The notes beneath the pieces were generated by a model. It made no database searches. It was not told where the DNA came from and worked only from the letters and a program-made list of their open reading frames with translations. A DNA stretch of 64,000 bases from Melissococcus plutonius ATCC 35311 (lineage in GTDB: Bacteria > Bacillota > Bacilli > Lactobacillales > Enterococcaceae). A program made the translations under genes and the position numbers. The stretch is from positions 226,001-290,000 of the forward strand of contig NC_015516.1 in NCBI RefSeq assembly GCF_000270185.1, written 5' to 3'. Each line of letters starts with the position of its first letter. Within the stretch, counting starts at the first letter, position 1. Positions 1 to 64,000 of this stretch are shown piece by piece.

Positions 1-318
1 GATTTGTTATCTAATAAGGTAGGTAAAAAAGAAAATGACTCTCTCAATTTCTTTTGTAGCAATAAAATTATTGTTTTATATATTGTCTTTTATTGTATCT
101 AGTTCAATGAAACTAAAAATTATATTTGATAATTACATGGTTAGATAAGATGATATACTTAATCTAAGTACATTAAAAATTATTCTATAAAAATTATACA
201 ATTTAAATGGTCATTTAAATAGAGATTTTTAAAATAAAAAAATCTTTAATTGTGCTATTTAAACTTTCAATTTTATTAAAATAGCATTGATTAAAAGAAT
301 AAAAATACCTAGGATTAT
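1..318. other. AT-rich stretch without a recognisable gene
   Basis: No reading frame here resembles a protein I know. The stretch is almost entirely A and T with scattered stop codons in all frames. It belongs to the degraded accessory region that ends at guaA. Confidence 0.6.
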
Positions 319-663
319 TTGAATAATCGGGAAAGAAGAGAGAGAAGTAAGGTGAATAGTTATAATTATATTATTTTCATTATTTCAATACTATTATTAA
401 TAAATGTATGCTTTTTTGATCATGGTCAAAACGCTGGACTAGGTTTTCAAACCAAAAGAAGTATGGCTTCAAAGAAAGCCTGGGTTTATTCTCAAAAAAT
501 TTTTTATGGAACGATTATTTTGATATCAGCAATATCAATAATTTTGAATTATTTTAATATCATTTCAAATACCATAGCAATTTTTTTATCTATTATAGGA
601 ATAATCTTAGCAGGTGGACTTACTCAGTTTAGTTTAATTTATAATCAGGTGAATGAAAAATAA
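319..663 (+). CDS. Small SdpI-like membrane protein
   Basis: A protein of up to 114 residues. It has a hydrophobic segment near residues 17-32, the motif GFQTKRSM near residues 42-49, then two further membrane segments (about 63-80 and 85-105). The G-[FY]-x-T-x-RSM motif followed by an alternating K/W stretch and a membrane helix is typical of the C-terminal half of SdpI-family proteins, which include the immunity protein for the Bacillus SDP toxin. Many family members of this size are of unknown role. The TTG at 319 has a weak SD (AGGA) upstream. A GTG at 352 is an alternative start. No toxin gene is visible nearby, so an immunity role is not supported by context. Confidence 0.5.
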   Translation: MNNRERRERSKVNSYNYIIFIISILLLINVCFFDHGQNAGLGFQTKRSMASKKAWVYSQKIFYGTIILISAISIILNYFNIISNTIAIFLSIIGIILAGGLTQFSLIYNQVNEK

Positions 664-982
664 GATGAAAAAAATAGTGAATTATATATTCCCATGATGC
701 TGGAATTGTAATTATATATCACAGTATATAGCTGAATAGGAAGGCCGTTGTTCAAATGTTTTGAGGAGTAAATTTATAATGACATCATCTGAAAGAGGAA
801 TATAGAATCTTTATATTTAAAGATTTTTAGGTTCTTTTTGTTATTTCTCTACTTTCTATTTAAAAATAAATTCAAAGTTAATCTAATCAATTTCTTAATT
901 TTGAAGACTTTAAATATTTAAACAGACTTAAGTGGTAAATTTTATGGGCAGTTATCAATTGAAATAGATTTATATATAAGAA
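664..982. other. Intergenic region with a dead micro-ORF
   Basis: There is no intact gene. A good SD (GAGGAG near 762) precedes an ATG at 780 that runs only eight codons before a stop, which looks like the start of a decayed gene. A short inverted repeat (AATCTTTA/TAAAGATT, about 807-826) followed by T-rich sequence could be a weak terminator. Confidence 0.4.
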
Positions 983-1312
983 TTAACCGCTAATTCGTAA
1001 AGGAAATTTGAAAAATATGACTAAAAGCATAAAAATTAAAAGTAATATTATTAAGATAATATAAAAGATTTTTCCATAAAAATTTTTATTGTTGATTGTC
1101 CATCCGTGAATACTTTGAACCCAGAGTGGCGTATACTTGGCTGTGATTTTATCTGTTTTACCAGATTTGAGAATTTTTATTAGTAAATAGATTAGTATGA
1201 TGCATGTAACTATAGCATAGGGGATTGAGGGTAATCTTTTTTGTTTGTATAGAATTGTACATGTAGCTAGAGTAAAGATACCTATCCATATTTTTTTTAG
1301 GCTAAGACTCAT
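983..1312 (-). CDS. Unknown small membrane protein
   Basis: A 109-residue protein that I do not recognise. It has three hydrophobic segments, about residues 7-22, 30-47 and 80-103, with a polar stretch containing two Trp (WVQ and GW) between the second and third. The ATG start is preceded by a strong SD (AAAGGAG, about 9 nt away on the minus strand). A TATACT -10-like sequence lies further upstream, so it looks like an expressed, intact gene although it sits in a decayed region. The neighbours are relics, so context gives no functional clue. Confidence 0.5.
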   Translation of the reverse strand: MSLSLKKIWIGIFTLATCTILYKQKRLPSIPYAIVTCIILIYLLIKILKSGKTDKITAKYTPLWVQSIHGWTINNKNFYGKIFYIILIILLLIFMLLVIFFKFPLRISG

Positions 1313-2233
1313 AAGAAATACTCCTTTGCTATAATTTCTTTATTTTCTACAGTATAACATCTATTGACTGACATTTCATTTGCGAAGTTATGATTAACAT
1401 TAACGATTGTAATGTCAATGAATTTTAGTTTAATGTTCACTATAATAAAATTCACCTTCTTTTATACAATGTTAGAGAGAACTTTATCTGATATAAGGAT
1501 ATCTGGTTTTTTTATTAAAGCACACACTATTCTTAATGATTGTACTTGTCCAGCACTATATTATTATTTAAAAAATTTCTTTGAAAATTTGAGATATCAG
1601 TTTTCATGTCCAGTCCCACAATATTAAAGAAATAGTTTAAGTCTATTTTATAAGCGTTAAGCATGTCTATTTCTTGATAGAAATTTTCTAATACAAAATT
1701 TTGCTGATTATCAATGTGTAATATGTTTTACTGTTGTAGATATATTGAGAATGAGATGAAAAACTAATAAATTAGGAAACATTGTTGATGAACTAATAAA
1801 ATTAAGTTAGATATACCAAAAAATTTATTATTAAAATATCTTATTTTTAATCGTTTACATATTTACAAAAAGTTTATATAATGAAATGAAAAATTGTTAT
1901 TATTAACAGAATTAAAGATTATATTTGTTTATGATAAATACACAATTGAAAAACCTAACTTTAGTGAGTGGATGGAATAATTATAAAAGATTGATGCCTT
2001 ATCATCTAATGTTAATAAAGAAAATTCAATGAATTAAATCAAATATCAACAGTAAAACCTATCAAAAAGTTTAGTTAGGTTTTTTATTTTATTGAAAAAA
2101 TAGATAAAAATAATAAATGGATTAATAATTTAAAATGTTAATAATTATAATAGTGAGCAAGAAAGTGAATATCTTATAAAAGTAAACAGTACTTCAATAT
2201 TAGGAGACAAACTTGTCGATGATATATATATAA
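1313..2233. other. Gene-free AT-rich region
   Basis: About 0.9 kb without a convincing gene. A 71-codon open frame at 1412-1627 shows no recognisable domain and no SD, and is probably chance. A hairpin with a T-run lies at 2054-2085. The area is probably the residue of deleted accessory genes. Confidence 0.5.
2054..2085 (+). terminator. Small rho-independent terminator-like hairpin
   Basis: AAAACCTA at 2054-2061 pairs with TAGGTTTT at 2076-2083, and T-rich sequence follows. There is no intact gene upstream, so it is probably left over from a lost transcription unit. Confidence 0.45.
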
Positions 2234-2683
2234 AATAAGATAAAAATTAATAATTTCATTGCTATTCTAACTGTTTCTATCATATTAATTATCCCTCAAA
2301 TAGTGACAAAAAATATGATAATAGGTTCAGACTCAGTTTTCCACTTCAATCGCTTTTACGGAGCGGCAGGACAAATTAGAAGTAGGAATTTTAGTTATTT
2401 TATTAGCTTGTATGAATTTTAATAGTCAGGAAGAATTGTCAATGCTTTTTATAGTCCTTTTTTTGTATATCTACATGAAATAATTGTTCTTCTAAGTAGA
2501 AATTGGTTTGTGTATCAAGTCTTGTCAAATTTTATATTATTTATTATATCTGGCGCTTTAATGAATATTTTTCTTAAAAAAGGTAGTTTTAGTTATATAA
2601 AATGTTTGTTTGGATCCATAGTATTTATGACCACCTTTTCTATTCAGTAGGGGGTGACTAGACAAAAATTTTCTAGTTGGACA
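2234..2683 (+). pseudogene. Relic of a large YfhO-like polytopic membrane protein
   Basis: One reading frame (codons in register with GGT at 2324) keeps about 150 residues of recognisable protein. It shows a hydrophobic N-terminal helix, then GSDSVFHFNRFYGAA, FSYFISLYEF, SGRIVNAFYSPFF, and later TRQKFSSW. This matches the start of YfhO-type membrane proteins of streptococci and enterococci, which are around 800 residues long. Where relatives usually read FQQSG, the frame reads F-stop-stop-SG (TAA TAG), consistent with CAA CAG after two C-to-T changes. A third stop follows at about 2649. The coding sequence ends abruptly at an IS30 relic, so most of the gene is gone. Family assignment is from memory of the motif. 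Confidence 0.55.
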
Positions 2684-3034
2684 GATGAAATACGCCAGTC
2701 TAAAACATTCTATAAAGTGTACGAACAGAACAATCAATAGGGAATGCTGCACGACCGATAACCATATCTGGCCCTCATCCTTGAACAACTTTTGTCCGAA
2801 TGTAGGCTTCTTGTTTCGCTGGTAAAACGATGGGATGTCTATCACATTGGCTTTTTTCCTATATTGGTTGAAATAATCAAAAGTGGTATACCCCATTTTA
2901 AAATATAGATATACTTTATGAATTGTTTGTCTTGAACGTTTTAAGCAACGTGCTGTTTTAAGTACCGATTGATTGATTTTGCTATCATTACCAGTTTGTC
3001 TGGTGTAAGATGGATATATGGCATTTGTACTCAC
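2684..3034 (-). pseudogene. Frameshifted IS30-family transposase fragment
   Basis: On the minus strand from 3034, residues such as KRSRQTIHKVY and FDYFNQYRKK match the N-terminal DNA-binding part of IS30 transposases. The family sequence then continues in another frame (RHPIVLPAKQEAYIRTKV, GPDMVIGRAAFPIDCSVRTLYRMF). It is interrupted by TGA where Trp is expected and by TAG where Lys is expected. The gene is therefore dead from one frameshift plus at least two nonsense changes. It is also truncated: the DDE catalytic domain is absent, and the fragment ends inside the YfhO-like relic. An SD (AAGGAG) precedes the original start. Confidence 0.75.
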
Positions 3035-3110
3035 TCCTTATAATTTTTTCAAGGGAACTATTTTGAATGTAGCACAAATGACTTTTTTAGTTGTCTAGCT
3101 TAATTTTACA
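2684..3110 (-). mobile_element. IS30-type insertion sequence remnant
   Basis: This covers the transposase fragment plus its upstream end up to about 3110, where AT-rich sequence containing TGTGCTACATT (minus strand) probably is the IS terminus. The right part of the element and the opposite inverted repeat are missing, so it cannot move by itself. The boundaries are approximate. Confidence 0.5.
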
Positions 3111-3470
3111 ATCGGCGATATATAAATGCTTATTATTCTGATATGCAAGATATTTATTTTGGTTACAAATATTGGTTGTAGGCATCTGAGATTCAATAAA
3201 ATAAAGTAAAGTAAAACTCTTTCTTTAGAAAATTCACTCACAAGGTAGATATGATAATTTTTTATAATACTATCAGACTACAGATTAGCAAACTAGGTTA
3301 TAAGAAAGATAACGATATAAGTAAAAATCCCTTGTCAAATATTAATCTGACAAGGAATTTTTGGTAGGGGAAATGGTAGGGAACCATCTTATTTTTAATG
3401 AAAATTAAGTACCTTAGCAATTGAAGAATGTTGATTTATAGGCATTCCCCATCTATATTATGTTAGCCTT
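3111..3470. other. Region between IS relic and guaA, with short repeats
   Basis: No gene is visible. It contains a hairpin at 3323-3362 and two copies of GGTAGGG (3363-3369 and 3375-3381) just downstream of guaA. Similar tandem GGTAGGG sequences occur near phage or integrative-element ends, but that link is only suggestive here. Confidence 0.4.
3323..3362 (-). terminator. Hairpin terminator downstream of guaA
   Basis: CCTTGTCA and TGACAAGG (3329-3354) form a stem with a 10-nt loop. It is flanked by A-rich and T-rich tracts, so it can act in both directions. It lies about 110 bases after the guaA stop codon. Confidence 0.6.
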
Positions 3471-5036
3471 TTATTCCCACTCAACAGTTGCAGGTGGTTT
3501 AGAAGTGATATCGTACACAATACGATTAACATGAGCCACCTCGTTAACAATGCGGACACTGACCTGTTGAAGAACGTCCCAAGGAATTCTGGCAAAGTCG
3601 GCAGTCATGCCATCAATAGAAGTTACTGCCCGGATACCGACAGTATAATCATAGGTACGTCCATCTCCCATGACACCTACACTGCGAATGCCGGGTAGTA
3701 CGGTGAAATATTGCCAGATTTCTCTATCGAGACCGGCTTTTTTGATTTCTTCTTGTAAGATAGCATCTGATTCACGTACAATTTCCAGTTTATCTTCTGT
3801 AATTTCACCAATGACACGAATACCTAAACCTGGTCCAGGGAAAGGTTGGCGCCAAACGATGCTGTCTGGCATACCTAATTGGGTACCTAATTCACGTACT
3901 TCATCTTTAAATAAAGTGTTCAAGGGTTCAATCAACTCAAAATGCATATCTTCTGGTAAGCCACCAACGTTGTGATGTGACTTAATTGTTTGGGCAGTCT
4001 CTGTACCACTTTCGATAACGTCTGTATATAAGGTTCCTTGAGCTAAAAAGTCAATGCCTTTTTGACCTGCAAGTTTCTTCGCCTCATCATCAAAAACATA
4101 GACAAATTCATTTCCAATAATTTTGCGTTTTTTTTCTGGGTCTTCAATTCCTTTTAATAGGTCTAGGAAACGTTTTTGAGCGTCTACTTTGATGATGTTT
4201 AATCCAAATTTTCCGCCTAAGCTTTCCATTACTTGTTTGGCTTCATTTTTACGTAGTAAACCATGATCAACAAAAATACAAGTCAACTGATCACCAATCG
4301 CTTTTTGTAAAAGAACACCTACAACACTAGAATCAACGCCACCAGAAAGGCCAAGTAATACACGTTTATCTACAACTTTTTCTCGAATTTTTGCAATTTC
4401 CATTTCAATAAAGTTGTCCATTGTCCAGTTGCCTTGACAATGACAAACATCAAAAGCAAAATGGCGTAATAATTCTGTACCATATTCAGAATGACGAACT
4501 TCCGGATGAAATTGCACACCATGAAATTGTCGCTCATTATTTTGAATAGAGGCAATTGGACAATCTTTGCTAGTAGCAACGGTCACAAAACCAGGTGCTG
4601 TTTTTGTGACTAGATCGCCATGACTCATCCAAACGGTTTGTTGTCTAGGTGTATCACTAAATAAATTCGCTGATTTTTCAAAAATTTCGAGATTGGCTTT
4701 TCCATATTCACGATTTTCAGCTGGTTCAACAGTTCCACCTAAATTATAGGTCATTAACTGCATACCATAACAAATTCCCAAAATTGGAATTCCTAAATTA
4801 TAGATTTCTGGATCAATACGAAATGCTTTTTCATCATATACACTATTGGGGCCACCTGAGAAGATAATTCCTTTAGGAGCTAATTTTTTGATTTCTTCTG
4901 CGGTTGTTCGATGACTAAGTAATTCTGAAAAAACACCAAATTCACGAATCCGACGAGTAATTAATTGATTGTATTGACTGCCAAAATCTAAGACAATAAT
5001 TTTTTCAATTGTTTTTAAATCTATCACATGGGTCAC
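3471..5036 (-). CDS. guaA: GMP synthase (glutamine-hydrolysing)
   Basis: Converts XMP to GMP using glutamine and ATP, the last step of de novo GMP synthesis in the cytosol. The 521 residues match the family length. The N-terminal class I glutamine amidotransferase domain has the catalytic triad Cys89 (GICYG), His177 and Glu179 (HPEV). The ATP pyrophosphatase domain has the P-loop SGGVDS at 231-236. The C-terminal dimerisation domain ends in the usual VEWE. The start is GTG, with AGGAG 9 nt upstream on the minus strand. The 3' end of guaA is a known integration site for genomic islands, and here it borders a decayed accessory region. Confidence 0.97.
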
Positions 5037-5415
5037 ACTTGCTAACTCCTATCTCTGTCATTTGTTTTTTTAAAAAAATAATCATTTAGTAGAATCGTTA
5101 ATAAAAAATAGAGTTTGTTATAATAAGTTTTTTTATTCTATTTAAATTTAATATAAATAGAATAAAATTTAAATGAAAAATTGCTATTTAGATCACTTTT
5201 TGATGAATATCTAAGCGTTATTCTATTATATCCAGTTTTATTCCATATCCAAATATGCGAGAATGAACTGTCTATTGAATAAATGAATTGAATCGATTAA
5301 TACAGAAAACATTAATTTTATATATAGAAAATTAATGATGAGTGGATAATAGAAAGATATATCATAGATTGATCTTGAAAAATAGTTTGCTGGGTAGTTA
5401 AAAGCTTAATTATTA
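5037..5415. other. guaA upstream region
   Basis: This 380-bp AT-rich stretch must carry the guaA promoter. TATAAC-like -10 candidates exist on the minus strand near 5115-5125 without a convincing -35. I looked for a purine riboswitch core and did not see one. No terminator for coaA is obvious. Confidence 0.45.
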
Positions 5416-6339
5416 TCAATATTTTCGCAAGAAGATTTCATCAATACTATGATTTGTTGTTTTATGAAGTATGATATCAGCACGACCTCTGGTAGGCAAG
5501 ATATATTCATTCAAATTTTTTAAATTAATTGTTTTCCAGACATTTTTTGCCATTGCAAAGGCTTCTTTACGATCGCCAACTGCATAAGAGTAATAGTAAT
5601 TATCTGGATTACGAAAGGCAGTATTTAATAAAGCTTCAAACCTTTCTAAGTACCATTGTTCAATTAATCTAGGATCTGCATCTACGTAAATTGAGAAATC
5701 AAAGAAATCACTGACATAAATCTGTTGATTTGCTGGTAATTGTAATGTGTTAATCCCTTCAACAATCAAGATATCTGGCTGTTGAATTAAGTTATATTCA
5801 TTTTCAATAACATCATAAGTATCATGAGAGTAAAGCGGTGCCTTGATTGTTTCTTTTCCACTTTTTACCTCATTTAAAAAGGCAATTAACTTTTTCATAT
5901 CATAGCTTTCTGGAAATCCTTTACGTCCTAAAATTCCTTTTTGCTTTAGCACATGATTGGGATACAAAAATCCATCAGTAGTAATGAGTTCTACACTCTT
6001 TTCTTTAAACATACGACCAAAAATAGTATGTAAAAGACGGGCAGTTGTACTTTTTCCAACAGCGACACTGCCGGCAATGCCAACAATGAAAGGTGGTGCC
6101 TGGACGTATTCATGTAAGAATAAACCCTTGCTTAGAGTTAGCGATTCAAATTCCTTCATATACAGATGAATTAAATGCGTAAGAGGAATATAGATATCTT
6201 GAACATCCTGGAGAGAGATACGGTCATTAAGACTTTTGATATGTTCGAGTTCTTCAGCGGTTAATAATGCTTTCCCGTCCCGATAGAATCCTCGCCATTC
6301 TTCACGTGAGATTGGGTAATAATTTATTTTATCGTCCAT
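5416..6339 (-). CDS. coaA: Type I pantothenate kinase
   Basis: Phosphorylates pantothenate, the first and usually rate-limiting step of coenzyme A synthesis. The 307-residue protein matches the CoaA (type I) family, with the Walker A sequence GSVAVGKST at 90-98 and the conserved segments TTDGFLYPN and EGINTLQ. The ATG is preceded by GGAGG on the minus strand. It is transcribed divergently from the GDSL hydrolase gene and upstream of guaA in the same direction, but a 380-bp gap makes a shared operon unlikely. Confidence 0.95.
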   Translation of the reverse strand: MDDKINYYPISREEWRGFYRDGKALLTAEELEHIKSLNDRISLQDVQDIYIPLTHLIHLYMKEFESLTLSKGLFLHEYVQAPPFIVGIAGSVAVGKSTTARLLHTIFGRMFKEKSVELITTDGFLYPNHVLKQKGILGRKGFPESYDMKKLIAFLNEVKSGKETIKAPLYSHDTYDVIENEYNLIQQPDILIVEGINTLQLPANQQIYVSDFFDFSIYVDADPRLIEQWYLERFEALLNTAFRNPDNYYYSYAVGDRKEAFAMAKNVWKTINLKNLNEYILPTRGRADIILHKTTNHSIDEIFLRKY

Positions 6340-6495
6340 GTAAATCCTCCAAAAAAATTAAACGCTAGTTTTTGTTTATTTTAACATAGTTTGAGCAAGT
6401 ATAACATATATTATAAATATAAATGCTGCATTTATTAAAATGATCAAACATGTTATTATAAGAAAGCAAATTAAAGTAAAGGAGAAGAAAGAGAA

Positions 6496-7098
6496 ATGAA
6501 AAAAATTGTTCTTTTTGGCGATAGTATTACGGCTGGTCGCTTTATCGAAGCTGTTTCTCCTATCTTGGTTGATGATATAAAAAAAGATATCACTCGTATG
6601 CATCTAGAAACTGTTGAAATTATTAACGCAGGTAGTAGATCAGCGGATACAACTGAGGATGGATTAAAACGTCTACAAAGGGAGGTACTGGATGAACAGC
6701 CAGATATTGTTACTATCTTTTTTGGCGCCAATGATGTAGCCGAATATTGTTTAGTTGAAGTAGAACAATATATAAATAATTTAAACTTCATGGTTGAGCA
6801 AATTGGTCATGATAAAGTTATTTTAATTACACCTTCTTATATTAATAGTGATAAAAAGGTTGATCGTCCTCAAGAACGTTTACAGGAATATCAAAGACGA
6901 GTGAAACAATTAGGACGTGACCTATCTGTTCCAGTTGTTGATTTGTATAAAGCAATGTGCAGCTATCCAGGGTCTAATGAATTTTTACAGGTAGATGGCT
7001 TACATTTTTCTAAAGTTGGTTATGAATTATTGAGTGCATTGATTGTTCAAGAATTAAAAAGTAAACTAAAAAAAATTAAAATAAAGGAGAAAACATGA
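6496..7098 (+). CDS. SGNH/GDSL-family hydrolase
   Basis: A 200-residue esterase-type hydrolase. Block I FGDSIT contains the nucleophile Ser10, block III is GAND near residue 75, and the C-terminal D-x-x-H is in VDGLHFS. No signal peptide is present, so it should be cytosolic. The substrate is unknown; family members include lysophospholipases and acyl-esterases. The SD AAAGGAG lies about 9 nt before the ATG. The stop overlaps the next start (ATGA at 7095-7098), so it is translationally coupled to the methyltransferase gene. Confidence 0.85.
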   Translation: MKKIVLFGDSITAGRFIEAVSPILVDDIKKDITRMHLETVEIINAGSRSADTTEDGLKRLQREVLDEQPDIVTIFFGANDVAEYCLVEVEQYINNLNFMVEQIGHDKVILITPSYINSDKKVDRPQERLQEYQRRVKQLGRDLSVPVVDLYKAMCSYPGSNEFLQVDGLHFSKVGYELLSALIVQELKSKLKKIKIKEKT

Positions 7099-7697
7099 CC
7101 GATCATTATTACACAGAAAATCCTGAAACGCCTCATCAAAAAGAACAATGGTCCTTTGAATTAAAAAATCAGGTTTTTCATTTTGAAACCGATACACATG
7201 TCTTTTCAAGAAAGACGATTGATTATGGAACAAGAGTTTTAATTGATACGTTTAATGGTAAAGAACTACCAGAAGGAGATATGTTGGATGTTGGTTGTGG
7301 CTATGGTCCCATTGGCTTAACTTTAGCATCTGTAACTGGACGTTTCGTTGAAATGGTTGATGTTAATCAACGAGCGATCGGTTTAGCAAAAGAAAATGCA
7401 AAACGAAATCATATTAAGAACGTAGACATTCATTATTCAAATATTTATGATGAACTTAATCGATCACACTATGCAGCAATCATTAGTAATCCGCCAATTC
7501 GTGCTGGCAAAACTGTTGTACATAACATTCTTAGTGGTGCTCATCAATTGCTTGAAAGCAAAGGGACCTTGACAGTTGTTATTCGAAAAAAGCAGGGCGC
7601 ACCAAGTGCTGAAAAGAAAATGAAGGAAATCTTTGGTAATGTAGAAATAGTGACCAGGGATAAAGGATATTATGTTTTACGAAGTACAAAAGGATGA
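7095..7697 (+). CDS. RsmC-like class I SAM-dependent methyltransferase
   Basis: A 200-residue methyltransferase of the YbxB/RsmC-like group. The SAM-binding motif LDVGCGYGPIG is near residues 63-73. The motif NPP (ISNPPIRAGK) is near residues 136-145, typical of enzymes acting on exocyclic amino groups of guanine or adenine in RNA. The likely substrate is ribosomal RNA, by analogy with RsmC, but the exact base is not known for this short form. It overlaps the upstream hydrolase gene by 4 nt and has its own SD (AAAGGAG) inside that gene. Confidence 0.82.
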   Translation: MTDHYYTENPETPHQKEQWSFELKNQVFHFETDTHVFSRKTIDYGTRVLIDTFNGKELPEGDMLDVGCGYGPIGLTLASVTGRFVEMVDVNQRAIGLAKENAKRNHIKNVDIHYSNIYDELNRSHYAAIISNPPIRAGKTVVHNILSGAHQLLESKGTLTVVIRKKQGAPSAEKKMKEIFGNVEIVTRDKGYYVLRSTKG

Positions 7698-7947
7698 ATT
7701 TTAAAATTAAATAGTATGTAGATGACTTAGTAAAAACAAACATATTTTAAGAAATTATATTTTGTTTATTTTTGTTCAATAGGTGTACTAGCTATTTTGC
7801 TGAGACTATTGCTCGATTAACTCACAATGTAAAATGCATAAGAGATCGTTCTACTTGAATATTTAATGGTGACCTTAATCAAAAAATTTACTTTTATAAA
7901 ACAAAATATAATTTAAGCGAAAAACAATTGAGAGAGGAGAAAAAATC

Positions 7948-8433
7948 ATGCTAGGAGTAGGATTATTATTTGTAGCAATTACATTAATAAGCAATGGAGT
8001 AGGTGGCTTATTAGATATCGACCAACGCTCGATTGCTTTATTAAATCTTTTGACAGGTAGTCTTTCATTTTTAATCAATACGATTTATTTATTCCATGGT
8101 GATTATTATAGTGCTGGTACTGGATATCTTTTTTCTTTTACCTATCTACTCGTTGGAATTATTTATGTTTTTGATCTCGATATGAAGGTTTATGGCATTT
8201 TTGCTTTATTTGTTGCAATAAACACTTTATTATGTGCCTATATTTCTTATTTCTCAGATGGCGATTGGCGTTTTGCATTAATTTGGTTGTCTTGGGGTGT
8301 ATTATGGGGTCTTGGTTTTGTTGAATATGTCTTGGAAAAACCAATTGGAAAACCAGTCTTTTATTTAGCAATTTTGGAAGGAATTGTTACTTGTTGGATT
8401 CCAGGTTTTATGATGTTAGCACAAGTTTGGTAG
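7948..8433 (+). CDS. AmiS/UreI-family channel (urea/amide/acetate type)
   Basis: A 161-residue protein with about six membrane helices and hallmarks of the AmiS/UreI family: an N-terminal GVGLLFV helix, LYxFHGDYYSAGTGY-type loop residues, and a C-terminal helix with LEGIVTCWIPGF. Members are small-solute channels, such as the Helicobacter urea channel UreI and the amide porin AmiS. No urease or amidase gene lies nearby, so the permeant is unknown. The SD GAGAGGAG lies 8-12 nt before the ATG. It is monocistronic, with its own terminator about 110 bp downstream. Confidence 0.85.
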   Translation: MLGVGLLFVAITLISNGVGGLLDIDQRSIALLNLLTGSLSFLINTIYLFHGDYYSAGTGYLFSFTYLLVGIIYVFDLDMKVYGIFALFVAINTLLCAYISYFSDGDWRFALIWLSWGVLWGLGFVEYVLEKPIGKPVFYLAILEGIVTCWIPGFMMLAQVW

Positions 8434-8543
8434 TGAAAAATAAAAATTATATTAAAATTTATTGATGAGCAAAAACAACCGATTAATTAAGCAAATAGAG
8501 AAATGACTTCTATAATGACAAGAAGATCGATTATAAGATGGGT

Positions 8544-8580
8544 AAAAACATAGGAAAATTTTTTCCTATGTTTTTTATTT
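8544..8580 (+). terminator. Terminator of the UreI-like gene
   Basis: AAAAACATAGGAAAA pairs with TTTTCCTATGTTTTT, and a run of T follows. It is a long, symmetric rho-independent hairpin. Confidence 0.85.
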
Positions 8581-9310
8581 TTTAATAGTCGAAACTCATA
8601 AAAATTTATTTTTATGTTTCATCGAATAGAAATTTTTTGATAATACAAAATAGCTGGTTAATTTTGAATAGGTGACTAAATTTTCTATATTTAGCCATTT
8701 ATTTAGTTATTGTTCGTTATTTAATGAGAATAAACAGTTTATTTTCTTGATTTTTATTTTAATTAGTAGTAATTAATTAATCTCAATTCCTAATTTTATC
8801 CCTAATTTTTAATCATTATAACCGATTATTTAATTTTAAATTTTATCCATCTTTTCTTTATTATCTACTATTTTTTTACGAACGTTTCTGGTAAACTGTA
8901 GATAGTTTGATAGGTATCTATATAGATGGCGAATGTAACAAAGTAGGCGAAATATAATTTCATTTATGCTAACAATCATCAATGATGAAAAAACAAACGA
9001 TAATCTAAGATGATAGAAAATAAGTTAATTACCGATCAAGTTAAATGATAAGAAAAATAGAAATAAAAATGGCTATCAAATTGGATGAATTTTCTATAGA
9101 TTGTTTGATGAATGTGACCAATCAAGAGAATAAAAATGATAACTGATGAGAAAAAAATAATGGAACTTAATCGAAAATAAATATTGTTAGCCTTGATATA
9201 TATGGCTGACTCTTAATATATGATTTGTAGCCTGTAATTACAAAAATAACTAGTAATTTTTACTATATAAAAATCAAAAAATGAATAAAGAATCTGAAGG
9301 GAATCATAAA
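8581..9310. other. 730-bp gene-free region upstream of cdd
   Basis: No intact gene. At 9160-9180 the sequence reads ATG then codons for ELNRK and a stop. MELNR is a common DeoC N-terminus, so this may be the stump of a lost deoC. In enterococci pdp and deoC commonly precede cdd. The evidence is only five residues. The rest is AT-rich and unrecognisable. Confidence 0.4.
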
Positions 9311-9703
9311 ATGAAAAAAGATCAGTGGATACAATTAGCAATGACTGCTATGCAAAAAGCCTATGTTCCTTATTCAAATTTTCCAGTAGGTGCCTGTTTG
9401 ATCACTAAAAATGAAAAAACATATTTAGGGAAAAATATTGAAAATGCTTCTTATGGATTGACAAACTGTGCTGAAAGAACAGCTATATTTAAAGCAGTGT
9501 CTGAAGGAGAAAGAGATTTTCAGTGTTTGGTTATTGCTGGTCAAACCGCTGCACCTATTGTACCATGTGGTGCTTGTCGCCAAGTAATGATTGAATTTTT
9601 CTCTCCTGATATGCCTGTTATTTTGGTTGGTATAGCTGGAGTAAAAAAGGAGACGACGGTAGGTCAATTGCTTCCAAATCCATTTACTAAAGAGAATTTA
9701 TAA
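9311..9703 (+). CDS. cdd: Cytidine deaminase
   Basis: Deaminates cytidine and deoxycytidine to uridine and deoxyuridine in pyrimidine salvage. The 130-residue length matches the tetrameric, single-domain form. It has the zinc/catalytic motif NCAERTA (Cys ligand and catalytic Glu) and the second motif PCGACRQ. I chose the ATG at 9311, because GAAGGGA lies about 10 nt upstream and the family starts at MKK-x-x-W. An in-frame ATG at 9281 would add 10 residues not seen in relatives. It heads the nucleoside salvage cluster. Confidence 0.93.
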   Translation: MKKDQWIQLAMTAMQKAYVPYSNFPVGACLITKNEKTYLGKNIENASYGLTNCAERTAIFKAVSEGERDFQCLVIAGQTAAPIVPCGACRQVMIEFFSPDMPVILVGIAGVKKETTVGQLLPNPFTKENL

Positions 9704-10024
9704 AATTTTCCTTAACAGATGTTTTGAAGCTATTTTAAATGATGATCAATCAATTAAAAAATGTGTTTAGATAAACTAAAAAGTAATGAAACATATAATA
9801 ATTTAAAGAAAGTAAGTTATTTAGAAATGGTTAATGAATGATGGTTACTTTAATTTATTTCATGAAAATAATTTAATGATTTATTAGTATTTGCTATCTA
9901 AAAAGTAAGGTACTTTTAAACATTTATTATAAAAAATCTAATGAAATGAATAATAGTCCAAATTTAGTAAAAACAAATCTAAAAATTTGTTTATTATAAA
10001 ATTATTTTGGGAGGCTTTACAGAA
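9704..10024. promoter_or_regulatory. bmpA upstream region with inverted repeat next to a -10
   Basis: This stretch holds no gene. At 9971-9992 an inverted repeat, AAACAAAT-6-ATTTGTTT, directly abuts TATAAA (9995-10000). A transcription factor binding the repeat would block a promoter there. I cannot name the regulator. Confidence 0.35.
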
Positions 10025-11107
10025 ATGAAAAAAGCAAAATTACTTGGTTTAGGAGTCATTGCATTGACGGTAGCACTGTCACTAGCTGCCTGTGGTGGAA
10101 AGCATACAAAGAATTCTTCTAAAAAAGGAGATCCAGATCATAATATTGTAATGATTTCCGATATTGGTGGCATTGATGACAAATCTTTCAATCAATCTGC
10201 TTGGGAAGGAATGAAAGCATGGGGCAAGAAACATGATTTACCAGAAGGAGTCAAAGGCTATGCTTATATACAATCAAAAGATGCTTCGCAGTACACAAGC
10301 AATGTCGATCAAGCAATTACAAATAATTTTAAAACAGTTTTTGGTGTTGGCTATTTAATAAAAGATACCATTCAGCAAGCAGCAAAGAAAAATCCAAAAA
10401 CACAATTTGCAATTATAGATGATGTTATTGCTGATAAAAAAAATGTAGTGTCTGCTACATTTAAAGATAATGAAGCGGCCTATTTAGCTGGTGTAGCAGC
10501 GGCCTATACAACAAAAACAAACAAACTTGGTTTTGTTGGTGGTGAAGAACGGGTTGTCATTGACCGTTTTCAAGCTGGATATCAAAAAGGGGTTGCCGAT
10601 GCTGCTAAAAAATTAGGCAAAACAATTACCGTAAATGCAAAATATGTGGCTTCTTTTGCAGATTCAGCAAAAGGTAGGGCACTTGCAGCATCAATGTATC
10701 AAGAAGGTACAGATATCATTTTCCATGCAGCTGGCGCTTCTGGTCAAGGAGTTTTCCAAGAAGCAGCAGCTAGAAACAAAGCAGGTAATGGTGATAAGGT
10801 CTGGGTTATTGGCGTAGATCGCGATCAACAGGATGATGGAAATTATAAGACAAAAGATGGTAAAAAAGATAATTTTACATTAACCTCTACTTTAAAAGGC
10901 GTGGGAGCTTCTGTTCAAGATATTGCAGATCGGGCACTTAAAGATAAATTTCCAGGTGGAAAGCATTTGATTTATGGGTTGAAAGCTGGAGGCGTAGATA
11001 TAACAAAAGGAAATCTATCCGATTCAGCAAGATCAGCAGTAAAAGAAGCAAAAGAAAAAGTGATTTCTGGCGAAATAAAAGTACCTGAAAAACCTGAAAA
11101 TAGGTAA
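10025..11107 (+). CDS. bmpA: BMP-family nucleoside-binding lipoprotein
   Basis: Extracellular substrate-binding protein of a nucleoside ABC transporter. The signal peptide ends in the lipobox SLAAC, with lipid-modified Cys23. The mature part shows the PnrA/BMP family features (MISDIGGIDDKSFNQSAWEG near the N-terminus, and FVGG, AYLAGVAAA). The start at 10025 has GGGAGG about 10 nt upstream. A GTG/TTG-type upstream start would place extra polar residues before the signal peptide. The protein has 360 residues. A terminator follows it, so the binding protein can be made in excess over the membrane components encoded next. Its role follows BmpA-NupABC of Lactococcus. Confidence 0.93.
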   Translation: MKKAKLLGLGVIALTVALSLAACGGKHTKNSSKKGDPDHNIVMISDIGGIDDKSFNQSAWEGMKAWGKKHDLPEGVKGYAYIQSKDASQYTSNVDQAITNNFKTVFGVGYLIKDTIQQAAKKNPKTQFAIIDDVIADKKNVVSATFKDNEAAYLAGVAAAYTTKTNKLGFVGGEERVVIDRFQAGYQKGVADAAKKLGKTITVNAKYVASFADSAKGRALAASMYQEGTDIIFHAAGASGQGVFQEAAARNKAGNGDKVWVIGVDRDQQDDGNYKTKDGKKDNFTLTSTLKGVGASVQDIADRALKDKFPGGKHLIYGLKAGGVDITKGNLSDSARSAVKEAKEKVISGEIKVPEKPENR

Positions 11108-11110
11108 AAT

Positions 11111-11162
11111 AAAAGCCGATAAAATTAGAAAATAGTCATTTTTTCTATTTATCGGCTTTTAT
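11111..11162 (+). terminator. Terminator between bmpA and nupA
   Basis: AAAAGCCGATAAA (11111-11123) pairs with TTTATCGGCTTTT (11148-11160), only a few bases after the bmpA stop. Partial read-through would set the ratio of lipoprotein to ATPase and permeases. Confidence 0.85.
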
Positions 11163-11355
11163 AATTATAGAGCATGATTTAGTGTAAACTGATTGTTCCA
11201 GTTAGATTAGAATATCTTAACTACCTTAACAAATAAAATTAATGATATAATTATTATATCTTTAATCTATTAAGTAATCATCTTTTGATTTGTTAATGCC
11301 TAGTTCCCCTTTACAAGTATTACCAATTATTATTGTATAAGGAAGTGAATAAAAT

Positions 11356-12921
11356 TTGTCACAAGAATTTGTCATTGAGATGCGTAACATTACTAAACAG
11401 TTTGGCAATTTTAAAGCAAATGATAACATCAATCTGAAAATTAAATCAGGTGAAATACATGCACTTTTAGGAGAAAATGGTGCTGGAAAATCAACATTAA
11501 TGAATATTCTTTCTGGATTATTAGTGCCAACTTCTGGCGAAATTTTTATGAATGGCGAGAAGGTGGTCATCTCTGATCCAACAAAGGCAAACCGTTTGGG
11601 CATTGGGATGGTTCATCAACATTTTATGTTAATGGATGCATTTACCGTTACAGAAAATATTATTTTAGGAAATGAATTAACAAATTTCGGCATTCTTGAT
11701 CGTAAAAAAGCCAAAAAAGAAATTGCTCAATTATCTCAACGATATAACTTAGATGTCAATCCAGATGCATATGTTCATGATATCTCCATTGTAATGCAAC
11801 AACGAGTTGAAATATTAAAAACACTTTATCGAGGTGCAAATGTATTAATTTTTGATGAACCAACAGCAGTATTGACACCACAAGAGATTGACGAATTGAT
11901 ATTTATTATGAAAGAGTTAACTAAAGAAGGAAAATCTATCATTTTAATTACTCATAAGTTAGATGAAATCAAAAAAGTGGCAAATCGTTGTACGATTATT
12001 CGACGCGGAAAAAGTATTGATACAGTAATGGTAGCTGATAGTTCTTCTCAAGAATTGGCTGATATGATGGTAGGACATTCTGTTTCCTTTAAAACAGAGA
12101 AAAAAATAGCAAAACCTGGAAAAACAATTTTATCGGTTGAAAATTTAGTTGTAAAAGATAGCAGGAATGTTGAGGCGATTAAGGGACTAAACTTAAAAAT
12201 TCATGCTGGTGAGGTAGTTGGGATTGCAGGAATTGATGGAAATGGACAAACTGAACTTGTTCAAGCACTTACCGGTCTGACAAAAATTGAAAAAGGAACT
12301 ATTATGTTGAATGGTTCTACGCTGCTTACAAATCAAAAGCCACGTGAAATAACAGAAACAGGAATTGGATATGTACCTGAAGATCGCCATAAGTATGGCT
12401 TAATTTTGGAAATGTCAGTTGCCGATAATATTGGCTTGCAAACTTATTATCAAAATCCTTATAGTAAAAATGGTTTATTAAAGCATAAAGTGATTAGACA
12501 ACATGCACAAAAATTAATGAAGGAATATGATGTTCGGGCATTAAATGAAGAGGTGCCTGCCAAGGCTTTATCTGGCGGCAATCAGCAAAAAGCAATCATT
12601 GCTAGAGAAATTGATCGTAACCCAGATTTATTAATAGCAGCTCAACCAACACGTGGACTTGATGTAGGAGCTATTGAATATATTCATAAACGGCTAATTG
12701 AGCAAAGAGATAAACAAAAAGCAGTATTGCTTGTCAGCTTTGAATTAGATGAAATTTTAAATGTCTCGGATCGAATTGCAGTTATTCATGCTGGTCAAAT
12801 TGTTGGTGTGGTCGATCCAAAGGAGACCTCAGAAAATGAATTAGGTTTATTAATGGCTGGCTATTCTTTAGAAGAAGCTCGGGCAGAATTATCAAACGTA
12901 AAAGCGGGTGAAACAAAATGA
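11356..12921 (+). CDS. nupA: Nucleoside ABC transporter ATPase (two NBDs)
   Basis: A 521-residue protein with two ABC domains in tandem, as in sugar/nucleoside importers of the NupA/YufO type. Domain 1 has Walker A GENGAGKS (39-46) and Walker B LIFDEPT. Domain 2 has the degenerate Walker A GIDGNGQTE, the signature LSGGNQQK and the AAQPTRGLD segment. In domain 1 the signature region reads ISIVMQQR, where the family usually has ISVGMQQR, so the conserved glycine is Val146. The TTG start has AAGGAAG about 10 nt upstream. The gene overlaps nupB by 4 nt (ATGA). Confidence 0.92.
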   Translation: MSQEFVIEMRNITKQFGNFKANDNINLKIKSGEIHALLGENGAGKSTLMNILSGLLVPTSGEIFMNGEKVVISDPTKANRLGIGMVHQHFMLMDAFTVTENIILGNELTNFGILDRKKAKKEIAQLSQRYNLDVNPDAYVHDISIVMQQRVEILKTLYRGANVLIFDEPTAVLTPQEIDELIFIMKELTKEGKSIILITHKLDEIKKVANRCTIIRRGKSIDTVMVADSSSQELADMMVGHSVSFKTEKKIAKPGKTILSVENLVVKDSRNVEAIKGLNLKIHAGEVVGIAGIDGNGQTELVQALTGLTKIEKGTIMLNGSTLLTNQKPREITETGIGYVPEDRHKYGLILEMSVADNIGLQTYYQNPYSKNGLLKHKVIRQHAQKLMKEYDVRALNEEVPAKALSGGNQQKAIIAREIDRNPDLLIAAQPTRGLDVGAIEYIHKRLIEQRDKQKAVLLVSFELDEILNVSDRIAVIHAGQIVGVVDPKETSENELGLLMAGYSLEEARAELSNVKAGETK

Positions 12922-14051
12922 CTAATCATTCAGAAAAAATTAGAATGATTTTGGTACCCATCCTTTCAGTAATTATGGGATTTATTTTAGGTGCAATTAT
13001 CATGTTGATTTTTGATTATGATCCTATTGAAAATTATCAGGCAATGTTTGAAACAGCATTTAATGGGAAAAGAAGTATAGGTGAAATTCTTGTTTCTTCT
13101 TCACCCTTAATATTTACAGCATTAGGTTTTTCAGTCGCCAATTCTGCTGGCTTTTTCAATATTGGTTTACCAGGACAAGCACTATGTGGTTGGGTAGCAA
13201 GCATCTGGGTAGCTCTTTCAATCCCAAATGTACCTCGTGTGGTTGCACTCCCACTTGTTATTATTATCGGTGCTCTAGCTGGCGCTGTTGCAGCTGCTAT
13301 ACCAGGAATTTTGCGCGCTTATTTTGGTACAAGTGAAGTCGTTGTTACCATTATGTTGAATTATATCTTTCTTTATTTTGGCAATTATATTGTAAATAGT
13401 GTTATGCGACCATCCCTGATAGAAAATAAGGGAATTACTCATTTTGTTGGACAGAATACATCGCTTCAGACCCCATTTTTAAGCAATATTAGTGATGGAT
13501 CGCGTTTAAATATTGGTATTTTTTTAGCAATCATTGCTTTATTCTTGGTTTGGTTTTTAATGAGAAAAACGACCTTGGGTTTTGAAATTCGTTCAGTAGG
13601 ATTAAATCCATTTGCCTCTGAATATGCGGGTATGAGTAGTAAACGTACCATTATTTTATCAATGATGATTTCTGGTGTTCTTGCTGGTCTTGGTGGTGTT
13701 GTACTTGGTTTAGGGACTTTCCAGAATTTCTTTGTTCAAAGTACGTCCATAAGTATTGGCTTTGATGGTATGGCTGTCTCATTACTTGGTGCTGGAAGTT
13801 CTATTGGTATTTTGTTATCCGCTCTTTTATTTGGTATTTTAAAATTAGGTGGACAAGGTATGCCATTATTAACAGGATTACCAACAGAATTAGTAGATGT
13901 AGTTATTGCTTCAATTATTTTCTTTGTGGGTATTAGCTATTTAACTCGTTTATTATTAGCTAAAATCTCAAGAAATAAAACGGCAATTACTGAGGTTGAA
14001 TCAACTGAATCAGCCGAAGATCCAAATGATCAAGAAGGAGGAACTATCTGA
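12918..14051 (+). CDS. nupB: Nucleoside ABC transporter permease 1
   Basis: A 377-residue integral membrane protein of the BPD_transp_2 family, with about ten hydrophobic segments. An N-terminal helix begins near residue 10, and the segment FFNIGLPGQ is characteristic of nucleoside permeases. The C-terminal 25 residues are hydrophilic and acidic. It pairs with NupC to form the membrane channel. It is translationally coupled at both ends, sharing ATGA with nupA and overlapping the start of nupC by one base. Confidence 0.92.
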   Translation: MTNHSEKIRMILVPILSVIMGFILGAIIMLIFDYDPIENYQAMFETAFNGKRSIGEILVSSSPLIFTALGFSVANSAGFFNIGLPGQALCGWVASIWVALSIPNVPRVVALPLVIIIGALAGAVAAAIPGILRAYFGTSEVVVTIMLNYIFLYFGNYIVNSVMRPSLIENKGITHFVGQNTSLQTPFLSNISDGSRLNIGIFLAIIALFLVWFLMRKTTLGFEIRSVGLNPFASEYAGMSSKRTIILSMMISGVLAGLGGVVLGLGTFQNFFVQSTSISIGFDGMAVSLLGAGSSIGILLSALLFGILKLGGQGMPLLTGLPTELVDVVIASIIFFVGISYLTRLLLAKISRNKTAITEVESTESAEDPNDQEGGTI

Positions 14052-15004
14052 TGAATGTATTAATTTTAGCATCTGTTATTACTCAAACATTGGTTTATGC
14101 TACTCCGCTAATTTTAACCGCTCTAGGTGGTACCTTTTCTGAAAGAGGGGGAATTGTTAATGTTGGTCTTGAAGGTATTATGGTGATGGGCGCATTTAGT
14201 TCAATTGTTTTTAATTTATCATTTGCAAATACTTTTGGTGCAATAACTCCCTGGCTGGCTTGTCTTGTTGGTGGTGCTGTGGGAATTGTTTTTTCTATTC
14301 TCCATGCTGTTGCTACAATCAATTTACGTGCAGATCATATTGTTAGTGGCACGGTGATTAATTTAATGGCACCGGCTTTGTCTGTATTTTTAGTAAAAGT
14401 CATGTATGATAAAGGACAAACAGATATGATCAGTCAACCATTTGGTTATTTTAAATTTCCATTTTTAGAAAAAATTCCCTTGATAGGTACATTATTCTTT
14501 AAGCAGACTTCATTACCTGCTTTTGTTGCTATTTTGATTGCATTTTTTGCTTGGTTTATTCTTTTTAAAACTCGTTTTGGCTTAAGATTACGTTCTGTTG
14601 GTGAAAATCCACAAGCAGCAGATACACTTGGAATTAATGTTTACTTTATGCGTTATACTGGTGTATTAATTTCTGGTTTTCTTGGTGGAATGGGAGGCGC
14701 CGTCTTTGCTCAAACTGTTGCTGGCCGCTTTGGTATTACGACAATTGCCGGACAGGGATTTATCTCAATGGCAGCAATGATCTTTGGTCGATGGAATCCT
14801 CTAGGAGCAATGTTATCTGCATTATTCTTTGGCTTTGCTCAAAATCTAGGAATTGTTGGTGAAAATTTACCAGTAATTGCAGATATACCAAAAGTATATT
14901 TACAAGCCGCTCCCTATGCACTGACGATTCTAGTCTTAGTTATCTTTTTTGGTAAAGCATCTGGTCCAAAAGCAAATGGTAAAAATTATATTAAAACGAA
15001 ATAG
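14051..15004 (+). CDS. nupC: Nucleoside ABC transporter permease 2
   Basis: A 317-residue BPD_transp_2 permease, shorter than NupB. It carries the family hallmark GGTFSERGGIVNVGLEG near residues 25-41 and a late LRSVGENPQAADTLGI loop, which is thought to contact the ATPase. An AAGGAGG SD lies in the end of nupB. It completes the BmpA-NupABC importer. A gap of about 270 bp with no obvious terminator follows before pnp. Confidence 0.92.
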   Translation: MNVLILASVITQTLVYATPLILTALGGTFSERGGIVNVGLEGIMVMGAFSSIVFNLSFANTFGAITPWLACLVGGAVGIVFSILHAVATINLRADHIVSGTVINLMAPALSVFLVKVMYDKGQTDMISQPFGYFKFPFLEKIPLIGTLFFKQTSLPAFVAILIAFFAWFILFKTRFGLRLRSVGENPQAADTLGINVYFMRYTGVLISGFLGGMGGAVFAQTVAGRFGITTIAGQGFISMAAMIFGRWNPLGAMLSALFFGFAQNLGIVGENLPVIADIPKVYLQAAPYALTILVLVIFFGKASGPKANGKNYIKTK

Positions 15005-15277
15005 CTATTGTGTGCATTAAGTTTGTTGAAGGAATATGAATTAAAAAAGCTAACTGCTATAATAATTGAAAAGAACTAAAAATTATAATGGTGAAGATAA
15101 CTATTCATCAACAAATAAGTAAATCTAACTAAAGAATAATCTCGTAAACTTATTATATTACAATGAATTTATTAGAGAATAACTTGGTTTTTTATTCTTT
15201 ATTCTAAAAAGTAAGGCTTTAATACTGGAATTGAAAACAAACAATAGTTTTATATCAATTAAAATAGGAGAAAATCA

Positions 15278-16096
15278 ATGATAAATTTAGAAGAAAAAAT
15301 TGCCCAAACGGTAACATTTTTAAAAAAGAATGGTGTAGAACAAGCAGATTTTGGCTTAATTCTAGGTTCTGGACTTGGTGAATTAGCAGAAGAAATAACT
15401 GATGCTAAAAAGATTCCTTTTGAGAAAATTCCCTATTTTCCTATTTCAACGGTTACAGGTCATGCAGGAAATCTAGTATGTGGCATCCTAGCTGGAAAAA
15501 AAGTAATAGCTATGCAAGGTCGTTTTCATTATTATGAGGGACATTCGATGCAGACAGTTACCTATCCTGTCAGAATAATGGCTGCTTTGGGTGTCCATGC
15601 CTTGATTGTCACCAATGCAGCTGGAGGTGTAAATCAATCCTTTATTCCAGGCGACCTCATGCTGATTACCGATCATATTAACTTTACTGGAAATAATCCA
15701 CTAATTGGTCCAAATGATGAAAAAACAGGACCACATTTTCCAGATATGAGTCATGCTTACTCGGAGAATTTTCAAACGATAGCTAATCAGGTAGCTGCTG
15801 AACAAGGTATTAAATTACAACAGGGTGTATATATGGGATTTTCAGGTCCTACTTATGAAACGCCAGCAGAAATTAGAATGTCACGAGCAATGGGAGCAGA
15901 TGCGGTTGGTATGTCAACTGTTTCTGAAGTTATTGTTGCAGTTCACAGTGGGTTAGAAGTCTTAGGAATTTCTTGTATTACAAATTTAGCTGCTGGTATG
16001 CAAAATGATTTAAACCATACAGAAGTAGTTGAAACGACACAGCGTGTAAAAGTACAATTTAAGTATTTAGTCAAAGAAATACTAGCTAAACTTTAA
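15278..16096 (+). CDS. pnp: Purine-nucleoside phosphorylase (trimeric type)
   Basis: Phosphorolysis of inosine and guanosine to the free base and ribose-1-phosphate. The 272 residues match the low-molecular-weight, PunA/DeoD-unrelated family, with GSGLGELAE near the N-terminus, GRFHYYEGHS, TNAAGGVN and FSGPTYETPAEIRM. The SD AGGAGAA precedes the ATG. It sits between the nucleoside importer and deoD, so it supplies bases and sugar phosphate from imported nucleosides. Confidence 0.94.
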   Translation: MINLEEKIAQTVTFLKKNGVEQADFGLILGSGLGELAEEITDAKKIPFEKIPYFPISTVTGHAGNLVCGILAGKKVIAMQGRFHYYEGHSMQTVTYPVRIMAALGVHALIVTNAAGGVNQSFIPGDLMLITDHINFTGNNPLIGPNDEKTGPHFPDMSHAYSENFQTIANQVAAEQGIKLQQGVYMGFSGPTYETPAEIRMSRAMGADAVGMSTVSEVIVAVHSGLEVLGISCITNLAAGMQNDLNHTEVVETTQRVKVQFKYLVKEILAKL

Positions 16097-16123
16097 CAAT
16101 CATTTATATAAAAGGAGAATACT

Positions 16124-16831
16124 ATGAGTGTACATATCGAAGCAGAACTAGGAGAAATAGCAGATAAAATTTTACTTCCAGGTGATCCATTACGAGCAAA
16201 ATATATTGCAGAAACTTTTTTAGATCATCCAGTTTGTTATAACCAAGTGCGTGGTATGCTTGGTTATACCGGAACATACAAAGGACAACAAATTTCTGTT
16301 CAGGGAACAGGAATGGGTATGCCATCAGCTTCTATTTATGCTCACGAATTGATCAATTCTTATAATGTCAAAAAATTAATTCGTGTAGGTACTTGTGGAT
16401 CAATATCCGAAAAAGTTCATATTCGTGATCTGGTTTTAGCACAAGCAGCTGCTACGTCATCTGCAATGATAAAAAATGACTTTCCTACCTATGATTTCCC
16501 TCAAATAGCAACATTTGATCTATTGATGAACGCCTATAATATTGCAAAAGAGCAGGGATTTACTGTCCATGTTGGTAATGTTCTTTCAGATGATGTTTTT
16601 TATAAGGAAAATACCGATACAGTTTTCCGTTTGGGGAAATTAGGTGTTTTAGCGATTGAAATGGAAGCAGCTGCCTTATACTATCTTGCTGCCAAATTTG
16701 GTGTAGAGGCATTAGCGGTGATGACTGTCAGTGATAGCTTGGTCACTGGAGAGGAGACAACAGCAGCTGAACGTCAATCGACATTTGATGCTATGATTAA
16801 AGTTGGACTTGAAACAGCAATTGCTCAATAA
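16124..16831 (+). CDS. deoD: Purine-nucleoside phosphorylase DeoD type (hexameric)
   Basis: A second purine phosphorylase with broader specificity (adenosine as well as 6-oxopurine nucleosides). The 235 residues show the family sequence [14 protein letters not shown] near residue 17, [16 protein letters not shown], the active-site EMEAAALY, and SDSLVTGEE with the catalytic Asp. The spacing of 27 bp after pnp and the SD AAAGGAGAA indicate one transcript. A strong terminator follows. Confidence 0.95.
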
Positions 16832-16874
16832 AATTATAGTTAAATATTAATTTTATTGCTTGTTTTAAAAAAAT

Positions 16875-16914
16875 AATAAAGCAGATTGCTAAATAATGAG
16901 CAATCTGCTTTATT
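16875..16914. terminator. Bidirectional terminator between deoD and gpmA
   Basis: AATAAAGCAGATTGCT and AGCAATCTGCTTTATT form a perfect 16-bp stem with an 8-nt loop, with A and T tracts on either side. It serves the convergent deoD (+) and gpmA (-) transcripts. Confidence 0.9.
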
Positions 16915-16931
16915 ATTTATATTTTCAAAAA

Positions 16932-17618
16932 TTATAGATAGTATTTTTTAGCTACAGATAAGTCAGTGTTTAGTTCATAAACAAGTGGTTGACCTGTTGG
17001 AATCTCTACACCCATAATATCATCATCAGAAATACCTTCAATATGTTTAACAAGAGCCCGTATAGAATTACCATGTGCGGCAACTAAAACAGTCTTGTCA
17101 TCTACCAATGAAGGAGCAATATGATCTTGCCAGAAAGGTAAAGCACGTTCCAATGTAACTTTTAAATTTTCTCCAGCTGGAATATCACGTTTGTCCAGTC
17201 CAGCATAGCGACGATCATTTAAGGCAGAACCTGGATCCATTTCTTCTAATAATGGAGGCAGTGTATCATAAGAACGACGCCAGATATGTACTTGTTCGTC
17301 TCCATATTTTTCTGCTGTTTCTTTTTTGTTTAAGCCTTGTAATTTACCATAATGACGTTCATTTAAGCGCCAAGATTTTACTTGAGGTACCCATAGTTGG
17401 TCAGAATATTCTAAAATTAAATTACACGTTTTAATTGCACGTGTTAAGACAGAAGTATAGGCAATATCAAAATCAATTCCAGCTTCTTTGATTTTTCGTC
17501 CACCCTCTTTTGCTTCTTCAATTCCTTCAGGTGATAAATTAACATCAACCCAACCGGTAAATTGATTTAATGCATTCCATTCGCTCATTCCATGACGAGA
17601 AAAAACTAATTTTGGCAT
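16932..17618 (-). CDS. gpmA: 2,3-bisphosphoglycerate-dependent phosphoglycerate mutase
   Basis: Interconverts 3- and 2-phosphoglycerate in glycolysis. The 228-residue protein has the histidine phosphatase motif SRHGMSEWN, with the phosphorylated His9. It also has the RxxxTA-type segment LTRAIKT, the acid Glu in NERHYG, and the second catalytic His in AAHGNS. The SD AGGAGAG lies 7-8 nt before the ATG on the minus strand. It forms a single-gene unit. Confidence 0.95.
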
Positions 17619-17990
17619 ATATAACTCTCCTTTGAAAGATAGTATCTAATTTCAGCTTTTATTGTACAACGTTTTTCTACATATTTCCATTGTTCAATTA
17701 AAAAATAATAAAAAATTGTGAAAATAAGAACAAGAGAGTTTGAATTCGTGAAATTTGCTTGTAAAACAGAGAAATAAAAGTATTCCGTTCTTTTTATTTA
17801 TATAAAAAAGATAAACATTAATAAAAAAAATATCATTTAAAAAATTTATTTTTATCGAGATGACTAATTAAAGAGTAAGAAAAGACTATTTCTAGAAATG
17901 TCTTTTCTTACTCTTTAATGGTAGTTTGTTTTCTGAATGATTTATTTCTACACTAATTGACTAATTGGAATAGTTTTGTTGATAAATGGC
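17619..17990. other. Gap between gpmA and rpiA
   Basis: It carries the gpmA promoter region and a very long hairpin at 17867-17919. The remaining sequence is AT-rich, and I see no gene in it. Confidence 0.5.
17867..17919 (-). terminator. Long hairpin downstream of rpiA
   Basis: The 20-bp arms 17867-17886 and 17900-17919 are perfect inverted copies, and the 13-nt loop itself contains the palindrome ATTTCTAGAAAT. It lies 72 bp after the rpiA stop. The following T-run is poor, so termination is plausible but not certain. Confidence 0.55.
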
Positions 17991-18680
17991 TTATTTTATC
18001 AATTTACTATTGTTTAATGTATGGATACCCTTATCGTGACTAACAATAACCAGAGAAACAATGTTTAAAAACAATCCATGTTCAACGACACCAACCAAAT
18101 TATCCAAATAGGAACTTAAGCTGACAGGATCTTCAATCTTATCCAAATGTAAATCAAAAATGTAATGGCCACTATCAGTAATGTGTGGAGCATTGTTTTT
18201 AGAAGATTTACGTACTGTTGGATGATAATCATTTTTTTCAAGTAGGTGGAAAAGTTGTTGACTTCCGTAAGGAATAACTTCTACAGGTAAAGGAAATGCA
18301 CCTAAGCTTTTTACTAATTTTGACTCATCAACAATCCAGATACACTTTTTTGAGTAGGTAGCAACAATTTTCTCAAAAAGTAGTGCAGCACCACCACCCT
18401 TTATTCCATGAAAATCCTGACTAATCTCATCTGCACCATCAATTGTAATATCTACATAAGGAACTTCATCAATACTTTTTAATGGAATACCCAGTGACAA
18501 CGCTTGTTTTTCGGTTTCTTTAGACGTCGCTACACCTGTAATTGTTAAGCCTTCTTCTCTTACACGTCTTCCAATTTCTTCCACCATAAATTTGGCAGTC
18601 GAACCAGTACCAAGTCCAACAGTCATCCCATTCTCAACATATTTAGCTGCCTCAATGCCGGCACGCTGTTTCAAATTCAT
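17991..18680 (-). CDS. rpiA: Ribose-5-phosphate isomerase A
   Basis: Interconverts ribose-5-phosphate and ribulose-5-phosphate in the pentose phosphate pathway, linking nucleoside catabolism to central carbon metabolism. The 229 residues contain the family motifs [10 protein letters not shown] (phosphate loop), ATSKET, DGADEI with catalytic Asp/Glu, and [11 protein letters not shown]. The SD AGGAGC lies about 8 nt before the ATG on the minus strand. It diverges from the str operon. Confidence 0.95.
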
Positions 18681-19022
18681 TGATCTTTGCTCCTTCTTAA
18701 TAAATTATCTTCATTGTACCGTTAAAATTGCAAAAAAGAAAGATAGGAAACCATAATAGGTCGGAAAGTATTTTACTTAAAAAATAAGACAAATTTCTGA
18801 ATTAGAATACAAATAGAAAAAGAGTAATTAATTATAAGTTAATATTGACATTTGCTTGAAAACATGCTATTCTAACAAAGGTGCTTTATTACAGGTCTTT
18901 TTATAAGACGTGCTGACTGTTTATCAAAGCATGAAGGGAAATGCAGTTAATGCATTATTTTTTATTTAAAAAAAAGAACCACCTGGACGTGTGGAACTAG
19001 AAGTGGAAGGAGGAAATAAGAA
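18681..19022 (+). promoter_or_regulatory. str operon promoter and leader
   Basis: A strong sigma-A promoter, TTGACA (18845-18850)-17-TATTCT (18868-18873), drives rpsL. The leader of about 140 nt holds a small hairpin, AATGCA-5-TGCATT (18940-18956), followed by ATTTTTTATTT, which looks like an attenuator. After it the strong SD GGAAGGAGG precedes rpsL. Leaders of ribosomal protein operons are often regulated by their products, but no S7-binding structure is demonstrated here. Confidence 0.75.
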
Positions 19023-19442
19023 ATGCCTACAATTAATCAATTAGTACGTAAACCTCGTAAATCAAAGGTGGAAAAATCTGATTCTCCAGCTTTGAATAAG
19101 GGATATAACAGTTTTAAAAAGGTTCAAACAAATATTGATTCTCCACAAAAACGTGGCGTATGTACACGTGTGGGAACAATGACACCTAAAAAACCGAACT
19201 CAGCTTTACGTAAATATGCTCGTGTTCGTTTGTCAAACTTAATTGAAGTTACAGCTTACATTCCAGGAATCGGCCACAATTTACAAGAACATAGTGTTGT
19301 ATTGTTACGTGGTGGACGTGTGAAAGACTTGCCAGGGGTACGTTACCATATCGTTCGTGGTGCCCTAGATACAGCTGGAGTGAACGATCGTAAACAAAGC
19401 CGTTCTAAATATGGTACTAAAAGACCAAAAGCTGCTAAATAG
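19023..19442 (+). CDS. rpsL: Ribosomal protein S12
   Basis: Decoding-site protein of the 30S subunit. The 139 residues include the Firmicutes insertion (about 20-40) between the N-terminus and [10 protein letters not shown]. The streptomycin-relevant lysines are wild type: Lys56 in TPKKPN and Lys101 in GGRVKDLPG correspond to E. coli Lys43 and Lys88. First gene of the str operon, 50 bp before rpsG. Confidence 0.97.
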
Positions 19443-19492
19443 TTAGACAGTATTAACATAAAAGATGAATATTTCGGAAGGAGGAGTTACGG

Positions 19493-19963
19493 ATGCCTCG
19501 TAAAGGTCCTGTTGCAAAACGTGATGTTTTACCAGATCCTATTTATAACTCAAAATTAGTGACTCGCTTAATCAATCGTGTAATGATAGATGGAAAACGT
19601 GGGATTGCTGCTAATATTATTTATAATGCATTTGACATTATTAAGGAATCTACAGGAAATGACCCATTAGAAGTTTTCGAACAAGCAATGAAAAATATCA
19701 TGCCTGTTCTTGAAGTTAAAGCACGTCGTGTTGGAGGTTCAAACTATCAAGTACCCGTTGAAGTTCGTCCTGAACGTCGAACTACTTTGGGACTACGTTG
19801 GGTAGTTAATTATGCTCGCCTACGCGGTGAACATACAATGGAAGAACGTCTTGCAAAAGAAATTATGGATGCTGCCAACAATACTGGTGCTTCTGTTAAG
19901 AAACGTGAAGATACACATAAAATGGCAGATGCTAACCGTGCATTTGCACATTATCGTTGGTAG
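19493..19963 (+). CDS. rpsG: Ribosomal protein S7
   Basis: A 30S head protein that nucleates 3'-domain assembly of 16S rRNA and contacts the E-site tRNA. The 156 residues match the usual length, with [14 protein letters not shown] and the conserved C-terminal segment [18 protein letters not shown]. The SD GGAAGGAGG precedes the ATG. In many bacteria S7 represses its own operon. Confidence 0.97.
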
Positions 19964-20037
19964 AATATCCTCTCTGGATGTAGAATTTCAGATAATTTAC
20001 TTAGTAATTAATTAAAATAAAGAGAGGAGAAGGCTTA

Positions 20038-22119
20038 ATGGTAAGAGAATTTTCATTAGAAAACACTCGTAATATCGGTATTATGGCGCACGTTGATGCA
20101 GGTAAAACAACAACAACTGAGCGTATTTTATATTATACTGGTAAAATCCATAAAATTGGTGAAACACATGAAGGTGCTTCACAAATGGACTGGATGGAAC
20201 AAGAACAAGAACGCGGAATTACCATTACTTCTGCTGCAACAACAGCCCAATGGAAAGGATACCGTGTAAACATCATTGATACACCAGGACACGTGGATTT
20301 CACAATTGAAGTTCAACGTTCACTACGTGTATTAGATGGTGCTGTAACTGTTCTTGATTCACAATCTGGTGTGGAACCCCAAACAGAAACAGTTTGGCGT
20401 CAAGCAACTGAATATAAGGTACCACGTATTGTCTTTTGTAATAAAATGGATAAAATTGGTGCAGATTTCTTATATTCAGTAGAAACATTGCATGATCGTT
20501 TACAAGCAAATGCTCATCCAATTCAATTGCCAATTGGTGCTGAAGATAATTTCACTGGTATCATTGATTTAATCAAGATGAAAGCTGAAATTTATACAAA
20601 TGATCTAGGTACAGATATAAAAGAAACAGATATTCCTGAAGATCATTTAGAGCAAGCAAACGAATGGCGTGAAAAATTAATCGAAGCTGTTGCAGAAACA
20701 GATGAAGATTTAATGATGAAATATCTTGATGGCGAAGAAATTACAGTTGACGAACTAAAAGCAGGAATTCGTAAAGCAACAATTAACGTTGAATTTTTCC
20801 CAGTTTTAGCTGGTTCAGCATTCAAGAACAAAGGAGTTCAATTAATGTTGGACGCTGTTCTTGATTACCTACCTTCACCACTTGATATTGATGCAATCAA
20901 GGGAGTAAATCCAAAAACAGACGAAGAAACAACTCGCCCAGCAGATGATGAAGGTCCATTTGCTTCATTAGCATTTAAAGTAATGACAGATCCATTTGTA
21001 GGTCGTTTAACTTTCTTCCGTGTGTATTCTGGTGTTCTTGATAGTGGTTCATATGTTTTAAATGCTTCAAAAGATAAAAAAGAACGTATTGGCCGTATTC
21101 TTCAAATGCATGCAAATACAAGAAATGAAATTGATCGGGTTTACTCTGGTGATATTGCTGCTGCTGTAGGACTAAAAGATACAACGACAGGTGATACGCT
21201 ATGTTCTCAAGATTCACCAGTAATTCTTGAATCCATTGAATTTCCTGATCCTGTTATTCAGGTTGCTGTTGAACCTAAATCAAAAGCGGATCAAGATAAG
21301 ATGGGTATCGCTCTGCAAAAATTGGCAGAAGAAGATCCTTCTTTCCGTGTTGAAACAAACGTTGAAACTGGAGAAACAGTTATCTCTGGAATGGGTGAAC
21401 TTCATTTAGATGTCTTGGTAGATCGTATGAAACGTGAATTCAAGGTAGATGCCAATGTAGGAGCACCACAGGTATCTTATCGTGAAACGTTCCGTGCAGC
21501 AACTAAGGCAGAAGGAAAATTTGTTCGTCAGTCTGGTGGTAAAGGACAATACGGTCATGTATGGGTTGAATTTACGCCAAACGAAGAAGGAAAAGGCTTT
21601 GAATTTGAAAATGCAATTGTTGGTGGTGTTGTTCCTCGCGAATACATTCCTGCTGTTGAAAAAGGGTTACAAGATTCAATGAATAATGGCGTACTTGCTG
21701 GTTATCCATTGGTTGATATCAAGGCTAAACTTTATGATGGTTCTTACCATGATGTCGATTCAAATGAAACAGCCTTTCGTGTAGCTGCATCTATGGCATT
21801 ACGTGCTGCAGCCAAAAATGCAAAACCAGTTATTTTAGAACCAATGATGAAAGTAATTATTACAGTACCAGAAGATTACTTAGGTGATATTATGGGACAT
21901 GTTACAAGTCGTCGTGGACGTGTAGAAGGCATGGAAGCACATGGAAACTCACAAATCGTGAATGCTATTGTTCCATTGGCTGAAATGTTTGGTTATGCAA
22001 CAACTTTACGTTCATCTACACAGGGACGTGGTACATTTATGATGGTATTTGATCATTATGAAGATGTACCAAAATCTGTTCAAGAAGATATTATTAAGAA
22101 AAATGGTGGTAATGCTTAA
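20038..22119 (+). CDS. fusA: Elongation factor G
   Basis: A GTPase that drives translocation on the ribosome and, with RRF, ribosome recycling. The 693 residues have the G1 motif [13 protein letters not shown] near residue 17, the switch segment [19 protein letters not shown], and NKMDK. Domains II-V follow, including the domain IV segment with [12 protein letters not shown]. The SD AGAGGAGAAGG precedes the ATG, 75 bp after rpsG. Confidence 0.98.
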
Positions 22120-22257
22120 TATTACCAGGTTCTAGCTATTTAGGGACTATCTATTTTTAATGTTTTCGGTTAAAATAAATAAAGATGATGGGATAATTGC
22201 TAAAATTATCTATCAATAATAAATTAAAACTTACAATCTTAGGAGGAATATTTTAAA

Positions 22258-23445
22258 ATGGCTAAAGAAAAATTTGACCGTTCTAAACCCCATGTAAACA
22301 TTGGTACTATTGGACACGTTGACCATGGTAAAACTACTTTAACAGCTGCAATTGCAACTGTATTAGCTAAAAAGAGTGGCGGAGAAGCACAAACTTACGC
22401 TGATATCGATAATGCGCCAGAAGAAAAAGAACGTGGAATTACAATCAACACTTCACATATTGAATATGAAACTGCAAATCGTCACTATGCGCACGTTGAC
22501 TGCCCAGGGCATGCTGACTATGTTAAAAACATGATCACTGGTGCTGCTCAAATGGATGGAGCTATCTTAGTAGTTTCTGCTGCGGATGGTCCAATGCCTC
22601 AAACACGTGAACATATTTTACTATCACGTAACGTTGGTGTACCATATATTGTTGTTTTTTTAAACAAAATGGATATGGTAGATGATGAAGAATTATTAGA
22701 ATTAGTTGAATTAGAAGTTCGTGATTTACTATCTGAATACGACTTCCCAGGTGATGATACACCAATTATTGCTGGTTCTGCATTAAAAGCTTTGGAAGGC
22801 GATTCAGCTTACGAAGATAAAATTATGGAATTAATGGATGCTGTTGATGAATATATTCCAACTCCAGAACGTGATCATGACAAACCATTCATGATGCCAG
22901 TGGAAGATGTATTCTCTATCACTGGACGTGGTACTGTTGCTACAGGACGTGTTGAACGTGGACAAGTTCGTGTTGGGGATGAAGTTGAAATCGTTGGTAT
23001 CGCTGAAGAAACCAATAAAACAACTGTAACAGGCGTTGAAATGTTCCGTAAATTATTAGATTATGCTGAAGCTGGCGATAACATCGGTGCTTTATTACGT
23101 GGTGTTGCTCGTGAAGATATTGAACGTGGACAAGTATTGGCTAAACCAAGCTCAATTACACCACATACAAAATTTAAAGCTGAAGTATATGTTTTAACCA
23201 AAGAAGAAGGTGGCCGTCATACTCCTTTCTTCTCTAACTACCGTCCTCAATTCTACTTCCGTACAACTGATGTAACTGGTGTTGTAGAATTAGCAGAAGG
23301 TACTGAAATGGTTATGCCTGGCGATAATATTGCTATGGAAGTTGAATTAATTCATCCAATCGCTATTGAAGAAGGAACTCGCTTCTCTATTCGTGAAGGT
23401 GGACGTACTGTTGGTTCAGGCGTTGTTTCAACAATTATTAAATAA
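22258..23445 (+). CDS. tuf: Elongation factor Tu
   Basis: A GTPase that delivers aminoacyl-tRNA to the ribosome. The 395 residues have the G1 motif GHVDHGKTT, effector region [24 protein letters not shown], and NKMDMVDD. Domain 2 is [17 protein letters not shown] (here [17 protein letters not shown]). Domain 3 ends in GVVSTIIK. The SD AGGAGGAA precedes the ATG. It ends the str operon, with a terminator 60 bp downstream. Confidence 0.98.
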
Positions 23446-23500
23446 TTTGGTAAAAAATAATAAATAGATTTAACTTGAAAAAGTTAACGTACTCGGACAC

Positions 23501-23532
23501 AAGGTTGAAGAAGTATTCTTCAACCTTTTTTC
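23501..23532 (+). terminator. Terminator of the str operon
   Basis: AAGGTTGAAGAA pairs with TTCTTCAACCTT, followed by six T. Classical rho-independent structure. Confidence 0.9.
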
Positions 23533-23693
23533 ATTTTATTTTAAATATATTTTTAGTAGGCAATAATTAATTGATAAATTTCTTAATTAGGATAAAAAGT
23601 ATTTAGTAGTTTTTATCAATAAATCTCTTGAAAATTACCTAAAAAAAGTGCAAAATAGAACTAATACGGTAATAAATGGGGAAGGAAGTCATT

Positions 23694-24308
23694 ATGTCAG
23701 AACGTGGATTATTGATTGTACTATCAGGTCCATCCGGAGTTGGAAAGGGAACAGTAAGAAAAGCTATCTTTGATAGTGAGAACAATGATTTTCAGTATTC
23801 TATTTCTATGACTACTCGTAAAAAGCGAGGAGGAGAGGTAGATGGCGTCGACTATCATTTTCGTTCACGTGAGGAATTTGAGGCGATGATCGAAGCAGGG
23901 GAAATGTTGGAATACGCTGAATATGTAGGAAATTATTATGGTACGCCATTAACTTACGTAAACAAGACTTTAGATGAGGGAAAAGATGTATTTTTAGAGA
24001 TTGAGGTACAGGGTGCAAAACAAGTCAGAGAAAAAGTATCTGATGGTATCTTTATCTTTTTAACACCACCTGATTTAGCAGAATTAAAATCACGCATTAT
24101 CAATCGGGGAACAGATGATCCTGAAATTATTGAAGAGCGTATGCGGGTTGCTCGTGAGGAAATAGAAATGATGGCTGTTTATGATTATGCAGTTGTGAAT
24201 GATGATGTTTCAGTAGCTGTTCAAAAAATTAAAAATATTATTGCAAGTGAACATTTTCGTGTTAGACATGTTATTGGAAAGTATATAAAAATGTTAAAGG
24301 AGATTTAA
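23694..24308 (+). CDS. gmk: Guanylate kinase
   Basis: Phosphorylates GMP to GDP. With guaA at the left end of the window it belongs to guanine nucleotide synthesis. The protein has 204 residues from the ATG at 23694. It contains the P-loop [10 protein letters not shown] near residues 11-20 and GMP-binding residues in [12 protein letters not shown] and YYGTP. GGGGAAGGA lies about 9 nt upstream. An in-frame ATG at 23676 would lie in front of this SD, so it is not used. Followed by rpoZ after 4 bp. Confidence 0.96.
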
Positions 24309-24312
24309 GATT

Positions 24313-24621
24313 ATGATGTTAAAACCATCGATTGATTCATTATTAAAAAAAGTGCCTTCCAAGTATTCACTTGTTATTCTAGCAAGTAAGAGGGCACATG
24401 AACTGGATGAGGGAATGGATCCAACTCTTGATTCTTTTGAATCTGTAAAAAATGTTGGTCGTGCTTTAGAAGAAATTAATACAGGTAAATTGATAAATGA
24501 TCCACACCCAGAAGAAAAACGCGAACGTATCCAATTAGCTAGAGAAGAAAAGAAAAAAATTCATGAACAAGAACAAAAAGACTTAGAAGAAAAAATAAGT
24601 CATGAAAATACAATTAAATAA
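24313..24621 (+). CDS. rpoZ: RNA polymerase omega subunit
   Basis: A small subunit that helps assembly and stability of RNA polymerase. The 102 residues begin with the family sequence [11 protein letters not shown] and contain [15 protein letters not shown]. The C-terminal third is highly charged (E/K-rich). The SD AAAGGAG is in the end of gmk. Transcription ends at the large palindrome 30 bp downstream. Confidence 0.93.
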
Positions 24622-24651
24622 GTTAGATAGTCAAGTAAACAAAACTAGATA

Positions 24652-24709
24652 ATTTAAATGATAAAAAGCCATTAAAAAATATTTTTTAATGGCTTTTTAT
24701 CATTTAAAT
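24652..24709 (+). terminator. 58-bp perfect palindrome after rpoZ
   Basis: Positions 24652-24680 and 24681-24709 are exact inverted copies with no spacer. The RNA would fold with a central AAAAAATATTTTTT hairpin and T-rich 3' arm, so it acts as a terminator. Its perfection over 29 bp per arm is unusual. Confidence 0.8.
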
Positions 24710-25810
24710 AAATATTATTTTTTATTTTTAATAAAAATAAAAAATAAGCAATAAATAAATATATTTCTTGATAGATCAGAAAGTAGACTTTAATAAGAAA
24801 GATAGATATGATATCATTTACATGAAGTATGGGTAGCTGCCTGTTTTAAATTATTAATAAGCATAAATAGGGAGGTGAAAGGTTGAATATACATTAAAAT
24901 AATAAATGAAAATGAGAACACAAGCATTATAATGATGAAAAAATAATATTTTTAACATCATTACTACCAATGAAATCATTACTTATCAAGTTTAAAAATA
25001 CTAAAAAATTATCAATTTTAGCAAACTTTAATCAGCCTATTATTTTTGTTATTGTAATAATATTGGTTTAACGATTGTGAATTATTGAACTTTTAGATGG
25101 ATATTAAAATACCTGGTAGTAATTTATTAAAATCTTTAAGATATTTTTTTATAATATTTTATAATTTTAATTAATAGAGTTAAAGATTTTGGTTTTGCTG
25201 GGCTATTCGGTAAATGCAAAATTTCTTGTAAGATTATTGATGATTAGGTAAATATTAACATGAATAAATACCTATTCATTAATGACCTAATCATTAATGA
25301 ATATGATAGAAAATAAAGCATGATGAAAAATTTACTATATTTTTGAAATGTAAATATCTAGGCAAATAAGATGTTCAGTAAAATTGTTAAATTTAATAAA
25401 GGGAAAAATTCGATAAAATCGTGATTGTTGTTCTAAATGTAAATTAATTGAGATAGAAAAATCTTGTGTATGATGACTATTTATTGAGATAGGAAGGAAC
25501 AGATATAATCAGTAGATAGTTTTAGAAACTAATTCTCAATATTTAGGATAATTAAAAAAGTAGAACAAATCATTAAAATTGATTTTTAAAGAAAAAATTT
25601 TAGCAATTTTAATCAAGATAGGTTTAGTATCATACGAATTTCTATTGTTAATTGTAGTTATGATAGATAAGGTGAGCTATGTATTGATATTGAAAGTTTT
25701 CCTAATAAGAAATGGTGCTTCATTTATCTGGAATAGCTTTAAGATTAATTATTATAAAAGACAAAAAAGAAGGCGCTATCTTAAAAAGATTAACTAATTG
25801 GAGGTAAATG
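24710..25810. other. 1.1-kb decayed region between rpoZ and the racemase gene
   Basis: No intact gene. A consensus SD, GGGAGGTG (24870-24877), precedes TTG at 24883, but the frame stops after four codons. About 900 bp of AT-rich sequence with frequent stops follows, which suggests a dead gene of roughly 300 codons that I cannot identify. An open stretch at 25579-25797 encodes a hydrophobic, then Lys/Arg-rich peptide without recognisable domain or SD. Confidence 0.45.
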
Positions 25811-26827
25811 ATGAAAATCTCAAGAATGATTGCAGCAATTGATACTCACACGTCTGGCGAAGCGGCACGATTAATCATTGGAGGCATTACCAAATTTCCT
25901 GGTAAAACCATGGCTGAGAAAAAAGCATATCTAGAAAAAAAAAGTGATCATTTACGTAAGATTTTGATGTATGAACCACGTGGACATAAGGATATGTTTG
26001 GTGCTTTTATTACAGAACCGGTTAATGAAGAGGCAGATTATGGAATTATTTTTATGGATGCAGGTGGTTATTTAAATATGTGTGGTCATAATACTATTGC
26101 AGCAATGACTACAGCGGTTGAACAAGGTTGGGTAAAGGTAGCTAAAGATGATAGAGAAGTAACAGTCGTACAAGATACACCCGCAGGGGTTGTTCATGGG
26201 AAGGTACAATTAGACGGAGAGCAATCTGTGATTTCTGTTTCCTTTGAAAATGTTCCTGCTTTTCTTTATAAAAAAGATATTGAAGTAAATGTACCTGGAA
26301 TTGGCAAATTAATCGTTGATATTTCATTTGGAGGTAGTTTCTTTGTATTATTACCTGCTAAATCAGTAGATTTAAATATTGAACCTAAAAATTCAGAGAA
26401 ATTCAGTAAAATTGGATTAAAGATTCGGAATGCTGTTAATGAGCAGATTGAAATTCAGCATCCAACTTTGAAACATATTAATCAGGTAGATTTAGTAGAA
26501 TTTTATGGTTCGGCAGTTAGTTCAGATGCTAATTATCAAAATGTTGTTGTTTTTGGTGATGGACAAGTGGATCGTTCTCCTTGTGGAACAGGTACCTGTG
26601 CAAAATTAGCTACATTGTATGGAAAGGGACAAATGAATATAGGAGAATCATTTATTTATGAAAGTATCTTACAAACAAAGTTTAAGGGACAAATTATAAA
26701 AGAGACTATGGTGGATAATTACAAAGCAATTATTCCTTGTATTACTGGTTCAGCTTATATTACTGGTTTTAACACATTTTTAGTTAATCCGAAAGATCCC
26801 TTAAAAGATGGATTTATTCTGGGATAA
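25811..26827 (+). CDS. Proline racemase-family enzyme
   Basis: A PLP-independent racemase/epimerase of 338 residues. Both catalytic cysteines are present: Cys91 in MCGHNT and Cys258 in DRSPCGTG. This fits proline racemase or 4-hydroxyproline 2-epimerase, and not trans-3-hydroxyproline dehydratase, which has Thr at the second site. Which substrate it uses cannot be decided here. I chose the ATG at 25811, 6 nt after GGAGG, over the ATG at 25808, which is too close. It is 22 bp upstream of the TSUP transporter gene, so they are probably cotranscribed. Confidence 0.88.
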   Translation: MKISRMIAAIDTHTSGEAARLIIGGITKFPGKTMAEKKAYLEKKSDHLRKILMYEPRGHKDMFGAFITEPVNEEADYGIIFMDAGGYLNMCGHNTIAAMTTAVEQGWVKVAKDDREVTVVQDTPAGVVHGKVQLDGEQSVISVSFENVPAFLYKKDIEVNVPGIGKLIVDISFGGSFFVLLPAKSVDLNIEPKNSEKFSKIGLKIRNAVNEQIEIQHPTLKHINQVDLVEFYGSAVSSDANYQNVVVFGDGQVDRSPCGTGTCAKLATLYGKGQMNIGESFIYESILQTKFKGQIIKETMVDNYKAIIPCITGSAYITGFNTFLVNPKDPLKDGFILG

Positions 26828-26846
26828 TCAGTAAAGGAGGAGAAAA

Positions 26847-27719
26847 ATGGTTTTAGTATTATTAATAATTTTTATTTTATTAGCGATTATATTTGGTTAT
26901 TTTCTACTTAAAGATATATTGGCAAATAAAAATAATTTAGGTAGCGGAAATTGGATTATTTCAATCATTATTGGTTTTATTACAGATTTTTTGGATACAT
27001 TAGGAATTGGTAGTTTTGCTCCAACAACAATGTTATTGAATTTTACAAAACAACTAAATCAGGATCGTTTATTACCAGGAACGTTGAATGTTGCTCATTC
27101 TATTCCTGTTTTACTTGAAGCAATTTTACTTATTCAAGTGGTAAAAGTTTCACCTGTTACCTTATTCAGTTTAATTATAGCAGCAATTCTCGGTTCTTGG
27201 GTTGGTTCTTATACAGTAGCTAAACTTCCAGAAAAATTTGTCCAATTTTGGATGGGATGGGCATTAATTGCTACAGCAGTACTAATGGCTTGTAAGCAAT
27301 TAGGGTTATTAGACATGTTAGGTACAGGAAATACAGCGACCTCTTTGGTTTGCGTAAAATTAGTAATTGGCATTATAGGTAATTTTATTTTTGGTGGTTT
27401 GATGACGATTGGCGTAGGACTTTATGCACCTTGTATGGCTATGGTTTATATGTTGGGGCTGAATCCATTGGTTGCTTTTCCTGTTATGATGGGATCATGT
27501 GCAGGGTTAATGCCTGTTGCTAGCATCAATTTTATCAAGGCAGGAACCTATTCTAGAAAGGTAAGCCTAGGAATAACTATTGGAGGAATTGTTGGAATAA
27601 TTATTGCTGTAAATTTTCTTAAAGGACTAAATATAGATATACTATCATGGATTATTGTAGTAGTAATTATTTACACTGGTTTTACTTATATTCAAAAAAG
27701 CCGTAAGCTAACTGCTTAA
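26847..27719 (+). CDS. TSUP (TauE/SafE) family membrane transporter
   Basis: A 290-residue integral membrane protein with about eight hydrophobic segments and two similar halves, typical of the TauE/SafE (DUF81) family. That family exports or imports small anions such as sulfite, sulfoacetate or other organic acids. The motif GSFAPTTMLLN follows the first repeat. The coupling to the racemase gene (SD AAAGGAGGAG in the 20-bp gap) suggests the transported compound is related to the racemase substrate or product. A strong terminator follows immediately. Confidence 0.8.
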   Translation: MVLVLLIIFILLAIIFGYFLLKDILANKNNLGSGNWIISIIIGFITDFLDTLGIGSFAPTTMLLNFTKQLNQDRLLPGTLNVAHSIPVLLEAILLIQVVKVSPVTLFSLIIAAILGSWVGSYTVAKLPEKFVQFWMGWALIATAVLMACKQLGLLDMLGTGNTATSLVCVKLVIGIIGNFIFGGLMTIGVGLYAPCMAMVYMLGLNPLVAFPVMMGSCAGLMPVASINFIKAGTYSRKVSLGITIGGIVGIIIAVNFLKGLNIDILSWIIVVVIIYTGFTYIQKSRKLTA

Positions 27720-27720
27720 A

Positions 27721-27775
27721 GGATCAAACAACTTGCTTTTTATCTAGGCAAGTCGTTTGATCCCTATTTTTGTTA
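27721..27775 (+). terminator. Terminator of the racemase-transporter unit
   Basis: GGATCAAACAACTTGC (27721-27736) pairs with GCAAGTCGTTTGATCC (27748-27763) with one mismatch, and T-rich sequence follows. It begins right after the transporter stop codon. Confidence 0.88.
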
Positions 27776-28333
27776 AATAGATTCATAAATAATATTACAA
27801 AATTATTTATGAATTAAAAAAGTTATTTATGAATTTAAAATTCGGTAGATACCTTAATGAAATTAGATTGTTAGGTAGCTCTATTTTATCGAAAAGATAA
27901 TAATTGAATAGGGTGTAACTATTTCTCAATTGAAAAATAGTTATTTAGTTATATACTTATTTTCAATTAACTTAACGATCTTTTAATAGTAAGTAACGAA
28001 AATAACTAGGTACATCACTATTATTCAAATTTAATAAATAGATAATATGTAAAATACGTATATTGATAGTAAGAATTCATCAATTATTTTACTTGTTATA
28101 TAAATTCATAACTATTCGATTTTAATTAATGAATATTCTAGTTGTCCTATTTAAAGATTTCTTAGGATTTTTGTTTAATAACACATATTTTTAAGATGAA
28201 CGGAAATTTATTCATAAATTTAATTATATGAAAATTGTTAATTTTTTATAATATAAAAAATTAAGCAAGACAAATATAGGCTTCTTTAGTACAATAGATG
28301 CAAAGCTTTTAAGCAAAAAAGGAGCAGTTGACC
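27776..28333 (+). promoter_or_regulatory. priA upstream region with promoter
   Basis: Most of these 560 bp is AT-rich sequence in which I see nothing. Near the end, AAGACA (28267-28272)-17-TACAAT (28290-28295) is a good sigma-A promoter candidate for priA, with the SD AAAGGAG at 28318-28324. Confidence 0.55.
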
Positions 28334-30763
28334 ATGAACAAGGCAGCTTACGTAATTGTTGATGTCCCTACTATGCAAAAAGATCAACCATTTACCTATC
28401 TTATACCTAGTTATCTAGAAGAACAGTTGGCTGTTGGAATGCGAGTAGAAGTTCCTTTTGGCCATGGAAATCGTCGTCTTCAAGGTTTTGTTGTAAAGAT
28501 AGAAGATATAGAACAAATTTCAGAACAACAAACCTTTCAATGGAAAGAAATTATAGCAGTCTTGGATCTTAAACCGATTCTAAATCAAGAATTATTAGAA
28601 CTAGCTAATTATATGAAAGAACAGACATATGCTTTTAAGATTACTTGTTTGCAAACAATGTTACCCAGTGTAATGCGAGCTGACTATAAAAAATACATTT
28701 ATCTTACAGATGAGCTTGAAGAATCGCTTCAGGATGAGTTATTTCACGGATTGGATGAAATTACCTGGGAAGATGCCGAAAATAGATATATTTTACCTCA
28801 GTTAATGCAATTAAGAAAACAACAAAAGGTAGATATTCGATACGAAATTGCGACTAGGAATAAAGTGAAAACAGCACGTTATATCAAATCTGAAAAATCG
28901 TTTGAAGAACTAGAAGAGATAAAGATTGGATTAAGAAAAGGATCTAAAAAGAAAGAACAATTGATTAGTTATCTTCAAAAAATTGGTTTTGAAGAAAAAA
29001 CTTCTGTAAAAAAAATGAAGGAACTAGGATTTAGCTATTCAATTTTGAATGAAGGAGCACAAAAAGGATGGTTGGCATTTTTTGAAGAAGAAATTTATCG
29101 AGATCCTTATGCCAATAAGCAATTTATCAAAACACTTCCATTAACACTTAATACTGAACAGCAAATTGCTGTTGATAAAATCATTCATTCAATAAATACA
29201 CAACAAAATAAAACCTATCTTTTAGAGGGAATTACTGGAAGTGGAAAAACAGAAATTTATTTGCAAGTCATTGCTGAAACACTAAATCAAGGCAAAACAG
29301 CGATTATGCTTGTGCCTGAAATTTCATTGACACCTCAAACGGTCCATCGCTTTAAAAGCCGTTTTGGAGATCAGGTTGCTGTTATGCATAGTGGGTTATC
29401 GCATGGTGAAAAATATGATGAATGGCGCAAGGTTGAACGCAAAGAAGCTAGAGTAGTTATCGGTGCTCGTTCGGCTATTTTTTCTCCGGTTGAATCTTTA
29501 GGTGTAATTATTATTGATGAAGAACATGAAGCTAGTTATAAACAAGAAGAAACACCTAGATACCATGCACGTGATCTCGCCATTTGGCGTAGTCGTTATC
29601 ACCATTGTCCAGTTGTTTTAGGAAGTGCAACCCCTTCATTGGAATCAAAGGCAAGAGCCCAAAAAAAAGTTTATGAAGAATTATTACTTACAAAACGAGC
29701 AAATCAAGTTGCAAAGCTTCCATCTATTGAAGTAGTCGATATGCGTGAAGAAATGCAGAAAAAAAATCTTTCTTCATTTTCTTTATTATTACAAGATAAA
29801 TTGGTTCAACGAATAGAAAATAATGAACAAAGTGTCTTATTATTAAATCGACGTGGCTATTCTTCATTTGTCATGTGTCGTGACTGTGGTTATGTCCTTC
29901 CCTGTCCTAACTGTGATATCTCTTTAACATTACATATGGATACGAAAAGAATGAAATGTCATTATTGTGGGTACGAAGAACAAATCACCTACAAATGTCC
30001 AAATTGCAAAGGAAATAAAATGCGTTATTATGGTACAGGCACCCAAAAGTTAGAAGAAGAACTAAAACAATTATTGCCAACCGCAAGTGTCATTAGAATG
30101 GATGTAGATACAACTAGAAAAAAAGGTGCACATGAAAAGCTTTTACAAAAATTTGGTTCAGGAAAAGCTGATATTTTGTTAGGAACCCAAATGATTGCTA
30201 AAGGCTTGGATTTTCCAAATGTAACACTTGTAGGTGTTTTAAATGCAGATACGTCACTGAATTTACCGGATTTTCGTTCAAGTGAACGAACATTTCAATT
30301 ATTAACTCAAGTTAGTGGGCGAGCTGGCCGTGCTGAAAAACCGGGTGAGGTAATCATTCAGACGTTTAATCCAGAACATTATGCGATTCAATTAGTAAAG
30401 GAACAAAATTATGAAGCCTTCTATAAAAAAGAAATGCAGATACGTCATCAAGGAAATTATCCACCCTTTTTCTTTACTATAAAAATTACTGCAGGACACA
30501 AGGAAGAAAGTAAGGCTGCAAAACAGATGTTCACCATTGTAAAAAAATTGCAGGAAGGTTTATCGGATAAATGCCTACTTTTGGGACCTACACCCAATGC
30601 AATTATGCGTATAAATAATTACTATTTTTATCAAGTAATTATCAAGTATAAATATGAACCTAAGCTGAAGCAAATATTAAAAGAAATTTTAACTGAAACA
30701 CAAAAAGCAATTGCTGATGGATTGAAACTATCGATTGATCCAGAACCAATGAACTTTACTTAG
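28334..30763 (+). CDS. priA: Primosomal protein N' (replication restart helicase)
   Basis: A 3'-5' DNA helicase that reloads the replisome at stalled forks. The protein has 809 residues from the ATG at 28334. The N-terminal 3'-end-binding domain is followed by Walker A GITGSGKTE and the DEEH box (IIDEEHEASYKQEE). A zinc-binding insertion with paired CxxC motifs follows (CRDCG, CPNC, CHYCG, CPNC). SD GGAG lies 9 nt upstream. A TTG at 28328 is closer to the SD and less likely. It is the first gene before fmt, but a 274-bp gap separates them. Confidence 0.95.
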   Translation: MNKAAYVIVDVPTMQKDQPFTYLIPSYLEEQLAVGMRVEVPFGHGNRRLQGFVVKIEDIEQISEQQTFQWKEIIAVLDLKPILNQELLELANYMKEQTYAFKITCLQTMLPSVMRADYKKYIYLTDELEESLQDELFHGLDEITWEDAENRYILPQLMQLRKQQKVDIRYEIATRNKVKTARYIKSEKSFEELEEIKIGLRKGSKKKEQLISYLQKIGFEEKTSVKKMKELGFSYSILNEGAQKGWLAFFEEEIYRDPYANKQFIKTLPLTLNTEQQIAVDKIIHSINTQQNKTYLLEGITGSGKTEIYLQVIAETLNQGKTAIMLVPEISLTPQTVHRFKSRFGDQVAVMHSGLSHGEKYDEWRKVERKEARVVIGARSAIFSPVESLGVIIIDEEHEASYKQEETPRYHARDLAIWRSRYHHCPVVLGSATPSLESKARAQKKVYEELLLTKRANQVAKLPSIEVVDMREEMQKKNLSSFSLLLQDKLVQRIENNEQSVLLLNRRGYSSFVMCRDCGYVLPCPNCDISLTLHMDTKRMKCHYCGYEEQITYKCPNCKGNKMRYYGTGTQKLEEELKQLLPTASVIRMDVDTTRKKGAHEKLLQKFGSGKADILLGTQMIAKGLDFPNVTLVGVLNADTSLNLPDFRSSERTFQLLTQVSGRAGRAEKPGEVIIQTFNPEHYAIQLVKEQNYEAFYKKEMQIRHQGNYPPFFFTIKITAGHKEESKAAKQMFTIVKKLQEGLSDKCLLLGPTPNAIMRINNYYFYQVIIKYKYEPKLKQILKEILTETQKAIADGLKLSIDPEPMNFT

Positions 30764-31037
30764 TTGCCTTATTCAATAAAAAATATAGGTTTTAATAGAA
30801 GAATAATTCATTATTAGAAAAATTGATTAATACTTGAATGAAAGGTTTGTAATAACTTTTGTTTAATGGTAGGGTAGTCATCATAAGAAATTTTATTCAT
30901 GAAACCTAGCTACAATATTAAATTTCAGAATGAATTCTATGATCAACTGAAATTACTATCGTTGCTTTTGATTTTTATTATCAAATTGATAGATTGTAAA
31001 TTGCTATTATACATGCAAAGATATGGGGAATATCAAA

Positions 31038-31982
31038 TTGAAAAAAATTATATTTATGGGGACACCAGCTTTTTCTGTGCCTATTTTGGAAGGACTTTTG
31101 CAAGCTGGCTATCATATACAGGCAGTAGTGACACAACCAGATCGTCCAGTAGGTAGAAAAAAAATTGTTACTCCCACTCCTGTAAAAGAAGTAGCACTAA
31201 GACATCATTTACCAATATTGCAACCAGAAAAAATCGCAAATTCCAAGGAAATGGAAACCATTATAAAAGGTAAGCCAGATCTGATTATTACAGCAGCATT
31301 TGGACAATTTTTGCCTGAACAACTTTTAAATTGTGCTACCTATGGTGCTATCAATGTTCATGCTTCTTTGCTGCCTAAATATAGAGGTGGAGCACCTGTT
31401 CATTATGCACTCATCAATGGTGATGATAAAACAGGCATTACAATTATAAAAATGGTGAAAAAAATGGATGCAGGTGATATTTTGTCACAAAGAGAATTAG
31501 CAATTACAAAACAAGATAATGTGGGAACAATGTTTGAACGTTTAAGTAGTCTTGGAAAAGAATTGCTTTTAGATACTTTACCTAAAATATTAGAAAACAA
31601 AATTAACCCAGAACCACAAGATGAGAAGAAGGTATCTTTTTCACCAAATATTACAAGAGAACAAGAAAAAATTAATTGGAAAAAAGCATCCGTGGCTATT
31701 GATAACCAGGTGCGTGGCATGTGTCCCTGGCCGATTGCTTTTACAACCTATCAAAATCTAGTTTGGAAGTTATGGAAAACAACACCAATCGATGAAACAA
31801 CAACTGCTGAACCAGGAACCATTGTTAAAAAAAATAAAAAAGCTTTGTGGATTGCTTGTGGTGATAATAAATTATTAGCGATAGAAGTAGTACAACCAGC
31901 TGGTAAAGGCAAACTCTCCATTCAAGATTTTTTGAATGGTTTTGGAAAATCGATTTGTGAGGGACAGAAACTAGGTGAGTAG
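31038..31982 (+). CDS. fmt: Methionyl-tRNA formyltransferase
   Basis: Formylates initiator Met-tRNA with 10-formyl-THF. The protein has 314 residues from TTG at 31038, giving MKKIIFMGTPAFSVP as in relatives. GGGGA lies 8 nt upstream. An in-frame ATG at 31023 has no SD and adds five atypical residues. Active-site elements are visible: the segment NVHASLLPKYRGGAPVHYA with catalytic Asn and His, and the C-terminal tRNA-binding domain (residues about 205-314). The stop codon abuts the rsmB start. Confidence 0.94.
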   Translation: MKKIIFMGTPAFSVPILEGLLQAGYHIQAVVTQPDRPVGRKKIVTPTPVKEVALRHHLPILQPEKIANSKEMETIIKGKPDLIITAAFGQFLPEQLLNCATYGAINVHASLLPKYRGGAPVHYALINGDDKTGITIIKMVKKMDAGDILSQRELAITKQDNVGTMFERLSSLGKELLLDTLPKILENKINPEPQDEKKVSFSPNITREQEKINWKKASVAIDNQVRGMCPWPIAFTTYQNLVWKLWKTTPIDETTTAEPGTIVKKNKKALWIACGDNKLLAIEVVQPAGKGKLSIQDFLNGFGKSICEGQKLGE

Positions 31983-33344
31983 ATGAAGAATACTAATAAA
32001 AACATAAAATCTTCTGTACGTGATGCAGCATTACAAGCAATAGAGAGAATAGATAAGGGCGGCGCTTATTCTAATTTGTTATTAAATGAAATGATTCAAT
32101 CTTCGCAATTGGGTGAAAAAGATAGTCGTTTATTTACCGAAATAGTTTATGGAACAATTAGCAGAAAACTATTATTAGAATATTACCTAGATACTTTTAT
32201 ACATAAAAGAAAAAAAGTAGAACATTGGGTAAGAATGCTACTTATTCTTTCTTTCTACCAATTACTTTATTTAGATAAGGTTCCAGATCATGCAGTGATT
32301 AATGAAGCAGTTGAGATTGCCAAAAGACGGGGAAATTTAGGAACTGGTAAATTTGTAAATGGTATCCTACGTTCACTACAACGAAGAGGATTACCTAGCT
32401 TAGACGAAATTTCAGATCCTATTGAACGTCTTTCAATAGAAATTAGTATGCCTTTATGGCTTGTAAAGAAATTAATCCAACAGTTAGGAGAAACAGAAAC
32501 CAAAAAACTAGGACTTTCACTGTTTGAAAAAAGTCATGTTAGTGGTCGTATTGATAGTCGGAAGATCAGTCGCTTTGATGCAATTATTCAACTACAAAAG
32601 GAGGGAATTGAAGCAAGCGAAAGTCCAATTTCTCCTTACGGAATTATTGCTGAAAAGGGACGACTTGCTACTAGTTCTCTGTTTAGGGAAGGCAAGCTAA
32701 CCATTCAGGATGAAAGTTCTATGCTAGCAGCTCCAACTCTTCAGATAGATGAAAGTAATCAAGTACTAGATGCATGTGCAGCACCAGGAGGTAAAACAAC
32801 CCATATTGCTACTTTCCTAAATCAACAAAAGCAAGGAAAAATTATTGCATTAGACATTCATGATCATAAATTAAAACTAATTAAAGAGAATGCAGTACGA
32901 ATGCAGGTTTCTTCTATAATCAAATTAGAAAAATTAGATGCACGAAAGGTAAAAGAAGTTTATCCATCTGAATACTTTGATCGCATACTTGTTGATGCAC
33001 CCTGTTCAGGTTTAGGATTGATGCGTAGAAAACCCGATATTAAGTACCGTAAAACATTACAAGATATTAAAAAATTAGCTAAAATTCAAGAGGAAATTAT
33101 TGAAAGTGTTGTGCCAACCTTGAAAAAAGGAGGCATACTAACTTATAGTACCTGTACAATTACCCAAGAAGAAAATCAACATGTAATTATAACTTTTTTA
33201 AAGAAACATCCGGAGTTTAAAAAAATCGATATTATTGGAAACGAAAAAGTTTCAGCAGAAGTTCGTGATCAAATGCTGACTCTTTATCCACATCGATGGC
33301 AAACAGATGGTTTTTTCATTTGTTGCATGCAAAAAGTTTATTAG
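31983..33344 (+). CDS. rsmB: 16S rRNA (cytosine-967-C5)-methyltransferase
   Basis: Methylates C967 of 16S rRNA. The 453 residues have an N-terminal NusB-like RNA-binding domain (about 1-140) and a C-terminal SAM methyltransferase domain with the SAM motif DACAAPGGKTTHIA. They also have DAPCSGLG with the first conserved Cys, and YSTCTI with the catalytic Cys. It starts directly after the fmt stop, using the SD AGGTGAG inside fmt. In the fmt-rsmB-stp-prkC operon. Confidence 0.94.
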   Translation: MKNTNKNIKSSVRDAALQAIERIDKGGAYSNLLLNEMIQSSQLGEKDSRLFTEIVYGTISRKLLLEYYLDTFIHKRKKVEHWVRMLLILSFYQLLYLDKVPDHAVINEAVEIAKRRGNLGTGKFVNGILRSLQRRGLPSLDEISDPIERLSIEISMPLWLVKKLIQQLGETETKKLGLSLFEKSHVSGRIDSRKISRFDAIIQLQKEGIEASESPISPYGIIAEKGRLATSSLFREGKLTIQDESSMLAAPTLQIDESNQVLDACAAPGGKTTHIATFLNQQKQGKIIALDIHDHKLKLIKENAVRMQVSSIIKLEKLDARKVKEVYPSEYFDRILVDAPCSGLGLMRRKPDIKYRKTLQDIKKLAKIQEEIIESVVPTLKKGGILTYSTCTITQEENQHVIITFLKKHPEFKKIDIIGNEKVSAEVRDQMLTLYPHRWQTDGFFICCMQKVY

Positions 33345-33358
33345 ATGGGGTGAAAATA

Positions 33359-34087
33359 GTGGAAATAAGTGTTCAAACAGATGTAGGTCATAAAAGAAAT
33401 ACAAATCAAGATTATGCAGGAATATTTAATAATGAAATGAAAGCTCCTCTTGTTGTTTTAGCAGATGGTATGGGTGGACATCAAGCAGGTGATATTGCTA
33501 GTCAGATTGCTGTTCAGTATATTGGAGAAAATTGGCAGAATAACAAAATTACAACAGAAAAAGCAACAAAAAATTGGTTGATTGAAAAAAGTCAAGAAGC
33601 AAATGAAAAAATCTTTCAAAAAGGACAATCACATTCTAAATATCTGGGAATGGGAACAACACTTGTTGGTGCTGTTTTGTTAGATCATTCATTTATATTA
33701 GCTAATATTGGAGATAGTAGAGCTTACCTGATTCGTGAAAAAGAAATCTGTCAACTAACGGAAGACCATTCCTTGGTCAATGAGTTGGTGAAATCAGGCG
33801 AAATTACAAAAGAAATGGCCATTAATCATCCAAGAAAAAATATTCTTGTTCGTTCCCTAGGTATGCCTGGGAAAATTGAAGTTGATATAGCTAATCATAA
33901 ATGGCAAAGCAATGATTACTTGTTATTATGTTCAGATGGATTAACAAATATGATTAGTGAAGAAGAAATTTTGAAGATTATTCAGTCAAATCAAACACTT
34001 GATGAAATAACCAACCAATTAATTGCCTCTTCAAATGAAGCGGGTGGACTAGACAATATTACAGTTTTACTGGTTCATTTTAATTGA
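33359..34087 (+). CDS. stp: PP2C-family serine/threonine phosphatase
   Basis: Dephosphorylates targets of the adjacent PASTA kinase. The protein has 242 residues from the GTG at 33359 (MEISVQTDVGHKRNTNQD). This start sits about 6 nt after GGGGTGA. The longer open frame from 33296 lies inside rsmB and is not coding in this phase. PP2C metal-binding Asp residues are in QDYAG, LADGMGGH, IGDSRAYL and GGLDNIT. Cytosolic, 14 bp after rsmB and 15 bp before prkC. Confidence 0.93.
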   Translation: MEISVQTDVGHKRNTNQDYAGIFNNEMKAPLVVLADGMGGHQAGDIASQIAVQYIGENWQNNKITTEKATKNWLIEKSQEANEKIFQKGQSHSKYLGMGTTLVGAVLLDHSFILANIGDSRAYLIREKEICQLTEDHSLVNELVKSGEITKEMAINHPRKNILVRSLGMPGKIEVDIANHKWQSNDYLLLCSDGLTNMISEEEILKIIQSNQTLDEITNQLIASSNEAGGLDNITVLLVHFN

Positions 34088-34102
34088 TAAGGAGGAAAAT
34101 CG

Positions 34103-36052
34103 ATGATCCAAACCGGTAAGAAACTAAATGGTCGATACCAAATTATAGGTAATATCGGCAGTGGTGGCATGGCCAATGTATTCTTGGCGCATGATTTAAT
34201 TCTGGATAGAGACGTAGCGATAAAAGTCTTACGTTTTGATTTTCAAGATGATCAGGCTGCTATTCGGCGCTTTCAAAGAGAGGCCTTGGCAGCAGTAGAG
34301 TTGGTGCATCCAAATATTGTCAGTGTCTATGATGTTGGTGAAGAAGACGGCTTGCAATATTTAGTAATGGAATATGTTAAGGGAATGGATCTAAAACGTT
34401 ATATTCAAACACACTATCCAATTCCTTTTAAAACCATTGTTGATATAATGGAACAAGTTCTTTCTGCTGTTTCTGTAGCACATGATCATCGTATTATTCA
34501 CAGAGATTTAAAACCACAAAATATTTTGATTGATGAGAACAATATAGCTAAAATTACCGATTTTGGCATTGCTATTGCCTTATCTGAAACTTCTATTACT
34601 CAAACAAATACTATGCTTGGATCTGTTCATTATTTATCACCCGAGCAGGCACGTGGTAGCATGGCAACAGATCAATCTGATATCTATGCAGTTGGTATCA
34701 TTTTGTATGAGTTATTGACAGGTAATGTACCCTTTGATGGTGAATCAGCTGTTACAATTGCTTTAAAACATTTCCAAGAAGAAATTCCTTCTGTACGTTC
34801 ATTTGATAAAAATATTTCACAGTCTTTAGAGAATATTGTCTTACATGCAACTGCTAAAAATCCAATTGATCGATATAAGACAGCAGATGAAATGGCAGAA
34901 GATTTACATACAGTATTAAATCCTAACCGTTTGAATGAAGCTGTTTGGCAACCAGATCCCCATCTAGAAGAGACAAAGATATTAACACCTATTGAACCAT
35001 CAACGAATGATGAGAGTGATGCAAATGAGGAATCTAAAGCATCTTCGAAAAAAACACAAAAAAACAAAGCTAGAAGAAAAAAACAAAAAATAGGATTAGC
35101 AAGTATAATTGTGATCTTAGTTGGCTTATTGGTCATGAGTGGTATTTATTTTGCTAGTGGAAAAAATGAAATAAAGGTTTTAAAAGTTAGTGATCGTTCT
35201 CCAGTAATTGCCAAAAAAGTGTTAGAAGAAGCTGGTTTTCAGGGTGTAGTAGCATTGAAAAAACAACCTGATAATAAAATTTCAGAAGGCAGAATAATTA
35301 AAACTGATCCACCAATAGGAACTTCTATAAAAAAAGATAGTAAAATTACATTGTATGTTAGTTCTGGTAATAAAAAGGTTAAGTTAGATAACTATAAAAA
35401 TAGAATGTACACCAAAGTAAAAGAAGAATTGAAAAGTAAAAATATCAAAACTATTATTAAAAAAAGTAAAGCTAACTCTGCTCCTGAGGGAACAATTATT
35501 AAACAATCACCAAAACGCGGAACAGCTATTGATCCAAAAAACGATACAGTAATTTTAACTGTTAGTTCTGGCCCTATCGTTATAGGCAACTACTACAATT
35601 ATTCTTATAATGATGCTATAGATGAATTAATAGGATTAGGTATAGTGAGTACAGACCAAATTTCACAGATAAATGCATCAAATGATACAGTTCCAACTGG
35701 GTATGTATTCTCACAGTCACCAGCTGCAGGTACACCTATTGATGTAAAAAATGATTCAATTATTTTATATGTTAGTACAGGACCAGCAATTAAAAAAATA
35801 GAAAATAATTTTTCACAAGAAAGCAAAAATTCTAATCAATTAGATAGAAATGACAATCATACAGAAGACAATAAGAAAAACAATAATAATAAAGAGGAAA
35901 ATAAGAATAAAAATAATGATAATGCCAAAAAACAGTCGTCAGAAAAACCAACTGATGAGAGTAATGAAAAACCAACAACAGATGCTACGACGAATAATCC
36001 AAAACCAACTGATAGCAGTGAAAATAAGATAAACAATAAAAATAATAAATAA
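34103..36052 (+). CDS. prkC: PASTA-domain serine/threonine protein kinase
   Basis: A membrane kinase that senses cell-wall state and controls envelope stress and cell division (IreK/PrkC/PknB type). The kinase domain (residues about 12-270) has G-loop GSGGMANV, catalytic Lys41, HRDLKPQN (Asp135) and DFG (153-155). A Lys-rich juxtamembrane region (310-329), one membrane helix (330-351) and three extracellular PASTA repeats (about 356-428, 429-496, 497-563) follow. The last 85 residues are a low-complexity N/K/E/T/P tail. Three repeats are fewer than the five I recall for E. faecalis IreK. SD AAGGAGG. Paired with stp. Confidence 0.95.
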   Translation: MIQTGKKLNGRYQIIGNIGSGGMANVFLAHDLILDRDVAIKVLRFDFQDDQAAIRRFQREALAAVELVHPNIVSVYDVGEEDGLQYLVMEYVKGMDLKRYIQTHYPIPFKTIVDIMEQVLSAVSVAHDHRIIHRDLKPQNILIDENNIAKITDFGIAIALSETSITQTNTMLGSVHYLSPEQARGSMATDQSDIYAVGIILYELLTGNVPFDGESAVTIALKHFQEEIPSVRSFDKNISQSLENIVLHATAKNPIDRYKTADEMAEDLHTVLNPNRLNEAVWQPDPHLEETKILTPIEPSTNDESDANEESKASSKKTQKNKARRKKQKIGLASIIVILVGLLVMSGIYFASGKNEIKVLKVSDRSPVIAKKVLEEAGFQGVVALKKQPDNKISEGRIIKTDPPIGTSIKKDSKITLYVSSGNKKVKLDNYKNRMYTKVKEELKSKNIKTIIKKSKANSAPEGTIIKQSPKRGTAIDPKNDTVILTVSSGPIVIGNYYNYSYNDAIDELIGLGIVSTDQISQINASNDTVPTGYVFSQSPAAGTPIDVKNDSIILYVSTGPAIKKIENNFSQESKNSNQLDRNDNHTEDNKKNNNNKEENKNKNNDNAKKQSSEKPTDESNEKPTTDATTNNPKPTDSSENKINNKNNK

Positions 36053-36099
36053 TTATCTTTTATAATAAAATTTATTACTCATTGATATTTTTATAAAAA

Positions 36100-36158
36100 T
36101 AAGGGAACTTACAAGAAAATGTAGAAAAATTTCTTATAGGTTCTCTTACTTATTTTTT
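36100..36158 (+). terminator. Terminator after prkC
   Basis: The 19-nt arms 36100-36118 and 36130-36148 pair with three mismatches or wobbles around an 11-nt loop, followed by CTTATTTTTT. It separates the fmt-prkC unit from rsgA. Confidence 0.75.
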
Positions 36159-36307
36159 ATAAAATAATCTTCTAACAATTTCCTTTTAAATCAGACTCCA
36201 ATGCTCTAGAATTGGTTTTCTTTCTGAAAAATAATTGTTATACTTAACTTAATAAAAAATCCTTAAGATAATTATTTTTAATAATTGCCTTAGAAGGAGT
36301 GAGGATA

Positions 36308-37207
36308 CTGAAAGGTCAAATTAGAAAAGCGTTAAGTGGTTTTTACTATGTTTATACTAAGGGAACCACCTATCAAACAAGAGCTCGTGGTAATTTTCGT
36401 AAGAGAAAAATAGTACCTTTTGTAGGAGATAAAGTAATTTTTGAAAGCAAAAATTCAACAGATGGTTATATTTTAGATATACTACCTAGATTTAATGAAT
36501 TGGAACGTCCCACTGTAGCAAATGTAAACCAAGGAGTTATTGTTACAAGTATGGTAAAACCGCTGTTTTCTTATAATTTGTTAGATCGCTTTTTAATAAT
36601 ATTAGAAAATAAAAAGATAAAACCAATTATTTATTTAACAAAAATAGATTTATTAAATGATGATGGCAGTTCAGATGTTCATTCTATCCAAAAACAATAT
36701 GAACAAATTGGTTATCCAGTTATCTTAGGTAATAATCTAGAGATGAAATATAAAGGTATTGAGGTATTAAAGCAATATTTTCCAGAAAAGCTGACAGTAT
36801 TTATGGGACAATCAGGTTCTGGTAAATCTACTTTACTAAATAATATTTCTTCAAATTTAACTTTAGCAACTGCTGAAATTTCAGAGGTATTGGGCCGAGG
36901 AAAGCACACGACTCGTCATATAGAACTTATTCCTATAGATCAGGGCTTGGTTGCAGATACGCCTGGATTTAGTTCTATTGATTTTCAAACAATTGAAAAA
37001 GAAAGACTACCAAAATTGTTTCCTGAATTTGTCAAGGCGGCACCATTTTGTAAATTTAGAGAATGTATGCATGCTAACGAACCTGGTTGTGAGGTAAAAC
37101 ATAGAGCAAAAGAAGGTATGATTGCTAAAAGTCGCTATGACAATTATTTACAATTTTTAGAAGAAATTGAAAAAAGAAAACCAGTATATAAAAAAAAGAA
37201 GGAGTGA
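36308..37207 (+). CDS. rsgA: Ribosome small-subunit GTPase RsgA
   Basis: A late 30S assembly GTPase with circularly permuted G motifs. The order is OB fold (about 1-65), G4 TKID, then G1 [12 protein letters not shown], then G3 DTPG, and a C-terminal zinc knuckle with Cys-x4-Cys (CKFRECMHANEPGC). The start is odd. AAGGAG at 36294-36299 overlaps the only canonical candidate, GTG 36299, so ribosomes would have to use CTG at 36308 (8 nt away) or ATA at 36305. The family N-terminus MLKGQIRKALSGFYYV fits an ATA CTG pair derived from ATG CTG. About 299 residues. Overlaps the rpe region. Confidence 0.9.
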   Translation: MKGQIRKALSGFYYVYTKGTTYQTRARGNFRKRKIVPFVGDKVIFESKNSTDGYILDILPRFNELERPTVANVNQGVIVTSMVKPLFSYNLLDRFLIILENKKIKPIIYLTKIDLLNDDGSSDVHSIQKQYEQIGYPVILGNNLEMKYKGIEVLKQYFPEKLTVFMGQSGSGKSTLLNNISSNLTLATAEISEVLGRGKHTTRHIELIPIDQGLVADTPGFSSIDFQTIEKERLPKLFPEFVKAAPFCKFRECMHANEPGCEVKHRAKEGMIAKSRYDNYLQFLEEIEKRKPVYKKKKE

Positions 37208-37212
37208 AATCA

Positions 37213-37863
37213 ATGAAATTAGTCCCTTCTATTTTAAATGCTAATTTTGCTAATTTAGAAAAAGAAATTAAAACAGTAGAAATGGCAGGAATCGAGGCTC
37301 TTCATATTGATGTGATGGATGGCCAGTTTGTTCCAAATATTACTTTTGGTCCTTCTGTTGTTTCAAGTATTCATTCAATAACGAACTTATCTTTAGATAT
37401 CCATTTAATGATCATTCAACCTGAAAATTATATTGATCAATTTATTGAGGCAGGGGCAAATACGATTAATGTTCATCAAGAATCAACCCCCCATATTTAT
37501 CGTTGTATGCAAATGATCAAAGACAAGGGTGCTAGAGCAGGTATCGTTTTAAATCCAGGAACGTCGATTGATACAATTATACCTATTTTACATTTGGTAG
37601 ATCAGATATTGATTATGACTGTCAACCCAGGTTTTGGTGGTCAAACATTTATCGATTTTACCTTAAAAAAAATAGCTGAACTGAGTGAATTGAAAAAATT
37701 AAATGGCTACCACTATGAGATTGAAGTAGACGGTGGAATTATTCCTGAGACGGCTTTGCTGTGTAAAAAGGCCGGTGCAACAATGTTTGTGTCAGGTTCC
37801 TATATTTATGATGCAAATGATCCTCGCGAACGTATTGCTGCTTTAAGGGAGGTTCTAGATTAA
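37213..37863 (+). CDS. rpe: Ribulose-phosphate 3-epimerase
   Basis: Interconverts ribulose-5-phosphate and xylulose-5-phosphate. The protein has 216 residues from the ATG at 37213, 9 nt after AAGGAG; the in-frame GTG at 37204 overlaps the SD. It is a TIM barrel with LVPSILNANF (Ser/Asn), HIDVMDG(QF)VPN with catalytic Asp, MTVNPGFGGQ, and EVDGGI with the second Asp. The stop overlaps the thiN start (TAATG), and it follows rsgA closely, so rsgA-rpe-thiN form one unit. Confidence 0.95.
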   Translation: MKLVPSILNANFANLEKEIKTVEMAGIEALHIDVMDGQFVPNITFGPSVVSSIHSITNLSLDIHLMIIQPENYIDQFIEAGANTINVHQESTPHIYRCMQMIKDKGARAGIVLNPGTSIDTIIPILHLVDQILIMTVNPGFGGQTFIDFTLKKIAELSELKKLNGYHYEIEVDGGIIPETALLCKKAGATMFVSGSYIYDANDPRERIAALREVLD

Positions 37864-38501
37864 TGCGTACATTGATAGTTACCGGTGTTTTTTCAACTTG
37901 TTTATCTTCTCTAAGCCAAAAAGATTTTGATTATATTGTTGGTGTGGATAGGGGAAATGTTTATTTATTAGAACAAGGTTGGCCCATCGATTTAGCTGTA
38001 GGTGATTTTGATTCCGCTACAGAAATAGAAGTGAACCAGATAAAACAACAAGCAAAAGAAATGTTAGTAGCACAGGCAGAAAAAGATGATACAGATACAC
38101 AATTAGCTTTAGAACGTGTGTTTAAAAAATTTCCTGAAACACAAGTATTTATTATCGGAGCAACAGGTGGAAGAGTAGATCATTTTCTTGCTAATTTATG
38201 GATGCCATTAGAAACACGATTCAAGCCATATGCAGAGCAAATTAAAATACAAGATAATCAAAATAGTATTTCCTATTACCTACCTGGCAATCATACAGTC
38301 TACAAAGAAGCAGATAAAAATTACTTAGCTTATTGTTGTCTTACACCAGTAAAAGAGTTGACGCTGTCAGAAAGTAAATATACATTGAAAAATCAAGAGG
38401 TAGAAATACCTACTTCTTATGCTAGTAATGAATTTATTAATGAAAAAGCTTCTTTCTCTTTCGCCTCTGGAATGGTTGCTGTTATTCAAAGTAAAGATTG
38501 A
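37863..38501 (+). CDS. thiN: Thiamine pyrophosphokinase
   Basis: Transfers pyrophosphate from ATP to thiamine, giving TPP for use by transketolase and others. The 212-residue protein has the family features GVDRGN, VGDFDSA with metal-binding Asp residues, EKDDTDTQLALE and GATGGRVDHFLANL. It is coupled to rpe by TAATG. A bidirectional terminator lies just downstream. Confidence 0.92.
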   Translation: MRTLIVTGVFSTCLSSLSQKDFDYIVGVDRGNVYLLEQGWPIDLAVGDFDSATEIEVNQIKQQAKEMLVAQAEKDDTDTQLALERVFKKFPETQVFIIGATGGRVDHFLANLWMPLETRFKPYAEQIKIQDNQNSISYYLPGNHTVYKEADKNYLAYCCLTPVKELTLSESKYTLKNQEVEIPTSYASNEFINEKASFSFASGMVAVIQSKD

Positions 38502-38544
38502 GAATAATTTGGATGAACCATTTCATCTATTCTAAATATAAAAT

Positions 38545-38582
38545 AAAAAAGCTGAGCGTTCTTTACACGTTCAGCTTTTGCT
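38545..38582. terminator. Bidirectional terminator between thiN and rpmB
   Basis: AAAAGCTGAGCGT pairs with ACGTTCAGCTTTT (one G-U) with A and T tracts on both sides. It serves convergent thiN and rpmB. Confidence 0.88.
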
Positions 38583-38597
38583 CATTTGTCTATATGG

Positions 38598-38786
38598 TTA
38601 AACACGCTCGATTTTTCCAGATTTCAAAGCACGAGTTGAAACCCAAACTTTTTTAGGTTTGCCGTCTACTAATACACGAACTTTTTGTAAGTTGGGTTTA
38701 ACAGTACGTTTAGTAGCATTCATTGCATGAGAACGATTATTTCCACTTCTTGTCTTACGACCAGTGAAGTAACATACCTTTGCCAT
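38598..38786 (-). CDS. rpmB: Ribosomal protein L28
   Basis: A 62-residue 50S protein. It begins [27 protein letters not shown] and ends GKIERV, as in bacilli. Only one Cys (Cys5) is present, so this is the zinc-free form. The SD AGGAGG lies about 9 nt before the ATG on the minus strand. It is monocistronic and divergent from the Asp23-like gene, the usual arrangement in Firmicutes. Confidence 0.96.
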
Positions 38787-39154
38787 TAATAAATTCCTCC
38801 TTTGCTTTGATCTTGGAGCGATAATATTCTGCTCATACTAATTTAATGTATCATAGTGATCAAAGTATTGCAAGAAGATTTTAAATTCTACCTAGCTTTT
38901 TTACAATCTCTTTCCAGTTTTTAAACGTAACTTGTTTAAAGAAAGTTCAAATAATTAGAATTATTTTTGGTAAATATTTTATAAAGCACATTGACATTTT
39001 CCATTGGTCAAGGTAAATTAAAAACTTATAAATAAATAAAATGAAAGCTAGTCCACTTATTATCTAATGAACTTTTCTTTCCATTAAGGAACAGCTATGT
39101 TAGAATATAAAGAAGAAAATCGGGGAAATATACCCTTTTAAGGAGGCTTTCTAA
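38787..39154 (+). promoter_or_regulatory. Divergent control region of rpmB and the Asp23-like gene
   Basis: For the plus strand, TTTCCA (39078-39083)-17-TAGAAT (39101-39106), with a TG extension before the -10, is the best promoter. A further TTGACA (38991)-17-TAAATT (39014) lies upstream. The SD AAGGAGG precedes 39155. No gene lies here. Confidence 0.55.
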
Positions 39155-39517
39155 ATGGCTGTAAAAATTAAGACCCCTTCAGGTATGATTGAAATCACTA
39201 ATGATGTTATTGCAACGGTAGTTGGTGGTGCAGCTACCGATATTTATGGAATAGTCGGTATGGCAAGCAAAAATCAAATTAAAGATAATTTAAATGGTAT
39301 TTTACGCCGAGAGAATTATTCTAAAGGCGTTATTGTTCGGCAAAAAGAAAACGGCGTAGCTGTAGATGTTTATACAATTATTAGTTATGGAACAAAAATT
39401 TCTGAGGTTTCTCGTAATGTTCAAGAGAAAGTAAAATATAACCTTGAAGCGTTACTAGGTGTAACAGCTAATTCAGTTAATGTATTTGTTCAAGGTGTAC
39501 GTGTATTGCCTGATTAG
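39155..39517 (+). CDS. Asp23/Gls24-family protein (YloU-like)
   Basis: A 120-residue cytosolic protein of the Asp23/Gls24 (DUF322) family. It has the conserved motif VVGGAATDIYGIVGMASK near residues 22-39 and a C-terminal NVFVQGVRV. It sits directly before fakA, as in bacilli. Family members are linked to cell-envelope stress and fatty-acid kinase function, but the molecular role is unclear. Confidence 0.9.
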   Translation: MAVKIKTPSGMIEITNDVIATVVGGAATDIYGIVGMASKNQIKDNLNGILRRENYSKGVIVRQKENGVAVDVYTIISYGTKISEVSRNVQEKVKYNLEALLGVTANSVNVFVQGVRVLPD

Positions 39518-39570
39518 AAGAGCAATTGTTCCATTAAACGATGGGCAATGAATCTAAAGGAGGATTTTAG

Positions 39571-41253
39571 GTGAATGTAACAGAAATTAATGCCAGTAAG
39601 TTTCGGGAGATGGTCAAGGCTGGTGCAAGCCGGTTAAATATGAATGCAGAATACGTGAATTCATTGAATGTTTTTCCCGTTCCAGATGGAGATACAGGAA
39701 CGAATATGAATTTGTCAATGACTAGTGGTTCTAAAGCTGTCACCGACTCATATTCAGAGAATGTAGGCGAATTGGCAGGTATTTTATCTAAAGGACTATT
39801 GATGGGTGCCCGTGGTAATTCAGGCGTTATTCTGTCACAATTATTTAGGGGATTTTCCAACCAAATTTCTGATAAAAAAATATTGCAGGCGGATGAATTG
39901 GCCGCTGCCTTTATACATGGTGTTGAAACAGCCTATAAAGCTGTAATGAAACCAGTTGAGGGAACGATCTTGACTGTTGCTCGTGAGGCCGCTCGTTTTG
40001 GTGAGCGTAAGGCAAAGGAAAGTAACGATTGTATTGAAATAATGGATGCTATCGTTCAGGGAGCTAGGCGTGCTTTAACAAAGACACCAGACCTTTTACC
40101 AGTTTTAAAAGAAGTTGGTGTTGTAGATAGTGGAGGTCAGGGACTTCTTTTTATCTATGAAGGATTTCTTGAATCGCTATCTGGAACATATCTGGATAAA
40201 GGAACTTATGAACCAACAACTACTGAAATGGATGAAATGGTCAATGCAGAACATCATCGCAGTATTCAAAGTCAATTAGCTACAGAGGACATTCAATATG
40301 GCTATTGTACAGAAATCATGGTTCAAATTGGTGAAGGTCCCACTGTTGATAGTAAATTTGAGTATGACATATTTAGAAATTATCTAAATAAATTAGGGGA
40401 TTCTTTGCTTGTTATTAATGATGATGAAATCATTAAAGTTCATGTACACACAGAACATCCTGGTGAAGTTTTGAATTATGGACAAAAGTTTGGTTCATTA
40501 ATTAAGATTAAAGTAGATAATATGCGTTTACAACATGAAACAATTTTGGAACATGATACTAAAATTGCGCAATCACCTATTGCTAAAAGTGCTGCTGTTC
40601 CTTTAGGAGTAATTGCTATTGCGGCTGGTGAAGGTTTACAACAATTATTCAAAAGTTTGGGAGCAAGTTATGTAATCAGTGGTGGTCAAACAATGAATCC
40701 GAGTACTGAGGATATCTTGAGTGCCATTAATCAGGTAAATGCTGAGCAAATTATCATCTTACCTAACAACAAAAACATTTTTATGGCAGCAAATCAAGCT
40801 GTAGAAGTTGCTTCAATTCCTGTTTCGGTTATTCCTTCGCAAACTATTTCTGAAGGGTTAACTGCCATGCTTGGTTTTAATGAACGTCAAACATTGGATG
40901 AAAACAAAGAGACAATGACCGATATGTTGGATGATGTAACAAGTGGGCAAATTACGACTGCTACCCGAGATACAACGGTAGATGATGTGACAATCAAAAC
41001 AGACGATTATTTAGGAATGATCAACGGTAAGATTGTTATTTCTAAAAAAGACCGATTTGATGTTTTGCTTGAAACACTGAGAAAGATGATTCATGATAAT
41101 ATAGAGATTGTTACGATTATTGTGGGTGAGAAAGGAACAATGAAGGAAGCAGAGAAACTCAAGGAAATTTTAAATAAGGAATATTCCAAGGTAGAAATTG
41201 AACTACAAGATGGAGGACAACCTGTGTATCCTTATTTGTTTTCTGCTGAATAA
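39571..41253 (+). CDS. fakA: Fatty acid kinase catalytic subunit FakA (YloV/Dak2 type)
   Basis: Phosphorylates exogenous fatty acids bound to FakB so that PlsX/PlsY can use them. 560 residues. The N-terminal DhaL-like kinase domain has the Mg-binding PVPDGDTGTNMNLSM (about 32-46) and GARGNSGVILSQ. A middle domain and a C-terminal EDD/DegV-like domain follow. GTG start after AAGGAGG. No fakB is in this window. Its place upstream of recG, plsX and acpP matches its lipid role. Confidence 0.9.
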   Translation: MNVTEINASKFREMVKAGASRLNMNAEYVNSLNVFPVPDGDTGTNMNLSMTSGSKAVTDSYSENVGELAGILSKGLLMGARGNSGVILSQLFRGFSNQISDKKILQADELAAAFIHGVETAYKAVMKPVEGTILTVAREAARFGERKAKESNDCIEIMDAIVQGARRALTKTPDLLPVLKEVGVVDSGGQGLLFIYEGFLESLSGTYLDKGTYEPTTTEMDEMVNAEHHRSIQSQLATEDIQYGYCTEIMVQIGEGPTVDSKFEYDIFRNYLNKLGDSLLVINDDEIIKVHVHTEHPGEVLNYGQKFGSLIKIKVDNMRLQHETILEHDTKIAQSPIAKSAAVPLGVIAIAAGEGLQQLFKSLGASYVISGGQTMNPSTEDILSAINQVNAEQIIILPNNKNIFMAANQAVEVASIPVSVIPSQTISEGLTAMLGFNERQTLDENKETMTDMLDDVTSGQITTATRDTTVDDVTIKTDDYLGMINGKIVISKKDRFDVLLETLRKMIHDNIEIVTIIVGEKGTMKEAEKLKEILNKEYSKVEIELQDGGQPVYPYLFSAE

Positions 41254-41274
41254 AAATGCAAACTAATTAAAAAT

Positions 41275-41318
41275 AAAGTTGAGACAAAGCCATTCGTTTT
41301 GACTCAACTTTTTTTGTA
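41275..41318 (+). terminator. Terminator after fakA
   Basis: AAAGTTGAG (41275-41283) pairs with CTCAACTTT (41303-41311), extended inward by TTTTG/CAAAG pairing, and is followed by T7. Typical rho-independent structure. Confidence 0.8.
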
Positions 41319-41363
41319 GATAGAGAAAAATCAATTCAATATTGAATAGAAGGGAGAACCCAA

Positions 41364-43403
41364 TTGGATTTATCAGATGTTATTACAAAAATTCCAAAGA
41401 TCGGCTCTAAACGAGCCGAAAATTTACAGGCTTTAGGTATCTATACGGTAGAAGATTTATTGACCTATTATCCTTTTCGTTATGAAGATATTCAAGAAAA
41501 AGAATTAGATGAAATCCAAGATCAAGAAAAAGTTACCCTGAAAGGCTTTGTTGTTTCTGAACCGATTGTTACTCATTATGGTTATAAGAAAAATCGATTG
41601 GTATTTAGAATTATGCAAGAACATGCAGTCATCAATGTTTCATTTTTTAACCAATCTTTCTTAAAGGAAAAAGTTCACCTATCCGAAGAAATTGCTATTT
41701 ATGGAAAATGGGATGCTAAACGAAAATCGTTGAATGGAATAAAAATTCTTGCTTCAAAAGATGGTAAAACTGAAGATTTTTCACCAATCTACCATGTAAA
41801 TAAAAAAATCCATCAAAGTACACTTGTTCAATTAATTCAGACTGCATTTGATCTATATGGTGAAGCAATTGAGGAAACATTACCAAATTATTTATTAAAA
41901 AAATATCATTTATTATCTAGAAAAGAAGCAATGTTTTCTATGCATTTTCCTAATTTACCCAGCGAAAATTATCAAGCAAAGCGACGAATTGTTTTTGAGG
42001 AATTTTTGATTTTTCAATTACAGATACAGGGATTAAAAAAGCAAGAAAAAGCTGAACAAAATGGTATTTCTATTCATTATGATATAAAGCGTTTAAAACA
42101 ATTTACAAAATCATTACCTTTTCAATTAACAGAGGCACAAAAAAAGGTAACAAATGAAATATGTAGAGATTTATTAAGTGCAAATCATATGCAACGTCTT
42201 TTACAAGGGGATGTGGGCAGTGGCAAAACAATTGTAGCAGCGATCGTTCTATATGCAGTAGTTACAGCTGGCTTCCAAGGTGCTTTAATGGTACCTACTG
42301 AGATTTTGGCACAACAGCATATGGAGAGTTTTCAGAAATTATATAATCCATTAGAAGTTCGTATAGCTTTATTAACAAGTTCAACGAAATTAAAAGAACG
42401 TAGAGAAATACTAGAGCAATTAAGAAATGGAGCTATTGATATTATTATAGGTACACATGCATTAATTCAAGAAGATGTCGTTTTTCATCAACTAGGACTT
42501 GTCATAACAGATGAACAACATCGATTTGGCGTAAACCAACGAAAAATTTTAAGAGAAAAAGGTATGAGACCAGATGTCTTGTTTATGACAGCAACACCGA
42601 TTCCAAGAACACTAGCTATTACTGCCTTTGGGGAAATGGATGTTTCAAGCATTGATGAAATGCCTGCTGGAAGACAACCTGTTGAAACTCGTTGGGTGCG
42701 TTCAACAAAATTGGACTCTGTATTAGAATGGGCAAAAAGAGAATTAGTAAATAATCACCAAACCTATGTTATCTGTCCCCTGATTGAAGAATCAGAAGCT
42801 CTAGATGCCAAAAATGCTTTAGAAATCTATGAGTACTTATCAAATTTTTTTAATGATGAATACAAGGTAGGATTGCTACATGGCAAAATGAAAAATACGC
42901 AAAAAGAAGAAATTATGCAAGAATTTAAAAATAATCAGCTCCAAATATTGGTTTCAACAACTGTAATTGAGGTCGGTGTCAATGTACCCAATGCAACACT
43001 TATGTTGATTATAGATGCAGATCGCTTTGGATTAGCACAACTTCATCAATTAAGAGGACGTGTAGGTCGTGGAACAGAAGCTGCTTATTGTATATTGATA
43101 GCTGATCCAAAAAATGAATTGGGGACCGAACGAATGAAAATTATGACAGAAACAACAAATGGTTTTGAATTAAGCGAAAAAGATCTAACTTTAAGAGGAT
43201 CTGGAGAAGTATTTGGTGATCGTCAGTCCGGTGTTCCTCAATTTATTGTAGGTGATATTGTTAATGATTTCAATATTCTAGAAATTGCTCAACAAGAAGC
43301 TGCCCAAATTTGGCATCAAAAATCATGGTGGTGTTCAGTGGAATTTAAAAATCTTGCTAGCAAGGTTAATGTTGTAGGCCGAGATGATCAATTCTTTGAT
43401 TAA
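41364..43403 (+). CDS. recG: ATP-dependent DNA helicase RecG
   Basis: Branch migration and fork regression helicase. The 679 residues have an N-terminal wedge/OB domain, Walker A GDVGSGKT, the DEQH box ITDEQHRFG, and motif VI QLRGRVGRG. The TTG start gives MDLSDVITKI, consistent with relatives, about 8-10 nt after GGGAGA. The last 20 residues (from WWCSVEF on) look less conserved. It lies between fakA and plsX, a standard Firmicutes order. Confidence 0.95.
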   Translation: MDLSDVITKIPKIGSKRAENLQALGIYTVEDLLTYYPFRYEDIQEKELDEIQDQEKVTLKGFVVSEPIVTHYGYKKNRLVFRIMQEHAVINVSFFNQSFLKEKVHLSEEIAIYGKWDAKRKSLNGIKILASKDGKTEDFSPIYHVNKKIHQSTLVQLIQTAFDLYGEAIEETLPNYLLKKYHLLSRKEAMFSMHFPNLPSENYQAKRRIVFEEFLIFQLQIQGLKKQEKAEQNGISIHYDIKRLKQFTKSLPFQLTEAQKKVTNEICRDLLSANHMQRLLQGDVGSGKTIVAAIVLYAVVTAGFQGALMVPTEILAQQHMESFQKLYNPLEVRIALLTSSTKLKERREILEQLRNGAIDIIIGTHALIQEDVVFHQLGLVITDEQHRFGVNQRKILREKGMRPDVLFMTATPIPRTLAITAFGEMDVSSIDEMPAGRQPVETRWVRSTKLDSVLEWAKRELVNNHQTYVICPLIEESEALDAKNALEIYEYLSNFFNDEYKVGLLHGKMKNTQKEEIMQEFKNNQLQILVSTTVIEVGVNVPNATLMLIIDADRFGLAQLHQLRGRVGRGTEAAYCILIADPKNELGTERMKIMTETTNGFELSEKDLTLRGSGEVFGDRQSGVPQFIVGDIVNDFNILEIAQQEAAQIWHQKSWWCSVEFKNLASKVNVVGRDDQFFD

Positions 43404-43512
43404 ACAATACAGTACATTATAAAATAAGTGAAGTATCAAAATTAAGTAAGAAAATGGGTTTTAAAAATAGGAAATTCTTACAGGCCGGCTCGCCCATCTA
43501 TTGAATTTATGA

Positions 43513-43518
43513 TATACT
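43513..43518 (+). promoter_or_regulatory. Extended -10 upstream of plsX
   Basis: TGA-TATACT just 30-40 bp upstream of plsX resembles an extended -10 element; there is no clear -35. A short GC-rich stretch (43482-43496) precedes it, which stands out in this AT-rich intergenic sequence. Confidence 0.4.
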
Positions 43519-43552
43519 GACAATGAAAAAAATGTAGGGAGGAAATGTTCTG

Positions 43553-44557
43553 ATGAAAATTGCAGTAGATGCAATGGGCGGAGATAATGCACCTAAAGCA
43601 ATTATTGAAGGTGTCATGTTAGCTAGGAAAGACTTTCCAGATATTGAATTTCAATTATACGGCCGTGAAACAGAAATAAAAAAATACATAACAGACGAAA
43701 CAAATATCAAGATTATCCATACAGATGAAAAAATTGCTAGTGATGACGAACCAGTCAAGGCAGTTCGTAGAAAAAAAACTGCTTCTATGGTATTAGCCGC
43801 ACAAGCAGTTAAAAATGGCGAAGCAGATGCAATTTTTTCAGCTGGGAATACAGGAGCATTGTTGGCAGCTGGTTTGTTTATTGTTGGACGTATAAAAAAT
43901 ATAGAACGACCTGGACTGATGTCTACACTACCAGTAATTGGAAAAAAAGATACTGGTTTTGATATGTTAGATTTAGGTGCTAATGCTGATAATCGACCTG
44001 AACACCTATTGCAATATGGTATCTTGGGTTCATTTTATGTAAAAAATGTACGTGGTGTAGAAAATCCACGAATTGGTTTACTAAATAATGGTACAGAGGA
44101 AACAAAAGGTAGTGAATTAACAAAAGCAGCATTTCATTTATTATCAAATGAAACGAGTCTTAATTTTATTGGAAATGTTGAAGCGAGAGATCTTCTAAAT
44201 GGTGTTGCTGATGTAGTTGTAACAGATGGCTTTACAGGCAATGCGGTATTAAAATCATTTGAAGGAACAGCTTTGAATTTAATGAGTCTATTTAAATCTT
44301 CCATTTTATCAGAAGGTATCAAAGGCAAGATGGGAGCAGTACTGCTTAAAAATGCTCTCGGTAGTATGAAGAATGAAATGGATTATTCTAAATATGGTGG
44401 TGCAGTATTGTTTGGATTAAAGGCACCTGTGATCAAAACACATGGAGCTACAGAAGCCAAAGCAGTTCGCTATACAATCCATCAGATACGTACAATGCTA
44501 CAAACAGATGTTGTTCCCCAACTTGTTTCTTATTTTGAGAATAAACCAGCTAGCTAA
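43553..44557 (+). CDS. plsX: Phosphate acyltransferase PlsX
   Basis: Makes acyl-phosphate from acyl-ACP, the acyl donor for PlsY in phospholipid synthesis. The 334 residues start with [14 protein letters not shown]. They contain [25 protein letters not shown] and [11 protein letters not shown], all family signatures. A peripheral membrane protein. SD GGGAGGAAA. acpP, which supplies its substrate carrier, follows after 130 bp. Confidence 0.96.
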
Positions 44558-44689
44558 TGAATTGACTTTAGTTATTGATTCGTTAAAATAAAAAAAGATA
44601 GACAAATAATTGATTTATCAGTAAAATATGAGAGTAGAATTTAGTTATGTCAGAAAGAAAAAGTTTTTACGCAGTGGAGGTGAATGAAG

Positions 44690-44932
44690 TTGACTCATGA
44701 GGAAGTATTTAAACAGATAGCGGAGATTATCTCAAATCACTTTAACATTGAATCAGATAAAGTAACTAATGAATTAAGTATAAAAGATGATTTAAATGCT
44801 GATTCAATTAGTGTTATGGAATTTGTTTTAGAATTGGAAGATGAATTTGGAATTGAGATTTCTGATGAAGATGCAGAAAAGATTGAAACAGTGAGCGCTG
44901 CGGTAGATTATATTGTAAATCATACAAAATAA
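44690..44932 (+). CDS. acpP: Acyl carrier protein
   Basis: Carries fatty-acyl chains on phosphopantetheine. The protein is 80 residues and acidic. The attachment serine is in LNADSISVMEF (Ser38-40 region, DS motif). I chose TTG at 44690, giving MTHEEVFKQIAEII, which matches enterococcal ACPs, 9 nt after GGAGG. ATG at 44684 is only 3 nt from the SD. A terminator follows. Confidence 0.93.
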   Translation: MTHEEVFKQIAEIISNHFNIESDKVTNELSIKDDLNADSISVMEFVLELEDEFGIEISDEDAEKIETVSAAVDYIVNHTK

Positions 44933-44956
44933 TTAATTAATTAAATAGATAAAAGG

Positions 44957-44995
44957 AAAGACAAAAGAATTTGCTTGCTCTTTGTCTTTTTTTGT
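44957..44995 (+). terminator. Terminator after acpP
   Basis: AAAGACAAAAGA pairs with TCTTTGTCTTT with a short bulge and is followed by a T-run. Confidence 0.82.
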
Positions 44996-45342
44996 TATAT
45001 TTACATGACTAAAATTATTTTATAGGTTAGTTTATAATAATAGGATATCTTTTTTTATCAAATACCTAGTTATATTTTAAATTCATAAATGCTTGTTTGT
45101 TGAAAAATATTCTATTTAAGCTAATTTATAGGGTTATTATTAAGCCACATATATTTTAAAAAAGTAATAAACTTTTTCTTATATTAAGATAAGTTGAAAT
45201 GTTGGAAATCAAGTGAAGCAGTCTTTTTAATTACTAAAAAATATTTTAAATAGGTAAAATTTAATTTTAAATAGTTAATTTGCATCAAAATCAATACATC
45301 TTCTTTTAATTTTAATAAATATGAATAGATATAAAATAATAT
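44996..45342. other. AT-rich gap before the lysine riboswitch
   Basis: About 350 bp with no open frame, repeat or signal that I can identify. The promoter for the riboswitch transcript begins at its right end. Confidence 0.5.
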
Positions 45343-45371
45343 TTGCTTTCTGAATTATTCTAAGTTATACT
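45343..45371 (+). promoter_or_regulatory. Promoter of the lysine-riboswitch transcript
   Basis: TTGCTT (45343-45348), a 17-bp spacer, then TATACT (45366-45371). It is placed about 35 bp upstream of the first conserved riboswitch base. Confidence 0.6.
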
Positions 45372-45404
45372 AAGTGGCAATTAAATAATTAAATAATACT
45401 TCAA

Positions 45405-45572
45405 ATTGAGGTAGAGGTTGCGATTTTTATTAAGCTTGTGGAGTGAGAGGACACAAAGAAGCAAGTCTAGGAAAAATCGCCGAAATAGATAATAGCCTCC
45501 CTATTGTCTATTGGGACATAAGTGAATAGCTTATGGACTGTCTTAGTAGAGATGCTAAGTTGCGCTATATAT
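45405..45572 (+). ncRNA. Lysine riboswitch (L box)
   Basis: Matches the L-box core closely. GAGGTAGAGGTTGC is at 45409-45422, and helix P2 forms between GCGATTTTT and AAAAATCGC. CGCCGAA (45479-45485) is followed by a P3 arm with ATAGATAATAG/CTATTGTCTAT. TTATGGACTGTC (45531-45542), a short TTAG/CTAA arm and TTGCGCTAT close the multihelix junction. Lysine binding normally favours the downstream terminator and turns the operon off. It controls the amino-acid ABC transporter that follows, marking it as a lysine importer. Confidence 0.93.
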
Positions 45573-45601
45573 TTGTTGAAGGATTTCATCTATTCAATAT
45601 C

Positions 45602-45636
45602 AGCAGCCTAACATCCGTTAGGCTGCTTTTTTGTTT
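45602..45636 (+). terminator. Riboswitch-controlled terminator
   Basis: AGCAGCCTAAC (45602-45612) pairs with GTTAGGCTGCT (45617-45627) with a 4-nt loop, followed by TTTTTG. It is the expression platform of the lysine riboswitch, located before the transporter gene. Confidence 0.92.
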
Positions 45637-45773
45637 AATACTGTAAGCGAATTTGTCGTTAATGATCATAACCATATATATTAATAATGATAAATACCTC
45701 TAATCTGTATGCTTACTTCAACAACAACTTATTGCATTTTATTGTAGAGAATAAAAGAAAGGAAAGAAAAGAC

Positions 45774-47396
45774 GTGAATAAGAAAAGATGGGCTTTTCAA
45801 TTGTTGATCGTTTTATTGTTTGGACTAATTTTTAGTCATGCAACAGCTGCTTCGGCAGAAAAAGCAACAGATGGAGAATTACGTGTCGGAATGGAGGCTG
45901 GTTATGCACCATTCAATTGGACACAAGGTACAGAAAAAAATGGTGCTGTAGCTATTGAAGGAGATAAGGAATATGCTGGTGGTTATGATGTTGAAATTGC
46001 AAAAATTGTTGCAAAAAAATTAAATAAAAAATTAGTCATTGTTAAAACGGAATGGGATGGATTACCACCTGCATTAACTTCAGGTAAAATTGATGCAATT
46101 ATTGCAGGAATGACACCAACAGCAAAGCGAAAAAAAGAAGTAGACTTTACGAATGTTTATTATAAATCTCAACTTGTTTTATTGGTTCGTAAAAATAGTC
46201 AATTTGCAAAAGCGGTTGAATTAAAAGATCTTGCAAAGGCTCGAATTACTGGACAACTCAATACATTTCACTATAACGTGATTGATCAAATTCCTCAGGT
46301 GAAAAAACAACCTGCGATGGATAATTTTCCAGCAATGCGTGTTGCCTTATCATCAGGAACCATTGATGGGTATGTAACTGAAAAACCAGAGGCGATTACT
46401 GCTGAACGTGTTAATCCTAATTTTAAAATGCTTGTATTTGATGAAAAACATGGTTTTAAAACAAATCCAGAAGATACAGCTATTTCTATTGGATTAAAAA
46501 AAGGCGATGAAAAATTAGCAACAATTAATAATATCTTGGCAGGTATTTCTCAAAAAGAACGTATGCAGATTATGAATAAGGCGATTAAAAATCAACCAGC
46601 GGCTAAAGAAAACACAAAAGACAACCAGGTAGGTAATAATCATGTAATTATTAATATTTTAAAACAATATGGCTCGATGTTTGCACGTGGTGCCGGTATG
46701 ACACTTTTCTTAGCTTTAATTGGAACCATAATTGGAACAACAATTGGTTTATTGATTGGAATGTTTCGTACAATGAATGAACCAGAAGCACCAATCAAAC
46801 GAGGATTTGTTAAGTGTGTCAATGCTTTATTATTTGCTTATATAGAAATCTTCCGCGGGACACCAATGATTGTTCAAGCTGCAGTTATCTATTATGGTTC
46901 TGCACAAGCATTTGGTATAGATGTAAACAGAACGTTAGCAGCCCTTGTCATCGTCTCTGTTAATACAGGTGCCTATATGTCAGAAATTGTTCGTGGAGGT
47001 ATTTTTGCCATTGACTCAGGACAATTTGAAGCAGCTCAAGCCATTGGTATGACACATGGTCAAACCATGTGTAAAGTGATTCTACCACAAGTGATTCGTA
47101 ATATTATGCCAGCTACTGGTAATGAGTTCGTCATTAATATCAAAGATACATCAGTACTAAGTATTATTTCAGTTTCAGAGTTGTTTTTCCAAGGAAAGTC
47201 TGCTGCTGGTGCGACTTACCAATTTTTCCCTACTTATTTCATTATTTGTGTCATCTACTTTATTATGACTTTTATTGTTACACGTATTTTACGTTTGGTT
47301 GAAAAACATATGGATGGTCCTAAAAACTATACACCTTATGCCGATCAAATACAGATACAACAGTCAAATGGAGAGGAAGATAAAATCAATGAGTGA
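45774..47396 (+). CDS. Amino-acid ABC transporter, fused binding protein and permease (probably lysine)
   Basis: A 540-residue fusion. It has a signal peptide (about 1-27, cleaved after ATAASA), a periplasmic-type SBP_bac_3 binding domain (about 30-280), then a His/Glu/Gln/Arg-type permease domain with membrane segments from about 310. The permease has the EAA-like loop [21 protein letters not shown]. By sequence alone it would be called glutamine or polar amino acid transport; the upstream lysine riboswitch argues for lysine. The GTG start lies after AAAGGAAAG, and the longer ATG frame from 45687 has no SD. Overlaps the ATPase gene by 8 nt. Confidence 0.9.
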
Positions 47397-48132
47397 AATA
47401 ATAAAAATAGAACAGTTAAAAAAAAGTTTTGGTGAGAATGAAGTATTAAAAAATATTAATTTATTGATTAATAAAGGTGAAGTGGTCACTATTATTGGTT
47501 CTTCTGGTTCTGGCAAATCTACTTTATTACGTTGTATCAACCTATTAGAAAAACCAACAGCCGGAAAGATCTTTTATAAAAATGAGAATGTTTTAGACAA
47601 GCAATATAATTTGCCAAAGTATCGTACACACCTTGGAATGGTTTTTCAGCAATTTAATTTATTTAGTAATATGAATGTTTTGGAAAATTGTACAAGTGGT
47701 CAACTAACTGTTTTAAAACGTTCAAAAGAAGAGGCGAAACAAATCGCCTTAGAAAATTTAGAAAAAGTGGGTATGGCTCCTTTTGTTGATGCAAAACCTA
47801 CACAACTTTCTGGCGGGCAACAGCAACGTGTAGCTATTGCACGTGCACTTTCTATGAATCCTGATGTTTTATTATTCGATGAGCCTACTTCAGCGCTTGA
47901 TCCAGAGATGGTAAATGAAGTATTAAAAACGATAAAAAGTTTAGCATGTACTGGGCTAACATTAATTATTGTAACTCATGAAATGGAATTTGCTAGAGAT
48001 GTTTCTGATCGTGTAATCTTTATGGATTCTGGTGTGATTGCCGAAGAAGGAACGCCAGAAATGATTTTTGGCCAACCAAAAGAGACGCGTACCAAAGAAT
48101 TCTTACACAGAATTTTACCTAAAGAAAACTAA
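47389..48132 (+). CDS. Amino-acid ABC transporter ATPase (probably lysine)
   Basis: A 247-residue GlnQ-type ATPase. Walker A is GSSGSGKST near residues 35-43, the Q-loop is FQQFNLF, the signature is LSGGQQQR, Walker B is [11 protein letters not shown] and the switch His is in VTHEM. The ATG lies 8 nt before the end of the fused permease gene, with GGAGAGGAAG upstream. It powers the lysine-riboswitch-controlled importer. No separate second permease is present, so the fused protein probably dimerises. Confidence 0.92.
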
Positions 48133-48180
48133 AAATACAGAATCTCTCTAACCTCTTCACTTTGTTAGCTATCTTGCTTA

Positions 48181-48238
48181 AATAAACAGAAATACATAAA
48201 TAATCGGATTATCAATTATTTATGTATTTCTGTTTATT
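48181..48238 (+). terminator. Long perfect hairpin after the transporter operon
   Basis: The 24-bp arms 48181-48204 and 48215-48238 are exact inverted copies around a 10-nt loop. The right arm ends T-rich, giving strong termination about 50 bp after the ATPase gene. Confidence 0.85.
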
Positions 48239-48645
48239 CTTTTTCACAAGATGATTATTGAGATAAGATAAATTAATAAAATATTCATCAATATAAATGT
48301 TTTTAAAAGAAGCCATTCTATTAATTAAAGGATGGATCATTAAGGAAACATAGCTTCTGCGTAATTTATCTTAGATACAAAAATTTAATGAAGATAAATT
48401 ACTTTTTTAATTTAAGTTATTTTTCAATCAAGTGATAAATATCTGAAACAATTCAGTGTTATATTGGATAAAAATAGTCAATTGATCATAAGATTTTATT
48501 CAAAAAATTGCAGAATATCTGAATAAGTTGAGTGATTGAATAGATTACCTTTTCTTAGAATATGCTATAATTTAAACAAAATAAATGATTTTGGTTTTTG
48601 GTTAATGCTTAATAATCTATATAACTAGATAGACAGGAGAATGCA
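48239..48645 (+). promoter_or_regulatory. Leader of the acetyltransferase-niaR unit with attenuator-like structure
   Basis: No gene lies in this 400-bp region. It holds a terminator hairpin, GTAATTTATCTT (48361-48372)/AAGATAAATTAC (48391-48402) plus T6. AAGATAAATTA also occurs at 48265-48275 and could pair with the same left arm as an anti-terminator. Between them AGAAGC...GCTTCT (about 48308-48357) closes a 50-nt hairpin. I do not recognise a known riboswitch. SD AGGAGA precedes 48646. Confidence 0.45.
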
Positions 48646-49497
48646 ATGGTGGAGACAATGAAAACGGAAAAACAAAAAATGATAGCTGGAGAATTATATG
48701 ATGCTGGCGCTACCGAATTGATTTCAGATCGAAAACTTGCAAGGAAACAAATGACATTGATCAATGGAGAAAAAGATCGCTCTAAGCGTTCCCAATTATT
48801 GAAACAAACATTTGGATCTTCTGAGGGTAGGATCACTATAGAGCCAACATTTAGTTTTGATTACGGCTTTAATATTCATGTTGGCAAAGATTTTTATGCT
48901 AATTTCAACAATATTTTTTTAGATGTTTGTCCGATTTACATAGGAGACAATTGTATGTTTGGCCCAAATGTTCAATTATATACAGCAGCCCATCCATTGG
49001 AATTTCAGGAAAGAAATAAGGGCCTTGAATATGGTAAACCTATTACTATTGGAAACAATGTCTGGCTTGGTGGCGGCACTATCATAATACCTGGAGTTAA
49101 GCTTGGAGATAATGTAGTAGTTGCTGCTGGATCGGTTGTAACTAAATCATTTCCAGCTGATTGTGTCATTGGTGGTAATCCTGCTAAAATGATAAAAAAA
49201 ATTGAAACTGCAGAAATAGAAGATCCACTGATGAAAAATAGAATGGAAATTAATCAAATTGATAAAAAAATTATTCAATTATTAGAACAACGAATGTCAA
49301 TTGTTTCAACAATTGCCTCAATTAAAAAAGAAAGAAAAATACCAATTTTAGATACAAATCGTGAAGGTGAAGTAATAGAGATAGTGAGGGAAGAGCTGAT
49401 TGAAAAGGATTATGAAGAGAGCATTCTTGCCATATTTCAATCTATACTTATCCAGTCTAAAGAATTTCAAAAAAAATTAAATCAAACTGGAGATTAG
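48646..49497 (+). CDS. Sugar O-acetyltransferase fused to chorismate mutase
   Basis: A 283-residue, two-domain protein. Residues about 8-186 form a maltose/galactoside O-acetyltransferase: an N-terminal Mac helix with EKQKMIAGELYDA, then a left-handed beta-helix of hexapeptide repeats with catalytic His116 in AAHPL and a C-terminal GGNPAKMI. Residues about 195-280 form an AroQ-type chorismate mutase. By alignment from memory all key residues of the E. coli domain are kept: Arg199, Arg216, Lys227, Asp236, Arg239, Glu240, Ser271 and Gln275. The two domains are in one uninterrupted frame. The start ATG follows AGGAGA. niaR starts 9 bp downstream. The function of the fusion is unknown. Confidence 0.85.
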   Translation: MVETMKTEKQKMIAGELYDAGATELISDRKLARKQMTLINGEKDRSKRSQLLKQTFGSSEGRITIEPTFSFDYGFNIHVGKDFYANFNNIFLDVCPIYIGDNCMFGPNVQLYTAAHPLEFQERNKGLEYGKPITIGNNVWLGGGTIIIPGVKLGDNVVVAAGSVVTKSFPADCVIGGNPAKMIKKIETAEIEDPLMKNRMEINQIDKKIIQLLEQRMSIVSTIASIKKERKIPILDTNREGEVIEIVREELIEKDYEESILAIFQSILIQSKEFQKKLNQTGD

Positions 49498-49506
49498 GAA
49501 TAACTA

Positions 49507-50025
49507 ATGGACGGAAATCAACGCAGAAAAAATCTTTTAAAACAATTAACTGAAGCATATAAGCCAATTAGTGCTAACTGTTTCGCTAGAATGTTCAATG
49601 TTAGTCGCCAAATTATTGTTGGTGATGTTGCATTATTAAGAGCTAGTGGATTAGCAATTTTAGCAACTTCACGTGGATATATCTTAAGTGAAAAACTTAA
49701 TAAAAAAGGTATCTTTCGTAAGATTGCCTGCCAACATGGAGTAGAGGAAACAGAAGAAGAATTACATACAATCGTAACCAATGGTGGTGAGATTGTTGAT
49801 GTCATTGTAGAACATCCACTTTATGGAGAGTTGACGGGAAATCTTCATATAAGTACACAGAAAGATATTGATAGGTTTATGAGAAAATATCAAAAAAGTA
49901 ATGCTACCCTACTATCTATCTTAACTGGTGGTATCCACCTCCATACCATTCATTGTGAAAACATAGAAACCTTTGAATTAATTAAACAGGCATTGGTCCA
50001 AAAGAATTTTTTATATCAAGAATAA
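49507..50025 (+). CDS. niaR: Niacin-responsive transcriptional repressor NiaR
   Basis: A 172-residue regulator of NAD synthesis and niacin uptake (YrxA/NiaR family). The N-terminal winged helix (about 5-60) has NVSRQIIVGDVALLRASG. The C-terminal 3H domain supplies metal-binding histidines: His79 (CQHGVE region), His87-type LHTI, VEHPLYGEL and GGIHLHTI. It binds nicotinic acid as co-repressor in relatives. It lies 9 bp after the acetyltransferase-chorismate mutase gene, so they share a transcript. No NAD genes are in the window. Confidence 0.92.
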   Translation: MDGNQRRKNLLKQLTEAYKPISANCFARMFNVSRQIIVGDVALLRASGLAILATSRGYILSEKLNKKGIFRKIACQHGVEETEEELHTIVTNGGEIVDVIVEHPLYGELTGNLHISTQKDIDRFMRKYQKSNATLLSILTGGIHLHTIHCENIETFELIKQALVQKNFLYQE

Positions 50026-50185
50026 TTAATTTTTAACCTGATAAATAGCAAAAGTTATCTAAAATTAGTCAAATAAAATAATAAAATAGCTGTCATCAGT
50101 GAGCAACTAAAATGACTATTCACTGAATGAACTGTTTTCGTGAACTATGAGTAAGTTTATTGATGGAAAATAATGAATATCAAAG

Positions 50186-50231
50186 ATAAAAAAAGAGCAA
50201 TGCTAATTTTACTTAGCTTGCTCAGTTTTTC
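50186..50231. terminator. Bidirectional terminator between niaR and ldh
   Basis: GAGCAATGCTAA (50195-50206) pairs with TTAGCTTGCTC (50213-50223) with one bulge, flanked by A7 on the left and T5 on the right. Confidence 0.82.
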
Positions 50232-50254
50232 ATTAATTAGTATAAATAAATAGA

Positions 50255-51229
50255 TTAATCATTCTCTGATTCAAGACGCTTAAAGGCAGAGTCAATTACT
50301 TCTTTTAAAGAAGTTGCTGAAGCATCCATACGATCTTTTTCAGAATCTGTTAAAGGAATTTCAATTACTTGTTGGACACCTTGACGATTAATTACAGCAG
50401 GTGCACCGATAAATATACTTTCTTGACCATACTGGCCATCTAAATAAACAGATAGAGGAAAAACAGCATTTTCATCATCTAAGATTGCTCGTGTAATACG
50501 TGCTAAAGCAGCAGCAATACCGTAGAAGGTTGCACCTTTTTTCTCAATGATTGTATAAGCAGCATCACGAACATTGGAAAATAGGTTAACCATAGCTTCT
50601 TCATCAACCTTAGGATTATTTTTTACCCATTCATAAATTTGTAATCCAGCAACGTTTGCATGTGACCATACTGGAAATTCAGTATCTCCATGTTCGCCCA
50701 ATATATAAGCGTGGACGTTACGAGCGTCAACATTAACCAATTCAGCAATTGCTTGACGGAAACGTGCTGAATCTAGTGAAGTTCCGGAACCAATTACACG
50801 TTCTTTAGGAAAACCAGAGAATTTCCAAGTAGAATAGGTTAAGATATCTACAGGATTTGCAGCAACTAAAAAGATACCATCAAAGCCAGAAGCAACAATA
50901 GAATTAACAACTTCCCGATTAATTTTTAAATTTTTGTGTACAAGATCTATCCTAGTTTCACCAGGCTTTTGTGGAGCACCAGCAGTTAAAACAACCAAGT
51001 CGGCATCGCGACAGTCATCATAGGTAGCTGAATAGATTTTTTTAGGTGAAGTGAAGGCAAGCGCATGTGATAAGTCGATAGCATCTCCTTCTGTTTTTTT
51101 AATATTAATATCAACAATTCCTACTTCTTGTGCAATATTTTGGGTTACTAAAGCAAAGGCATAACTTGAACCAACAGCACCATCACCTACTAAGATTACC
51201 TTTTGGTGGTCTTTTTTTCTAGTAGTCAT
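50255..51229 (-). CDS. ldh: L-lactate dehydrogenase
   Basis: Reduces pyruvate to L-lactate and regenerates NAD+ in homolactic fermentation. 324 residues. NAD-binding [10 protein letters not shown] is near residue 15, the active-site loop residue is in the APQKPGETR segment, substrate Arg is in LDSARFR and catalytic His is in [12 protein letters not shown]. Fructose-1,6-bisphosphate-responsive enzymes of lactic acid bacteria look like this. ATG after AAAGGA on the minus strand. It has its own promoter and is divergent from pth. Confidence 0.97.
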
Positions 51230-51538
51230 TCCTATCCATCCTTTCCTTTGTTTAATATAATTCTGATAATACCATGCTTCCTACTATTTGTCACGCGATT
51301 CAAATAAAAAAATAGTACAGTTTTTGCATCTGTTTTTTTAAAACGGTTTTTAGTTATTTTCTTTATCTAAAATTTTAATTAAATAATAAGGTCTTTGTTT
51401 TTATATTTTTAAGGAATGTAAACATACGTTTTTTTTATTTCTATGGTATACTTAACAAGTAGAAACTGAGCAGCAAGTCACCTGCTCAGCTATTTTGTGT
51501 TGGAAATCTATTAATAGATATGAAGGAGCAATACTTCA
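51230..51538 (+). promoter_or_regulatory. Divergent ldh/pth control region
   Basis: On the plus strand TGG-TATACT (51444-51452) is an extended -10 for pth. A hairpin CTGAGCAG-8-CTGCTCAG (51466-51489) lies at the predicted 5' end of the transcript, then the SD GAAGGAG before pth. No gene lies here. Confidence 0.55.
51266..51294 (-). promoter_or_regulatory. ldh promoter
   Basis: Minus strand: GTGACA, 17-bp spacer, TATTAT with the TG extension (TGG-TATTAT). It sits about 40 bp before the ldh start. A cre-like palindrome TTAAAACGGTTTTTA (51338-51352) lies about 45 bp further upstream. Confidence 0.7.
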
Positions 51539-52105
51539 ATGAAAATGATCGTGGGATTAGGAAATCCAGGAACAAAATATCAAGCAACGAAGCATAACAT
51601 CGGCTTTATTACATTAGATGAAATTGCTACTCGTTATAAGGTAGATTTTAATAAAAACCAATTTGAGGCTGTAACTACCGATTTTTTTATTGACTCTGAA
51701 AAGATAATGCTAATCAAACCGCTAACTTATATGAATGAGTCGGGTCGTTCCATTGGACCGTTGGTTGATTATTATGGATTAAATTTAAGCGATTTAATCA
51801 TTATCTATGATGATTTGGATTTGCCAGTAGGAAAAGTTCGTGTACGGGCAAAAGGAAGTGCAGGGGGACATAATGGTATCAAAAGTTTAATTGCCCATTT
51901 AGGTACAAATGATTTTACAAGAATAAAAGTTGGTATTAGTAGACCAGAAAATAATGATACAGTTATTCATCATGTACTAAGTGCATTTAAAAAAGAACAA
52001 CATACAGAAATACAAAAAGCAATAAAAACTGCCGCAGATGCAGCAATTTACATGTGTAGTTCCCATACAGTTATTGATGCAATGAATCAATTTAATGGAA
52101 AATAA
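51539..52105 (+). CDS. pth: Peptidyl-tRNA hydrolase
   Basis: Releases peptides from dropped-off peptidyl-tRNA. 188 residues. MIVGLGNPGTKY, catalytic His20 in KHNIGF, PLTYMNESG with Asn, DDLDLPVGK with Asp, and GSAGGHNGIKS are all present. The SD AGGAG lies about 10 nt before the ATG. It is followed by mfd after 49 bp, as in most Firmicutes. Confidence 0.96.
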   Translation: MKMIVGLGNPGTKYQATKHNIGFITLDEIATRYKVDFNKNQFEAVTTDFFIDSEKIMLIKPLTYMNESGRSIGPLVDYYGLNLSDLIIIYDDLDLPVGKVRVRAKGSAGGHNGIKSLIAHLGTNDFTRIKVGISRPENNDTVIHHVLSAFKKEQHTEIQKAIKTAADAAIYMCSSHTVIDAMNQFNGK

Positions 52106-52154
52106 TACATTATAATAAATATAAAAGAAGATAGAGAAATAGGGAGAGCCGGAA

Positions 52155-55100
52155 ATGAATATTATTGAACAAATTGGTAATAGTGAATTGGTTCATTTAT
52201 GGAATCAAAACTTACCCGACATGTCACGTCAATTAATTACTGGTTTGGCCGGTTCTGCAAAAACATTAGTCATGGCTAATGGATATATACAGCAGAAAAA
52301 AAAGATGATGGTTATTGTGCCAAACCTATATTATGCAAATCAATTGGTAGAAGACTTAAAAAATCTTATACCAACAGAATCAGTCCATTTATTTCCTGTA
52401 GATGAAGTTATTTCGGCAGAAATGGCATTTTCTTCACCTGAGGCACGTGCAGAAAGGGTTGCTACATTAAACTTTTTGATAACAAAAAAAACAGGTATTA
52501 TTGTTGTTCCTGTTGCTGGATTAAGAAAATATTTACCAAAAAAAACAACTTGGAAAAATGCACAAATTCATTGGCGGATAGGTGAAGAACTAGATTTAGA
52601 AGCATTAGCGCAACAGTTAGTCTTACTAGGATATGAACGTCAATCTCTTGTTGGAAAACCGGGTGAATTTAGTTTTCGGGGTAGCATTGTAGACATTTAT
52701 CCTTTAAATACGGAATACCCAATTAGAATGGAATTATTTGACGTTGAAGTTGATTCTTTGCGTTATTTTGAAGTAGATACCCAGCGTTCAGTTGAAACTA
52801 TAGATGAAGTAACTATTTCACCAATGACAGATTTGATTTTCTCAAAAGCTGATCTAGAAACTGGCATAAAAGAATTAAAAAATATTCTAGAAAAGCGACT
52901 TGCAATTACGAAGGAATTAGCAGATAAAGAAATTTTACAAGAGTATTTTGGACAATTACTATCTTCTTGGGAACAAGGTATTCCGACAGAAAATGCTCAT
53001 TATTATACGGATTTTTTATATAAAGAAAAAACAACCCTTTTAGATTATTTCCCTAATAATAGTTTACTTTTTGTTGATGATTATTCACGAATCATGGAAA
53101 CTGAAAGAGAAATTCTACGTGAAGAAGCAGAATGGCAAACAATGAAAATTGAGGAATTGCAAATTTTCTCAGAACAAACATTTGGCGTTAATATTCATGA
53201 ACTATTGAGAAAAGTCAATTTATCAACAACCTTTTTTTCATTATTTCAAAAAGGTATGGGCAATCTCCGTTTTCAAGCGATTCATAATTTTCAATACCGA
53301 CCGATGCAGCAATTTTTTGGACAACTGCCGCTATTAAAAACTGAGACAGATCGATGGCAAAAACAAAAACAAACGGTGATTTTGCTTATACCAACCAATG
53401 ATCGAATTAAAAAGGTAGAAGAATTATTTCAAGGCGTTGGTATTAGTAGCGCTGTAACAACCTGGAATCAATTATTGCCAGAAAAGGTTCAAATTATTGA
53501 GGGAGATTTACAAACAGGATTTGAATTGCCTTCTGAAAGACTTGTAGTGATTACAGAAAAAGAAGTATTCCACACAGTTACCAAAAAACGTACTCATCGA
53601 CAAACAACTCCAAACGCTGAAAGATTGAAAAGTTATAATGACTTAAAAGTCGGTGATTATGTTGTTCATGCAAATCATGGAATAGGAAAATACATTGGAA
53701 TGGAAACATTAGAAGTTGATGGTATCCATCAAGATTATATTACTATTCTTTATCAAAACGATGATAAGCTTTTCATTCCTGTCACCCAGTTAAATCTTAT
53801 TCAAAAATTTGTTGCTTCAGAAGCAAAAGCCCCGAAAATTAACAAACTAGGTGGCAGTGAATGGAATAAAACAAAACAAAAAGTATCCACTAAAATTGAG
53901 GATATTGCTGATGATCTTATTCAACTATATGCAGCAAGAGAGGCTGAGAAGGGATTTGCCTTTCCACCAGATGATGCTTATCAAAAAGAATTTGAAGATG
54001 CCTTTCCATACACCGAAACAGATGACCAGCTACGTAGTGCTGCAGAAATTAAACATGACATGGAAAAAATTAGACCAATGGATCGTTTATTAGTGGGAGA
54101 TGTCGGCTATGGAAAAACAGAAGTAGCCTTGCGAGCAGCTTTCAAGGCAATTGCCTGTCATAAACAAGTTGTTTTTCTAGTACCAACAACCATTTTGGCA
54201 CAGCAACATTACGAAACAATGATCGACCGTTTTGCTGATTTTCCTGTTGAGGTCGGCTTACTTAGTCGTTTTCGAACCAAAAAACAACAAAATGAAACAA
54301 TTCAAAAGATTAAGCATGGTCAAATAGATATTGTTGTTGGAACGCATCGCTTGCTCTCAAAGGATATTACTTTTAGTGATTTAGGATTATTGATTATTGA
54401 TGAGGAACAACGGTTTGGTGTTAAGCATAAAGAACGCTTAAAACAGCTACGTGCACAGGTAGATGTACTAACATTAACGGCAACGCCTATTCCTAGAACG
54501 CTTCATATGTCTATGCTTGGTGTTCGGGATCTATCTGTCATTGAAACGCCACCGGCAAATCGTTACCCTATTCAAACATATATTATGGAGAACAATCTTG
54601 GAGCTATTCGTGAAGGAATTGAAAGAGAATTAGCAAGAGGTGGCCAAATTTTCTATCTTTATAATCGGGTAGAGACAATTGAGAAGAAAGTTGAGGAGAT
54701 CAAGGCATTAGTCCCTGAAGCTCGTGTTGCCTATGCACATGGACAAATGACAGAAGTTAAGCTAGAAAACACCCTTTTTGACTTTATTGAGCAACAATAT
54801 GACATATTAGTGACAACTACCATTATTGAAACAGGTGTAGATATACCTAATGTCAATACGTTATTTGTTGAGAATGCAGATTATATGGGATTGTCCACAC
54901 TTTATCAATTGCGTGGACGTGTTGGTCGAAGTAATCGTGTTGCTTATGCTTATTTTATGTATGAACAGCAAAAAATACTAAATGAAGTAAGTGAAAAACG
55001 TTTGGAAGCTATTAAAGATTTTACTGAACTTGGTTCAGGATTTAAGATCGCAATGCGAGACCTCTCGATTCGTGGAGCCGGTAATTTATTGGGAGCTCAA

Positions 55101-55700
55101 CAACATGGATTTATCGATTCCGTTGGATTCGACATGTATACACAGATGCTTTCAGAAGCTGTTTCTCGTAAGCAAGGAAAAACAGTTCAAGATCAAAAAA
55201 CTTCAGTAGAAATTGATTTGGGTATTGACGCTTACTTACCAACTTCCTATATTACGGATGAGCGACAAAAAATTGAAATTTATAAACGAATTAGACAGCT
55301 AGAAAATTACGATATGTATGAAGAATTAGAAACAGACTTGTTAGACCGATTTGGTAGTTATCCAGATGAGGTTGCACACTTACTAACGATTGGTAGAATT
55401 AAAATGGATGGCGATAGAGCATTGATTGAATCAATTTATAAAAAACAACAAGTCGTTAAATTTACATTAAGTAAAATAGGAACAAAGACATATAACATTG
55501 AGCAAATTTTTTCTGCTCTTTCATCGACACAATTATCAGCCGATTTTCCTATTGAAAATGAAAAAATGACGATCCTATTAAAAATTCCAAAATCGATGGA
55601 AACAGCAACTTGGCTTTTAGAAATTACCGCTTTTACGGAAGCTTTAAGAAAAGAAAAATACAAAAAATTAAATGATGCTGATAGTGACATAGAACAGTAA
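52155..55700 (+). CDS. mfd: Transcription-repair coupling factor
   Basis: Removes stalled RNA polymerase and recruits UvrA. 1181 residues. The UvrB-like N-terminal region (about 1-350) is followed by the RNA-polymerase-interacting CarD-like domain (LKVGDYVVHANHGIGKYIG, near 497). The RecG-like translocase has Walker A GDVGYGKT and DEEQ (IIDEEQRFG). The TRG region and C-terminal inhibitory domain complete it. SD AGGGAG. It has the full family length, with no lesion visible. Confidence 0.96.
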   Translation: MNIIEQIGNSELVHLWNQNLPDMSRQLITGLAGSAKTLVMANGYIQQKKKMMVIVPNLYYANQLVEDLKNLIPTESVHLFPVDEVISAEMAFSSPEARAERVATLNFLITKKTGIIVVPVAGLRKYLPKKTTWKNAQIHWRIGEELDLEALAQQLVLLGYERQSLVGKPGEFSFRGSIVDIYPLNTEYPIRMELFDVEVDSLRYFEVDTQRSVETIDEVTISPMTDLIFSKADLETGIKELKNILEKRLAITKELADKEILQEYFGQLLSSWEQGIPTENAHYYTDFLYKEKTTLLDYFPNNSLLFVDDYSRIMETEREILREEAEWQTMKIEELQIFSEQTFGVNIHELLRKVNLSTTFFSLFQKGMGNLRFQAIHNFQYRPMQQFFGQLPLLKTETDRWQKQKQTVILLIPTNDRIKKVEELFQGVGISSAVTTWNQLLPEKVQIIEGDLQTGFELPSERLVVITEKEVFHTVTKKRTHRQTTPNAERLKSYNDLKVGDYVVHANHGIGKYIGMETLEVDGIHQDYITILYQNDDKLFIPVTQLNLIQKFVASEAKAPKINKLGGSEWNKTKQKVSTKIEDIADDLIQLYAAREAEKGFAFPPDDAYQKEFEDAFPYTETDDQLRSAAEIKHDMEKIRPMDRLLVGDVGYGKTEVALRAAFKAIACHKQVVFLVPTTILAQQHYETMIDRFADFPVEVGLLSRFRTKKQQNETIQKIKHGQIDIVVGTHRLLSKDITFSDLGLLIIDEEQRFGVKHKERLKQLRAQVDVLTLTATPIPRTLHMSMLGVRDLSVIETPPANRYPIQTYIMENNLGAIREGIERELARGGQIFYLYNRVETIEKKVEEIKALVPEARVAYAHGQMTEVKLENTLFDFIEQQYDILVTTTIIETGVDIPNVNTLFVENADYMGLSTLYQLRGRVGRSNRVAYAYFMYEQQKILNEVSEKRLEAIKDFTELGSGFKIAMRDLSIRGAGNLLGAQQHGFIDSVGFDMYTQMLSEAVSRKQGKTVQDQKTSVEIDLGIDAYLPTSYITDERQKIEIYKRIRQLENYDMYEELETDLLDRFGSYPDEVAHLLTIGRIKMDGDRALIESIYKKQQVVKFTLSKIGTKTYNIEQIFSALSSTQLSADFPIENEKMTILLKIPKSMETATWLLEITAFTEALRKEKYKKLNDADSDIEQ

Positions 55701-56098
55701 AGAATTTAAAGATATAACAAGACAAGTATGAAATAATGAGGGGAACATTCATCTAATAATAGTTTCTTTCCTTCATAGCTAAGATTGGTTAAACGGTTAT
55801 TACTACTTAAATTCACTATCAAAATTTTATATTGGGCTAGAAATGATATTCACCAACAGATATATTAATTTGTAATATTTATAGCTTTAAAATAACTATT
55901 TATTCATTAGAATTGCTAGCGATTAATTCAAATTGCTATAAAACAATAGAAGATAAGAAAAAAGTAGTTGGTAATGAGCGATTATTACACAAATCAGTGA
56001 ATCATTTACGTGTGTAAATGATTCACTGTTCTTGAATACTAATTATACTATTTAGTGATATTTATTAAAAATGAAAGTTAATGAGAGGAGTAAAACGT
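55701..56098. other. Gap between mfd and rqcP with a strong hairpin
   Basis: About 400 bp without a gene. In many relatives a flippase-type yabM gene and others sit between mfd and the S4 gene; none is visible here. CAGTGAATCATTTAC (55995-56009) and its inverse (56014-56028) form a perfect 15-bp stem with a 4-nt loop and a weak T-run, possibly the terminator of pth-mfd. Confidence 0.5.
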
Positions 56099-56374
56099 AT
56101 GCGTTTAGATAAATTTTTAAAAGTTGCACGAATTATTAAGCGAAGAACATTAGCAAAGGAAGTTGCCGACAAAGGAAGAATTCAGATCAATGATAAGGTG
56201 GCTAAATCTTCCAGTAATATAAGCATTGGTGATCAGATAACCATTCAATTTGGAAATAAAATTTTAAAAATTAAAGTAGAAGAAATTCGTGATACGACTA
56301 AAAAAGAAGATGCACAAAAAATGTATACGGTATTAGCAGAGACAAAAGTTGATAGTACGGATAAATTACATTAG
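56099..56374 (+). CDS. rqcP: S4-domain ribosome quality control protein RqcP
   Basis: A 91-residue S4 RNA-binding protein, orthologue of B. subtilis YabO (RqcP). RqcP works with RqcH in adding alanine tails to nascent chains on stalled 50S subunits. The S4 motif is at the N-terminus: [21 protein letters not shown]. The ATG at 56099 follows AGGAG by 8-9 nt; the longer frame from 56081 overlaps the SD. It is in the conserved order mfd - rqcP - divIC - yabR. Confidence 0.92.
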
Positions 56375-56400
56375 ACATCATTCTTAGATGTTGGTATAAT
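56372..56400 (+). promoter_or_regulatory. Promoter upstream of divIC
   Basis: TAGACA (56372-56377), 17-bp spacer, TATAAT (56395-56400) with TG extension. The -35 overlaps the rqcP stop codon. A near-consensus sigma-A promoter. Confidence 0.78.
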
Positions 56401-56436
56401 GAAACGGACAATCCAAACAAAGCGGGCGTATTGAAA

Positions 56437-56913
56437 ATGAAGAAAAGAAAAGATATAAATAAAATAGCTTCATTAACAAATGACTATATAAAAGAACAAC
56501 AGGTCAAATATGAAAAACGGCAGAAACAATTAATTTTTAAACGACGACGATTAGCTGTTATTTTTACCTGTGCATTTATAATTTTTATTTTTTCTGGTTT
56601 TCAGTTGATAGGTGATTATAGCCGATTGAATACCTTTAAACAGCAAGAGTTGAAAGTGAAGAATCAATCTGCAAAAATTGATGAGCAACGCACGCAATTA
56701 AAACAGGAAGTTGATTTGTTAAAAAATGAAGACTATGTGGCAAAGTTAGCACGGAGTCGTTTATATGGTTCTAAAAATAATGAACAAATTTATACAATTC
56801 CAGAATTAAATGGAACAACTGAATTACCAGATAAAGGTAATTCATCACAAACCAAGGATAATCATCAATCGCAGTCTAGTTCATCAGAGAAGGCAAAAAA
56901 TTCTGGTGAATAA
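56437..56913 (+). CDS. divIC: Cell division protein DivIC (FtsB-like)
   Basis: A bitopic membrane protein of the divisome, partner of FtsL and DivIB. 158 residues. A basic cytoplasmic N-terminus (about 1-42, many K/R), one membrane helix (about 44-62), a coiled coil (about 70-102), then the conserved stretch DYVAKLARSRLYGSKNNEQIY, and a Ser/Lys/Gln-rich tail. Start uncertain: ATG 56437 or TTG 56431, both with a weak SD (GCGGG). Transcribed from its own promoter with yabR. Confidence 0.88.
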   Translation: MKKRKDINKIASLTNDYIKEQQVKYEKRQKQLIFKRRRLAVIFTCAFIIFIFSGFQLIGDYSRLNTFKQQELKVKNQSAKIDEQRTQLKQEVDLLKNEDYVAKLARSRLYGSKNNEQIYTIPELNGTTELPDKGNSSQTKDNHQSQSSSSEKAKNSGE

Positions 56914-56968
56914 ATCACTGCAATATAAATTATATTAATAGGGTAAAAATAGGAGGAACATTTTTTTT

Positions 56969-57436
56969 ATGGCAATTGAAATAGGAGCGAAGCTATCTGG
57001 AAAAGTGTCAGGAATTACTAATTTTGGTGCATTTATTGATTTAGGCGATGGTAAAACTGGATTGGTTCATATTAGTGAAATATCCAATGGTTTCGTGAAA
57101 GATATCCATGATGTTTTAACAGTTGGTGATAAGGTAACTGTTAAAGTCACTGCAGTTGGTAATGATGGTAAAATTGGTTTATCTATTCAAAAAGCACAAG
57201 AAAATATAGAAGGACAAAAAAGAGAACGTTCAGAAACACCAGAAAGATCAGAAAGATTTGAAAGACCCATACGATCAACACCTAAAAAAACATTTAACAA
57301 GTCTACTACAACAAATACAAAGCAAGATTTTGATTCATTAATGAGTTCATTTTTAAAGGATAGTGATGATCGATTATCTTCTTTAAGAAGAAATACAGAG
57401 GGCAAACGTGGTGGACGTGGTGGACGTCGAAATTAA
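56969..57436 (+). CDS. S1-domain RNA-binding protein (YabR/GSP13-like)
   Basis: A 155-residue protein with one S1 domain at residues about 5-75 (GAKLSGKVSGITNFGAFIDLG, GLVHISEIS, VGDKVTVKVTAV). A low-complexity R/E/S-rich region and a C-terminal tail of RGGRGGRR repeats follow, likely to bind RNA. The family includes general stress protein 13, which associates with ribosomes. SD TAGGAGG. Between divIC and tilS, as in bacilli. Confidence 0.88.
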   Translation: MAIEIGAKLSGKVSGITNFGAFIDLGDGKTGLVHISEISNGFVKDIHDVLTVGDKVTVKVTAVGNDGKIGLSIQKAQENIEGQKRERSETPERSERFERPIRSTPKKTFNKSTTTNTKQDFDSLMSSFLKDSDDRLSSLRRNTEGKRGGRGGRRN

Positions 57437-57499
57437 GTATATCTATCTTTATGACTAGTAAACTAGGTAATATCGATACATTTGGCTATATAAATAATG

Positions 57500-57543
57500 G
57501 AAGGGTCAGGAATAATATAAATTCCATCCCTTCTATTTTTATT
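57500..57543 (+). terminator. Terminator after the S1-domain gene
   Basis: GAAGGG-3-GGAAT pairs with ATTCC-3-CCCTTC (57500-57533), then T-rich sequence. Stem with a symmetric internal loop. Confidence 0.65.
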
Positions 57544-57706
57544 ATTCTCAATAACCAAATTAAAAATATTGGTTTATCAATCCTGTAAAAATAAATTGAT
57601 TTCAATAAAAGAAGTAAAAAATTATACCTACTATTATTAGTTTATAATTATTTTCAAAACATAAGTAAGACTGATAATGTGTAAAGATGGGAAGGAAGAA
57701 AGTAAA

Positions 57707-59104
57707 TTGTTGCATACATTTTTTCAGCAAGGAGAAAAAATAGGATTATGGTCAAAAAAAAATCGTTTACTTCTAGCCATTTCTGGTGGCGTAGATTCAA
57801 TGGTTCTTCTTCATCTTATTGAGCAACTTCAAAAAAAAATACCAATTGATTTTGCAGTTGCCCATGTGAATCATAAAATAAGAGAAGAATCTATTGAAGA
57901 AGCTGCCTATGTTTGTACCTATTGTAAACAAAAGAATATTCCTTATTATGAGACGAGTTGGGAAGAGGCGAAAGATAAAAATATTGAGGCAAGAGCACGT
58001 AAATTCCGTTATTCATTTTTTGCAAATTTAATGAAACAAGAAAGATATACCCACCTATTGACTGCTCATCATCTAGACGATCAGGCAGAGACAATGCTGA
58101 TGAAAATGGTAAGAGGAACAACACTAAAAAATTTAGCAGGAATTCAATTACAACAAGATTTCAGTATTGGAAAATTAGTACGGCCTTTTTTAATTTTTTC
58201 TAAAGAACAAATAAGGAACTATGCTATTGATAAGAAAATCATGTATTTTGAAGATAATACAAATTATTCAGATAGTTATGCTCGCAATCGAATGAGACAT
58301 CAGATTATTCCTTTACTAAAACAGGAAAATAAGCAATTTCTTGAGCATATGGCTGGGTTGAGTCAACAAATTACAGCTGCTTCTTCATTGATTGATTCAA
58401 TGATTACACCCTATTTTAATCAATGGGTTCATCAATCAAATGCCATCTGGTATTTACAGTTAGATGATCTACTTAAGCAAACTGAAGAATTTCAATTATT
58501 TTTTTTGATGGATTTCTTTCAAAGAATCTTAATCCCGGAGAATGTTCTTATTAATCAAGCACAAATGAAACAAGCGTTAACAATATTGAATGGTTCTACA
58601 CCACAAGCAAAAATGATATTTGGATCAAATTGGCATTTCATAAGAACTTATAACTGTGTAAAACTTTATCAGAAGACAGAAACAACATTTTTGATCAATA
58701 AAAATTCCAACCCTCTGCATAACTTAAATTTATTTGAAGGAGTATTTTTATCTGATAAGGAATGGATGGGTTTAGAGACATCATGTAAAAAGGTTCCAAT
58801 ACCACCTAAGGCTAAGTTTTGGGAAACAAAAGTTTTAAATATATCTGCAAAAACATCCTTGCCATTAATCATTCGGCATCGTCTGCCCGGTGATAAGATA
58901 GCTATTGCTCCTAAGCTGACAAAAAAACTACGTAGGTTATTTATCGATAGAAAAATTCCTAATGAAATTCGTGATCAAGTCTGGATTATTGCAGATAAGA
59001 ATCAAGAAATTATCTGGATACCTAATTTTGTAAATTCTTATTTGAGTATTGCAACAGAAACTGATAAAATACACTACAGGCTCCTTTTTAAATTTAGGGA
59101 GTAG
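57707..59104 (+). CDS. tilS: tRNA(Ile)-lysidine synthase
   Basis: Converts the wobble C34 of tRNA-Ile(CAU) to lysidine using lysine and ATP. Its lysine substrate could come from the riboswitch-controlled importer. About 465 residues from TTG at 57707, about 10 nt after GGAAGGA; an in-frame ATG at 57677 has no SD. PP-loop [12 protein letters not shown] near residue 25, HHLDDQAET motif, and the C-terminal tRNA-binding domains follow. hpt begins 16 bp later. Confidence 0.94.
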
Positions 59105-59120
59105 AGTGAAGGGAGTAATT

Positions 59121-59666
59121 ATGTTAGAAAAAGACATAGAGAAAGTTCTAATTACTAAAAAACAAATTTTTGATAGAACAATAGAACTTGGTAGGCAGTT
59201 AACAGAAGATTATCAAGATAAAAATCCTTTAGTTATCGGTATTTTAAAAGGTGCTGTACCATTTATTGCTGATTTAACAAGTCAGATTGATGAAAAATTA
59301 GAATTAGATTTTATGGCAGTTTCTAGCTATGGAAACGCCACTATATCTTCAGGTGAAGTAAAAATTATTAAAGATCTAGATACAAATGTTGAAGGTAGAC
59401 ATATTTTAATTGTAGAAGATATCATTGACAGTGGAAGAACATTAGCTTATTTGGTTGATCTTTTTAAATATAGAAAAGCAGCATCGGTAAAAATTGTTAC
59501 ATTGCTTGATAAACCAGAAGGCAGAGTTGTGAATATTACAGCAGACTATGTAGGATTTGATGTTCCTGATGAATTTGTTGTTGGTTATGGAATGGATTAC
59601 GCAGAACATTATAGAAATTTACCTTATATCGGTATTTTAAAACCTAAGATTTATCAAACAAATTAA
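59121..59666 (+). CDS. hpt: Hypoxanthine phosphoribosyltransferase
   Basis: Makes IMP/GMP from hypoxanthine/guanine and PRPP, completing the salvage path started by pnp and deoD. 181 residues from the ATG at 59121 with SD GAAGGGAG; the upstream in-frame start at 59049 is inside tilS. PRPP motif [12 protein letters not shown], substrate loop GILKGAVPF and [13 protein letters not shown] are present. In the tilS-hpt-ftsH order. Confidence 0.95.
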
Positions 59667-59757
59667 TATCTATCTTTGTATCACTTATGTTACAATATAA
59701 GCGGACAGTATAACTAAATTTCAAATAATTTATGCATATAATTAAGGGAGGACAGGC

Positions 59758-61893
59758 ATGAAAAGAAAAAATAATGGCATGAAAAATGGCCTATATTACG
59801 TGCTAATTGTTTTAGCAATTGTCATGATTGTCTATTTCTTTTTTGGAAATAACAATCAACAATCATCCGATATTGAGTATTCAACTTTCAATAAACAATT
59901 AGCAGATGGAAAAATTAAATCAATAACAGTACAACCAACGAATGGTGTTTATCGAATTACAGGCCAGTACAAGAAAAAACAAGAAGTTAAAGAGACAAGT
60001 GGGCTTTCTCTATTAGGTTCAACTGAAGTTGCAACAAAACGTTTTACAACGATCATTTTGCCAAGTGATACTACACTGTCTCGTGTTGAAGATAGCGCTA
60101 AGAATCATGGCGTTAACTTAGAAGTAAAAGAACAATCGACAAGTGGTGCATGGGTTTCATTACTTGCAAGTTTTGTGCCTTTTCTCATCCTTTTCTTCTT
60201 CTTTTATATGATGATGGGTCAACAAGGTGGCGGTGGAAATGGCGGCCGTGTGATGAACTTTGGGAAATCCAAAGCAAAAGAAGCAGATAAAAAAGCAAAT
60301 AGGATCCGTTTCTCTGATGTTGCAGGTGCTGAGGAGGAAAAACAGGAACTTGTTGAAGTTGTTGAATTCTTAAAAGATCCAAGACGTTTTATTGAATTGG
60401 GCGCCAGAATTCCGGCAGGTGTTTTACTAGAAGGACCTCCAGGAACTGGTAAAACATTATTAGCAAAAGCTGTCGCTGGTGAAGCGGGTGTACCTTTTTA
60501 CTCGATTTCTGGTTCTGATTTTGTTGAAATGTTTGTCGGTGTTGGTGCTAGTCGTGTACGTGATTTGTTTGAAACAGCTAAGAAAAATGCTCCAGCGATT
60601 ATCTTCATTGATGAAATCGATGCAGTTGGACGTCAACGTGGTGCTGGTATGGGTGGTGGCCATGATGAACGTGAACAAACATTAAATCAATTATTAGTTG
60701 AAATGGATGGATTTGATGGAAATGAAGGAGTTATTGTTATCGCTGCTACAAACCGTTCAGATGTATTAGATCCCGCTTTATTAAGACCGGGACGATTTGA
60801 CCGACAAATTCTTGTCGGACGTCCAGACGTTAAGGGTCGTGAAGCAATTCTTCACGTACATGCTCGAAACAAACCCTTTGCAGATGATATTAATTTAAAA
60901 GTAGTTGCACAACAAACACCAGGTTTTGTTGGTGCTGATTTAGAAAATGTTCTAAATGAAGCAGCCTTGGTAGCTGCAAGACGTAATAAGAAAAAAATTG
61001 ATGCTTCAGATATTGATGAGGCAGAAGATCGAGTTATTGCTGGACCAGCTAAAAAAGATAAGGTCATTAACAAAAAAGAACGTGAAATGGTTGCTTTCCA
61101 TGAAGCGGGTCATACAATTGTTGGATTAGTTTTAAGTCGTGCACGGGTTGTACACAAAGTAACAATTATTCCACGTGGCCGTGCTGGCGGATATATGATT
61201 GCTTTACCTAAAGAAGATCAAAACTTGATGACTAGAGAAGATCTATTTGAACAGGTTGTTGGTTTGTTAGGTGGACGTACAGCTGAAGAAATTATATTCG
61301 GTGTTCAAACTACTGGTGCTTCTAATGACTTCGAACAAGCTACAGCATTAGCACGTAGTATGGTGACTGAATATGGTATGAGTGATCGATTAGGACCAGT
61401 TCAATACGAAGGAAATCATCAAGTATTTGTTGGTAGGGATTATGGTCAGACAAAAGCTTATTCTGAACAAGTTGCCTTTGAAATTGATGAAGAAGTACGT
61501 CGTATTTTACAAGAAGGACATCAAAAAGCCTATGAAATTATTCAGGCACATAGAGAACAACATAAATTGATTGCTGAAAAATTATTAGAATATGAAACTT
61601 TGGATGCTCGTAGTATTAAATCACTCTTTGAAAAAGGTGTAATGCCTCAAGATGTCGTTGAAAATCAATTTCCAAGTGAAAAAACTCAGACGTTTGAAGA
61701 AGCAAAACGTGCGCTAGAAGAAAAAGATGCACAAAGACAAACTGAAGAAAAAACTGATTTTGATGAAGCGAAAAAAGAATTAAGTGATGAAGCAAAAGAA
61801 GTAAGAATTCAAAGTAACCAAACAGAACAACAAGTACAATCAGATGAAGATCATGAGAAAAAACACGATCATGATAATGATGAAGAAAAATAA
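59758..61893 (+). CDS. ftsH: ATP-dependent zinc metalloprotease FtsH
   Basis: A membrane-bound AAA+ protease for membrane and cytosolic quality control. 711 residues. Two membrane helices (about 11-30 and 131-153) flank an extracytoplasmic domain. Walker A GPPGTGKT is at 226-233, Walker B is [11 protein letters not shown] has LLRPGRFDR, and the zinc site HEAGH is at 448-452. The last 70 residues are a highly charged E/D/K/Q/H tail. SD GGGAGGACA. A terminator follows. Confidence 0.97.
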
Positions 61894-61912
61894 AAAGCAT
61901 GGAATGAAACTA

Positions 61913-61953
61913 TTGGGCGTAAGATATAGCATCTTACGCCCAAACTTTATTTT
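61913..61953 (+). terminator. Terminator after ftsH
   Basis: TTGGGCGTAAGAT (61913-61925) and ATCTTACGCCCAA (61931-61943) form a perfect 13-bp stem with a 5-nt loop, then a T-rich tail. Confidence 0.88.
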
Positions 61954-62141
61954 CGGTGAAATGATTATGGAATTCATCAAGACAATAAGTTAACATTTTG
62001 CTTATCCTATAAAATTTATTAAATACTTTTAATAAAAGATCAGTAACTAGCATTTTTTCTCTTTAGTTGAAAAAATAAATAATAACTAGTATTATCTGAT
62101 ATTGATGAATGAATTATTGGATGGGATATGGAGGGAAAATA

Positions 62142-63038
62142 ATGAAAGATTATTTAATAAAAGCAATTAGCCATAAAGGAACTATTCGTGCGTATGCATT
62201 GAATGCCACAGAAACGATCAGCGAAGCACAACAAAGACACGATACTTGGACTAACTCAACCGCTGCACTTGGTCGAACGATGATTGGTACACTTTTATTG
62301 GGAGCAACCGTAAAAGGAAAAGATACACTTACAGTGAAAGTGCAAGGAAATGGTCCAGCAGGAGCTATTATTGTAGATAGTAACGGTAGTGGAACGGTTA
62401 AAGGATACATTAAGAATCCTCATATTAGTTTACCGTTGAACCAACAAGGGAAAATTGATGTCATGGGAACAGTTGGGAATGAAGGTATTTTTACAGTCAT
62501 TAAAGATTTAGGTTTGAAAGAAACTTTTTCTGGTCAAACCCCTATTGTTTCTGGTGAAATTGGTGAAGATTTTACTTACTACTTAGCTGTTTCTGAACAA
62601 ACGCCATCTGCAGTTGGCTTAAGTGTACTAGTAGCACCAGATGGGCAGGTAAAAGCTGCAGGAGGCTTTTTAATTCAAGTCATGCCTGGAGCAAATGAGG
62701 AAACGATTCAGTTTATCGAACAACGTTTGGAACAAATGCCATTGATTTCTCAATTACTAGATGAGGGAAAATCACCAGAAAATATTTTGGAGGATATATT
62801 GGGCAAGGATAAAGTAGAAATTCTTGAAAAACTGCCTGTACAATTTAAATGTAATTGCTCAAAAGAGAAATTTGATAATGCATTAATTTCTGTAGGATTA
62901 GAAGAATTAGAAGCAATGATACGAGAAGACCATGGAGCAGAAATTGTTTGTCAATTTTGTGGCAATAAGTATCATTATACAGAAGATGAATTAATGGTTC
63001 TCAAGCAAGAAGTATTGAAAAATTTAAAAGACGAATAA
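62142..63038 (+). CDS. hslO: Redox-regulated chaperone Hsp33
   Basis: A holdase chaperone activated by oxidation through a zinc switch. 298 residues from ATG at 62142, with SD GGAGGG; upstream in-frame ATGs lack an SD. The four redox cysteines are in CNC (near 237-239) and CQFC (near 270-273). N-terminal substrate-binding domain complete. Directly followed by dusB after 16 bp. Confidence 0.95.
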   Translation: MKDYLIKAISHKGTIRAYALNATETISEAQQRHDTWTNSTAALGRTMIGTLLLGATVKGKDTLTVKVQGNGPAGAIIVDSNGSGTVKGYIKNPHISLPLNQQGKIDVMGTVGNEGIFTVIKDLGLKETFSGQTPIVSGEIGEDFTYYLAVSEQTPSAVGLSVLVAPDGQVKAAGGFLIQVMPGANEETIQFIEQRLEQMPLISQLLDEGKSPENILEDILGKDKVEILEKLPVQFKCNCSKEKFDNALISVGLEELEAMIREDHGAEIVCQFCGNKYHYTEDELMVLKQEVLKNLKDE

Positions 63039-63054
63039 GATAGGGGGGATTTTT

Positions 63055-64000
63055 TTGTGGAAAATTGGAAATGTTGAAATTCCTAATCGTGTGGTTGTAG
63101 CACCGATGGCTGGAATAAGCAATGCTGCTTTTCGGATAACAGCAAAAGAATTTGGTGCTGGTTTGGTTGTTTGTGAAATGATTAGCGATAAGGGCATTCA
63201 TTTCAGAAATAAGAAAACTTTAGATATGTTATATATTGATGAAAATGAACATCCATTAAGTATCCAAATTTTTGGTGGTGATAAAGACACGTTGGTTGAA
63301 GCTGCCCAATTTGTTCAAGAAAATACCAAGGCAGATATCATTGATATTAATATGGGATGTCCAGTGAATAAGGTAATTAAGGCAGAAGCAGGTGCTAAAT
63401 GGTTACTCGATCCAGATAAAGTTTATGAAATGATACATGCTGTTTCATCAGCTGTAGATATACCAGTCACAGTTAAAATGAGAACAGGATGGGATGATCA
63501 ACATATACTAGCTATTGAAAATGCAATAGCAGCGGAAAAAGCAGGGGCAGCAGCCATTGCTATGCATGGAAGAACACGAACTCAAATGTATGAGGGAAAA
63601 GCCAACTGGGAAATTCTTAAAGAGGTGAAACAACATGTGGCTATCCCATTTATAGGAAATGGTGATGTTAAAACACCAGAAGATGCTAAAAAAATGCTAG
63701 AATATGTAAAAGCTGATGGTGTAATGATTGGAAGGGCGATCTTGGGAAATCCTTGGATGATACATAGAACAACAAACTATCTAGAAACGGGGACATTGAT
63801 GGTAGAGCCAACACCAACTGAAAAAATCAAAATAGCGAAAGTCCATCTACAACGCTTGATAGATATAAAAGGAGAAAAGATTGCTGTGAGAGAATTTAGG
63901 CAACATGCAGCGTATTACTTAAAAGGAATTCCACGAGCTGCTAAGGTTAAAGTTGCCATTAATCAAGCAGAAGAACAACAAGAAATGATTAATTTAATGG
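63055..64000 (+). CDS. dusB: tRNA-dihydrouridine synthase B (partial, runs off window)
   Basis: An FMN enzyme reducing uridine in tRNA. 315 codons are visible, still open at 64000, so only the last part of the C-terminal domain is missing. TTG start at 63055 gives MWKIGNVEIPNRVVVAPMAG after AGGGGGG; the nearby GTG at 63057 is out of frame. The catalytic Cys is in NMGCPVNKV, and FMN contacts are in VKMRTGW and IGNGDV. Pairs with hslO as in Firmicutes. Confidence 0.93.
   Translation, partial: MWKIGNVEIPNRVVVAPMAGISNAAFRITAKEFGAGLVVCEMISDKGIHFRNKKTLDMLYIDENEHPLSIQIFGGDKDTLVEAAQFVQENTKADIIDINMGCPVNKVIKAEAGAKWLLDPDKVYEMIHAVSSAVDIPVTVKMRTGWDDQHILAIENAIAAEKAGAAAIAMHGRTRTQMYEGKANWEILKEVKQHVAIPFIGNGDVKTPEDAKKMLEYVKADGVMIGRAILGNPWMIHRTTNYLETGTLMVEPTPTEKIKIAKVHLQRLIDIKGEKIAVREFRQHAAYYLKGIPRAAKVKVAINQAEEQQEMINLM

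Follow-up and report, generated by a model that had tools for sequence, protein, structure and literature searches.

Textbooks place chorismate mutase (CM) at the branch point leading to phenylalanine and tyrosine. The window analysed here, a stretch of 64,000 nucleotides from the genome of Melissococcus plutonius ATCC 35311 (G000), contains a gene in which a CM domain is joined to an acetyltransferase, in a genome where neither prephenate dehydratase (PDT) nor prephenate dehydrogenase (PDH) was found. The question raised by this locus is what keeps a mutase in such an organism. The answer favoured here, at a probability of about 0.72, is that the mutase half of the fusion, which is predicted to be active and is the only recognisable CM of the genome, provides the prephenate used by TrhP1 and TrhP2, two proteins predicted to hydroxylate tRNA. 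The gene and its immediate surroundings comprise the following features, in window coordinates.

48186..48233, no strand assigned: long hairpin 5' of the fusion gene, terminator-like on the minus strand (consensus match only)
48635..48639, plus strand: AGGAG, likely ribosome-binding site of the fusion gene (read from the sequence)
48646..49497, plus strand: acetyltransferase-chorismate mutase fusion gene, a single open reading frame of 283 codons plus stop (Pfam, NCBIfam)
48667..49206, plus strand: maltose-acetyltransferase-type left-handed beta-helix domain, residues about 8-187 (Pfam, Foldseek)
49186..49239, plus strand: linker between the domains, residues about 181-198 (pLDDT <50 at 170-191)
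49240..49473, plus strand: AroQ-type (CM_2) chorismate mutase domain, residues 199-276, with eight catalytic residues present
49507..50025, plus strand: niaR-like regulator with HTH_11 and 3H domains, 172 residues, starting 10 bases past the fusion stop

A first-pass annotation had proposed an in-frame fusion without a frameshift-like join, and had named a domain search and a census across the family as checks; both bear the proposal out. The frame at 48646-49497 has zero internal stops across its 283 codons, and Pfam places Mac at residues 11-58, Hexapep at 133-167 and CM_2 at 199-276, every match above its cut-off. The same three domains occur in all 120 homologues listed, out of 7,633 found, and acetyltransferase and mutase share one open reading frame in 99 of 105 genomes of the organism's own family, the Enterococcaceae. 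The open frame, the homologues and the census together rule out a sequencing or frameshift artefact, and the fusion is shared by almost the entire family rather than being a local event. The M. plutonius mutase domain scores 63.2 bits against a CM_2 cut-off of 27, and the C-terminal half also exceeds the threshold of the NCBIfam model for Gram-positive CM (TIGR01805; 77.6 bits, cut-off 71.2). Counted from A180 up to the residue before R199, the connecting segment measures 19-21 residues in 88 of the 99 fusions. An AlphaFold monomer (mean pLDDT 75.9, pTM 0.50) gives the C-terminal half three helices, at 196-230, 237-250 and 254-281, and Foldseek pairs the two halves separately, the first with 3hjj (E 5e-17, TMt 0.85) and the second with the chorismate mutase 2d8e (E 0.011, TMt 0.88, rmsd 1.5). 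AroQ mutases are dimers and acetyltransferases of the maltose type are trimers, so the fusion may form larger assemblies.

The neighbour on the 3' side, which had been called niaR, indeed carries HTH_11 and 3H domains. The 10-base spacing suggests that fusion and niaR share transcription, and no terminator-like site shows up between the two genes in the consensus scan. That scan reports the upstream hairpin in 2 rows, at an expectation of 1.1 by chance. Further upstream, a long frame at 45687-47396 of the window appears by eye to encode a substrate-binding protein joined to an amino-acid ABC permease, and is followed by a likely ATPase gene.

Prediction of activity for the mutase half derives from its residues. 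Arg199, Arg216, Lys227, Asp236, Arg239, Glu240, Ser271 and Gln275 are found at the positions that the first-pass annotation had named, and we take these eight positions and their roles to be those of E. coli chorismate mutase (1ecm). The first six are in register with solved chorismate mutases in five profile alignments, among which 1ecm is not included and in which the letters at those positions differ in some solved chains. The claimed conservation extends well beyond M. plutonius, as all eight residues are present in 90 of the 99 fusions; two of the remaining copies carry Asp236->Asn (G066 and G068), one is truncated at a contig end (G056), and six are degenerate. The profile search counts a single CM_2 domain in the M. 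plutonius genome, the fused copy, and AroH was not found there, which leaves no second CM recognisable by either profile.

The shikimate pathway that would feed this domain is retained as far as chorismate. Chorismate synthase is present, and the operon reads aroE-aroF-aroB-aroC-aroA-aroK with tyrA and pheA absent, so prephenate has no known amino-acid use in M. plutonius. A control genome (G025) holds both genes, tyrA between aroC and aroA and pheA after aroK. Six further genomes likewise lack both with the other genes in order (G022, G024, G031, G032, G034 and G068), as does G030, with no aroE seen in the part of the locus that was read; PDH_N matches below the Pfam cut-off in G024 and G030 were counted as absence. 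On the tree of the acetyltransferase half, these eight genomes sit in three places, namely M. plutonius, genus g4 and genus g12, and at least three separate losses of tyrA and pheA are likely, some forks of the tree being weakly supported; the automated loss count considers labelled rows only and does not display three losses. A further two genomes that also lack PDT and PDH were excluded for incompleteness (G067, 76%; G104, 88% with 6% contamination).

A different reading of this situation is that the mutase half is an ordinary CM of phenylalanine and tyrosine synthesis, left over after a recent loss of tyrA and pheA and destined to decay. PDT occurs in 95 of the 105 family genomes and PDH, above the Pfam cut-off, in 94, so an amino-acid role is likely ancestral; the M. 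plutonius domain has the lowest CM_2 score among the intact fused copies (66.3 bits in the family census); and the PDT gene of G023 (C25:23322-23863) has a single internal TAA, apparently a loss under way unless it is a sequencing error, so losses may be recent in places. Some relaxation of the mutase is possible, judging from the low score and from the substitution in G068. Against decay, however, all eight residues are intact in seven of the eight family genomes without both enzymes (M. plutonius, G022, G024, G030, G031, G032 and G034), and the Asp236->Asn change of the exception, G068, is shared with G066, which has both enzymes. Purifying selection on the domain also persists where the amino-acid enzymes are gone. 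Within the clade G022/G032/G034, which lacks both, pairwise dN/dS of the mutase half is 0.155-0.219, compared with 0.013-0.32 in ten pairs from genomes with PDT. The mutase half is thus constrained even without the amino-acid enzymes, and this, together with the wider genome comparison described below, makes the leftover reading unlikely.

A user of prephenate other than the amino-acid enzymes is described in PMC6599085, according to which TrhP, a U32-family protein, requires prephenate for ho5U34 formation in E. coli tRNA, the tandem Bacillus subtilis orthologues yrrN and yrrO (trhP1 and trhP2) take part in mo5U34 formation, and TrmR (YrrM) carries out the methylation of ho5U34 to mo5U34. The M. 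plutonius genome contains a corresponding pair, about 11 kb beyond the end of the window.

L248 4301-5221 and 5237-6478 (G000:C1:301300-303477): trhP1-trhP2 pair of M. plutonius, tandem U32 genes

The second gene of the pair encodes U32 and U32_C domains with an E-C-C motif. Against the NCBI TrhP model (NF011996) it scores 337.7 bits and the first gene 91.3 bits, both below the equivalog cut-off of 534. The proposed sequence of events is as follows: the mutase domain would convert chorismate to prephenate, TrhP1 and TrhP2 would use prephenate to form ho5U34, as extrapolated from E. coli TrhP and B. subtilis yrrN/yrrO, and this use would be what retains the mutase domain. Family genomes with tyrA and pheA would draw on the same domain for phenylalanine and tyrosine synthesis as well. 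The first-pass annotation had known of no described function linking the two activities of the fusion; the mutase half can now be linked to prephenate-dependent tRNA hydroxylation, and for the acetyltransferase no such link was found.

At least two U32 matches per genome occur in 101 of the 105 family genomes, M. plutonius included, so the family alone cannot test a connection between CM and TrhP. The comparison was consequently made across the order, in 335 Lactobacillales genomes at least 95% complete, with the profiles CM_2, U32, PDT and PDH_N; the counts reproduce the search tallies of 254, 217 and 189. PDH_N matches with E >1e-10 were scored as absent, which gives 219 genomes instead of the 221 over the Pfam cut-off, a difference most likely due to G260 and G309, neither of which has CM or U32. 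Both prephenate enzymes are missing from 113 genomes, and among these CM is kept in 38 of the 45 with U32 and absent from 67 of the 68 without it (Fisher P about 9e-22, uncorrected for relatedness). The 38 genomes with CM and U32 cover 8 families and 20 genera as labelled. CM is present in 215 of the 222 genomes with PDT or PDH. Stratification by family gives P = 3e-6 for the 75 of 113 genomes with a family label, kinship inside families being uncorrected, and P stays at or below about 3e-4 on dropping any single family. This distribution speaks against a mutase that only outlives its amino-acid pathway, and favours prephenate supply to TrhP as the reason for retention.

Departures from the pattern are few. 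One genome (G352) has CM with neither U32 nor the prephenate enzymes, and seven genomes of family f4 (G211, G225, G249, G270, G300, G306 and G363) have U32 with no PDT or PDH and with neither CM_2 nor AroH. Loss of the TrhP motif was considered for these U32-only genomes and rejected, the motif being kept in the three of seven that were read (G211, G249 and G300). AroH was likewise rejected as the missing mutase of genomes that lack CM_2 and have U32 or tyrA/pheA, with 0 of 25 encoding it. Seven other genomes encode PDT, and six of them PDH, with neither CM_2 nor AroH (G100, G157, G275, G294, G345, G357 and G364), reflecting either an unrecognised mutase or an assembly gap.

Gene order outside the family points in the same direction. 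Considering genomes of other families with coordinates for both CM and U32, a CM lies at most 5 kb from a U32 gene in 6 of the 14 that lack both PDT and PDH, compared with 0 of the 61 that have at least one of them; this count leaves out 17 of the 38 genomes for a missing coordinate, plus seven from the own family, where U32 lies away from the fusion (at 27 kb in M. plutonius, on another contig in the other six). Four of the six clusters read trhP1-trhP2-transporter-CM in one direction (G116, G128, G177 and G378), G336 shows the same arrangement with transporter fragments only, and in G291 a transporter-CM pair faces trhP1-trhP2. All eight catalytic residues are intact in the CMs of all six loci. 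The transporter gene beside CM in these loci (L242-L247, from G177, G128, G336, G291, G116 and G378) is CitMHS/DASS-like: the G177 protein matches CitMHS and, below cut-off, DASS, and the others are 42-55% identical to it over nearly the whole length, G336 having fragments only.

The cluster in G177 contains a second, independent fusion. Here the CM is in frame with a Methyltransf_3 domain in a protein of 328 residues (L242 2519-3505, minus strand), 3' of trhP1-trhP2 and the transporter gene, and the solved structures most similar to the methyltransferase include an O-methyltransferase (2gpy), a tRNA 5-hydroxyuridine methyltransferase (8k1f) and YrrM (5zw3). A chain that combines the predicted maker of the co-substrate with the likely next enzyme on the same base, encoded beside the hydroxylase genes, is difficult to account for unless the two share a pathway. 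The reading of the M. plutonius mutase as a supplier of prephenate to TrhP is preferred because of these three lines of evidence, namely co-occurrence, gene clusters and the independent CM-methyltransferase fusion.

The six degenerate fused copies bear on another possibility, that the mutase fold is kept chiefly to help the acetyltransferase oligomerise or stay stable, with catalysis incidental. These copies (G096-G099, G103 and G104) lack Arg199 along with further catalytic residues, and nevertheless remain full-length and constrained, with a mutase-half dN/dS of 0.13-0.22 in five of six pairs, the sixth giving no value. The dN/dS values therefore fail as proof of catalysis, as the degenerate copies are about as constrained as those of the clade G022/G032/G034 and catalytic constraint is not separated from structural constraint; the residues are what discriminate where dN/dS cannot. 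Degenerate copies occur only in these six genomes, which form one clade (100/99 support on the tree of the acetyltransferase half), so a single loss event is likely. Each of the six also carries a separate CM in which seven of the residues are kept and the Ser position is occupied by Thr. The only other genome with two complete CM_2 domains, G057, shows the opposite arrangement, an intact fused copy and a separate copy with 3 of 8 residues changed, and so each of the seven genomes holds one intact or nearly intact CM. Against a scaffold speak the loss of catalytic residues in what looks like one event, and only where a separate mutase exists, and the retention in G093 and G094 of mutase and niaR with no acetyltransferase in the stretch read; nor would a scaffold be expected to conserve exactly the catalytic residues elsewhere. 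A predominantly structural role is very unlikely on these grounds, and an active supplier of prephenate for TrhP remains the preferred description.

The acetyltransferase half, ACETYLTRANSFERASE, is the better conserved of the two. Across 91 other fusions, taken after exclusion of the degenerate and truncated copies, mean identity to the M. plutonius protein is 66% for this half and 39% for the mutase. The dN/dS of the acetyltransferase half is 0.00-0.08 in all pairs compared. His116, Asn86, Asp93 and Trp140, presumably active-site residues of the acetyltransferase, are identical in 99 of 99 fusions, those with degenerate mutases included. These properties would suit a separate, strongly selected activity. 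The NCBIfam equivalog for maltose O-acetyltransferase gives 234.9 bits, below its cut-off of 314, so the maltose name is unsupported. A single pathway, in which the acetyltransferase would use chorismate, prephenate or a related compound of the shikimate pathway and acetylate it at a hydroxyl, might be read into the long-lasting fusion, the low dN/dS of this half and its invariant candidate residues, but is highly improbable, since the halves are separately losable (the mutase function in the six-genome clade, the acetyltransferase in G093 and G094, where none was found within 10 kb around the mutase), which argues against a strict two-step pathway, and the closest solved relatives act, by their names, on sugars.

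The census also suggests how the fusion arose. CM_2 is present in 103 of the 105 family genomes. The six genomes without a fusion comprise G067 (76% complete, CM_2 not found), G100 (without CM_2), G101 (a separate CM only), and G064, G093 and G094, which have CM alone, the contig of G064 ending just past it. A niaR frame on the same strand adjoins the CM frame in 96 of 110 CM rows, made up of 94 of the 99 fusions together with G093 and G094; the gap or overlap between the stop-to-stop frames is at most 121 bases. A genome of a different family (G152) has a standalone 88-residue CM directly 5' of niaR (locus L249), so CM beside niaR is not confined to the Enterococcaceae. Most likely, then, the acetyltransferase joined a mutase that was already next to niaR. 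Directly 5' of the CM-niaR pair in G152 lies a SIR2-family gene (L249 2704-4227), giving that CM two NAD-related neighbours. A second 3H domain is found in G036, at the C-terminus of a 308-codon frame directly after niaR (L048 1837-2760, plus strand).

A broader proposal would treat CM in lactic acid bacteria as turned into a tRNA-modification enzyme and, after loss of amino-acid synthesis, kept only to make prephenate for TrhP by three routes: joining the trhP operon, fusing to a TrmR-like methyltransferase, and, in enterococci, fusing to an acetyl-CoA-using enzyme within a niaR operon. Acetyl-CoA level and niacin status would then gate the supply of prephenate and hence tRNA decoding capacity. 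In this full form the proposal is quite unlikely.

The sequence of the fusion is already present in public records, which label the protein "chorismate mutase" or "maltose O-acetyltransferase". Outside the family, a scan of public genomes returned 137 relatives, of which the best 80 are acetyltransferases without CM by profile, a weak negative given that the scan used a few short patterns and may have left out records of the organism's own genome or close to it. Titles and the beginnings of abstracts in the open-licence literature contained no description of an acetyltransferase-CM fusion or of a CM retained for tRNA modification, the two enzyme names occurred together there only in E. coli indole work, and the available part of PMC7311316 held nothing relevant. 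The pairing is family-wide, with no description found in that literature. What is new is the likely reason for survival of the mutase, namely prephenate for tRNA hydroxylation. Genome comparison suggests that wobble modification of tRNA is a second, separable reason for keeping a CM. This could be tested directly in bacteria without genes for phenylalanine and tyrosine synthesis, and for annotators it means that a lone CM is not evidence for synthesis of these amino acids.

The protein shares with the Gram-positive monofunctional AroQ enzymes (TIGR01805; PF01817) the profile, the three-helix fold and the eight catalytic residues. It differs from them in that the mutase is fused behind an acetyltransferase, as the C-terminal half, and that its predicted product has no known amino-acid use in M. 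plutonius. With the maltose O-acetyltransferase family (PF12464 plus Hexapep) the protein has in common the Mac cap, the beta-helix and a profile match over residues 5-186, as well as a close structural fit to the solved maltose acetyltransferases 3hjj, 2ic7 and 1ocx (Foldseek TMt 0.85-0.89); it departs from that family in scoring below the equivalog cut-off and in the attached mutase domain. Like AroQ-PheA, AroQ-TyrA and DAHP synthase-AroQ, it holds AroQ in frame with a second enzyme. The aroQ fusions described in the accessible portion of PMC1173090 have aromatic-pathway partners, whereas the Mac/Hexapep partner here is not known as an aromatic-pathway enzyme; the Enterococcus faecalis operon given in the same portion lists tyrA and pheA and not aroQ. 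A functional parallel is the TrhP/TrmR pathway of PMC6599085, with which M. plutonius shares a predicted prephenate user in its trhP1-trhP2 pair and to which the six reduced genomes add a clustered CM. The part of that work available links the supply of prephenate to the shikimate pathway and to synthesis of aromatic amino acids, whereas in M. plutonius the mutase persists without such synthesis.
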